35,534 nucleotides of DNA. It comes from a virus. Numbering within the stretch: position 1 is the first letter of the stretch; each line of letters opens with the position of its first letter. The translations under genes and the position numbers were made by a program. The stretch covers positions 1 to 35,534 of IMG/VR virus record IMGVR_UViG_3300036806_000406; one strand, written 5' to 3'. This document shows, piece after piece, positions 1-35,534 of the stretch. The notes under the pieces were generated by a model. It was not told the DNA's origin. It saw only the letters and a list, made by a program, of their open reading frames with translations, and made no database searches.

Positions 1-3
1 TCC

Positions 4-852
4 TCAATGAGAAACAAAGATTGGCAGCTGTGGCCGATCAAGCATCGCCCGTGTGGCTCCGCCGAGAACAAATTCACGGATCCGCGAGTGTCCATAGGCG
101 CCCATCACAAGCAAGTCGGCTTTGCATGAGGCGACGACGGAATTGAGGATTTCACCGATTTTTCGACCGGCCGCCTCTATGGTCTCCAACTCAACCTCCA
201 CTCCGTGATGGGCCAAGTACTGCAAAACGTCCGCGCTAGAACTTTTGCTTTCGATAACCTTCTCGTTCAGGACGGTTACAACGCGTACGCTTTTTACTTT
301 TTTCAGGATCGGAAGGGCATCAGCAAGTGCCCTAGATGCCGCCCGGCTGAAGTCCCAGGCGACCACAACAGTGTTTAAAGCATTCGAGATGGCGTGCGTG
401 CCATCGCGGGGAACAATGAGTGTCGGCCGACCGGAGCCAAATATGATCGCTTCCGCGTACCATTGATAGTAATAATCACCTTCCGGAACGGGAACGATCG
501 TAACGTCCCGGAGTCGCGCATAATCAGTGAACAGTGCTGCGATCTCGGATGTCAGGCTTTGTTCCATAATCCGCTCCTGAAAAACACCACGCTTTTCCGC
601 GATGGCCTGGAAGGTGGTCAGGAGTTCGTTCGCATTCGTTGAACTCTGCTCGGCAGCAGCACTCATCATTCCCGGAATGTCAACAAACAGATCCCTTATT
701 GCATTTTTGGACGCGAAAAATTTCTCTTCGCAAGCAATCGCTGAGACTCGGCTGCCGAGCGCCTCCGCGAATCCAACAGCATCGTGGATCACTGAGATCG
801 GAGTGGGCTCTGGATAGGTTGTGAGCACCAGAAGCATGTCATTGAATGCCAT
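4..852 (-). CDS. Universal stress protein, two Usp domains
   Basis: This 282-residue cytoplasmic protein carries two tandem Usp domains (about 1-150 and 155-282). The second ends with the nucleotide-binding pattern G-x2-G-x9-G (GAYGHSR followed by GGATR), so it probably binds ATP; the first domain lacks it. Such proteins are made under stress or low oxygen; the exact role here is unknown. The ATG at 852 is preceded by a strong AAGGAGG ribosome site. A FixK/FNR-like box lies about 50 bases upstream (901-914), which suggests induction when oxygen falls. It is divergent from the DedA gene. This is a bacterial rather than a phage gene and forms the left flank. Confidence 0.93.
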   Translation of the reverse strand: MAFNDMLLVLTTYPEPTPISVIHDAVGFAEALGSRVSAIACEEKFFASKNAIRDLFVDIPGMMSAAAEQSSTNANELLTTFQAIAEKRGVFQERIMEQSLTSEIAALFTDYARLRDVTIVPVPEGDYYYQWYAEAIIFGSGRPTLIVPRDGTHAISNALNTVVVAWDFSRAASRALADALPILKKVKSVRVVTVLNEKVIESKSSSADVLQYLAHHGVEVELETIEAAGRKIGEILNSVVASCKADLLVMGAYGHSRIREFVLGGATRAMLDRPQLPIFVSH

Positions 853-900
853 TGGTTCCTCCTTATGTCAAAACATCTACCTTAAATGCATAAATCGTTT

Positions 901-914
901 TTGATCCGTCTCAA
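901..914. promoter_or_regulatory. FixK/FNR-type box
   Basis: TTGATCCGTCTCAA matches the FixK/FNR consensus TTGAT-N4-ATCAA at all but one fixed position. It lies in the 157-base gap between the divergent Usp and DedA genes, about 50 bases before the Usp start, a distance that fits a class II activator site. The match is seen in the sequence; regulation is inferred. Confidence 0.55.
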
Positions 915-1009
915 ACTGACGCGCTAAGATTACGGCTATGCTACCTATAAATGGCACGAGTGAATATGGCACAGCCGGAGCGCGGCAGTGATCTGAAGGT
1001 TTCGGGAGC

Positions 1010-1525
1010 GTGGACAACCTCGTATCTGTAGTCGTCGATTCTATACAGAGGCATCAGTCATGGGGAATCCTGGCTGTCTTTGCCCTCGGATTTGCCGAAT
1101 CCTTCGCATTTATTTCATTGCTGGTTCCCGCGACCGCCATTCTGATTGGCGTCGGCGGCTTACTCGCGGCGGCACAAATGAATTTTTGGCCAATCTGGCT
1201 TGCCGCCACTCTCGGCGCTGTTACGGGCGATTGGCTGGCGTATGCCCTAGCCGTTCGCGTCAAAAGCCCGCTCTTGGCATTGCCGCCAATGTCCAGTCAT
1301 CCGGAATTGGTCTCGCAAGCGGTAGGATTTTTTAAACGTTGGGGATTGCTGGCGGTATTTGTCGGAAGATTCTTTGGGCCCCTGCGAGCACTCGTGCCAA
1401 TTGTTGCTGGGTTGTCGGCTATGCCTTGGTTCAAATTTCAGATTGCCAATGTTGCGTCTGGCGTTTTATGGGCGTTTGGAATTTTAACTCCTGGATTTTT
1501 GAGCATGCGTTGGTTGATTTCATGA
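1010..1525 (+). CDS. DedA family inner-membrane protein
   Basis: This 171-residue, very hydrophobic protein has the DedA (SNARE-associated) pattern: an early ESFAFISLLVPAT segment and the core GRFFGPLRALVPIVAG at about 121-136. DedA proteins move lipid carriers such as undecaprenyl phosphate or phospholipids across the inner membrane. The start is GTG; a GAAGG about ten bases upstream is the likely ribosome site, and no in-frame ATG lies just upstream. It is slightly short for DedA and stops where, in DedA-PAP2 fusion proteins, the chain continues into a PAP2 domain. A PAP2 gene with matching linker-like N-terminus lies at 23000 on the same strand. Confidence 0.88.
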   Translation: MDNLVSVVVDSIQRHQSWGILAVFALGFAESFAFISLLVPATAILIGVGGLLAAAQMNFWPIWLAATLGAVTGDWLAYALAVRVKSPLLALPPMSSHPELVSQAVGFFKRWGLLAVFVGRFFGPLRALVPIVAGLSAMPWFKFQIANVASGVLWAFGILTPGFLSMRWLIS

Positions 1526-1613
1526 TTTGATCGATGACAAGCTGGTCTGCACGTACGCTCCCGCTTCGAAGGTCGCGCGCAGGGTTGGAATCGATCCACG
1601 CTGATTAACGTGG

Positions 1614-2504
1614 CTACTGCGTTGATGAAAGCGTCCCGCGCATCCCATCCCAAGGATTCGGCGCAAGACGGGCCTTCACGGTCAGCGGAGTTTTCATTTC
1701 GCTGCCCGTACCATTTTTGGCGCCAGGCGCCGGAAAGGCGTATCCGATGATCGCTTTGGCAACCAGCCGGTCCGATCCCGGCGTTAATCCGTAGCCGAGG
1801 CCGAGGTCGATATCGAACACACCAAGCTTGAAATCGGTGACAGCGAAAATCTGGTGGCGCTGTTCGTTCAGGGGCAGAAAATTCCCGATCTGACCGAAAT
1901 CGGAATAATATTCGACGCCAACAAATCGATCGTCCCCGAGATTGCGTGCCAGTCGAGCCGCCGGGAGGAAGTCCGTCTCACCGAGCGCTCCGAAGCCCAT
2001 ATCGATGATCGGGTTGACGATGATTTCCCATTCCTTGTTGCGCATTCCGATGATGGGTCGAATTTCCAGCCCATATCGAGTTTCGGAGAACGGCGGCGTT
2101 TCGTAGCTGAACTCGAAATTCACGCCGTAGAAGAAGTTGCGCTCCGCGGCGTGCGGGGAAACGAACAGATTCCTGATTTTTCCGCCGTTGCTCAGAAAGC
2201 GGTCACGGCTGTCGATCGCGAACGGCAGGTAGAAGCCGAGCTCCCACCAATCAGTAATGCCATAGGCGAATTCGGGCGTACCGTTGAGGGTGTGGTGGGG
2301 AACAATGCCGCCCGGGAAGTCCGGCTCCTTGCGGCCATTGATGGCGTAGTTGAGATGCTGCTGGACTGTCCACTGCCCAACTTCAGCGATCTCGGCGTTG
2401 TAAACTTGGATTTCGTCGTCGGCGCGGGCCCCAGCAACGGCTATTGCCATCACCGCGCCAACGACCATGACTCCCATGCCGCGAAGACGTGTTGTCAACG
2501 GCAT
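1614..2504 (-). CDS. Secreted, probable outer-membrane beta-barrel protein
   Basis: From the ATG at 2504 this is 296 residues with a classical signal peptide (cleavage likely after GARA, residue 28). That ATG has a strong GGAGGGG site seven bases upstream; an ATG 33 bases earlier does not. The mature part is rich in alternating aromatic and polar strands (for example WWELGFYLPFAI and GLEIRPIIGM) and ends its barrel-like part with GYAF, as in outer-membrane channel or transporter proteins. A hydrophilic tail of about 35 residues follows. I do not recognise a specific family; the role may be uptake of small molecules or envelope structure. Confidence 0.7.
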   Translation of the reverse strand: MPLTTRLRGMGVMVVGAVMAIAVAGARADDEIQVYNAEIAEVGQWTVQQHLNYAINGRKEPDFPGGIVPHHTLNGTPEFAYGITDWWELGFYLPFAIDSRDRFLSNGGKIRNLFVSPHAAERNFFYGVNFEFSYETPPFSETRYGLEIRPIIGMRNKEWEIIVNPIIDMGFGALGETDFLPAARLARNLGDDRFVGVEYYSDFGQIGNFLPLNEQRHQIFAVTDFKLGVFDIDLGLGYGLTPGSDRLVAKAIIGYAFPAPGAKNGTGSEMKTPLTVKARLAPNPWDGMRGTLSSTQ

Positions 2505-2639
2505 GAGCGAACCCCTCCATGCCTCTCTCCCTGTCATTAGATTAATTCGATTCTAAATGCTCAGCCAGTCTCGCAAGCTCTCTGCAAGATCGGGCGTAAC
2601 GGCGTGTGGGGGACTACGATCTGCAGTTGATTACCTCGC

Positions 2640-2953
2640 GACCACCTTTCGGCGGCCAACATCGGCAGCGGGGCGATAAAAGATCATAGCACGGTCCAAC
2701 CCACGCGCGGACGCGAACAACCATCCGCTTAATGTGGTCAGCAGCGCCGGCCGAGACCATCCAGTGCACGGCCTCGAACGTGACCCCCTGCCAAGGTGGA
2801 AGCAAACTCTCCGGCGCCACCGGGATGGGTCAGGCGCCAAAGAAAGCGCCGATTGATATGTGCCACGTCATCGGTGCGAAACCAGTGATCCCCACGGACA
2901 TCGGATATCAGCCAACCGAGTATTGACAGAAAAGGAAGCGCGACGATGGTCCA
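2640..2953 (-). pseudogene. Broken cytochrome b561 gene
   Basis: Three reading frames carry consecutive pieces of a cytochrome b561: WTIVALPFLSILGWL with FLWRLTHP (2953-2822), then APESLLPPWQGVTFEAVHW (about 2820-2761), then LLTTLSGWLFASARG (about 2744 to 2640). Each piece matches, in order, the intact gene at 16286-16810. The copy has lost the start with its first heme histidine, about ten residues before FLWR, and the reading frame twice. It is therefore a decayed paralogue and very unlikely to make a functional heme protein. It sits just left of the phage lysis genes. Confidence 0.8.
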
Positions 2954-3025
2954 TGGGACCCGAAGCGAAAAATTAACTTGAATTTGCTTAGATCCACCAT
3001 TCTGCATCCTAGAATGGGGTAGTTT

Positions 3026-3208
3026 ATGAGCGTTGCTAGTATTGGTGCGAATTCCGCAACTGCAGCCTTACTTGCCGCAGCTAATCCATCGCAGCCGCCA
3101 CAAGTCGCAGATTCGCCGCATGATGGCGATGGGGATGATGCCGGGACCGCCGCTAGCCAAGGTTCAAAGCCTCCTGGCACCGGGCTCGTAGTCGACAAGA
3201 CGGCCTGA
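3026..3208 (+). CDS. Small Ala/Pro/Gly-rich protein of unknown function
   Basis: This 60-residue open frame starts with ATG behind GGGGTAG at a suitable distance. The N-terminus SVASIGANSATAALLAAAN is alanine-rich; the rest is disordered and rich in Asp, Gly, Ser and Pro. There is no signal peptide or motif I recognise. A short inverted repeat (CCGCC CTTAA GGCGG, about 3220-3235) follows and could help end transcription from either side. It lies between the cytochrome b561 remnant and the convergent phage lysis genes, at or near the left prophage edge. Confidence 0.45.
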   Translation: MSVASIGANSATAALLAAANPSQPPQVADSPHDGDGDDAGTAASQGSKPPGTGLVVDKTA

Positions 3209-3238
3209 CAACAAAAGCTCCGCCCTTAAGGCGGGCAC

Positions 3239-3514
3239 CTACCGGCGCGGCGCCTGTTCAAGTCGATCAACTCGACGCTCGATAGCGATCAGTCGTTCGT
3301 CCTGCCGGGCGGTCAGAACTAAGACATTTGCCAGTTCCTGAAGCGTGTTCTCGATCTTGGCAACGCGCTGATCGACGCTCTGCAGCTCGGCTCTCATACC
3401 ATAGTAGGCACCTGCCCCTGCGAGAGCGAAACTGACCACTGTTAGCACGTGGCCATAATTGATGGTGGGGTCAAACCGAGGCCTTGCCTTGGGCGAGTTA
3501 CCTTCGATGCTCAT
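3239..3514 (-). CDS. Phage lysis-cassette membrane/coiled-coil protein
   Basis: From the ATG at 3514 this is 91 residues: a short polar start, one membrane segment (about 20-40, HVLTVVSFALAGAGAYYG) and a heptad-rich helix (VDQRVAKIENTLQEL and RLIAIERRVDRLEQ) that should form a coiled coil. A longer open frame extends upstream, but it overlaps the holin gene and is not needed. It is the last gene of the lysis cassette. One membrane anchor plus a coiled coil is also the shape of a spanin, but there is no sequence proof; antiholin or accessory holin are alternatives. Confidence 0.7.
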   Translation of the reverse strand: MSIEGNSPKARPRFDPTINYGHVLTVVSFALAGAGAYYGMRAELQSVDQRVAKIENTLQELANVLVLTARQDERLIAIERRVDRLEQAPRR

Positions 3515-3540
3515 TGTGGGTTCGCTGGTGGTGCCGATCT

Positions 3541-3930
3541 TTAGCGCTTGAAGATCCGTGCGACCTTCTCGATCGAGCGGCCGCCGACATAAGCCGTGAT
3601 GATCGTGCCGATCCAGTCGGCCACCATCCCGGTGATAGGATCCGTGGTCCCCAGACCCAGAACCTTGTCCCAGACAATCACCTTCCACGCGTAGATGATC
3701 AGTGGAAATGCCAGCAGGGGCCGGATGATAGCGGTGTACCAGCGGCCCTGCTCGGCGATGATCACCGCGGACGCTTCCTTGCGCGCTGCGATCTCGGCTT
3801 CGATCTCCTTCGCAGCCAGATCGGCCGCAATCCGGTCCTGCGTGTTCGCGGCATCGAGCTTTGCCTTGTAGGCATTGATCAGACCCGTGATCACCGGTCC
3901 ACCGATCAGATTTCCGATCCAGCTCCACAT
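3541..3930 (-). CDS. 3TM-type phage holin
   Basis: This 129-residue protein begins MWSWIGNLIGGPVITGLINAY, followed by an Ala/Glu-rich amphipathic helix (about 20-60). Two hydrophobic stretches follow (about 68-86, IIRPLLAFPLIIYAW, and 100-118, ending WIGTIITAYVGGRSIEK). The pattern matches the 3TM holin family first described with gene transfer agents (GTA_holin_3TM). A holin makes holes in the inner membrane so that the endolysin reaches the cell wall. A GGGAGG site precedes the ATG. It lies directly after the 129-residue membrane protein gene and before the coiled-coil protein, in the lysis cassette. Confidence 0.82.
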   Translation of the reverse strand: MWSWIGNLIGGPVITGLINAYKAKLDAANTQDRIAADLAAKEIEAEIAARKEASAVIIAEQGRWYTAIIRPLLAFPLIIYAWKVIVWDKVLGLGTTDPITGMVADWIGTIITAYVGGRSIEKVARIFKR

Positions 3931-3931
3931 G

Positions 3932-4321
3932 TTAACCTCCCTGGCCGGCCGCGGTCACTTCGGCGACCTCGGTCTCGTGGCGCTTATCCGCAAGGTTGCG
4001 GAAGAATTGGAAGATCGCCGTGATCGAAATCAGGATCAGGGGCCAAGCCCACGAGGGCACCTGGGCCGTGATGGAGCTGACGTCTATTCCGCTCACGATT
4101 GGCGCAAAGAAATCGTAGCCGGAAACGGCGGCGCTCGCCGCGATCACAATGGCAGAGGAGAGCTTCTGCTTGATGCCCTTGAGCTTCTCGCATGCCGCGC
4201 CAAGAAAACTCTCTTCCTTTGCGTAGAATTCGCGGAACGCCGGCCGAGATTTCAAGATCGGGCGAATCCAGAACCAATAGATCGAGGCCACGGTTACAAA
4301 CAGCAGGACGGCCATCAGCAT
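3932..4321 (-). CDS. Phage membrane protein, lysis cassette
   Basis: This 129-residue protein has an N-terminal membrane segment (about 2-20, MAVLLFVTVASIYWFWI), a charged middle, a weakly hydrophobic AIVIAASAAVSGYDFF stretch and a second clear membrane helix (about 89-107, WAWPLILISITAIFQFF). AAGGAA precedes the ATG. The stop lies one base before the holin start, so the two are probably translated together. I do not know a named family; a second holin or holin partner is the most likely role from context. Confidence 0.68.
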   Translation of the reverse strand: MLMAVLLFVTVASIYWFWIRPILKSRPAFREFYAKEESFLGAACEKLKGIKQKLSSAIVIAASAAVSGYDFFAPIVSGIDVSSITAQVPSWAWPLILISITAIFQFFRNLADKRHETEVAEVTAAGQGG

Positions 4322-4369
4322 GGCGGTATTCCTTCGAATAGTTGAGTGGTGGAATTCGGAGTGGTGGGC

Positions 4370-4990
4370 TCAGGCCGCGGCGAGCGCCCGCATGGCGTCG
4401 ACTGCCAACTTGTGGACCCGTGGGTCATCGTCGATGGCGATGTGCGCCTGGTCGAGCCGGCAGCGCACGATGCGCATCTGGGCGCCGTCCGGATAGATGA
4501 CGATTTCCTCAGCCGGTTGTGGCTCCGGCGCATGAGCGGTTAGGCGTTGCGGCGGACGGACGGTCCTGCGCTGGCTGTATCCGGCGACCGGCACTACGAT
4601 GCCTTGCCCGAGCTGCCCCAAAACCTGCTGATAAGGATTGATGACGTGGCGGACGTTATGCGGGACCACGCAGGTCTGCTGCCGGGCAGGATCGATTGCG
4701 ACCAGGAGGTCGACCGAGATGCCATCAGCTTTGATGAGGCCTGCCGCCATCAGAGCTGCATTGGCGCCGAAGGAATGGCCGACCAGAACAATGCCGCGGC
4801 CCGACCGATGCGCCAGGCGACACGAGTCCGCCAAATTGGGCACGTGGGAGAACCAGGTGATGACGGTGCCGTGGTCCTCGGTCGAGGCCGCAATGCTGGG
4901 AATTTTGTTTGCTTCATCGGTGAGCGTATTCATCCCGCGCGAATAGACGACGCCGGCGAGGCCACGGATGTTGAAGGCGCGAAGTTTCAT
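4370..4990 (-). CDS. Alpha/beta hydrolase (serine esterase-like) in lysis cassette
   Basis: This 206-residue protein starts at the ATG at 4990 behind GGAGGA; a start 27 bases upstream lacks a good site. It shows a nucleophile elbow GHSFGA (Ser73), a following strand LLVAIDPA (Asp100) and a C-terminal QAHIAIDDDP (His183), in the order and spacing of an alpha/beta-hydrolase triad. The core is short, with no obvious lid domain and no signal peptide. It lies between the endolysin and the holins, so it may cut an envelope lipid ester during lysis, as LysB does in mycobacteriophages; that is inference. The substrate is unknown. Confidence 0.78.
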   Translation of the reverse strand: MKLRAFNIRGLAGVVYSRGMNTLTDEANKIPSIAASTEDHGTVITWFSHVPNLADSCRLAHRSGRGIVLVGHSFGANAALMAAGLIKADGISVDLLVAIDPARQQTCVVPHNVRHVINPYQQVLGQLGQGIVVPVAGYSQRRTVRPPQRLTAHAPEPQPAEEIVIYPDGAQMRIVRCRLDQAHIAIDDDPRVHKLAVDAMRALAAA

Positions 4991-5067
4991 GGAAGATTCC
5001 TCCGTGGCCGCGCGCACAGCGCGCGGCTCGGGTTTGCGTGACGAGGTTTGGATGGGAGAGCCGCGCG

Positions 5068-5901
5068 TCAGACCGCGACTTTTTCCGGGACCGAAACGGT
5101 GCCGGGCTGCGGGGCGTCCTTGATGGCCTGATGGCGGCGATGCACGAACGCGAAGCCCGCACCCGCGACCGCGGCGATGCCGATGATGACCGCCACGATT
5201 TGGAGCGGATGTGCGCCGGCGTTATGGAGCAAGCTGGCAACTCCACCGGCCATGCCCACACCGGCAGCGCCGATGACGGCATGGGCCGATTTGGGCGGAG
5301 GCAACGCGCCTTTCCCCGACGGCATATCGGTCGCGCTTGACACGCGTGGTGAAGCCACATTCGCCGCGCCCCGAACGCCTGCCTGATCAGCCATGTGCAA
5401 GGAGGCAGCGCGCACCTCCGCGACACGGCGCGACCAGCCCGCCCCGAAGACGCTCCAGGTCCCCAAGCCGCGCAGAAAGCGCAACCGCTCGTCGTTCATC
5501 CCATTGATGAGGGTTTTGGGGTCGCGCTTGGCGACCGCTGCAAGCACCTGGTCGGTAACAATGTTGGTGTTCTCAGGCAGGCCAACGAGCCGGCGCAGCA
5601 CCCGGCCCGAACGGCCGATGCCGGAGTTCACCCCATAATCGAAGATCGAGTAATCGAGCCCGACCGGAAGCTCGTCGCAGCGCTGTGTGTCCCAGTAGCG
5701 CTTGCGATAAATCGCCTTGGCCACACCGACCGACATGGCGCGGACGTCTGCTGCGGTCGCGTTGGGTTTTACGTAGCGGCGATAGTCCGCAAGCGTAATG
5801 CCGAAATTGGTCGGTCCGCCCGGGTCTGACGGATGATTGGTATAACCACCCTCATGCACCAACACGCGCCTAAGTGCCTCATCGTAGCTTTGAGTTGCCA
5901 T
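5068..5901 (-). CDS. Phage endolysin, GH108 N-acetylmuramidase with C-terminal membrane anchor
   Basis: The ATG at 5901 follows GGAGG by five bases; a TTG four codons earlier overlaps that site and is unlikely. The 277-residue protein begins with a glycoside hydrolase 108 domain: the catalytic glutamate is expected in VHEGGY (Glu17), followed by DPGGPTNFGIT. A peptidoglycan-binding part (YDYGVNSG, then RFLRGL) runs to about 170. A Pro/Ala-rich linker leads to two hydrophobic stretches (about 205-225 and 235-255, ending AFVHRR), so the enzyme is probably membrane-tethered. It cleaves the glycan strands of the cell wall at the end of phage growth. It opens the lysis cassette, just after a terminator. 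Confidence 0.93.
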   Translation of the reverse strand: MATQSYDEALRRVLVHEGGYTNHPSDPGGPTNFGITLADYRRYVKPNATAADVRAMSVGVAKAIYRKRYWDTQRCDELPVGLDYSIFDYGVNSGIGRSGRVLRRLVGLPENTNIVTDQVLAAVAKRDPKTLINGMNDERLRFLRGLGTWSVFGAGWSRRVAEVRAASLHMADQAGVRGAANVASPRVSSATDMPSGKGALPPPKSAHAVIGAAGVGMAGGVASLLHNAGAHPLQIVAVIIGIAAVAGAGFAFVHRRHQAIKDAPQPGTVSVPEKVAV

Positions 5902-5915
5902 GGTTGCCTCCAAAT

Positions 5916-5940
5916 AAAAAAAAGCCGCCTCGCGGCGGCT
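5916..5940 (-). terminator. Rho-independent terminator between tail and lysis genes
   Basis: On the minus strand AGCCGCC-GCGA-GGCGGCT forms a perfect seven-base stem with a four-base loop, followed by eight or more T. It lies after the tail gene ending at 5992 and only 15 bases before the endolysin start, so it could reduce read-through into the lysis genes. Confidence 0.9.
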
Positions 5941-5991
5941 CTGCGGTGGTCAGGTTTTGGCCGGACGCGTGTGCGTCCGACCTCGGGCTTG

Positions 5992-6405
5992 CTAGAGAAT
6001 GAACCAGCCGGCGGCGTCGACGATGATCTGGACGTCGCTGCCGTCCGGTGTGAGCGGCAGGCCGGTGACGCCGGTGTCCTGATACATAATCAGGGCAGAG
6101 GTAGAGGGGGTGCCGGTATCGACATAGAGGATGAGCGCCTCGACGGTGTCGCCGGTGACCCCGGAAAAACTTGGATCATCCGAATCGAATGCACCGTTGG
6201 CGAATGTCTTGCCAGTCAGGTTGCCCGAGGTGGCGATGCGCGCAGCTGACGCCACGTCGTCGAGAAAGTCATGCGCGGCCGAATAGGTATAAAGCGTGCC
6301 CGCACCGCTGACGTTGACCAGCATGGCCTTGATGTTGAGCGAAGCCAGATCAAGCCCGGCCTGCAGGATGGATTCCTTGAATTTTGGGTAGAGCGCGTTC
6401 GCCAT
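5992..6405 (-). CDS. Phage structural protein, unknown function
   Basis: This 137-residue protein begins MANALYPKFKESIL behind an AGGAG site. The rest is beta-rich, with alternating short strands (LYTYSAAHDFLDDV, EALILYVDTGTPST, ALIMYQDTG) and a hydrophobic end GWFIL. This N-terminus is one I associate with small virion proteins near the tail genes of alphaproteobacterial phages, but I know no tested function. It is the last gene of the tail block, followed by the terminator at 5916-5940. Confidence 0.68.
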   Translation of the reverse strand: MANALYPKFKESILQAGLDLASLNIKAMLVNVSGAGTLYTYSAAHDFLDDVASAARIATSGNLTGKTFANGAFDSDDPSFSGVTGDTVEALILYVDTGTPSTSALIMYQDTGVTGLPLTPDGSDVQIIVDAAGWFIL

Positions 6406-6460
6406 GGCAGGCTCCTGTGCTGAGCGTTAGGCAGTCGGAGATGAAGATGAGGAGAGGAGG

Positions 6461-7513
6461 TCAGCCGCGGATCGCGTCGACGATGAAAATCCACGAGCCG
6501 CAGGTGCGGTTGATGCTGAAGCTCTGGCTCGACTGCGGGACGTTGACGATTCCCTCGGCCGCGATGGCGGACGAAAAGCCGCTGCCGGCTCCCGTATTGG
6601 TGTTGGCGATCGGCGTGCTGAGCGGTGCCACCAGATCGCCGGGGCTCGAGAAAAACGTCTGCGAGCCAGCCACGCCAAAGATGAAAGCCTTGGCGAAGTC
6701 GGTCGATACGCCAGCGACGGAGGGCGAGGACAGGCTGGTGCTCTGAGCTGTCTTCGGCAACGACGCGTTGGTATCGAACGGCGCGGCTAGGTTGCCGCAA
6801 CCACTGACGCCGAACACGATGATCGATGCATCGTCGGGTGTGCCGGTGAAGCTCGCGGTGATGGCGACGTTGCTCAGCGGCGAACTTGCGTGCGCCCACC
6901 AGACCTCCAGGGCGGAGCCGTTGAAGGCGCTGCTGGTCTGGCTCGAACGCTGGGTCCATGTCAGGCCACCACCGCTCACGCCGCTGACCGCGTGCGGACC
7001 GGCCGGATGGCCCTGGGCCTCGTTGAAGATGCAGGCGATGATGATGTCGTTGCTGTTGGTCGTGGTCAGCGTCGCAGCGATGCTGCCGCTGGCGGAAGCC
7101 GAACCGGAACTTGCGGCCTGCCCGTCGAGCGATAGCAGGATCACGGTCCCGATCGCTGGAGCGCCAAATCTATTGGTCAGGGAGAGCGTGCTGTGGCTGA
7201 GCTTCTTTCTCGTTTTGTGCAACCCAAAAGCGTTCATGCTCGGTACAGCGTGCGGCCTCAACCGAATGCCATCGTTGATGTCGGGGCTGTTGTCGCCGAA
7301 TGTCGTCGTATTGAGCACGGTCGAGGCCATCAGGAAGCGCCGCGAGACCGCGATCGTGTGCGCGCCAAACTCGTTCGCATTCTCGACCCGGCTGGCGACA
7401 AGAAAAGCCGTCTCACCCGCAGTGGGCGTGCCGAACGTGCTGACATTAACCAGCCTCGTCGGACGGAGCTTGCGCGCGTAGCGCGGGTAAAACGAGATGG
7501 TGTTGACCAGCAT
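6461..7513 (-). CDS. Phage tail/receptor-type protein with repeated N-x-x-x-F-G motif
   Basis: The ATG at 7513 gives 350 residues; a TTG nine codons earlier is a weak alternative that overlaps the upstream gene. The first 130 residues hold about five loosely repeated units, each centred on a short motif: NVSTFG, NANEFG, NTTTFG, MNAFG and TNRFG. The rest is a Ser/Thr/Ala-rich beta region (for example SSGSASASGSIAATL and FGVSGCGN) ending in WIFIVDAIRG. No enzyme motif is visible. Position among the last tail genes and repeated beta-type composition suggest a fibre or receptor-binding protein; this is inference. Confidence 0.68.
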   Translation of the reverse strand: MLVNTISFYPRYARKLRPTRLVNVSTFGTPTAGETAFLVASRVENANEFGAHTIAVSRRFLMASTVLNTTTFGDNSPDINDGIRLRPHAVPSMNAFGLHKTRKKLSHSTLSLTNRFGAPAIGTVILLSLDGQAASSGSASASGSIAATLTTTNSNDIIIACIFNEAQGHPAGPHAVSGVSGGGLTWTQRSSQTSSAFNGSALEVWWAHASSPLSNVAITASFTGTPDDASIIVFGVSGCGNLAAPFDTNASLPKTAQSTSLSSPSVAGVSTDFAKAFIFGVAGSQTFFSSPGDLVAPLSTPIANTNTGAGSGFSSAIAAEGIVNVPQSSQSFSINRTCGSWIFIVDAIRG

Positions 7514-7523
7514 GGGACTGGGT

Positions 7524-8306
7524 CTAGGCCATGCCGACAAACGTCACGGTCAGGCCTTTTGCGGTTGCGTCTTCGGTCGAAGATGGCGCCAGCACCCGCA
7601 ACCGGTCGCCACGCACCAGCGTGGTCGTAAACGAAGGCGACGGCGGCACGAAGGTGCCGAACTGGCCGGGATCGCCGGTCACCAGGCCCTCGCCGGCAGC
7701 GAACAGGATCGAGCCGATCAGGTCGTTATTCTTGTAGATAGGAAGTTCGATCGTCTCGGTTGTCGCCATCGACAGAAAGGCGATGCTGCCGGTGAAGGCA
7801 TCGGCCAGAAAAAACGTGTGTGCAACGATGTGTTGCAGCAGCGTGCTGGCGTCGCCTGGAATGTGATCGGCGTAGAACATGCCGACATCGTAAGGCTGGC
7901 TCGGGCGCGCCAGCAGCAATTGGTATTCCTGGCCACCATCACTGTCGAACGCATCGGGATCAAACGCCGAGGCGCTGATGTGTTGCACCTTGACGAGATA
8001 AATGCTGCCATTCTGCGCGCAAATGTCGTTGACGAAGTAGAGCGTCGAGCCTGACCACTCGCCGACCCAACGCCATTGTGCTGACGGCAGAGCGAATGGG
8101 CCGGCGATATCGCCATCGGTGAGGTGAACGGTGAGCTGATTGCCCGATACCGTGAAGTGATCGATGCCGACTGCGACCGGCGGGTTATTCTCCAGCGTGG
8201 TGAGGCGTTCGAGCAGCTCCCAGAAATTGTCATCGACCTCGGTCGCAGCCAGATTGGATCCTTTGCCGGAGCCCCAGGCTCCGGCCGTGCGAAAGGTCAT
8301 GGCCAT
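7524..8306 (-). CDS. Phage tail protein, possible carbohydrate-binding segment
   Basis: This 260-residue protein starts MAMTFRTAGAWGSGKGSNL, then an ELLERLTTLEN helix. A segment at about 80-110 (WVGEWSGSTLYFVNDICAQ, then GSIYLVKV) resembles small sugar-binding modules that phages use near the tail tip. The C-terminal part is beta-rich and lacks a known catalytic motif. Its stop overlaps the region just upstream of the next gene, so the two are probably expressed together. The likely role is host recognition or tail-tip structure. Confidence 0.72.
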   Translation of the reverse strand: MAMTFRTAGAWGSGKGSNLAATEVDDNFWELLERLTTLENNPPVAVGIDHFTVSGNQLTVHLTDGDIAGPFALPSAQWRWVGEWSGSTLYFVNDICAQNGSIYLVKVQHISASAFDPDAFDSDGGQEYQLLLARPSQPYDVGMFYADHIPGDASTLLQHIVAHTFFLADAFTGSIAFLSMATTETIELPIYKNNDLIGSILFAAGEGLVTGDPGQFGTFVPPSPSFTTTLVRGDRLRVLAPSSTEDATAKGLTVTFVGMA

Positions 8307-8357
8307 GACAGAGTTCCGATGGAGAAACGAGAAGCGCGCCGCAGCGGCGAAGTGGCG

Positions 8358-9218
8358 TCACGCCTTGTCGGCGGTCACCGCGAGCGTGATGGTATCGACC
8401 TTGAAGGTGACTTCGTAGGACGGAATCGCCATCCCGGGGCTGACTGGAGCGGCCTGGCCCGCGCTTCCTGCCGCAGTGAATTGCGGCCACTGCGATTGGT
8501 CTTGGGCATCGACCGGGAAGCTCAAGCGTTTGCGATAGGTGCTGGCATCGAGCTCCCAGGCGGTTGCGGGATGCACGAGGACAAGCCCGTCGGCGGCATG
8601 CACCTCGACGGTCTGGCCGCCAGCTCCATTGTAGTTTTGCTGCGCCGCGTTGGCATCGGCTTCGTTGTCGAAAACGCCGAGGATCAACCCGGGTCCGGCT
8701 TCACCGCTCAGCGCATCCTCGAATGTGATGGTGCCGCCCAGAGTGTTCCAGACATAGTAGGTGGTGGTCGGAATGGTGCGATCGCCGCCGGAGGCTGGCG
8801 TGGTGATGGCGAAGCTGAACCGCGTGACGGGATGGTCAGCACCGTCGTTGCCGAGACTGCCCGCCACTTTGCGCATATTGAAAAACAGGATGCCGCGGCC
8901 AAAGGGGCCAACGTCGGGATTGGGGGCGGTCCGATAGGTCGGGATTGCCCACATATAAAGATGCGTGAGCATGTCCTTGCTGATCGGATCGGTCACCGGC
9001 ACCGGGGTGCTGTCGCCGAACCCAAACGGCGCATCGAACAGCTCGAAGCTTTCGCTGGTGAAAGGCAGATCGTGCAGCCTCAAGGTCAAGGCGTCGCTAC
9101 GGGTCGCCTGCAGGGCGTATTTCAGCGCCAGAATGGCCGGCGGACCCCAGCCCACATTGGTAATGGTCCAGTGTCCGCCGACGCGAACGACGCTTTGAGT
9201 GAGCAGCCCATCAGGCAT
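8358..9218 (-). CDS. Phage tail-region protein, unknown function
   Basis: This 286-residue protein has no signal peptide or membrane helix and is beta-rich throughout. Its ATG at 9218 lies inside the end of the preceding gene (eight-base overlap), which fixes the start and indicates coupled translation. Recognisable pieces are THLYMWAIPTYRTAPNPDVG and a C-terminal YEVTFKVDTITLAV strand pair. I do not recognise the family. Its place between the large tail protein and the probable fibre genes suggests a minor tail or baseplate part. Confidence 0.68.
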   Translation of the reverse strand: MPDGLLTQSVVRVGGHWTITNVGWGPPAILALKYALQATRSDALTLRLHDLPFTSESFELFDAPFGFGDSTPVPVTDPISKDMLTHLYMWAIPTYRTAPNPDVGPFGRGILFFNMRKVAGSLGNDGADHPVTRFSFAITTPASGGDRTIPTTTYYVWNTLGGTITFEDALSGEAGPGLILGVFDNEADANAAQQNYNGAGGQTVEVHAADGLVLVHPATAWELDASTYRKRLSFPVDAQDQSQWPQFTAAGSAGQAAPVSPGMAIPSYEVTFKVDTITLAVTADKA

Positions 9219-9555
9219 CGTTCGGCCCGTAAGCGAACTTGTAGGTTTCCTTGTCCTTCGGCTTGGCGGCGTTGGCGAAGGTCACTGACGTTGCCCGATT
9301 GATGTCGACGAACTGCGAGGGATCCTGCGGATTGGCAATCCGTACCTGTTGGCTGGTCCGACTGACCTCCTTGTGGGTTTTGGCCGTGCTCGACTTCGAG
9401 ATGCTGGACGAAAACGACCAATCGAAAATCGCCGCATCGCCCTGCGACGCAAACTTGACCACGACAGGGTCGGCGAGCTTGGTGCCGCCCGGCACCGCCA
9501 GAGGCGGCGTCACCTCGCCGCGCTGAAACGGACGGACGATGAGCTCGAGCGTCAT
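9211..9555 (-). CDS. Small phage tail-region protein, unknown function
   Basis: This 114-residue protein starts MTLELIVRPFQRGEVTPP and continues with a polar, Ser/Thr/Lys-rich middle and an end FANAAKPKDKETYKFAYG. The ATG at 9555 overlaps the stop of the upstream gene in an ATGA arrangement. Its own end overlaps the next start by eight bases. No known motif is visible. It is probably a minor tail protein. Confidence 0.65.
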   Translation of the reverse strand: MTLELIVRPFQRGEVTPPLAVPGGTKLADPVVVKFASQGDAAIFDWSFSSSISKSSTAKTHKEVSRTSQQVRIANPQDPSQFVDINRATSVTFANAAKPKDKETYKFAYGPNDA

Positions 9556-11453
9556 GCTGACGCCGCCTCAAGGTCGATGCCACGCGGGATCGTCAGGTCG
9601 GTCACGGTGACGTCGTAGGCGGTCTCGAATGTGCTGTCGGCCACCGGCAAAATGGTGAACTCCAGCGCCGACTCGATCTGATTGAGTGCCGTCTTGATCG
9701 GCGTCGAGGGATCGTAGTCCGGATCGTCCGAGGCAACCGGCGGCTCAAGCGACGGGACAGTGGTAAAAGTGACGTGCGGGGCGACCGTAAACGGCGGCGC
9801 CCGCAGCGGAAACACTAAACCATCATCGTTGACGACGTCGAGCGGCGGCGCATAACCGAGATCACCGCCGCCGACCAGCACGACCTGTCCGTCGTAATAC
9901 TGGTAGCCGAGGTCGACGCAGCCATCCTCGACGAAGGTTGGCACGCCGCCATCCGCCCCGATGGCATTGCCGTAGCCGACCGAGCAGCTGATGGTGACAT
10001 GGCCGAGCATTTCGCCGGTGTCGCCATTACCGGTGAAGCTGTAGGTCACGATCTTGCCGACCGCATTGCCGCCTGGCAGGCGATCGTCGAACACCCGCGC
10101 GCTCATCCGGCAGCTCAACTCGATTGCGCGCTCGAAGCCGCAATCGAAGCTGACGTTGACGACCCGCGAGCGCAGAATGAGGTTGGCGCGCGCCAGCAGC
10201 AGCAAATATTCGACGCTGGAGCACCCACGATCGGTGGCGAAATAGCTGCGCCGGCCGACGTCGCCGATCGGAATGCTTGCGCCCTGGATCAAGCCGACAT
10301 CGCCTCCGGAGACGTTGAGCGCCAGCACCTCGTCATCGCCAGGCAGCGTCACGATCGCCTGCACGTCGGTGTTGAGCGTAAAGCGAACGTGTTCGCTGCG
10401 ATCGCGGGAGGCCTTGTAGCCAATCACCAGCGAACCCCAGACGGTCGGCTGGGCGACGATAATGCCGGAATCATCGACGCTGGCCGACGAACTGCCATCG
10501 TCATGAAATTCGGTTTTCGAAGTCGACTTCACGACGACGCGGTAGGACGGCTTCGGCTCGGGGCTCGGCTCGGTCGCGGAAATGTGGATGGTCGAGCTGT
10601 TGGCCTGACCGTCGTCGAACACGCTGAACTCGGCCGCATCGCTGACCGTGGAGGTCGCTTCGCTGGACGAACTGATCGACTTGACGTTGTCGACCGAGGT
10701 GGTGGCGCTGCCCGAAATCACCGTCCAGCCGCCGCCAATAGCGGCTCCGTCCTTGGGCCAGGCCGAGGCGAGTCCCTTGGTCGGGCATTCGACGAAGGCG
10801 TGCCGGCTGTAGATCGTGAACTGGCCAGACCCCGACTGGGTCCAATGAACGACGCCGTCGACCGACACGCTGCGTACCGGCGGCTGACCCAGCACCACCT
10901 TGACGCTGTCGTAGAACACCTCATCAGCCGAAAAGTCGACCTCGCCGTCCTCGCCGACCAGCAAGTCCGAGGTCGAGACCACCCCAGTCACACGATCGAT
11001 GTGCCACAATTCGGTACGGGCTTCGAGCACCGCGTCCGGGTCGGCGCGCTTGTCTTCAGCGATGAACACCTCGTCGTAGAAGGGCAACACGCGCAGAGAT
11101 GCGGCAAAGGCTTCTTTCTGCGCGACGAAATCATCTGGTCGCGCCGTGAACATCAGCGTGACGATCTCGGCGTTGATGTCGTTTGGAATCCCGATCAGCC
11201 GCCCGTGCATCAACGGACGCAACTCGGCCGGGCTCGAACCTAGCGGCGCGTAGGACAGCCAGGCGTGCGTCTTGCGTCCGGCATTGAGCAGGCCGATGCG
11301 TGGATTGCGGATCTCGAGAGTCAACGTGGCGAAGTCGCCTTCGTTATGCTCGACCGTGAACGAGAAGATGTCCTCATCCTCACGGTTGTGCACGTTCGGG
11401 TCAAAGGTCGTCTCGTCGTCGCCGACCCACGCGAAATAGAACCGGCCCGCCAT
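9552..11453 (-). CDS. Large phage tail protein (probable hub/baseplate)
   Basis: The ATG at 11453 shares its A with the stop of the upstream gene (TGATG), so 633 residues is the likely length; a start nine codons earlier is less likely. The N-terminal 110 residues (FYFAWVGDDETTFDP, FSFTVEHNEGDFATLTLEI, HGRLIGIPNDI) resemble the first domain of tail hub or baseplate proteins. The middle is Ser/Thr-rich; the C-terminal third has DRLPGGNAVGKI and GEMLGHVTISCSVGYGNA. No lysozyme or peptidase motif is apparent. It lies downstream of the tape measure gene, as expected for a tail-tip protein. Confidence 0.72.
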   Translation of the reverse strand: MAGRFYFAWVGDDETTFDPNVHNREDEDIFSFTVEHNEGDFATLTLEIRNPRIGLLNAGRKTHAWLSYAPLGSSPAELRPLMHGRLIGIPNDINAEIVTLMFTARPDDFVAQKEAFAASLRVLPFYDEVFIAEDKRADPDAVLEARTELWHIDRVTGVVSTSDLLVGEDGEVDFSADEVFYDSVKVVLGQPPVRSVSVDGVVHWTQSGSGQFTIYSRHAFVECPTKGLASAWPKDGAAIGGGWTVISGSATTSVDNVKSISSSSEATSTVSDAAEFSVFDDGQANSSTIHISATEPSPEPKPSYRVVVKSTSKTEFHDDGSSSASVDDSGIIVAQPTVWGSLVIGYKASRDRSEHVRFTLNTDVQAIVTLPGDDEVLALNVSGGDVGLIQGASIPIGDVGRRSYFATDRGCSSVEYLLLLARANLILRSRVVNVSFDCGFERAIELSCRMSARVFDDRLPGGNAVGKIVTYSFTGNGDTGEMLGHVTISCSVGYGNAIGADGGVPTFVEDGCVDLGYQYYDGQVVLVGGGDLGYAPPLDVVNDDGLVFPLRAPPFTVAPHVTFTTVPSLEPPVASDDPDYDPSTPIKTALNQIESALEFTILPVADSTFETAYDVTVTDLTIPRGIDLEAASA

Positions 11454-11881
11454 CACACTTCTTCTAGCTCCATCTGCCACTGCACGGCGGCACCATATTC
11501 ATCGCGGCTCACGGAAAAACCGGTCACCCGCATCTGGAGCGCAGGCCGATAGAACACGAAGGCGCCTTCGGTGCGCGCGGAGCCCAAGACAACCGGACGC
11601 GCGGGGGATCCGCCGGACGGGTAGCTCAACTCGGTCACGCAATCGACCGTGACGACATGGCCCGGCCAGACACCGTCGATCGCGGGCGGCTCCTGGTCCT
11701 GGCAAGAAACGGTCGATTTGTATTTGCGGAACTGAGCGTAGGACAAATCCTTGAGCGCGCCGTTGACGGTCCGGCGCAGGCTGCTTGACGCCTCGATCGG
11801 TTCCAGCGTCTGTGTCAGGCCTCGTGCTGAGTAGTCGGGGACGCCGATGCCGGAGAGCACGAGCAGCGTGTCATCGCTCAT
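11453..11881 (-). CDS. Phage minor tail protein, unknown function
   Basis: This 142-residue protein begins MSDDTLLVLSGIGVPDYSARGLTQTLEPIE and then has a conserved-looking core (LRRTVNGALKDLS, KYKSTVSCQDQEPP, WPGHVVTVDCVTELSYP). Its ATG overlaps the tape measure stop (ATGA), and its stop overlaps the next start by one base. It is the kind of small protein that follows the tape measure gene in related prophages, perhaps a tail-tip component. No function is established. Confidence 0.72.
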   Translation of the reverse strand: MSDDTLLVLSGIGVPDYSARGLTQTLEPIEASSSLRRTVNGALKDLSYAQFRKYKSTVSCQDQEPPAIDGVWPGHVVTVDCVTELSYPSGGSPARPVVLGSARTEGAFVFYRPALQMRVTGFSVSRDEYGAAVQWQMELEEV

Positions 11882-14643
11882 CGTCCCTTCCCGTAGTAGC
11901 TGGGCTTTCGTCCGGCGCTGCGGATTTGCCGCGTGACCGCGACCCGCAACAGTTTCTGCGCCACATCTTCGGGCGCCAACATCCCAGCGAACATCTCCGA
12001 TCCGATCGTCAGATTGATCGGCCGCAGCGAGGCGGTCGATGCCGGTTGAGGCACCAGGCCGCCATCAGCGAGCCGCAACGGCGGCGGCATCAGTACCTGC
12101 AACGAGCGCACCAGGCCGCCCTCGGCGAAGCGCGCGAAGGCGTCCGGATTGATGCGTAAGTGGTTCAGCGCGCTGAATAAGGAGAGGCCGTATTTCCGGA
12201 CTGCCGCAGCGCGGATCACGAACTCTCCGTTCGACAGCCAGGCCGGGATCGAGTCCGAAGTGCCGGTGCCGGGACCGTGGATCGGACCACCGCGGGCAAA
12301 CCCAGCGGCACCGGCGCCGGCTGCGTCGTTCTGGGCGGAAGCGGCCTCCCGGGCCGCACCCGTGATCGCATTCCAGACGCTTAGCGCGAAGTCGCGAAGC
12401 CGGCCGAGAAAGCCCGTCACCGCGTTCAGGCCCGACGAGAACGCGCTCGTAATCGTGTCCCACATCGATTGCGCGCCGGAGACGATGCCGCTCCAAGCGC
12501 CCTTCGCCAAGCCAGCGAGGGCTTCGAACACGGCTTGCGCCGCGGTCACGATGACCTGCCAACCAGACGCAAGGAAATCGAAGCCAGCCTGGAACAGGCC
12601 ATTGAGCTGGCCCCAAAGCTCGGTCGCACCGGAGAGGATCAAATTCCAGAATGCGCTCATGCTCTGAATGCCGGATTGCCAAAGCGAGACGAGCCCCGCC
12701 CACAATGCGCCCGCGCCGGACGCAATTGTTTCCCAAGCCCCCTGCGCTGCGCTCACGATGGTGCCCCACAGACCAGAAACGGCTTCGATGCCCGCTGTAA
12801 ACAGGCCCGAGATTGTCTGCCACAGACCAGCAAAAAATCTGCCGATGGCGTTCACGGCGCTCGCCGCGCCTAACGCCAGCTTTTGCCAATCGATACCCTG
12901 CGCGAGCCGCACCACGAGGAAGCCGAGTGCGACGCCGACCGCGGCAATCAGCAGCGGCAGCCCGCCAAGCGCAGCGGCAAGCGCGACGGCGCCGCGCGCC
13001 ACGAGCCCCACGACGCCGCCGAGCGCGCCGAACGCGGTGAGTACGATGTTGAGCGGTCCGCCGAGCGCGGCGAACACGCGCAATACGATGCTCCAAGCAC
13101 CCTGGAAAACCGACAGCACCCCGATCAGCTTGAGAAAACCGCCAACGAGCTTGGTGACCACCAGCGTCACGGCGATGTCGGCGGGCGTGATCTTGGTGCC
13201 GAACACCGCATTGATGGCATTGGCGGTCTCCTGCATCAGGCCGGCGAAGATTTTGAGCGCCGGCACCATCACGTTGGTGACCACGGTCGAGACTGCCGAA
13301 CCGAGCTCGAGGAATTGTGCCTTCGCGGTCACGATCCAGCCGGTCTGGATGTCCTGATCCTGCCCGCTGAGCGCGCGCGCCAGGTCGAGGATCACCGGGC
13401 GAGTCTTGACCGCGATGTCGGCCGCAAACGTGATGACGGCGGCGCGATTGTCCGCGATGGCCTTGCGAAACAGGTTGGCGGCTTCGGTGAACTGCGGCGC
13501 GAACAGGAGACCAACCGAATCCTTGAGCCGGGTGATACTGAACTGCAGCTGTCCCACCGCACGCTGCATCTCGACACCCACTCCGATCTGCTTCGGCGTC
13601 AGGATCAAGCCTTGGCTGTGTAGCTCCTTTCCAATCCGCTCGATTCCCGCGCTGCCCTTCGCCAGCAGCGGCACGAGCTGCGGGCCGACACGCCGGCCGA
13701 ACAGCTCCACTGCGCGCGCCGCCCGGTCGGCGGGATCCGGTATGGCGGCAATCTGGTCGGCCACATCCTTGAAGACGTCGATCGGGTCGCGCGCTTTTCC
13801 ACCAGCCTCCGTGATGGCGATGCCGTAGCGCTGGAACGCGCCGCCGGCGTCCGCCACTTTGTCCCGGAGTTCCTGGAAATGCTGTTTCATCTCCTGCGCG
13901 CTGTGCGATCCGGAAGAGAAGAATCTGGTATTGACTTTTTGCGTATCGATTAGCGCGCGCTGCACCTCGCCGCTGTGCTGCTCGATGACGGCAAATGCTC
14001 GTCCAAGCTGCTCCTGGTCGGTGCCGAGCTTGCCGGCGGCGGCTGCGAATTCCTGGTAGGCCGTCGTCGAGGTGCCCGCCGCAAGTGCGTTGTTGCGGAT
14101 CTCGCTCGCCGTGCTCGCCGCTGACTTCGCCAACGCAAACAGCACAGCCGGCAATGCCCCAAGTACGGCCGTGGTCTTGAGCACCTCGGCGGCCGCATTC
14201 TTGAAGCCACCGACGATCGAGGCGACGCCGAAATTCAGGTTGGTGAATTGGGCGGCGCCGGACGCAACGACCGAACCGATGCTCCGTAGCGCGGTGCCGG
14301 TTGCGATAACGGCTCCAGCCAGCGCGGCGCCGGCACGCTGCGCGCCCGACATTGCGGCCGCCGCGCCGCCGACCTGGCCACCTAACGTTTGCGCGGCCGA
14401 GCTTGCCGCGCCAAACGCGGTGCTGGCATTGGCAACACGCCCCCGCATGTTGTCGATGGCGGCACCGGTGTTCCTGGCGGCCGTCTCGACCGCGCCGAGT
14501 GGGCGGTCGAGCTTGATTCTCTCGCCTGCCTGCTGGATCTGCTGGAACGCCTCCTGGCCGGCTTTGCCTATCTGCGCCAGCGCCTGCTTGATCTGATCGG
14601 CGCCCTCAAGCGCGATCCGCTGGGTGATGGTCGGGCCGGCCAT
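11878..14643 (-). CDS. Tail tape measure protein
   Basis: This 921-residue protein is the longest phage gene product. It starts with MAGPTITQRIALEGADQIKQAL and a long Ala/Gln-rich helical region, followed by a TMP-like segment with many hydrophobic stretches (about 440-600, such as VLTAFGALGGVVGLVARG). Short repeats of W-type sequence follow (about 600-780; GLWGTIVSAAQGAWETIASG, GIQSMSAFWNLILSG, FDFLASGWQVIVTAAQ). A C-terminal GPIHGPGTGTSDSIPAWLSN matches tape-measure ends. It sets tail length and probably forms a channel at DNA entry. The ATG lies immediately after the stop of the upstream gene. Confidence 0.93.
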   Translation of the reverse strand: MAGPTITQRIALEGADQIKQALAQIGKAGQEAFQQIQQAGERIKLDRPLGAVETAARNTGAAIDNMRGRVANASTAFGAASSAAQTLGGQVGGAAAAMSGAQRAGAALAGAVIATGTALRSIGSVVASGAAQFTNLNFGVASIVGGFKNAAAEVLKTTAVLGALPAVLFALAKSAASTASEIRNNALAAGTSTTAYQEFAAAAGKLGTDQEQLGRAFAVIEQHSGEVQRALIDTQKVNTRFFSSGSHSAQEMKQHFQELRDKVADAGGAFQRYGIAITEAGGKARDPIDVFKDVADQIAAIPDPADRAARAVELFGRRVGPQLVPLLAKGSAGIERIGKELHSQGLILTPKQIGVGVEMQRAVGQLQFSITRLKDSVGLLFAPQFTEAANLFRKAIADNRAAVITFAADIAVKTRPVILDLARALSGQDQDIQTGWIVTAKAQFLELGSAVSTVVTNVMVPALKIFAGLMQETANAINAVFGTKITPADIAVTLVVTKLVGGFLKLIGVLSVFQGAWSIVLRVFAALGGPLNIVLTAFGALGGVVGLVARGAVALAAALGGLPLLIAAVGVALGFLVVRLAQGIDWQKLALGAASAVNAIGRFFAGLWQTISGLFTAGIEAVSGLWGTIVSAAQGAWETIASGAGALWAGLVSLWQSGIQSMSAFWNLILSGATELWGQLNGLFQAGFDFLASGWQVIVTAAQAVFEALAGLAKGAWSGIVSGAQSMWDTITSAFSSGLNAVTGFLGRLRDFALSVWNAITGAAREAASAQNDAAGAGAAGFARGGPIHGPGTGTSDSIPAWLSNGEFVIRAAAVRKYGLSLFSALNHLRINPDAFARFAEGGLVRSLQVLMPPPLRLADGGLVPQPASTASLRPINLTIGSEMFAGMLAPEDVAQKLLRVAVTRQIRSAGRKPSYYGKGR

Positions 14644-15246
14644 TCAATCTGCTTTCAGGTGCTTGGCATAAAGAGACGGCAACTGCGCCGCCGCCTTCTG
14701 AGCTGCGCCCTTGATGTCGAAGCGCTTGGCGATCGCGACGGTCGAAAGCCCGACATAGAGCGGCTTGCGCTCGGCGTCGACGGCTGCCCGACGACCGCGC
14801 CGCCCGGCGCGCGGCTTTGGGAACAGGAGTGGTGGTCTACCGGGTCGTTCGATCGTGACGAGCGGCCCAACCGTGCGCGCATATTGCGATGGCGTCATCG
14901 GGCGACCGCGTCGTAGAGGTACCGTGGGCAGCGGCAGCCACAGGAGTGGTTTGCCGCCAATGACCGCGCCTTCCTCGAACACGCCCGCGTAGCGAATCTT
15001 GTGAAAGATGAACGCGGCCGGGCGCATACTGTCACCCTGCGGCGGGTAGATGTTGACGCGCAGCGCGTTCTGCCATTTGCGCGAGAACCCAGCCGCCGCA
15101 ATGCTGGCGCGACCGTTGCGCTTAGCGATCTCGCCCGCTTCGCGAACCGCTGCAGTCGCGGCTTTCGCAATCGGACGCTGCAACTCCTTCACGATCGTGT
15201 CGACGAAGCTCTTGGCGACGTCCGAGAGCGCGAAGCGCAGCCCCAT
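14644..15246 (-). CDS. DUF6441-type phage tail protein
   Basis: This 200-residue protein starts MGLRFALSDVAKSFVDTI and continues with a helical region, then FSRKWQNALRVNIYPPQG, AFIFHKIRYAGVFEEGAVI and GGKPLLWLPLP. This pattern is what I recall as the DUF6441 family of phage proteins, found beside tape-measure genes; assignment is from memory and not tested. The C-terminal part is rich in Arg. It may act in tail assembly or tail completion. Its stop is directly followed by the tape measure start. Confidence 0.72.
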   Translation of the reverse strand: MGLRFALSDVAKSFVDTIVKELQRPIAKAATAAVREAGEIAKRNGRASIAAAGFSRKWQNALRVNIYPPQGDSMRPAAFIFHKIRYAGVFEEGAVIGGKPLLWLPLPTVPLRRGRPMTPSQYARTVGPLVTIERPGRPPLLFPKPRAGRRGRRAAVDAERKPLYVGLSTVAIAKRFDIKGAAQKAAAQLPSLYAKHLKAD

Positions 15247-15251
15247 TTTCG

Positions 15252-15530
15252 CTAGTCACGCTGCAATTGATCGAGCTGGCGCTTAATCTCGCGCGGTTCG
15301 CCGCGGGCCGCGAGTGCGCCAAGGGCCAGTTGCTCCGCCGCTTCTCGTTGCTTGCGACGCCGCGCGAAGTAGAGCGAACCCACGATCTGACGCGGCGTCA
15401 TCGCCCACACGTCAACGGGCGGATAGTTCGCGCCGATCAGCGCGTCGACGGCTTCCGCAATTTCGAAGCCGGCGCCGTATCGGATGGAGCGGCGTCGAGG
15501 ACGCCGCCAAGCGCCGTCAGCTTCTGCACG
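15252..15530 (-). CDS. Tail assembly chaperone second part, probably made by -1 frameshift
   Basis: From 15530 to the TAG at 15252-15254 the frame is open for 92 codons. It contains YGAGFEIAEAVDALIGANYP, then VWAMTPRQIVGSLYFARRRK and ALGALAARGEPREIKRQL. This resembles the second, short part of phage tail chaperones (the T part of gpG-GT). There is no ATG, GTG or TTG before the conserved start of this part; the first ATG (15401) has no ribosome site. A perfect slippery heptamer CCCTTTC lies in the right frame in the gene upstream (15530-15536). A -1 shift would make a fused protein of about 202 residues. Confidence 0.7.
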   Translation of the reverse strand, partial: RAEADGAWRRPRRRSIRYGAGFEIAEAVDALIGANYPPVDVWAMTPRQIVGSLYFARRRKQREAAEQLALGALAARGEPREIKRQLDQLQRD

Positions 15531-15859
15531 AAAGGGCCAACACCCTGCGGCAGCGTCAGCCGTAGGATCGCGGCAAGGAGATCAGCCTGCGCGTCCAACG
15601 AGAGCTTGCCGGCTACAGCCTCAGCCTGTTCGTCGGCGGGATAACCGCAGCCGGCAGCGATAATTGCGGCGACTGCGTCGCCACCGATCGCCATCAATTG
15701 CTCGGTCTCGACTTCCTGTCCGGTCATCAGCTTGCGCAGCTCGGGAAAGCGGCACAGCAGATGCGCCACACCCTTTGCGGAGACGCCGTGCACAGCGACG
15801 GATGTGCCCCGTACATCGACGGTTTCGACGTTGGGCGCGATATCGATAAGGCCAACCAT
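15437..15859 (-). CDS. Phage pre-tape-measure / tail assembly chaperone protein
   Basis: The ATG at 15859 with AGAAGGA upstream gives 140 residues; 33 codons of open frame before it lack a good start. The sequence (MVGLIDIAPNVETVDVRGTS, then FPELRKLMTGQEVETEQL) matches what is usually annotated as a pre-tape-measure protein, and is helical in the second half. It is expected to bind and protect the tape measure while the tail forms. Codons 109-110 carry the slippery CCC TTT C, and the last 30 codons overlap the -1 frame product. The last residues (SDTAPASKLRKPSTR) look like out-of-family tail, as in other frameshift pairs. Confidence 0.8.
   Translation of the reverse strand: MVGLIDIAPNVETVDVRGTSVAVHGVSAKGVAHLLCRFPELRKLMTGQEVETEQLMAIGGDAVAAIIAAGCGYPADEQAEAVAGKLSLDAQADLLAAILRLTLPQGVGPFVQKLTALGGVLDAAPSDTAPASKLRKPSTR
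15530..15536 (-). promoter_or_regulatory. Slippery heptamer for -1 frameshift (CCCTTTC)
   Basis: On the minus strand C CCT TTC fits X XXY YYZ in the frame of the upstream gene (codons 109 and 110). A -1 slip leads into the 92-codon open frame that ends at 15252. I did not find a clear stimulatory hairpin by eye, although GC-rich inverted stretches follow. Confidence 0.6.
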
Positions 15860-16044
15860 GACAGTCCTTCTTATAAGTGACGCGGAGGGGCAGTCGCGCC
15901 TATCGAGGTTGCCCCGCCCTGAATTTGTGTCCGCTTTCGAGCTAAGGCGGCATCGCACTGCAACACAACGCTACCTCATTAGTAGCGATTTGGCCCAGAC
16001 CGGTCCTCGCGGTAGCGGACAATTTGCGGTGCAAAAAAGCTTGA

Positions 16045-16265
16045 ATGCTTACTCACCACCTCGTCGGCGTCCGAGGATGCGGCCAGCGTACATGCCCGCA
16101 TCATGATATGAACCCCTCAAACTGTTCATAGCTCATCAAGCCGCCAGCCGCGACAAACTCTCAATACTGTGTAGATTGCGGGCACCGCATACCGCGCAGC
16201 CAACTCGCCGAGCAACGCGCGCCGAGCAATGAAAAGCCCATCATTGGCAATCACGAGCCCGCCGG
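16045..16265 (-). pseudogene. Remnant of an ABC transporter substrate-binding protein gene
   Basis: Reading left from about 16263, one frame encodes GGLVIANDGLFIARRALLGE followed by LAARYAVPAIY, another AGGLMSY, and a third AGMYAGRILG. These are consecutive pieces of the C-terminal region of TRAP/ABC-type substrate-binding proteins of the ABC_sub_bind family, common in Bradyrhizobium. The frame is broken at least twice and both ends are missing, so no functional protein is expected. The fragment lies in the bacterial-type block between phage tail and capsid genes. Exact limits are uncertain. Confidence 0.6.
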
Positions 16266-16285
16266 AATACGCTCGGCTCGCCTCG

Positions 16286-16810
16286 CTAGGGCAGCATCCG
16301 CTGCATTACGCCATCGCGATAATAGAACAGATGTGCAAATGCCGCCGCGACGTGGAGTCCGGCCACGACCAACAAGGCCCACATGAAGTTCTGGTGCCAG
16401 CCGTCCAGCAATCTCACCAGCGCACGGTTGCCGGAGGTCAGCATGGGCAACGGCGCGACGAAGAACCACGACACGTTCCAGCCGCGAGCGGAAGCGAACA
16501 GCCAACCGCTCAACGTGGTCAGCAGCACAAGCAAATAGAGCAGCCAATGCACACCCTCGGACGTGATCCGCTGCCATGAAGGAAGCGAGCTTTCCGGAGC
16601 AACCGGATGCGTCACGCGCCACAAGAATCGCGTGACGATCAGCGCAAGAATGACTGTGCCGATCGAGATGTGCCAGGTCATGGGTACGCCAGGGGGGCCG
16701 CCGTGCACGTCCGGCATCAGCCAGCCGAGCGAGTATTGGACGAGGAGAAGTGCGACGACAGTCCAGTGCAGAGCCTTGGCCGTCGTTCCGTAATGCAGGC
16801 GTTTCATCAT
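16286..16810 (-). CDS. Cytochrome b561 family protein
   Basis: This 174-residue protein has four predicted membrane helices and conserved histidines in each expected place: ALHW (about 15), TWHISIG (about 45), EGVHWLL and WHQNFMW/LHVAAAFAHLF. These would bind two b-type hemes, so it should move electrons in the inner membrane. It is slightly shorter than most family members. The start could be either of two consecutive ATG; the ribosome site is weak. It is divergent from the gene at 16939 and is a bacterial-type gene in the phage block between capsid and tail. A broken copy lies at 2640-2953. Confidence 0.93.
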   Translation of the reverse strand: MMKRLHYGTTAKALHWTVVALLLVQYSLGWLMPDVHGGPPGVPMTWHISIGTVILALIVTRFLWRVTHPVAPESSLPSWQRITSEGVHWLLYLLVLLTTLSGWLFASARGWNVSWFFVAPLPMLTSGNRALVRLLDGWHQNFMWALLVVAGLHVAAAFAHLFYYRDGVMQRMLP

Positions 16811-16938
16811 CCGATTCGATTGCCTAAAGGTGAACTGCCGTCGTGATAATGGACCCGATGTCGCCGGGTTCCGGAACTCTTTGTCTCAGGTAGACTTCCA
16901 CTCGATGACGGCTTCCTTTTTAAGGGAGGGCACAGGAA

Positions 16939-17664
16939 ATGGCAGACGTCAAATACAGACTGGCGAACCCCAATCTTCGTCCAAGACGGACAAAACTCGA
17001 GATGCCCGGATGGGGTGGCAAGCCAGAGCCCCGCGCCGATGGTTCGCAGGAATATGCATGGCACTGTGCTCCGTTCACCGAGGGGGCGCAGTACGGCATT
17101 GAGATTTTTTACCCGTATCAGAATGAACTCCATGTCAGCAGGAAGGACGGCCTCCCGGTGCTAGACGGAGATTTTGGACCTCCGCCCGATGATGACCGTC
17201 AGTGGCCTCCATTCCGCAGTTTCGGAACGGATTTCTACACTTACCAATTGCTGCTTGATCTCAAAGTTGGAAAAGATTGGGCGGTGCGCACCGAGCCCCA
17301 TCCGCGGTTTTATACCGACCCCACCGACAGCGTACCCATCGCGGTCCCGGCGCTACTGCGGACTGAGTGGTGGCCAATGATCTCTTTTATCGTATTCAAA
17401 ACCCCGGCCGAGGGCCGCACCCATATCTTCCGGCCGGGCGAGCCGATGCTGCAAATCTTGGTGCTGCCGGTGACGGCGGACTTCAACCTCGTCGAGATGA
17501 CCGAGGAAGAGGCGGCGGAGCGTGAGATGAGGGGACGGCGAATTCATGCGAGCCGCGAAACGCTCGCAGCAGATTCCACGTGGACTTCCAGCACCCGCAC
17601 CGTCTTCGACGGCACATATCGCCACATGCTTCGGGCGGCCAAGGCGAAAGCGAGGGAAGAGTAA
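16939..17664 (+). CDS. DUF6065-like protein
   Basis: This 241-residue soluble protein starts at an ATG with AGGGAGG and AGGAA upstream. Its N-terminus is KYRLANPNLRPRRTKLEMP; strong blocks follow: YPYQNELHVSRKDGLPVLDG, FYTYQLLLDLKVGKDW, RTEPHPRFYTDPTD and THIFRPGEPMLQI. The end is helical and charged (TEEEAAEREMRG, then FDGTYRHMLRAAKAK). I recall this pattern as DUF6065, a cupin-like family of unknown function; I cannot confirm it here. It is on the opposite strand from the phage genes and looks like a bacterial gene of its own. Confidence 0.82.
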   Translation: MADVKYRLANPNLRPRRTKLEMPGWGGKPEPRADGSQEYAWHCAPFTEGAQYGIEIFYPYQNELHVSRKDGLPVLDGDFGPPPDDDRQWPPFRSFGTDFYTYQLLLDLKVGKDWAVRTEPHPRFYTDPTDSVPIAVPALLRTEWWPMISFIVFKTPAEGRTHIFRPGEPMLQILVLPVTADFNLVEMTEEEAAEREMRGRRIHASRETLAADSTWTSSTRTVFDGTYRHMLRAAKAKAREE

Positions 17665-17690
17665 ACGCCCCGCTTGCGCCCGATCTTGCC

Positions 17691-18080
17691 TCAATAGCGA
17701 TTATACGGGCCGCGGTAGTAGCTGTTATGGTGGTGGTGGTGATGGTGGTCGTAGTACGGCCGTGGAATGAACTGCCGGATTATAGGCGGCAAATATTGGC
17801 TGTGATGGTGGTGATAATACTGGCTGTGATGGTGGTGGTAATATTGGCTGTGATGGTGGTGGTAATACTGGGCAAGTTGGGCCTTACCCGAAACTGCCGT
17901 TTCGGCGCGCCGCGCATCGTCAGCCTTTAGCAGTTCCAAGGCGCCTGGAACTGGGTCGAGAAGATCCCTGTAACTCGTGACCGCGGTGGGCGCGGACGAC
18001 TGTGCCGGAGTGGCTTGCGCACCATTCATTGTCGTCAGGGCTGCTGCGGCTCCCAACAAACCAGCAATCTTCTTGTCCAT
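17691..18080 (-). CDS. Secreted His-rich protein
   Basis: The ATG at 18080, with AGGAGG five bases upstream, gives 129 residues; an earlier start lacks a site. A short signal peptide (MDKKIAGLLGAAAALTTMNG, cleavage after about AQA) leads to a segment with SYRDLLDPVPGALELL. The C-terminal half is a repeat of YYHHHHSQ (three perfect or near-perfect copies), then a run of seven His and a Tyr/Arg-rich end. His clusters like these usually bind nickel, zinc, copper or cobalt, so a periplasmic metal-storage or metal-shuttle role is possible. No enzyme motif is seen. Confidence 0.75.
   Translation of the reverse strand: MDKKIAGLLGAAAALTTMNGAQATPAQSSAPTAVTSYRDLLDPVPGALELLKADDARRAETAVSGKAQLAQYYHHHHSQYYHHHHSQYYHHHHSQYLPPIIRQFIPRPYYDHHHHHHHNSYYRGPYNRY
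17797..17868. repeat. Three tandem 24-bp units encoding YYHHHHSQ
   Basis: Units at 17797-17820, 17821-17844 and 17845-17868 differ at only one or two positions. They keep the reading frame of the His-rich protein, so copy number can change without breaking the gene. Confidence 0.85.
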
Positions 18081-18139
18081 ATAGCCTCCTGATCGTTTCC
18101 CCCGCACCATGGGGACCAACAATAAGTCAATATCAAGTC

Positions 18140-18193
18140 GCAATCAGATAGCCTCGATCGTGGGCTGCAATCAGAAAGCCTCGATCGTGGGCT
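18140..18193. repeat. 27-bp tandem duplication
   Basis: Copies at 18140-18166 and 18167-18193 differ at a single base. They contain the palindromic core CGATCG and lie in the 274-base gap between the His-rich gene and the capsid gene. I see no gene in that gap. A regulatory role is possible but not shown. Confidence 0.8.
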
Positions 18194-18354
18194 CAGGATT
18201 CGCCGGCCAGTCGCGGCGCCGGTGTGTAACCTTGTACAGACGCCGCGTGGCACCAGGTGCAATTGCGAATAGCACTCAAGCACCGCAAGACCCGACCGGC
18301 TCATCGGCTTGCCTGGATTTTGACCGCGCTCTTCACCCCAATTCGCCAATTCGT

Positions 18355-19308
18355 TCACCACATGATGGCGCTGCCGTCCTGACGTGCGATCTGTCGGGCA
18401 TAGATTGGCAGTCCCATCGTATTGACGGTCTCGATGAGGTTTGCCGGAGCACCATAGGTCACGAAGGTATCCATGGTGCCGAGCGGGAAGGCGATGCCCT
18501 CGCCGGCGGGGATCAGGGTCTCGGTCCCGCCGGTCGAAAGCGTGACGGTGGCGTTGTATTCCTCGAACACGATGCCTGCGAACGGGAAGCGGCGGCGGGT
18601 ATCTTCGCGCAGCGGCTGGGCGCCGGTTGAGGAGAAATACTTGTAAGCCTCTTCCACTTTGCTGTGACCAATGAGCTTGTCGAAGAACCCGGGGCTAACC
18701 AGTGCCAGCACCCCGTTCATGGTCTCGCCTTTGAGCTCGGTCTCGATGTCACGCAGAACCTCGCGGCATTTGGCCTGCACATTGGTGCCGGCGGTGCCCA
18801 GTACGAAGTCGACCGACTGCTGGCCGAGGCCGAACTCGTCGAAATAGTCGTAGAGCGCAACGCCAGCGCCATCCTTGACGATGCCGCGCAGCGCATTGAT
18901 CTCCATGTACTCGCGGGTCTGGGCATGCTTGGCGCGCATGCGGGTGAGCTTGCGCTCCATCACCGTGGCAAGCGGATCAGCGGCATCGGCGACCCCGAAA
19001 CCCCGGACGCCCTGGATGTCCTGTGGCGTGATCACGTCGTCGTGGGGAATCCACGGCACGGTGAAGGAGCGCATCGCGCGCCTGTCGCGGTTGGCGATCG
19101 TTGCGGGGCCGCCGAGCGGGACGGTCGGCAGGAGGTTCAGGACGCCCTCGGCTTGCTCGATGATGACGCTGCGCTGAGTGATGCCCTCGAAGCGGAACAG
19201 ACCGAGCTCGCCGAGCCGGGTGTAGATGTTCGGCAGGATGTTGATGGCGGTGGTCATCTCGGCGAGCGTATAACCACCCGCGTCGAAGGGATTGATCATC
19301 GGGGCCAT
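18355..19308 (-). CDS. Major capsid protein, lambda gpE-like
   Basis: This 317-residue protein resembles the phage major capsid protein E family: NPFDAGGYTLAEMTTAIN at the start, a central IPHDDVITPQDIQGVRGFG, an E-loop-type helical region (TVMERKLTRMRAKHAQTRE) and conserved end segments (PFAGIVFEEYNATV and IPAGEGIAFPLGTMDTF). It forms the icosahedral head. AAGGAC upstream of the ATG at 19308 is a fair ribosome site. It follows the decoration protein, as in lambda (D then E). Downstream, the usual head-tail connector genes are missing and bacterial-type genes start instead. Confidence 0.93.
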   Translation of the reverse strand: MAPMINPFDAGGYTLAEMTTAINILPNIYTRLGELGLFRFEGITQRSVIIEQAEGVLNLLPTVPLGGPATIANRDRRAMRSFTVPWIPHDDVITPQDIQGVRGFGVADAADPLATVMERKLTRMRAKHAQTREYMEINALRGIVKDGAGVALYDYFDEFGLGQQSVDFVLGTAGTNVQAKCREVLRDIETELKGETMNGVLALVSPGFFDKLIGHSKVEEAYKYFSSTGAQPLREDTRRRFPFAGIVFEEYNATVTLSTGGTETLIPAGEGIAFPLGTMDTFVTYGAPANLIETVNTMGLPIYARQIARQDGSAIMW

Positions 19309-19399
19309 GGATAGAGGTCCTTGAAAGCTGAGGCCCCGATGGGGTTGCCATCGAGGCCCGGATGAAGGGTTGAAGCGAGTTGAAGTGACGGCGGGTCGA

Positions 19400-19789
19400 T
19401 CAGGCGGCGTCGCGCGGCACCAGACCTGCGGCAGCGAGTTGGCCGTGTTTGGTCGCCTTCTTGGTGCCGTTATCGACAGTACTGTCGAACACCAGCACGG
19501 CCTTCGCGACGATCGTGGGACCGCGCGTGACCACTAGGCCGGTCTTGTCGGCGGCCGTTGCGTCGACCGCTCCGATCAGCACCGCGACCGCGGTCTCCGC
19601 TCCCTCATCGCCGGTGACTTCGGCCGCGGGTGAGAGGCGGTATTTGCCGGACGCGGTGATCTTTCCGAGCACGGAACCGAGCGCATAGTTCCTGCCGGCC
19701 TTGAGGGTCACGGTCTCGCGGGAATAGTTTCCATTGAGCTCGTACTTGAGCAGGTCGCCGAGCGTCGGCGACATCGTCAGAGCAGTCAT
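19400..19789 (-). CDS. Head decoration protein, gpD-like
   Basis: This 129-residue protein has the head decoration protein (HDPD) pattern: a flexible start, LKAGRNYALGSVLGKITASG and KYRLSPAAEVTGDEGAETAVAV in two consecutive pieces, and DKTGLVVTRGPTIVAK. As trimers it fixes the expanded capsid. It stands between the protease/scaffold gene and the major capsid gene, exactly as in lambda. Confidence 0.92.
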   Translation of the reverse strand: MTALTMSPTLGDLLKYELNGNYSRETVTLKAGRNYALGSVLGKITASGKYRLSPAAEVTGDEGAETAVAVLIGAVDATAADKTGLVVTRGPTIVAKAVLVFDSTVDNGTKKATKHGQLAAAGLVPRDAA

Positions 19790-19812
19790 GTGTCTTTCTC
19801 CTCAGGGGGCGA

Positions 19813-20205
19813 TCAGGCGCGTGCCGCTGCGGCACGCTCCCTGGCGCGTCGCACAATCGGACTGTCGCCGGCGATGGGCGTGGATGGGGCTGCGGCGATG
19901 ACACTCGTTGCCTCGGCGCGCGCGGCTAGCGCCTCGAGCACAGACTGGCGCAATGCATCGGCCGATATGCCCCTACGCATGGCATCAGCTGCGTCGACGG
20001 TGACGCCGAGCCGTCCCGCCTGGGCGGCGACAGCGGCAATTTCAGCAAACTCCGCACGCAACTTGTCAGCCGCGCCGGATCCCGTCTCCATGATAGGCAC
20101 CGGCGGCGCGGCTTGGGGCGCTTCGGGCGTTGGCGGCGCAGGCGACGCTGCTGGCTGCGGCGCAGTCGGTTCCTCTCGAATCTGGTCGGTTTCCTTCGTT
20201 GCCAT
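19813..20205 (-). CDS. Nested scaffold protein (Nu3-like), internal start in protease gene
   Basis: The ATG at 20205, residue 273 of the protease frame, has an AAGGGGAG ribosome site seven bases upstream. From there the product is 130 residues: MATKETDQIREEPTAP, a Pro/Ala-rich linker, then a helical Ala-rich end (KLRAEFAEIAAVAAQAG, ALRQSVLEALAARAE). This is the shape of lambda Nu3, which uses an internal start in gene C. Scaffolds guide capsid shape and are removed later. Seen in sequence: the start and site; the function is inferred. Confidence 0.65.
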   Translation of the reverse strand: MATKETDQIREEPTAPQPAASPAPPTPEAPQAAPPVPIMETGSGAADKLRAEFAEIAAVAAQAGRLGVTVDAADAMRRGISADALRQSVLEALAARAEATSVIAAAPSTPIAGDSPIVRRARERAAAARA

Positions 20206-21021
20206 TGAGGGGCTCCCCTTGGGTGTTGGGTTGAAGATGGGACGCGTCGCCGCGGCCGCGCCATCGAGTTCGGCCACCATCTCTGCGATGGCAAAGTCGA
20301 GCGTGCCGACGCGATCGGCAAGACCCGCACGAACCGCTAATTCGCCGCGATAGATCGCTGCGTTCGTGCCCCGCGCGGCCTCGCCGCTGATCCCTCGATT
20401 GGCTGCAACGAGCGCACAGAATTCAGCGTAGAGTCGATCGACGTCGGCCTGGATCGTGGCGCGGGCTCGTCCGGTCAGCGGCTCGTGACCGTTGGCGTCA
20501 ACCTTCCGCTCGCCGGCGAACACGAAAGTCCACGAAAGACCGGCCTTCGCGTCCGCGCCGCTCTCGTCGACATGGACAGCCACGACACCGATCGACCCGA
20601 CCTCGCCGGTGCGCGTCACATAAAACCTGTCCGCCGTGCTGGCGATTGCGTACGCCGCCGAGAGCGCCCCCTCGTTTGCCACGGCCCACAGGGGCTTTTC
20701 GGTCCCGGCTTTGATCGCGCGGATCTGCTCGACCAGGTCGAACAGGCCGCCGACTTCGCCTCCCGACGAGTCAACATCCAGGATGACGCCGCGCACGTTC
20801 GGGGCGGCCATGGCCTCGCCAATCGCCTCGCCGATGTCCGCGTATGAAGCAAGCCCACTTGCTGCGTCGAGATAACCGGATCGGCTGACGAGCGTGCCAA
20901 TCACGGAAACGACCGCGATCCGTTCGGCCGTGATCGACGACAACTGTGCGGGATCGGGTTCCGGACCCGTGGCGTCCAAGCGGGTTCCGGCAAAGCGCGG
21001 CGTGAGCACGCCGAGGATCAC
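19813..21021 (-). CDS. S49 family prohead protease (lambda gpC-like)
   Basis: The GTG-started frame of 402 residues contains an SppA/S49 domain (about 35-255): VDSSGGEVGGLFDLVEQIR, a serine-bearing ANEGALSAAYAIAS and GEVGSIGVVAVH, then a lysine in FVFAGERKVDANGHEP. Ser and Lys fit a Ser-Lys dyad. The enzyme matures the prohead. The C-terminal 130 residues form the scaffold. The expected N-terminus (MFDLPHLASRVFGTPLM) is encoded in another frame at 21092-21018, so a single-base shift at about 21031-21038 separates the two. Either the gene is damaged, or the assembly has an error, or the protein starts weakly at GTG. Confidence 0.85.
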   Translation of the reverse strand: MILGVLTPRFAGTRLDATGPEPDPAQLSSITAERIAVVSVIGTLVSRSGYLDAASGLASYADIGEAIGEAMAAPNVRGVILDVDSSGGEVGGLFDLVEQIRAIKAGTEKPLWAVANEGALSAAYAIASTADRFYVTRTGEVGSIGVVAVHVDESGADAKAGLSWTFVFAGERKVDANGHEPLTGRARATIQADVDRLYAEFCALVAANRGISGEAARGTNAAIYRGELAVRAGLADRVGTLDFAIAEMVAELDGAAAATRPIFNPTPKGSPSMATKETDQIREEPTAPQPAASPAPPTPEAPQAAPPVPIMETGSGAADKLRAEFAEIAAVAAQAGRLGVTVDAADAMRRGISADALRQSVLEALAARAEATSVIAAAPSTPIAGDSPIVRRARERAAAARA

Positions 21022-21092
21022 GTCAAGCTTGGCGCCGCAATCATGAGTGGCGTCCCGAACACGCGAGACGCCAGATGCGGTAGGTCAAACAT
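21018..21092 (-). pseudogene. Frameshifted N-terminus of the S49 protease gene
   Basis: The ATG at 21092, eleven bases after the portal stop, encodes MFDLPHLASRVFGTPLMIAA and then runs into TGA. The LPH-x-A-x2-F-x2-PLM pattern is the normal start of lambda gpC-type proteases. The remainder continues at KLDVILGVLTPRF in the -1 frame. One lost base near 21031-21038 explains the break. Confidence 0.75.
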
Positions 21093-21102
21093 GTGGGTTG
21101 TT

Positions 21103-22563
21103 TCAGTTCCCAGGTGACTGTGTATTGCCGGGCTCGCTTGGCAGTGGCGAAGGCGCTGCCGACCGGAATATCAACCCAAGCGACTTTTCACGCGCCTGAT
21201 CGGCAGCAATCTCGGTATCCACTTGCTCCGCATCGTAACCACGCTCAGCGAGCGCCTGCGTGCGGCTCTTGAGCCCGGCATCAATCTGCTCGATCTCGGC
21301 GCGGGCATCCTTCAGCGGATCGACCCAGTCCCACTTTGGCGGCAGCCAACCGCAAGCAAGATACTCCCGCCGCCGTTGGTCGTAATCCGGAAGGTTGAGC
21401 GTGCCTGCGAGAACGGCGGTATCAATCCAACGCGCCCAGACCTGGCGGCACAGTTGCCAGACCACCACCGCGTGCTGGTAGGCCTCGATGCGCCGGCGGA
21501 ATTCGAGCAAAGCCAGGCGCGAGTTCGAGTAGTTAGCCTTGAGCATATCGTTGGAGAGATACGCGTAGGGCACACCCAGCGCGGCCGACACCTGCAACAG
21601 GGTGCGGTACTGGAACGGCTCGTAGGTCTGGCCCGAATCTGCTGGCGTCGATGTCTGCACCTCCTCGCCGGGCTCCAGCATCGTGATTTGGCCCGGTTGC
21701 AGATCCATGGTGCGCTCGTCGTTCTCGTCGCGTCCCTCCGCGGCATCGAGCGGTTCGGCTGGTGCTGGCGTCGTGATGAAGAGCGCGTGCATCGCCGCGA
21801 CCTTCTTCCGGTCGAGTTCGGCATCGTCATACTGATCGAGCAGAAACAGCTTCACGATGCCCGCGGCGAACCGCGAGACGCCGCGAAGCTGTCCGGCGTC
21901 AACCGGATCGATGATGTGTGCGATCTCGAATGCAGATACCCGGACGATCTCGCCGGCAACGCCTGGGTCGGTCAGGTCGCCCGGATGACGGCGCAGGAAG
22001 TGGTAGGCCACGCGGCGTCCGATGGCATCGAACTCGATCCCCTGCCGGATGACGTTACCGCCAGGCACGACCTCGTTGCGATTGAGCGGCAGCATCTCCG
22101 AAGGGATCATCTGCAGCTGCAGTGGGACCGTGAGGCCATCCTGCGGCCGGCGCGGCCGGAAGCGAAAGAACACCTCGCCCGCGATAAACACCTCGCGCGC
22201 GGCGCGTCGCTGCAGCCCGTAGAAATCGGTGAATCCTTCGGCATCGGCCTCGTCGGTCCAGTCGAGCCAGAGCTTTTGGACCTGAGCCTTGAGCCCCGAC
22301 TCCGCAATCATCGTCGAGGACGGCTTGATGCCCGCGCCGACCACGTTACCGGCCCAGCTCTCGATCGCGTTGGCGGCGTAGCCATTGTTGCGCACGAGCC
22401 ATCGAGCCCGCGCGGTGATGTCGGGACCAGCCGCGGCGATCAGCGTATTGAGGTGCGCCCGACTGGCCTGGAAGCCTTTCAGCCGGCGGTTTGCGAGCCC
22501 GGCGTCGAAGCCGCCGATGAACGCTCCCACGCGGCGCCGGAAGTGTGTGAGGGAAGCAAGCAC
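21103..22563 (-). CDS. Phage portal protein, lambda family
   Basis: This 486-residue protein has the lambda-type portal pattern: RARWLVRNNGYAANAIESWA, a central AHIIDPVDAGQLRGVSRFA, YAYLSNDMLKANYSNSRLAL and WLPPKWDWVDPLKDA. It forms the dodecameric ring through which DNA enters and leaves the head. The start (22563) follows directly after the gpW stop, and the protease gene begins eleven bases after its stop. The length is normal for the family. No damage is visible. Confidence 0.96.
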   Translation of the reverse strand: MLASLTHFRRRVGAFIGGFDAGLANRRLKGFQASRAHLNTLIAAAGPDITARARWLVRNNGYAANAIESWAGNVVGAGIKPSSTMIAESGLKAQVQKLWLDWTDEADAEGFTDFYGLQRRAAREVFIAGEVFFRFRPRRPQDGLTVPLQLQMIPSEMLPLNRNEVVPGGNVIRQGIEFDAIGRRVAYHFLRRHPGDLTDPGVAGEIVRVSAFEIAHIIDPVDAGQLRGVSRFAAGIVKLFLLDQYDDAELDRKKVAAMHALFITTPAPAEPLDAAEGRDENDERTMDLQPGQITMLEPGEEVQTSTPADSGQTYEPFQYRTLLQVSAALGVPYAYLSNDMLKANYSNSRLALLEFRRRIEAYQHAVVVWQLCRQVWARWIDTAVLAGTLNLPDYDQRRREYLACGWLPPKWDWVDPLKDARAEIEQIDAGLKSRTQALAERGYDAEQVDTEIAADQAREKSLGLIFRSAAPSPLPSEPGNTQSPGN

Positions 22564-22776
22564 TCATAGTCCCTTCGAAGCAGAGGTGAGAATTCGGCGC
22601 TTGCGGCCACCATCCCGGATCGCGGCGATCCGCCGTTCGAGATCCGTGATAGCCGCCGCCATCTCAGCGTCGGTGGCATAGGTGACGCGCCGGCCGTCGA
22701 TCTCAACCGTACGCACGCCGCGGAAACGGGCGGCGAGCAGCGCATCACACTGCGCCGTCATCTCTTCGAGAGTCAT
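22564..22776 (-). CDS. gpW-type head-tail joining protein
   Basis: This 70-residue protein (MTLEEMTAQCDALLAARF, VEIDGRRVTYATDAEM, ITDLERRIAAIRDG) matches gpW: two helices with a beta-hairpin between. It binds the portal after DNA packaging and helps attach the tail. The ATG has only a weak ribosome site. The gene would normally follow the large terminase directly, but a block of about 2.2 kb with PAP2 and lipid kinase genes separates them here. Confidence 0.92.
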   Translation of the reverse strand: MTLEEMTAQCDALLAARFRGVRTVEIDGRRVTYATDAEMAAAITDLERRIAAIRDGGRKRRILTSASKGL

Positions 22777-22999
22777 CAGATTAGGATTCGTTCACATTCG
22801 CATGGTGCACGCATTCGCACTGAAGCGCTCGATGCGAATCTGGTGTTTCGACCACTCTGGAAACAGTCCAGGCGATCGCGCCAGGCGGGACCGGGCGGAA
22901 TGCTCGAACCTGACATCCGAGTTTGCAGGGTCGTTTTGCCCAACGGAGCGATGAAATCGTCAAACTGCTCTGTAGGTTCACTGCGATCCGGCTGGTAAA
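22777..22999. other. Junction between phage gpW and the PAP2 cassette
   Basis: No gene is visible in this 223-base gap. It contains CATTCGCA twice and TGCGAAT once near 22794-22841. It is where phage sequence ends and bacterial-type sequence begins. No integrase, transposase or duplicated target is apparent. Confidence 0.4.
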
Positions 23000-23962
23000 G
23001 TGCGTGGCCGATTCATAATTTCCGCCTTCAACTCCCTGAGTGCGGTTATGCTCGCCCTCGCCATTGTTGTAGTTTTTGTGTTTGTTGTGGTTTTTCGTTC
23101 ACTGGCTCGCCGAGCGGTGATTTGCATCATTGAGGTCGCACCCAGCGTACCTCCAAGAGTGGTCGGTTCTCGGGCATGGGCGCTTTCAGAGGCTCTCAGA
23201 TCCCGACTGGCAAAACGCTATCCTAGGCTCTTCGGGATTGTGACGAGACGACTCGACTCCCATAAACCGTCGGGGCTTCTGCTGACGTTGGTCGTTCTCG
23301 CCGCTATCTACGTCGCCGCATTATTCAGCGGCCTTACCGAGGACATTCTTGAAGCACAAGGAACAATCCGAATTGACAACATCGTCAACGCGGCGTTTGG
23401 CCCGTGGCGCGTCGAGCCGCTAATCTCTGCGTTTCTTTGGATCACAGCCTTGGGAAGCAGTCCCGCAGTTGTTGCCGCAGTGATTATCGCAACCGGCTTT
23501 CTCTGGTCGCAACGCCGCTTCTATTCCATCATTCCTCTTTGGATCACTTGTACGGGTGCGCTCGCTACCACAACGATCGGCAAGTTCGTCATTGGCCGGC
23601 ATCGTCCAGAGTTCACGATCGATGTGACCGTGAATTCTTCGTCGTTTCCGAGTGGACACGCGACGGCCGCGATGGCCGTATACGGATTCATTGCATACGC
23701 CATTGCGCGCGCATTGCCGGGCGTTCGTGAACGTTTCGAAGTTACTTATTGGACGATTGTACTCGTTCTCCTGGTTGGCTTCAGCCGCATTTTCTTGGGG
23801 GTCCATTATGTAACGGATGTCGCCGGCGGTTTCCTCGTTGGAGGATTCTGGCTACTGGTCGGATTGATCATTGTCGAATGGAATGCAGCAGACGCGATTG
23901 CGAGTTCCCACCGGGGTGACAATCCTTCGTCTTTATCATCGTCTCAGGACGACAGTCGGTGA
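23000..23962 (+). CDS. PAP2 family membrane phosphatase
   Basis: This 320-residue protein has an N-terminal membrane helix, a soluble Arg-rich linker (about 45-92), then five or six membrane helices with all three PAP2 signatures: KFVIGRHRP (K-x6-RP), PSGH and SRIFLGVHYVTD (SR-x5-H-x3-D). It probably removes phosphate from a lipid such as undecaprenyl diphosphate or phosphatidate on the periplasmic side. The linker and the LLLTLVVLAAIYVAALFSG start of the domain look like the part that follows DedA in DedA-PAP2 fusion proteins; DedA lies at 1010. It is on the opposite strand from the phage genes and next to a lipid kinase gene. Confidence 0.9.
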   Translation: MRGRFIISAFNSLSAVMLALAIVVVFVFVVVFRSLARRAVICIIEVAPSVPPRVVGSRAWALSEALRSRLAKRYPRLFGIVTRRLDSHKPSGLLLTLVVLAAIYVAALFSGLTEDILEAQGTIRIDNIVNAAFGPWRVEPLISAFLWITALGSSPAVVAAVIIATGFLWSQRRFYSIIPLWITCTGALATTTIGKFVIGRHRPEFTIDVTVNSSSFPSGHATAAMAVYGFIAYAIARALPGVRERFEVTYWTIVLVLLVGFSRIFLGVHYVTDVAGGFLVGGFWLLVGLIIVEWNAADAIASSHRGDNPSSLSSSQDDSR

Positions 23963-23981
23963 CGATGCAAAAGGCCTTCCA

Positions 23982-24869
23982 TTGCGAACGCGATTTCTAA
24001 TCATCCACAACCCTAATGCCGGCCCATCGGCACGGCACCTCTATCATGCAACGCTATCGGGGCTTCAGAGACTTGGCTGCAACATTGAGATTATCGAGAC
24101 ATCTCAGCACGGCGAGGGCATGAAGGTTGCAGGGGACGCCGCGCAACGGGGGTGCTTCGATGCAGTTGTGGCAGCAGGAGGCGACGGCACTTTGCACGAT
24201 GCCGCGGAAGGACTGATTGGCAGCTCGACGCCGCTCGGCATCATTCCGATGGGAACGGGAAACGTTTTTGCACAAGAGATGAAGCTTCCTCGGTCGCCAG
24301 ACGAGCTGGTGAACGCCCTGCAGTGTGGCGAGGCACGCGAAGTTCCGGTTGGGCAGGTGAATGGTCGACCCTTTCTCTTTGTTGTGGGAGTGGGTTTCGA
24401 CGCTGCTGCCGTTCGCTTCTTTGAGCAAGAAAGTACTCGCAGTTTAGGTCAGGCCGGATTTGTCTGGCCGGTCCTACGCGCGCTTGTTTCCTACCGCGAC
24501 CCGATACTGCACGTGACGTCGCCTCGAGGTGACGCCGAGGTACCATGGGTCATCGTGACAAGAGTGAAGCGCTATGCCGGAAATCTGATGCTGGCTCCTG
24601 AAGCTGACCCACAGCACGCCCAATTCTACGTTCTGCGCATGAGTGGAAGCGGCCCATTGAACCGGATCCGGCAGCTTTCAGCCCTTGCTATCGGTTATCT
24701 TCGCTATGATCCGGACGTTTCCGTTGAATGCGTGGATTGGGTTAAGATTGATGGTGATCAATCAATCCCGGTCCAAGTTGACGGCGAGGTGCTTGGCAAC
24801 CTGCCGTTGGAGATCTGTATTCACCCGAAACGACTCAGGCTCATTTGGCCGAGTGGATCATCGACTTAA
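23982..24869 (+). CDS. Diacylglycerol/lipid kinase (YegS-type)
   Basis: The protein shows the lipid-kinase motifs FLIIHNPNAG, AAGGDGTLHDAAEGL and LGIIPMGTGNVFAQE, and a C-terminal beta domain ending in QVDGEVLGNLPLEI. It transfers phosphate from ATP to a diacylglycerol-like lipid. From the TTG at 23982 (AAAAGG site upstream, 20 bases after the PAP2 stop) it is 295 residues, the normal length. ATG codons at 23871 and 23883 would give longer proteins that overlap PAP2. Together with PAP2 it forms a small lipid-phosphate operon: one enzyme adds and the other removes phosphate. Confidence 0.88.
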   Translation: MRTRFLIIHNPNAGPSARHLYHATLSGLQRLGCNIEIIETSQHGEGMKVAGDAAQRGCFDAVVAAGGDGTLHDAAEGLIGSSTPLGIIPMGTGNVFAQEMKLPRSPDELVNALQCGEAREVPVGQVNGRPFLFVVGVGFDAAAVRFFEQESTRSLGQAGFVWPVLRALVSYRDPILHVTSPRGDAEVPWVIVTRVKRYAGNLMLAPEADPQHAQFYVLRMSGSGPLNRIRQLSALAIGYLRYDPDVSVECVDWVKIDGDQSIPVQVDGEVLGNLPLEICIHPKRLRLIWPSGSST

Positions 24870-24942
24870 ATGAAGCTTCGGATGCCCGTCGACATCTTGG
24901 GCGGTGCTCGACTCTTTGGGCCAATTCGATTGCGCCAATCGT

Positions 24943-26952
24943 TCATCCGCTTAGGTAGCTCGATCGGAACACGCGTCGGCCACGACGCTCCGGTCGTCGG
25001 CGGATGAGACCAGCGATGGTCTCGGAGGAAGCTTCAGGCGGATGATCGCTTTCCATGCCTTCTGCGACGCCAACCTGTAGTTCGAGATCGCGCCACATGG
25101 CCTCGGTCCATCGATCGGCGCCGGCTATCCAGGCCGCTGCGCGGGCATAGACTCGGCAGTCCAACGCTTCGTTGCGCTCTCGCAGCTTCTGCCATTCGAG
25201 CCGGCTGAAACCGCGCTTGGTTTTCACCGTGACGAGCTGCTCAGCGACAAGCTGCTTCACCCACTCCGATTCAGTGCCAAGTGGCAGGTGAACATAGCCG
25301 GCTGGGAAAGTCGCGCCTGCTTCAAGTTCCTCGTCGGTCGGCCTTGTGAGGCGAAGGAACCGGTACGTCTCGCTCTTGAAGGTCGCAACTGCAATCGTCC
25401 ACAGGCGCGCACCGCGTCGAAGCTTCTTGCCGCCTTCGGTCACATCAACATGGGTCGGACCGATCACCGGCGCGGCGCGGTTGAACCCCTCGACTCCCTT
25501 GATCGGAACGACCTGCGCATGACCGGCTCGGCGCGACCAGGCATAGACAGCTGGTGACTCATAACCGGTGTCGATCGCAAGCTTGGCAAGCCCAAGCTGG
25601 GCGCCGTGAGCATGTGGCCAGGTCTGGCCCAGCAATTTCTGGAGCGCGTCCCAGGCCTCGGCTTGCTCGGGCCCGCCGTCAATCACGACGTGCTCGACGA
25701 GCCAGCTCTCCAGACCTCGCCCCCACGCCCAGACGTCGACTTCGATGCGGTCCTTCTGAACGTCGGCGCCCGCCGTTAGAAACAGCGCGCCGCCCGGCAC
25801 TGTGCCGATCTGCCAAGGCTCGCGTCGCTCGTAGAGGCGCTGCCAATCCGGGGCCTCGCCAGTCTCGATCCAGGTCTCGCCCAGCACGCTGTTCTTGAAG
25901 CTTCGCTTCGCCTCGTCAGTGGTTGCCACCTCGCACAGGCGCGCGATGTGCTCCCACGAGAACCAACCGACCGGCGAATAGAGCGCCGAGATGTGGAAGC
26001 CGATGGTGCCTGGATCCTGCGCCTGCGCGGTCGGGCGCCACTCCCCAGCCGCGAGCATGGCGGTCTTATGATGCTCCTCGATCCGGCCATCGCAGGAGGC
26101 ACATATATAATGTGTGGTCTCGGGCCGGCCCTTCTCCCACCGAAGGCGCTCGAACCTTAGCCACTGCATCTCCCGGCAGTGGGGACACGGCACGAAATAC
26201 CGCCGCTGATCTGAGGCCTCGTACTCCCGCTCGATGCGCGAAAGCCCCTGGATGGTTGGGGTCGATCCGAGCAGGACCTTCGACCGCCAAGAGAAAGTCC
26301 GTGTACGGGCTTCTGCCAGCGCAACCGGATCGCCTTCCTCGTCGGCCGAGGGCGGATAAGCATCCACCTCGTCGAGGAAGAGATACCGCGCCGGCATCGA
26401 GCGCAGGCCGACTGCGCTGTTGGCGCCGGTGATAACCAGGATGCCGGCGGGAAACTCCTTCGACAGCATCGTGTTGCCGGCATCGCGCGAGCGCGCTGGC
26501 TTCACCCGCTCCCGCAGTGCTGGGCTTTCACTGATCAGCGGATCAATGCGCTGTCGTGAGAACCGCTTCGCAAGTTCAACGGTCGGCTGCACCGCCAGCA
26601 TCGGTCCTGGCGCGTGGTGGATGACGTAGCCGATCCAGTTGTTGCCGGCCTCCGTGAACCCGATCTGTGCGGACTTCATCACCACGACGCGGCGCGTTGG
26701 GTCCGTGGGGGACAGCGCATCCGTGATTGCCCGGATGTAGGGCGTGCGCTCGGTCCGATAGCGCCCCGGTTCGGCCGAAGCACGGGGACTGAGGAAACGG
26801 TGCCGGTCGGCCCACTCCGAGACTGTCAGCGCCGGATCGGGTTGGAGCCCGTCGCGCCATGCCTGGCCAAGCTCCTCGGCGCCGTCGAACGCAATCAGCT
26901 CAGCGAAATTCGGGTCGAACTTCGGCGAGCTCGGCGAGGTGGCCGCGGACAT
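24943..26952 (-). CDS. Phage terminase large subunit, GpA family
   Basis: This 669-residue protein fits the GpA-type terminase: a Walker A-like VVVMKSAQIGFTE (about 89-101), a Walker B YLFLDEVDAYP, a zinc-binding pair CPHC and CASC, and a nuclease part with GADVQKDRIEVDVWAWGRG and DTGYES. It cuts the concatemer and drives DNA into the head with ATP. It overlaps the end of the small subunit gene by 53 bases, which is common. The length is normal; no damage is visible. Downstream lies the PAP2/lipid kinase block, convergent with it. Confidence 0.96.
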   Translation of the reverse strand: MSAATSPSSPKFDPNFAELIAFDGAEELGQAWRDGLQPDPALTVSEWADRHRFLSPRASAEPGRYRTERTPYIRAITDALSPTDPTRRVVVMKSAQIGFTEAGNNWIGYVIHHAPGPMLAVQPTVELAKRFSRQRIDPLISESPALRERVKPARSRDAGNTMLSKEFPAGILVITGANSAVGLRSMPARYLFLDEVDAYPPSADEEGDPVALAEARTRTFSWRSKVLLGSTPTIQGLSRIEREYEASDQRRYFVPCPHCREMQWLRFERLRWEKGRPETTHYICASCDGRIEEHHKTAMLAAGEWRPTAQAQDPGTIGFHISALYSPVGWFSWEHIARLCEVATTDEAKRSFKNSVLGETWIETGEAPDWQRLYERREPWQIGTVPGGALFLTAGADVQKDRIEVDVWAWGRGLESWLVEHVVIDGGPEQAEAWDALQKLLGQTWPHAHGAQLGLAKLAIDTGYESPAVYAWSRRAGHAQVVPIKGVEGFNRAAPVIGPTHVDVTEGGKKLRRGARLWTIAVATFKSETYRFLRLTRPTDEELEAGATFPAGYVHLPLGTESEWVKQLVAEQLVTVKTKRGFSRLEWQKLRERNEALDCRVYARAAAWIAGADRWTEAMWRDLELQVGVAEGMESDHPPEASSETIAGLIRRRPERRGRRVFRSSYLSG

Positions 26953-27457
26953 GCGCCTCTACGATTTTCTGAACCGCGTGAGCATCCACGCCGAGGTCGG
27001 CCGCGATCAGGGCAGCGACCCGCGCCGGCCAGTTGAGCCAGGAGTCTCTTTCTTCACGCGCAAGCCGAAACACGAGCGCGGTTGCACCTGCGCGCTCCAC
27101 CAGTTCGCCCTTCATTCGCTGCAAACGCAGTCGCGCGAGATGAGCCTTGGCGATCTCGTGCGCGGTGCGCGCCTGCACGAAGGTGACGTTGCCGCCCGCT
27201 GGGAGTCCTTGTTCCTTCAGCGTCTCACGAACCGAGCCAACGGCCGCTTCGCCGACAGGCCGAAGCTTCTCGATCGGAACTTTGGATTTCGCCTTGCTGC
27301 GCGCCGGATCGGTCGCGCGCACCCACGAGGCGTCGGCTTGCGCGGGATCGATGGTTCCGTCCGCTTCGAGCGCGACCCGACCGTCCTTAATCGCGCGTAG
27401 AACCGCCACATGGCTGACCCCGCGCTGTCGCGCATAAGCGCGGATTGATAATCCCAT
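26900..27457 (-). CDS. Phage terminase small subunit (Nu1-like)
   Basis: The ATG at 27457 gives 185 residues beginning MGLSIRAYARQRGVSHVAVL, a helix-turn-helix typical for the DNA-binding start of small terminase proteins. A linker and a helical region (TFVQARTAHEIAKAHLARLR) follow, then a C-terminal AALIAADLGVDAHAVQKIVE part. This gene is often annotated 'elements of external origin' in Bradyrhizobium. It recognises the packaging start of phage DNA. The start lies four bases after the stop of a periplasmic binding protein gene and has no clear ribosome site, so translation may depend on the upstream gene. Confidence 0.85.
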   Translation of the reverse strand: MGLSIRAYARQRGVSHVAVLRAIKDGRVALEADGTIDPAQADASWVRATDPARSKAKSKVPIEKLRPVGEAAVGSVRETLKEQGLPAGGNVTFVQARTAHEIAKAHLARLRLQRMKGELVERAGATALVFRLAREERDSWLNWPARVAALIAADLGVDAHAVQKIVEAHVRGHLAELAEVRPEFR

Positions 27458-27461
27458 GGCG

Positions 27462-28223
27462 TTATTTTGTGGCTGCGTTAACGCCCTTGAGACCCTTTGC
27501 CTCGATCGCCCTCTGTACCACCCCAGTCTGCTTTGCTTCATCGACGAGCTTCGCGAGTGCAGCTTGCGCAGCAGCTGAACGGCCTTTCGGCAGAGCAGCT
27601 GCCACGCGAACCATCGCAAAGGCGCCAGGCACAATCTTCGCGCCAGGCAACGCTTCAGCAGCAGGATAGCCAACGCCTGAATCCGCGCCGAAGACGTCCG
27701 CCTTGCCCGAGCGCAGCATGTCGGCCGCGTCAGCCGCGATGGTCGGGCTCAAGGGGATACGGACGATCTCGGCATTCTTGATCTCCCGCGTCAGTACGAT
27801 GTCGGACGGAGCACCGCGGATAGTGCCAATCTTCACACCTGCCTTGTCGACCGACGCGATATCGGGAAATTCCTTTCCGGGCCCGGCAACGTAAACAACG
27901 CTGATGACCCAGAGGTCCGCCGTGGAATCCGCCTGGTCCGTCGGCGCAAGCGCGCGCGGTCCGATGGCGATGTCCCATTCACCCTTGCCAAAGCTTTCTC
28001 GATACGCCCCAGGGGCCGGATACATTACCGGCTCGACAGCCGCGCCAAGTTTCTGTCCGATGAATCTCGCGACGGGCTCGGCCACGCCGCCAAGCACCGT
28101 AATGGCAATCATCCCAACCCGCAGCTTTCCTCCTGGTGCAATTTCCGAGGCGGGCGCGGTCTGCCCGAACGCCAGCCCAGACAAGCCGGTTAGTAGCGCA
28201 ATCGAGAGAAGAATACGTCGCAT
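27462..28223 (-). CDS. Periplasmic substrate-binding protein
   Basis: The ATG at 28223 has an AGGAG site seven bases upstream; another ATG six bases earlier lies in that site. The 253-residue protein has a signal peptide (RILLSIALLTGLSGLAFGQ), then a two-lobe SBP fold: LRVGMIAITVLGGVAEPVAR, GKGEWDIAIGPRALAP, GVKIGTIRGAPSDIVL and SGKADVFGADSGVGYPAAEA. It should bind a small solute in the periplasm. No transporter genes are nearby. It ends four bases before the small terminase start and is on the phage strand, so it may be transcribed with the packaging genes. Confidence 0.85.
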   Translation of the reverse strand: MRRILLSIALLTGLSGLAFGQTAPASEIAPGGKLRVGMIAITVLGGVAEPVARFIGQKLGAAVEPVMYPAPGAYRESFGKGEWDIAIGPRALAPTDQADSTADLWVISVVYVAGPGKEFPDIASVDKAGVKIGTIRGAPSDIVLTREIKNAEIVRIPLSPTIAADAADMLRSGKADVFGADSGVGYPAAEALPGAKIVPGAFAMVRVAAALPKGRSAAAQAALAKLVDEAKQTGVVQRAIEAKGLKGVNAATK

Positions 28224-28482
28224 GCGCATCTCCTTGAAGGGTTAGTTGCAATCCTATCAGCGCAAAAAGAGCATGCAACCGGCTCGGCAGCGGCCTTCGC
28301 GGTGCGATTAATTTCAAAACGCCCTCGAAGAGAGCGCTACGGCCCCGAAAATTCGTTAACCATCGTCGTGCTGGCTGATTTTCGCTTGCATTGTTTTCCG
28401 ATCGGAGCGTCTGTGGCATTGCTACGCGGCTTCGCCGCTAGGTCTCGCCCGTGCCGGCTTGGCTGCGGGCTTTGGCTCCGTA

Positions 28483-28507
28483 GGGAACTGCGATAACCGC
28501 GGTTCCC
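28483..28507. promoter_or_regulatory. Inverted repeat before the DUF3489 gene
   Basis: GGGAACTGCG-ATAAC-CGCGGTTCCC is a ten-base inverted repeat with one G-T pair and a five-base loop. It ends 17 bases before the start codon of the next gene, just ahead of its GAGGAG site. It could be an operator or an RNA hairpin that controls translation. The surrounding 300 bases (28224-28524) contain no other gene that I can see. Confidence 0.55.
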
Positions 28508-28524
28508 AAGCCGAGGAGCCCCAC

Positions 28525-28806
28525 ATGCCCAAGTCGACCAAGTCCAAGACCAAGACTGCCCGCAAGCGCAAAACCCATACAAAGGCGAACACGGGCGCCA
28601 CGCGCGCCGACAGCAAACAAGCCAAGCTGATCGAAATGCTCAAGCGGCCAGACGGCACGACGATCGACGAGATCGTCAAGAAGCTCGAGTGGCAGCCGCA
28701 CACGGTGCGCGGCGCGATCGCCGGCGCACTGAAGAAGAAGCTCGGGCTTGATGTGCAGTCCGAGAAGATCGAGGGGCGCGGACGAGTCTACCGCATCGCC
28801 GCCTGA
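28525..28806 (+). CDS. DUF3489 protein
   Basis: The ATG at 28525 has GAGGAG upstream; an open frame continues further but is unsupported. The 93-residue protein has a strongly basic, Lys/Thr-rich start (PKSTKSKTKTARKRKTHTKA) and a winged-helix-like DUF3489 domain: QAKLIEMLKRPDGTTIDEI, KKLEWQPHTVRGAIAGALKK and KIEGRGRVYRIAA. This fits a small DNA-binding protein. It is on the plus strand, opposite to most phage genes, and converges with the broken methyltransferase gene. Such genes are frequent in alphaproteobacterial prophages, so a regulatory role is possible. Confidence 0.88.
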   Translation: MPKSTKSKTKTARKRKTHTKANTGATRADSKQAKLIEMLKRPDGTTIDEIVKKLEWQPHTVRGAIAGALKKKLGLDVQSEKIEGRGRVYRIAA

Positions 28807-28809
28807 ACC

Positions 28810-30044
28810 TCAGGCAGGTTCCACTGAAAATGGTTGACCGGTGGTGGCGTGAGTAGCGCTCCCACCGGTTGCCTTTTGCCATCGCTGCACGATCACATCG
28901 ACATACTTGGGATCGAGTTCAACGAGCCGCGCGCGCCGGCCGGACCGTTCAGCGGCAATCAGAGTAGTGCCGGAGCCGCCGAATGGATCGAACACGATGT
29001 CACGGCTCCTCGACGAGTTGCGAATGGCGCGCTCCACCAGCTCAACCGGCTTCATGGTCGGGTGAAGATCATTTTCGCCGGCTTGTCGATGAACCAGACG
29101 TCTCCCTGGTCGCGCGCGCCGCACCAATAGTGGTCAGTGCCCTCCTTCCAACCATAGAGGATCGGCTCGTACTGCCGCTGGTAGTCCGATCGGCCGAGCG
29201 TGAACGTATTCTTCGCCCAGATCACGAAGGTGGACCAGTGACCGCCGGCCGATCGAAACGCCTTCTGCAACGTGTCGAGTTCCGACGACGACATACAGAT
29301 GTACACTCCGCCCTTGGTTACGGTCAGGATGTTGACGCTGGCGTCGTAGAGAAGCTGACCGAACTCTTCGCCCAGGGCGTCGTTGAGGATCGGTCGCTTT
29401 TTGCTACCTCGCTTTTTGTCTGATCCATTGGCGTAGTTCACGTTGTAGGGCGGATCGGTGAAGCATACATCGGCAAGCTCGCCGCCGAGCACGGTTTCGA
29501 CATCCGACAGCACCGTCGCGTCGCCACAGAGCACCCGGTGGTGCCCGCAGACCCAGAGATCACCGGGCCGCGAGATCGGGTCGGCCGGCAACTCGGGCGC
29601 CTCGTCGGCGTCTTCACCTTCTTCGGCTGCGCCATCAAGCAACCGGTCGAGCTCGCCCTCATCGAAACCCAGCAGCCCGAGATCGACATCCTCATCCCGG
29701 AGCGCAGCCAGTTCGGCCGCCAGCATCGCCTCGTTCCATCCAGCGTTGATCGCGATCTGGTTGTCCGCAATCATCAGCGCACGGCGCTGCGTGGGCGAGA
29801 GGTGCGCGAGCACGATCACCGGCACTTCCGTCAGGCCAAGCTTGCGTGCCGCAAGGACACGTCCGTGCCCTGCGACGATCACACCGTCATCACCGACAAG
29901 CACCGGGTTCACGAAGCCGAACTCGGCGATCGATCCTGCGATTTGCGCCACCTGTGCGTCGGGATGCGTCCGGGCGTTGCGGGCGTGTGGGATCAGGCGA
30001 TCGAGCGGCCAACGCTCGATCTGCTCGCTCAACTGCGATGTCAT
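28810..30044 (-). pseudogene. ParB-domain DNA methyltransferase, frameshifted
   Basis: The first 330 codons (30044-29052) encode a ParB-like domain (LIPHARNARTHPD, VAGHGRVLAARKLG) and the start of a methyltransferase (FTDPPYNVNYANG), then stop after PAKMIFTRP. The missing part continues in the other frame: ENDLHPTMKPVELVERA and FDPFGGSGTTLIAAERSG, ending at 28810. One base lost in the stretch GCGAAAATG (29072-29080) explains the break. The full protein would be about 410 residues and would methylate adenine or cytosine in phage or host DNA. As it stands, it lacks the SAM-binding FGGSGT motif. A sequencing error in the four-A run is possible. Confidence 0.85.
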
Positions 30045-30056
30045 GTCTGATGTGTG

Positions 30057-30251
30057 GGTGGTAACCGGAAGGTGGTAACTCGCGTGACTTTACCAGGCGG
30101 CCATGCAAGCCGCTGGCGGCCCGAAACAGGGCGAATTACGGGCACATTCTGCGCAGCAAGGGGCCAATGTGGCCGACGGGTGGTAACTCAGATATTGCGG
30201 CTGTCGGTAGCGACATTTCGGGCCATTGCCCCCCGCGTACCAGTTACCACC
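30057..30251. repeat. Four copies of GGTGGTAAC
   Basis: GGTGGTAAC occurs at 30057-30065, 30071-30079 and 30179-30187, and its complement GTTACCACC at 30243-30251. All copies are perfect. They lie upstream of the methyltransferase gene in a 560-base gap with no convincing gene. Such spaced repeats can be binding sites for a repressor or replication protein. Confidence 0.75.
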
Positions 30252-30404
30252 AGGGAGGACCCGTGACTCGGTGGCAAGTGCAAATTCGTTAACGCTGTCC
30301 CCCGTCTTCGAACTTTCAATCTTCACATTCAGTCCTGGCTAACGATCTGGCTCTACCGTCCGAACGCGCCGGGATTTTGTCTGAGCCTCGGCACTTCAAC
30401 AGGG

Positions 30405-30438
30405 AGGCCCTGGCCTAGCGGCTGGGGCTTCTTTTTTT
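30405..30438 (+). terminator. Rho-independent terminator, plus strand, no obvious gene
   Basis: AGGCCCTGGCC-TAGC-GGCTGGGGCTT forms an eleven-base stem with three G-T pairs and a four-base loop, followed by TTCTTTTTTT. No plus-strand gene of clear support ends just before it, so it may end a short non-coding RNA or leader. Confidence 0.75.
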
Positions 30439-30606
30439 CAGGTGAAAGAGGTGTGAGAACTGCGCCGCACGCGACTCTCGCGACCATAACCAAAGACCTA
30501 CACTTTCAGGCCGCATCTGTCTCGCCTCTCGGTGTCTCGCACAAAATTTGTTCTGCATGCGAATTACCATTGACACGGTGATGCACGGACAATCGCGATA
30601 TGCATA

Positions 30607-31089
30607 CTATGACTTGGCTCGTTGTTGCAGTTCCGAATGCAGTGCCAGCCCCCTTTCAAAGTTTGTTTTGATCTTTTCAGCAGCAAAATGACGGGACCAT
30701 TTGGCCGGTACCATACGCCCATTGAGCCGCCACGCAATCAGGCTGAGCGCGTACTCATAGCGCCGGTTGGCTGTTGCACGGCTGATGCCGAAGCGGCAGC
30801 AGATCGCCTTCCACGGCGAGCGATCAGCTCGCGTCCAGACCAGCTTCGCATCCTCGCCTTCGAGCCAACGCAGCCAGCCAAGCGTCTCCTCCATGCGGGT
30901 AATGGCGGCTGTGGACGGTGGTGGCAGCCGCATCGACCGCGGCTCCTGACCCACGAGATCCGCAAACTCGACGAACATGGACGGCCACGTGTTGAAATAA
31001 CCAGGCACTCGCACGGGCGGCAAACGCCTGATCACCTGCGCCGCATCTTCGAGTCGCGTCTCGACAGCCTCAACAGTCCACTTATCCAT
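30607..31089 (-). CDS. DUF6362 phage protein
   Basis: The ATG at 31089 with GGGAGG upstream gives 160 residues. The sequence (MDKWTVEAVETRLEDAAQVI, RLPPVRVPGYFNTWP, RMEETLGWLRWLEGEDA, WKAICCRFGISRATANRRYE) matches the DUF6362 family as I recall it. The last block is a helix-turn-helix typical for DNA binding. It is the last gene in the RuvC operon and overlaps the previous gene by eight bases. A role as late regulator or DNA-binding protein is possible; no function is tested. Confidence 0.82.
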   Translation of the reverse strand: MDKWTVEAVETRLEDAAQVIRRLPPVRVPGYFNTWPSMFVEFADLVGQEPRSMRLPPPSTAAITRMEETLGWLRWLEGEDAKLVWTRADRSPWKAICCRFGISRATANRRYEYALSLIAWRLNGRMVPAKWSRHFAAEKIKTNFERGLALHSELQQRAKS

Positions 31090-31276
31090 GCGCTGCCTCC
31101 CGCTGCTTGTTCCCATGGAGCTTCTCCCCAAGCTGGCGGACCAATTCGCGCTCGGGCCAGGTGAGCCGGTCATCATCTGCACTGACGACGAGGATGTTCT
31201 GTTCGCGCCAACCGTCACGCTTGATGTGCTCGGGTGAGCGCCGCTGCCCGCCACAGCCTGTCGGCGACCACCTCAT
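31082..31276 (-). CDS. Small phage protein, unknown function
   Basis: This 64-residue protein (MRWSPTGCGGQRRSPEH, then DGWREQNILVVSADDDRLTW and PERELVRQLGEKLHG) is polar. Its ATG overlaps the stop of the previous gene (ATGA) and its end overlaps the next start by eight bases, so the frame is well supported by context. I do not recognise a family; a basic start and helical end could bind DNA. Confidence 0.68.
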   Translation of the reverse strand: MRWSPTGCGGQRRSPEHIKRDGWREQNILVVSADDDRLTWPERELVRQLGEKLHGNKQREAAHG

Positions 31277-31611
31277 GTCGGCGCCGCCTCACTGGTCTGG
31301 GCCGGCGGGTCGGCCTTCGCTGCGAGATCGATTACAGCGCCAATGATGGATGCGGGTTCGGCATTGCCACTGCGCCCCATGCTACTGGCGATCTGGGTCG
31401 GCTCAACGCCGTACTGCATGAGGCAGGAAAGAAGAACGCACGCATCGGCGAGGAGCGCGTCGAGACCGGATCCCGTGCGGATCCCGTGGGTGAAGACCTC
31501 GCCGGGCCGCCCGTCAGGATAAAAGCCGATCGTCACGGTGAACCGGCTACCACCGTGCTCCAGGTCGACAGTGGCGGCGGCACGCCGGTCGGGCAGTCTT
31601 TGCCGGCTCAT
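31273..31611 (-). CDS. TSCPD-domain phage protein
   Basis: The ATG at 31611 (112 residues) overlaps the RuvC-like gene's stop in an ATGA arrangement; an open frame extends ten codons upstream. The core TVTIGFYPDGRPGEVFTHG, SGLDALLADACVLLSCLMQYG and PTQI matches the TSCPD domain, which is found at the end of ribonucleotide reductases and as single proteins in phages. It may act in nucleotide metabolism, but the catalytic parts of a reductase are absent here. The end (TSEAAPT) is disordered. Confidence 0.78.
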   Translation of the reverse strand: MSRQRLPDRRAAATVDLEHGGSRFTVTIGFYPDGRPGEVFTHGIRTGSGLDALLADACVLLSCLMQYGVEPTQIASSMGRSGNAEPASIIGAVIDLAAKADPPAQTSEAAPT

Positions 31612-32144
31612 CGCACGCCTCCCTGTGTCTCGATCGACCATAGGAGGATCGCGATAGCATCAGCTTCGTTGTCGTCCGCAGGTGCGAAGCCGCGGGCCTT
31701 GATTGCCGCAATGACGGCGGCTTTGTCCGCATTGCCCTTGCCGGCAATAAAACGTTTGATGGTCCCGACCGGTACGCCTTGGTAGGCGATGCCGTGCTGT
31801 TCGCACCAAGCAGTCAGCGTTGCGAGGAGACCGCCATACACGTGTGCCGCGTCGGTGCCGGCGTGGCGTCGAACCTCTTCGAAATAGATTGCGGCGAGAC
31901 CGGCGACGTTTGCAGCCGTGCTGTCGAGCCAGCCTCGAAAGCGCAGATAGCGCATTCCACCGCCGTCGTATCGACTCGGGCGAAACGAGACGCGGCCGCT
32001 TTCGATTCGCGCCCCAGCGGGCTGCATCGCCCACCCGGTAGTTGTGCCGAGATCCAGCGCAAGGACAGCCGAGCGCCCAAGATCGACCGACCTATCGGAT
32101 GGTGCGGCGGGCGTGAAAGTTGGAAATTCGGGAGCGGTATTCAC
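31608..32144 (-). CDS. RuvC-like Holliday junction resolvase/nuclease
   Basis: This 178-residue protein has an RNase H-like fold typical for phage RuvC-type nucleases: the first acid in AVLALDLGTTTGWA (about 27-40), IYFEEVRRHAG (glutamate pair), GTIKRFIAGKGNADKAAVI and the closing acids in DDNEADAIAILLW. These fit metal binding for cutting branched DNA during replication or packaging. It is the first gene in a tight operon. The region in front contains the repeat cluster at 32267-32432. Confidence 0.85.
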   Translation of the reverse strand: MNTAPEFPTFTPAAPSDRSVDLGRSAVLALDLGTTTGWAMQPAGARIESGRVSFRPSRYDGGGMRYLRFRGWLDSTAANVAGLAAIYFEEVRRHAGTDAAHVYGGLLATLTAWCEQHGIAYQGVPVGTIKRFIAGKGNADKAAVIAAIKARGFAPADDNEADAIAILLWSIETQGGVR

Positions 32145-32266
32145 AACGAAGGCTCACGAGAGGTGGGCCTTCGGCTTCGGTCACGCTGATTCTACAGGCA
32201 TCGAAACCCCGTGATCAACGAAAAACGGCCGGCCGATCAACTTTTTGGCGGACACGTCAGACCGTT

Positions 32267-32432
32267 GTCACCATGTCACCGTCACCAAGGGGGTCTTCCA
32301 AACATGTTCTATAAGAGAGGGCATTTTTTATATGCATCTCTTACGTATACGTTCTGAACAGGATGGTGACGTTGGTGACATTGGTGACAGGACTGGTTTG
32401 ACACATGTTTTCCTGTCACCATCAGTGTCACC
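32267..32432. repeat. Array of GTCACC/GGTGAC repeats with central AT-rich inverted repeat
   Basis: GTCACC is at 32267, 32275, 32281, 32415 and 32427; its complement GGTGAC at 32365, 32374 and 32383 (exactly nine bases apart). Between the groups lie AAGAGAGGGCAT with its complement ATGCATCTCTT (about 32313-32342) flanking TTTTTATAT, and the palindrome ACGTATACGT (32343-32352). The array fills the gap between the RuvC operon and the DUF2237 gene. Repeats on both sides of an AT-rich segment fit an origin with iterons or an operator array. Confidence 0.8.
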
Positions 32433-32493
32433 AAGTCAGCGGATGGTGCCGTGGGGAAGCTGGACGCACCCAACTCGGAGGTCTTGTCCTAGC

Positions 32494-32901
32494 ATGCTGC
32501 GGGATGATCGAAGCGAGGGAGAGCGGCAACAAAGCGAGCCGCGGAACGTCCTCGGCGAGCAGCTCGATATCTGCTCGACCAAGCCTATGACCGGGTTCTT
32601 CCGGGACGGTTGTTGCAACACGAGCACTGAGGATGTTGGCAGTCATACCGTCTGCGTCGTGATGACCGCAGAGTTTCTTGAGTTTTCCAAATCGCAAGGC
32701 AACGATTTATCTACGCCAATACCTGCATTCGGATTTCCTGGCCTCAAACCCGGCGACCGCTGGTGCCTGTGCGCACCGCGTTGGCAGGAAGCGTTCCAGG
32801 CTGGGAAGGCACCGCGGGTCGTCTTACGAGCGACTCACGAAGGCGCCTTGAGCTTTTGTTCGCTGGCCGATCTAAAGCGATTCGCAGTCGACCTCAGCTA
32901 G
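32494..32901 (+). CDS. DUF2237 protein
   Basis: From the ATG at 32494 this is 135 residues; the start is not certain (a GGAGG lies about 14 bases upstream). The protein has the DUF2237 pattern: NVLGEQLDICSTKPMTGFFR, DGCCNTSTEDVGSHTVC, TAEFLEFSKSQGNDLSTP and FGFPGLKPGDRWCLCAPRW. Four or more conserved cysteines suggest metal binding or redox chemistry; the role is unknown. It is a widespread bacterial gene, on the plus strand, and overlaps the end of the primase gene by eight bases in a convergent layout. Confidence 0.88.
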   Translation: MLRDDRSEGERQQSEPRNVLGEQLDICSTKPMTGFFRDGCCNTSTEDVGSHTVCVVMTAEFLEFSKSQGNDLSTPIPAFGFPGLKPGDRWCLCAPRWQEAFQAGKAPRVVLRATHEGALSFCSLADLKRFAVDLS

Positions 32902-35431
32902 CCTCGCGTTCAGGCTTTTCCAAGAGTCGATACCGCCATTCTCGGAAGGAGCCCTTGCGGGCTTGGTACCGCTCCCATTCCCGCGTCTTGAGATAGGCGG
33001 CCACCCGCATCTGTTCGGCGCGGTTCCAACGTGCGGGTTCTATTCCGAGCGCCTGTTCGAGGATCTCGCCGACCGAGACGTCAGACAGCGTCTGAGGCCG
33101 CTCGACCTCCTCATCCCGCCAATCATCGTAGTTGCCGTATCCGTGGTTGACCCGCCTGCACTCAAAGGAGAGCCATCGGTCAATCCGCGCATCCCAAGCG
33201 TCTCCTTGATACCGTCGATCTTGTTCAATCTTTGCGTCGGCCATCAATTCCGGTTCATCGAACCACCAGATCGCACCCTGTCGATAACGCGCGACGGCCT
33301 CGGCCCACAATTGGTCGCGGTCTCGACCAAGCGCCGCAACGTCGATCAACCCGCATCGCACGGGCCAAAATCGGCGGTTGCCCGTTTCGTCCCGGAGATA
33401 CGTCTCTGGGTTGACGCTGCCCGCGAACACGCACTGACGAGGCACCTCCACGACATACCGCTCGTATGGCGGGCGATATCTGTCCGTCGTCCGTGTCAGG
33501 AAGGCTTTGATCCGGGAAACCTCCGCCCGGCTGATTGCATCGAGTTCGGCGAATTCGATGATCCAGACCCCGCGCATCTGCTGAGCAGCATCCTTGCTGC
33601 CGATTTCGGCGAGCTCGTCGGTGAACCACTCAGCGCCTGCAAGCATCTTCAGTGCGCTGGACTTCTTCGCACCTTGCGGCCCCTCCAGGATCAACATGTG
33701 GTCGACCTTGGCGCCGGGCTGCAAGATGCGAGCGACCGCGGAAATCATCCAGCGCGATCCTATGGCGCGGATCAGTGAAGTGTCGTCGGCGCCCAAGTAA
33801 GTGATGAGCCAGCTGTCGAGCCTGTCAACGCCGTCCCACCGTAAACTCGTCAGATAGTCACGGACCGGATGCACACGGATGTCTCGCGCCACGGCGTTGA
33901 CACCCCGGCTTACAGTGACGGGGCTCACATTAATTTCGCGGTGCTGCAGCCATACTGCACACCGCACGTCGTCCACATCGAGCCAGGCGCGAGGCACAGC
34001 GCTGCGCGCGTCCCACGGCAAGGCTCGCGCGACCATTATCTCCTGGCGGAATTCGTCGAACCCCAAGGCGCCCGCAAATGCTTCATCATTCGACAAGGCG
34101 ACGATGACATTCGCTTCGTTGCGCTCTGGCGTCCCGGCGAGGTCGAGTCGGAGTTGGCTCGCCCACTTGGGACGAAAAGGCTGCCGGTGGATGTCACCGG
34201 TGGCGTTCAGGCGGCGGCGCAATTCGCCGATCTGCTTCTCAAGAATAGCAACGGAAATCCCGGTCGACCGCTTGATTGCATCCAGAACCTGCCGCTCGGG
34301 CAGCGGCTCAAGCCGAGCCTGGACGAGTTGACCGAGAAGAGTTCCAAGCGCCTGAAGATCAGGCGGCCTGGTCAACAACCGAACGGCGGATTCGAAATCG
34401 CCCACGATGCTGATGAGGTGCTGCGCCTGATTTGGTTTCGGCGCTGCATAATCATTGGCGACCGCGCCGCGGCGGAGATCATCGTTGAAGTCGTCGCCAT
34501 GCAGCGGCGTTAGGACAGTATTGGCGATTCCTGCTGTGTTAAGCCGCTCCGCCAGAGCTGCAGCAGCCTGCGATCCGGCATTTCCCGCGTCGGCAAAAAC
34601 CGTCACGCGCGTGACGCCTGGCGGCCACTGCCACTGCCGTATGCCGTCGGCCGACAGGGCGGCCCACGTCGCAATCCCAAAGATCGCCTGCGCGGAGAGA
34701 GCCGTCTCGATGCCTTCAGCTATACCGAGATGTCCATTGCTCCCGAGCGAGAACAGGCGAACCGACCCGCCAGCCACCGGGCCCAGCATTTTCTTGCCCG
34801 GTGGCGCCTTGGCCGATCCATCATCGAACAAGTAGGTGCGATGGATGCCACCAGTCGGCTCGCCGGCTGCATCTCGCACCCAAGCCACCATGCCGGGCCA
34901 TCCGCGCTTCGTTTCAAAGTCGGTCAGATCGTCGTTAAAAAGTAGGTCATCACAGGCGGGATCGCGCAGCCCTCGCGTCTGCAGATACCGCTCGGCGACC
35001 GAGCCGGCGAGCGATGCACACCCGGTGAGAATCCGTGCAACTTCATGACTATGGTCGACTTTGGCAGATGCGGCGCCGCGTGTCGGCGCCGGTCGATCCA
35101 GCCGCGCCTGCCGTGCCGCCTCCTCGAAAAGTGCCGCGTTGCCCATCCCGGTGGAATGATGAATGAGGTCGATCGGACCGGCGCATTCACCAGTCGCATG
35201 GTCGTAGCCCCAACCGGCCCTGGAGCCGCGTAAATGAATGACGCACGAGCCCTCGTTGCGCGGCGGGCGGCCCGAGAGGTCTGCACATCGGAGCGTTTTG
35301 CGGTCCGGCGAAAGCCGCGCATGCGGAAACAGCTGCGGCAGCCATTCGGCTGCCGTAGCACACAGACGCTCGCAGATGTCATCGAGGTCGTAACGGACGG
35401 GTGGCTGCCAGACCTCGTTGAGGTCGATCAT
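32894..35431 (-). CDS. Phage primase-helicase, VapE-type
   Basis: This 845-residue protein begins with a zinc-free primase-like part (RLSPDRKTLRCADLSGRPP, WGYDHATGECAGPIDLIHH), followed by a Toprim-like region (LGIAEGIETALSAQAIFG, VTVFADAGNAGSQAA). The C-terminal half is the virulence-associated E helicase domain: DYLTSLRWDGVDRLDSWL, Walker A LEGPQGAKKSSAL, Walker B VWIIEFAELDAI, and CVFAGSVNPETYLRDETGNR. It should make primers and unwind phage DNA. The start overlaps the stop of the upstream gene (ATGA). It is complete. Confidence 0.93.
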   Translation of the reverse strand: MIDLNEVWQPPVRYDLDDICERLCATAAEWLPQLFPHARLSPDRKTLRCADLSGRPPRNEGSCVIHLRGSRAGWGYDHATGECAGPIDLIHHSTGMGNAALFEEAARQARLDRPAPTRGAASAKVDHSHEVARILTGCASLAGSVAERYLQTRGLRDPACDDLLFNDDLTDFETKRGWPGMVAWVRDAAGEPTGGIHRTYLFDDGSAKAPPGKKMLGPVAGGSVRLFSLGSNGHLGIAEGIETALSAQAIFGIATWAALSADGIRQWQWPPGVTRVTVFADAGNAGSQAAAALAERLNTAGIANTVLTPLHGDDFNDDLRRGAVANDYAAPKPNQAQHLISIVGDFESAVRLLTRPPDLQALGTLLGQLVQARLEPLPERQVLDAIKRSTGISVAILEKQIGELRRRLNATGDIHRQPFRPKWASQLRLDLAGTPERNEANVIVALSNDEAFAGALGFDEFRQEIMVARALPWDARSAVPRAWLDVDDVRCAVWLQHREINVSPVTVSRGVNAVARDIRVHPVRDYLTSLRWDGVDRLDSWLITYLGADDTSLIRAIGSRWMISAVARILQPGAKVDHMLILEGPQGAKKSSALKMLAGAEWFTDELAEIGSKDAAQQMRGVWIIEFAELDAISRAEVSRIKAFLTRTTDRYRPPYERYVVEVPRQCVFAGSVNPETYLRDETGNRRFWPVRCGLIDVAALGRDRDQLWAEAVARYRQGAIWWFDEPELMADAKIEQDRRYQGDAWDARIDRWLSFECRRVNHGYGNYDDWRDEEVERPQTLSDVSVGEILEQALGIEPARWNRAEQMRVAAYLKTREWERYQARKGSFREWRYRLLEKPEREAS

Positions 35432-35534
35432 GACAGGATCACCAGCCCTCTCTCGGCTCGGGTGATCACGGTATAGAGCCAGCGCCGCCTATCGGATTCG
35501 TTGCGGCCGAGCCCGTCATCCCAGACGATGACGT
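35428..35534 (-). CDS. C-terminal end of a UvrD/RecD-like helicase (partial)
   Basis: Only the last 35 residues are in the window: VIVWDDGLGRNESDRRRW, then LYTVITRAERGLVILS. The LYT-x-ITRAE block is motif VI of the UvrD/RecD-type C-terminal helicase domain. The stop TGA overlaps the primase start (ATGA), so the two genes are co-translated. The rest lies outside the window to the right. Confidence 0.75.
   Translation of the reverse strand, partial: VIVWDDGLGRNESDRRRWLYTVITRAERGLVILS

Follow-up and report, generated by a model that had tools for sequence, protein, structure and literature searches.

The question raised by this locus is whether the gene ahead of the tape measure gene of a prophage is read in two ways from one start, such that a -1 shift of the ribosome near its end would yield a second, longer tail-assembly protein. 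Slippage in a tail-assembly gene is a well known kind of event, and the unusual part is the slip site; Xu, Hendrix and Duda reportedly described the G/GT tail chaperone frameshift of phage lambda in 2004, together with counterparts in long-tailed phages. We addressed the question in a virus record of 35,534 bases, IMGVR_UViG_3300036806_000406 (the whole of this stretch is referred to as the window), and among relatives of the locus. Overall, we assign a probability of roughly 0.93, judged on sequence evidence, to a programmed -1 frameshift of the lambda G/GT kind, through which one start would give two tail-assembly chaperones, G and G-T.

The G gene and the T frame in the window

Gene G (15437..15859, minus strand; 140 amino acids), which represents the zero frame, is identified as a pre-tape-measure tail assembly chaperone by a match above the curated cut-off to the PF23789 Pre_tape_measure profile (57.6 bits as compared to a cut-off of 27); an AAGGA at 15869-15865 lies upstream of its ATG and its stop codon is located at 15439-15437. 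The slippery heptamer C_CCT_TTC (15530..15536, minus strand) is placed in the phase X_XXY_YYZ, with CCT and TTC as zero-frame codons 109 and 110, and CCCTTTC occurs only once within 15859-15230. As the window shows no enrichment of the CCCTTT hexamer (6 found vs. 10.8 expected), this single occurrence alone means little. The -1 frame becomes open 45 nt ahead of the heptamer, downstream of a -1 stop at 15584-15582, and the T part (15252..15536, minus strand) is open for 94 codons from the CCC, 92 of them after the heptamer, up to a TAG stop at 15254-15252. Gene G, the codon positions of the heptamer and the 92-codon frame ending at 15252 were found as the first-pass annotation had placed them, and the block of T that it had described as conserved-looking is indeed conserved. 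The first half of this block, GAGFEIAEAVDALI, covers T residues 21-34 (15435..15476, minus strand) and was defined by alignments of 23 and 34 T sequences, and the second half, VWAMTPRQIVGSLYFARRRK, covers T residues 43-62 (15351..15410, minus strand), with a Thr-Pro that is invariant in the 23 aligned sequences. The predicted -1 product matched phrog_13355 (E = 1.2e-5), a family of 58 amino acids whose match covers only the later part of T and which matches 12 of the 23 T sequences scanned; a search of the same product against Pfam found no family at E = 5.

The tape measure gene is located downstream of G and T with one gene in between, i.e., a DUF6441 tail gene (14644..15246, minus strand; PF20039, 60.4 bits). 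The probable tape measure protein itself (11878..14643, minus strand; 921 amino acids) was assigned by position and length, along with a weak PF10145 match of 25.1 bits, below the cut-off of 33.2. As in lambda G/GT, the mechanism of which is summarized in PMC5009743, a short gene stands ahead of the tape measure gene, a slip heptamer is found near the end of this first gene, and an overlapping second part is placed at -1 without a start of its own. Unlike in lambda G/GT, the slip site is CCCTTTC and one gene separates T from the tape measure gene; the order with DUF6441 in this place corresponds to that reported for KL1 and HK97 (PMC3483164) rather than exactly to that of lambda. The lambda G/GT layout claimed by the first-pass annotation holds for the overlapping -1 frames and is less exact for the gene order. 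This likeness is one of layout; the window sequences tie to PF23789.

Under the proposed mechanism, most ribosomes would read G to its stop and make protein G, and a minority would slip back by one base on C_CCT_TTC, where, upon re-pairing, the Pro tRNA would exchange CCU for CCC and the Phe tRNA would exchange UUC for UUU. These ribosomes would then read on in the T frame to give a G-T fusion of about 202 amino acids. We infer that such slippage occurs, and likewise its rate; by analogy with lambda, G may bind the tape measure protein and T may bind the major tail protein.

The prophage in the window may be defective, as it has no recognisable major tail gene and carries a cytochrome b561 gene and other non-phage genes upstream of G. 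It is conceivable, although we rather doubt it, that the slip site in the window is a relic, i.e., that the prophage no longer has a major tail protein gene and builds no tails; this would be compatible with the frameshift itself. In four relatives (L012, L010, L080 and L015) a major tail protein gene directly precedes G (phrog_807, with E-values of at most 1.5e-25), and a comparison of the four encoded proteins against the window found no match (best E = 0.52). The region between the major capsid gene and G (15860-18354), in which the cytochrome b561 gene (16810-16286) is accompanied by a His-rich ORF (18143-17691) and a plus-strand ORF (16939-17664), also has a lower GC content (0.583 vs. 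0.646 downstream) and could represent an insertion, a replacement or a joined assembly. In addition, genes for a PAP2 phosphatase and a YegS-like lipid kinase are located on the plus strand (23000-24869) between the minus-strand terminase and portal genes. On the other hand, G, T, the DUF6441 gene and the tape measure gene are all open, five pairs that include the window gave dN/dS ratios of 0.07 to 0.14 for the T-only codons (i.e., those after the G stop), and the search may have overlooked a diverged tail gene located elsewhere. The possible defect of the prophage leaves the identity of the slip site unchanged.

Conservation of CCCTTTN among relatives

A protein scan of viral contigs yielded 4 loci, and an alignment of four G proteins yielded 52. 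A second scan used a nine-row T alignment and confirmed 91 loci, 80 of which were kept; every row of this alignment carries CCCTTTN, which represents a possible bias, while the search patterns lie well downstream and exclude the site. A scan of bacterial genomes yielded 5 loci, found in a Hyphomicrobiales MAG, Hyphomonas, Aurantimonas, Mesorhizobium and one further bacterial record; we take the named ones to be Alphaproteobacteria. The counted set comprised 112 loci with complete G stop and overlap, including 53 from the G scans and genomes (window included) and 59 from the T scan. Left out were L005, L027, L045, L054 and L055 (cut off inside G), 20 second copies of contigs already in the set, L056 (heptamer present, with an unread stretch within the region), L061-L064 (copies of L056-L059), L065 and L067-L072 (without a T of the window's family, seen or searched for), and L089 (heptamer present). 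In L089 (2240-2500), CCCTTTC and T are intact and the G frame is interrupted ahead of them, as a sequencing error or a decayed gene would produce. Among three other members scanned with PF23789, L043 and L047 passed and L003, which belongs to a Pro-Leu branch, showed no match. Among genomes sampled at the level of the class, 3 of 385 had PF23789 above the cut-off, and at the level of the phylum 1 of 398 did, with the centre genome counted in both samples; tblastn searches of G (window, L018 and L023) and T (window) against 50,697 annotated phage records gave no match.

The first-pass annotation had proposed to compare relatives for conservation of the heptamer and the overlap. In-phase CCCTTTN was present within the G/T overlap in 98 of the 112 overlap-keeping loci, with C (82 loci), G (8), A (5) or T (3) as the seventh base. 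After single-linkage clustering, 54 of the 65 clusters formed at 80% identity contained CCCTTTN, and 31 of 40 clusters at 60% identity had at least one CCCTTTN member. Chance as the source of this conservation was ruled out by synonymous resampling of the G codons of the 65 representatives, using their pooled codon usage (400 rounds); CCCTTTN was present in 4.2 representatives on average and in no more than 9, as compared to 54 observed, and the corresponding numbers for any in-phase X_XXY_YYZ were a mean of 24.3 and a maximum of 37, as compared to 61 observed.

The homologous Pro codon was CCT in 55 of the 58 clusters having it (a count that omits L033, L043 and L102, for which the listed Pro codon is elsewhere), as compared to 50 of 582 other Pro codons in these genes, and 54 of these 55 clusters were the motif-bearing ones. 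The first six bases of the heptamer are invariant by definition of the class; the seventh base varies and the A-site residue is exchanged between Phe and Leu, which argues that the constraint acts on the bases and not on the residues. Double coding was considered as an independent reason for CCCTTT and set aside, because ribosomes would be in the T frame at the motif only after a shift at or before it; a -1 stop abuts the CCC in L021, L022 and L024 (one cluster) and in L148 (another).

The T frame and the probable place of the frame switch

The T-only codons showed dN/dS ratios of 0.04 to 0.29 in 14 of 15 pairs, and the fifteenth pair was saturated; these ratios indicate that the T frame is under purifying selection. 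Up to its first ATG, the T frame of the window contains only a GTG (15410) and an ATG (15401) among ATG, GTG and TTG codons, and neither is preceded by a Shine-Dalgarno match of at least 4 nt. Two further statements of the first-pass annotation, i.e., that no usual start precedes the first half of the block and that the first ATG has no ribosome site, were borne out by these data. As 4 of the 65 representatives do not have the W..TP landmark, 61 were usable for a count of starts; no ATG, GTG or TTG was found at least 20 codons before the landmark in 53 of these, and such a codon was present in 8. The first-pass annotation had held that relatives in which the second frame has its own start and ribosome site would speak against a frameshift; such a T appears possible in 2 of the 61 representatives (L023 and L046), which have a pre-block start with a Shine-Dalgarno match of 4 nt, as compared to 50 of 65 for the starts of G.

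That T represents a separate small protein, made from an internal start or by re-initiation after the G stop, with CCCTTTN being incidental, seems very unlikely. The starts in these 8 representatives could be read in this way, in particular those of L023 and its kin, in which an ATG directly precedes the T block, and the small size and late placement of phrog_13355 would be expected if some annotators start T internally. A separate T is contradicted, however, by the 53 representatives without such a start and by the scarcity of Shine-Dalgarno matches; moreover, the G stop, which follows the heptamer by a median of 97 nt, falls inside the first half of the conserved block in the window, where re-initiation would lose part of this block. 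A separate T would also leave the conservation of the heptamer unexplained.

To locate the frame switch, we took it to occur at a homologous place in all members, i.e., after the last -1 stop and before the first zero-frame stop of any member. The -1 stops that abut the CCC represent two lineages, and the nearest zero-frame stops are located 52 nt (L029) and 55 nt (L100 and L103) after the first base of the heptamer; the abutting -1 stops and the zero-frame stop at 52 nt thus pin the switch to the heptamer. No other in-phase X_XXY_YYZ was present in the overlap for 44 of the 54 CCCTTTN clusters.

Loss of the heptamer with the overlap kept, the other finding that the first-pass annotation had regarded as contrary to a frameshift, was observed in 14 of the 112 loci. 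Six of the 14 carry a different canonical heptamer, either at the site or no more than 15 nt away, and the remaining eight carry none there. L016, L018, L058 and L091 use CCC as the Pro codon (GGC CCC TTC), which would spoil A-site re-pairing, and have C_CCA_AAN 15 nt upstream; the slip site has apparently moved to this CCCAAAN. In L033, C_CCA_AAG precedes the site by 6 nt, and in L043, T_TTT_TTC is found at or adjoining the site; CCCTTTN and CCCAAAN were found together in no locus. G_CCT_TTT occupies the site in L127 and L128, only tetramers such as T_TTT or T_TTC are found there in L036, L047 and L066, and L102, L108 and L123 have a G_GGG_GAG run common to all three and no CCCTTTN. Other in-phase heptamers (TTTCCCA, TTTCCCG and GGGGGGC) are located further upstream in L036, L102 and L108. 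In L102, L108 and L123, a T of the usual kind follows a different G half, which starts with MTDIR or MSDIR. The eight loci without a canonical heptamer count against one site for all members, and not against the site of the window.

A real frame switch by another step, i.e., transcript slippage or a shift at another place in the overlap, would accommodate these eight loci with their occasional bare tetramers, as well as the -2 shift reported for phage 9g (PMC4276943), but is hardly credible, as the base runs in CCCTTTC are only three long, the heptamer has no in-phase competitor in most CCCTTTN clusters and -1 stops abut it in two lineages. The programmed -1 frameshift in the tail chaperone gene pair, which the first-pass annotation had termed probable, is strongly supported by the comparison across relatives. 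Beyond the window, these data suggest that a large, mostly undescribed phage lineage has probably fixed C_CCU_UUN, with any third A-site base and with at least one switch to a C_CCA_AAN located 15 nt upstream in members that lost the first site, and that its hosts are alphaproteobacterial where a named cellular relative tells.

Known slip sites and possible stimulators

Slip sites in published phage examples include AAAAAAG, GGGAAAC and AAAAAAC, the last of these predicted for phiCbK of Caulobacter (PMC3556154). Burkholderia phage AH2 encodes a "pre-tape measure frameshift protein" (gp56/gp55) with a predicted -1 shift at AAAAAAG (PMC3483164); it resembles the window in that its G half belongs to PF23789 (E = 2e-35) and in the direction of the predicted shift, and differs in its slip site and in a T half without a match to the T profile. 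L065, which shares its G family with AH2, has an in-phase GGGAAAC, and the translated frames of L065 and AH2 showed no match to the T profile. For the tail chaperone of Enterobacteria phage 9g the slip motif is reported as CCCUUUUUUU (PMC4276943), which is a point of likeness to the window; unlike in the window, the shift is reported as -2, and the 9g proteins match Phage_TAC_18 and, weakly, Phage_TAC_4 instead of PF23789. Within the literature covered, which was incomplete for subscription papers (including the site table of Xu 2004) and otherwise consisted of excerpts, no CCCTTTN site was found for a -1 shift in a phage chaperone gene, and 9g was the nearest case.

Outside phages, the -1 frameshift site C_CCU_UUU of West Nile virus (PMC11507841) belongs to the same heptamer class and has the same direction, but this is a eukaryotic RNA virus and the gene is unrelated. 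In E. coli, C_CC.U_UU.A, G and U gave more than 0.10% frameshifting without a stimulator, and C_CC.U_UU.C is named for high-level -1 frameshifting (Sharma et al. 2014; PMC4066793). These reporters have the heptamer and phase of the window and were assayed in bacteria; unlike the window, they are synthetic constructs, with stimulators from IS911 or IS3 or no stimulator, and do not contain this gene. The judgement of the first-pass annotation that the heptamer is not typical stands when it is compared to the published phage sites considered here; it does not carry over to E. coli or to the lineage itself, in which CCCTTTN, although unusual as a slip site, is standard.

If this reading is true, the lineage would offer a naturally occurring C_CCU_UUN slip site in bacteria that is strongly conserved, lineage-wide and all pyrimidine in its main form, along with natural knock-outs and replacements. 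It would also explain how the second half of the chaperone is expressed across a broad phage group, in which gene finders would miss or mis-start T. The natural variants at the third A-site base and the relocated CCCAAAN could be used to test which tRNA re-pairings matter.

An AGGG (15543..15546, minus strand) located 6 nt before the heptamer is a possible Shine-Dalgarno-like stimulator and may aid slippage; such stimulators were looked for 6-17 nt upstream in PMC4066793. Among 54 representatives, anti-Shine-Dalgarno pairing of a 9-nt stretch whose first base is 13 nt upstream of the heptamer had a mean of -5.39 kcal/mol; the value was -1.76 for the rest of G, and 100 synonymous resamplings gave -4.50, with a minimum of -5.04. 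The protein sequence accounts for most of this pairing peak, and a modest excess remains. Downstream of the heptamer, an RNA stem-loop was predicted (15465..15524, minus strand; z = -2.78) in the window, and is not claimed as a stimulator. Conserved downstream structure was not found among the 54 representatives, with a mean z of -0.96 for a 50-nt segment starting 8 nt after the first base of the heptamer and of 0.0 to -0.84 at other offsets. Among 15 close relatives no stem pair showed changes on both sides, and Rfam gave no match over 15200-15900 up to E = 1. Comparisons of the structure models of G and T to the PDB, and of T to viral models, found no match at E = 0.001 or better, and profile searches against PDB sequences found nothing below E = 0.16. 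The models themselves had pLDDT values of 82.9 for G and 79.8 for T, and T is predicted to form four helices.

Follow-up and report, generated by a model that had tools for sequence, protein, structure and literature searches.

A predicted iteron origin in a family of alphaproteobacterial prophages and its covariation with a fused primase-helicase

Results

Genes and features of the locus

The window, by which we mean the whole stretch of DNA analysed here (35,534 bases), belongs to a tailed alphaproteobacterial prophage: it encodes a GpA-type terminase according to Pfam together with portal, protease, capsid and tail genes recognised by reading. A search of a phage collection returned no record covering 80% of its primase, and no named phage with such an initiator was found. 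The minus strand carries in order the primase-helicase gene, an array of short repeats, a RuvC-like gene (so named in the initial annotation, without a Pfam hit at 0.001) and the TSCPD and DUF6362 genes. The initial annotation had located the array with the replication genes on one side and the RuvC operon on the other. This position is supported except that the primase gene is not the immediate neighbour of the array, as a DUF2237 gene intervenes. The features are as follows.

31608..32144, minus strand: RuvC-like gene, start 122 bp from the array
32266..32288, plus strand: RuvC-proximal iteron set, three direct copies (TGTCACCAT at 32266, TGTCACCGT at 32274, CGTCACCAA at 32280)
32289..32362, no strand: central low-GC spacer with inverted repeat and palindrome, candidate DNA unwinding element
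32363..32389, minus strand: inner iteron set, three copies exactly 9 bp apart, facing the RuvC-proximal set across the centre
32414..32434, plus strand: outer iteron pair (TGTCACCAT at 32414, TGTCACCAA at 32426)
32494..32901, plus strand: DUF2237 gene, occupying the cargo slot that separates primase stop from array
32894..35431, minus strand: primase-helicase, proposed initiator (Pfam: DUF7146, Toprim_3, VapE-like)
about 32924-33205, within the primase-helicase gene: predicted C-terminal winged helix, residues about 743-836

The hexamer GTCACC occurs eight times, always perfectly, within the 166 bp from 32267 to 32432, with starts at 32267, 32275 and 32281 on the plus strand, at 32365, 32374 and 32383 on the minus strand and again on the plus strand at 32415 and 32427. 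Both the count given in the initial annotation and its description of three copies with exact nine-base spacing, reversed relative to the outer groups, were borne out. The densest 166 bp in any of 500 dinucleotide-preserving shuffles of the whole window held four copies. Across the window GTCACC is found 34 times against 17.6 expected, with 8 of the 34 in the array, while the longer word TGTCACCA is present five times in the array and once elsewhere. Taken together the window iterons (n = 8) read TGTCACCA followed by A or T. The centre (32288-32361) has a GC content of 39% compared to 61.5% for the window. The AT-rich inverted repeat that had been noticed there is present, but its arms are imperfect (32312-32324, TAAGAGAGGGCAT; 32332-32343, reverse complement TAAGAGATGCAT); the palindrome ACGTATACGT lies at 32343-32352 as described.

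Other sequence signals were looked for as well. Cumulative GC skew of the window showed no clear switch at the array and was uninformative. Rfam returned weak matches to microRNA families only, far below gathering scores, which are due to the inverted repeats. A promoter and terminator scan found no terminator and a single weak sigma-70-like site (32218-32189, minus strand), and in a reading by eye of 32200-32500 we saw no DnaA box (TTATCCACA).

The layout of the array is conserved while its word changes

Relatives were collected by scans with RuvC and the primase, giving 160 loci from IMG/VR and 80 from GTDB genomes, the latter nearly all titled Alphaproteobacteria, Paracoccus and Roseomonas among them. 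At least six copies of one hexamer within 240 bp were present in 138/150 gaps between primase stop and RuvC start, as against 3/1500 shuffled gaps, so that the conservation beside the same genes on which the initial annotation had staked its reading was indeed found. Opposed inner sets about 90 bp apart flank a centre in 129/152 arrays of relatives, and a spacing of 8 or 9 bp is the commonest (137/166 spacings) and prevails within the left set; outer copies vary in number and orientation. The length of the centre recurs among relatives, as do dyad-like elements of the type CATACG..GGAAA / TTTCC..TATAG, and the exact palindrome ACGTATACGT was not seen among the relatives inspected. A few loci of the first set (L112, L123) have weak arrays.

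One word is common to all copies of a locus and differs between loci, where we found TGTCACCAAC, TGTCACCAC, TGTCCCAC, TGTCCCAAC, TGTCCAACC, TGTCCTACC, TGGTCCCAAC, TGGCCCCAC, TGCACCACC and others. The layout is therefore kept and the word changed in concert, a pattern that extends across well over 150 loci. The distance from array to RuvC is held within narrow bounds (median 200 bp; 5-95%, 113-326 bp), whereas that to the primase varies up to kilobases: the median array lies 66 bp past the primase stop, cargo displaces it in about a third of loci, and in the window the distance is 461 bp. The DUF2237 gene is outside the origin mechanism, as other loci have different genes or none in that slot.

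Three residues of the primase-helicase track the word

The word class changes about 40 times on a tree of the primase computed from residues 1-730, which leaves out the C-terminal domain. When primase pairs were matched for overall identity, the extra divergence of pairs with different words was concentrated at residues 736-845 with a peak near 820. Residue 823 is always Q with TCACC or GCACC words and always R or K with the rest (TCCC), in 132/132 rows; the best other column for this trait (trait A, TCACC versus other) scored 0.909. For the second trait (trait B, CCAA versus CCAC/CTAC), residue 811 is A, S or T with CCAA and G with CCAC/CTAC in 121/122 rows and residue 804 (R or K) separates the same classes in 118/122, the next best column being at 0.836. 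The window primase has Q823, R804 and A811 and goes with TGTCACCAA arrays, while the L100 type has R823, K804 and G811 and goes with TGTCCCAC arrays. Independent pairs agreed in 9/9 cases for residue 823 (p 0.0039) and in about 17/17 for trait B (median p 1.5e-5). The difference between TCACC and TCCC can also be read as the loss of one base (TGTCACCAC to TGTCCCAC), and the covariation is independent of that choice. Glutamine commonly contacts A, and arginine or lysine a C:G pair; a Q at position 823 facing A and an R or K facing C:G would fit these usual side-chain preferences.

Since the columns 804, 811 and 823 had been picked after looking at all 845, the rule was tested on new loci. Four further scans provided initiators whose C-terminal sequence was absent from the first set, with 47 classifiable arrays, and the word class was predicted in 47/47 for residue 823 and in 47/47 for residue 811; the classes were of 6 versus 41 and 29 versus 18, and many of these loci are close to first-set rows, so the figures do not amount to 47 independent tests. 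Six held-out loci have no array: five have no RuvC match and may end too early, and one (L464) has RuvC and no array.

The same column scan was run on the neighbouring proteins. The best columns for traits A and B were at 1.0 and 0.992 in the primase, 0.898 and 0.714 in RuvC, 0.870 and 0.779 in DUF6362, and 0.941 and 0.714 in the ParB-like protein, for which the trait A value is to be read against a baseline of 0.788; TSCPD had 11 rows only. RuvC, DUF6362 and the ParB-like protein were accordingly rejected as readers of the word. Among the binders suggested in the initial annotation, the residue-to-word covariation thus speaks for the primase-helicase, while no column of DUF6362 tracks the word. 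By covariation, the C-terminal domain of the initiator appears to specify the iteron word. Such covariation suggests that the initiator reads the word and by itself does not place the start of replication at the array.

A predicted winged helix at the C-terminus

AlphaFold models were made of residues 415-845 (47 sequences, mean pLDDT 74, with the AAA+ core at low confidence) and of residues 730-845 (72 sequences, mean pLDDT 80). Over residues 770-839 the pLDDT is 84-92 per block. Residues 804 and 811 are located in a helix (804-816) and residue 823 in the first strand of a hairpin (819-826 / 829-836), and in the model this helix and hairpin correspond to the recognition helix and the wing, respectively, of a winged-helix fold. 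The predicted winged-helix arrangement, helices followed by a two-stranded wing, was found at primase residues about 743-836, and the C-terminal part aligned in structure to winged-helix proteins with middling Z scores of 5-6.

The larger model matched, along its whole length, the PriRep1-dsDNA structure 7PDS both by Foldseek (E 3e-21) and in a VIA-align comparison (Z 21.3, rmsd 6.5, 361 residues, 24% identity), and by sequence 7pds_A was the only PDB match of phmmer (E 2e-49, residues 422-693). A fold search with the C-terminal domain alone had PriRep1 at the top again at a non-significant E of 0.32, so it is the larger model, with the secondary structure, on which the assignment of the domain is based.

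Arrays next to other primase types

RuvC relatives (68-80% identical) are also found next to primases with only the DUF7146-Toprim half in common; the helicase halves examined there are DUF927, D5_N/DUF5906 or without Pfam match. The array was in the same slot in 21/21 of these loci, with other words such as GGGGAACGT, GTGAATGTT, ATGACGGAT, TGTGGC and GTGAACCT. Among loci with no such primase detected in the stretch examined, an array is present in 28%. It is the initiator and not RuvC that the word follows, and the slot behaves as the origin position for different helicase-array pairs.

Upstream of RuvC at five loci (L009, L036, L007, L064, L078) the array centres contain long alternating purine-pyrimidine tracts (CACGCGCGCGCG); beside these other primase types such tracts could favour Z-DNA or easy melting. 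The primases of L012, L007 and L064 (about 975 aa) combine DUF7146-Toprim with a long C-terminal part without Pfam match, yet have an iteron array, and this part may be an undescribed initiator-helicase family.

Discussion

Self-loading helicases acting at iteron origins are known from the SaPI Rep/PriRep system (Ubeda et al. 2007, 2012; Qiao et al. 2022; described in PMC7581432 and PMC9894130). SaPI Rep uses its C-terminal domain to recognise iterons that lie directly downstream of its own gene (PMC7581432), and through their arrangement in opposed sets the iterons recruit two hexamers placed head to head (PMC9894130). The prophage locus resembles this system in its short iterons in opposed sets around a centre, in the position of the array 3' of the initiator gene, and in an initiator that is a helicase with a C-terminal DNA-binding domain, here predicted. 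Homology to SaPI Rep/PriRep was also found, with SaPI PriRep1 (7PDS) being the closest solved structure to the helicase half. It differs in the fusion of a Toprim (DnaG-type) primase and DUF7146 to a VapE helicase, in the cargo genes that often part initiator gene from origin, in the documented switching of the word, and in its setting in a tailed prophage of Alphaproteobacteria. We also considered the element itself as a SaPI, a satellite that borrows helper capsids, and rejected this because of its own GpA terminase and structural genes. In its working the replicon appears to be of the SaPI Rep-iteron kind, each testable feature having been found, but the element as a whole is a prophage and no SaPI.

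Two further systems are comparable. In SCCmec the C-terminal domain of Cch2, a D5/Primase_Cterm helicase, binds direct repeats just past the helicase gene at a putative origin (PMC7581432). The prophage shares the C-terminal domain and the repeats just downstream of the helicase gene, with binding predicted here; unlike it, Cch2 has only three 5-nt iterons and no fused primase, and VapE is another helicase family. The alpha protein of phage P4 is a fused primase-helicase whose C-terminal domain recognises iterons, and P4 has separate ori and crr. The likeness lies in a fused primase-helicase with an iteron-reading C-terminal domain, here predicted, and the difference in the separation of ori and crr in P4. 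In the literature that was searched we found no description of the origin and initiator of this alphaproteobacterial prophage family.

Taken together our results point to 32266-32434 as very probably the replication origin of the prophage, with iterons that would be read by the C-terminal winged helix of the primase-helicase. The initial annotation had proposed an iteron-type origin or a multi-site operator, and the comparative evidence, while supporting that pair of readings, favours the origin. On induction the primase-helicase would bind the iterons through its C-terminal winged helix, the opposed sets could position a head-to-head pair of hexamers on the centre, and the hexamers may then melt the centre and load on the single strands as helicases, with the fused Toprim primase starting new strands. 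This scheme would be that of SaPI Rep/PriRep in a version where the VapE helicase carries a fused DnaG-type primase, SaPI Rep and Cch2 serving as the model for its steps.

It is improbable, if not negligibly so, that the array is instead an operator of the RuvC-TSCPD-DUF6362 operon, bound by the primase-helicase or another phage protein, with replication starting elsewhere. The array does lie where an operator might be expected as well, 122 bp upstream of the RuvC start, it stays near RuvC (median 200 bp) even when cargo separates it from the primase, and the one weak sigma-70-like site (32218-32189, minus strand) is nearby. Yet 8 to 11 sites in two opposed sets with a dyad low-GC centre are the layout of an origin and go beyond the needs of a promoter operator, and the word is tracked by a helicase that has a SaPI replication protein as its solved relative. 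Origin and operator roles may coexist.

Far less credible still is a partition centromere or a site of some other protein such as the ParB_N-like protein (29052-30044) or DUF6362. Iterated sites near a ParB-like gene and the presence of DUF6362 downstream in the same operon would suit it, but no column of either protein tracks the word and DUF6362 has no detectable match, in the stretch examined, at several array-bearing loci. We give practically no credence to a functionless cluster arising by chance or composition: GTCACC is indeed over-represented across the whole window, but no shuffle comes near the observed density, and the conservation of the layout and of the concerted word in relatives already refutes it.

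Reading the array as the origin provides a predicted origin and initiator for a large and common family of alphaproteobacterial prophages, with a residue-to-word rule that held out of sample. We regard as evenly poised the idea of a swappable origin-recognition code, in which residues 804, 811 and 823 would largely decide the word that is read and all 8-11 copies would be rewritten in concert each time the word switches (about 40 times), which might allow evasion of incompatibility or of origin-hijacking satellites. Iteron replicons in general raise the question of how all copies of an array come to switch in step with the initiator. As the layout is kept while the word and the three primase residues change together, the switching of origin specificity is directly testable, and closely related loci that differ naturally in their word supply the material.

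The gap between primase stop and predicted origin is also a cargo slot. More than 600 bp separate the array from the primase stop in 55/152 cases, and the genes found there are varied and often oppositely transcribed, such as IetAS (L190), Lamassu LmuB (L234), an SbcC/SbcD-like pair (L202), a weak Avs4-like protein (L232) and a metal P-type ATPase (L162), with DUF2237 as the cargo of the window. Elsewhere in the window, reading of the sequence revealed at 29052-30044 (minus strand) a ParB_N-like N-terminus, below the Pfam cut-off, joined to a DNA methyltransferase-like part with a DPPYN motif. Reading also points to possible cargo among the structural genes: at 23000-24869 (plus strand) a PAP2-type phosphatase gene and, after it, a diacylglycerol kinase-like gene, and at 16286-16810 (minus strand) a cytochrome b561-like gene.
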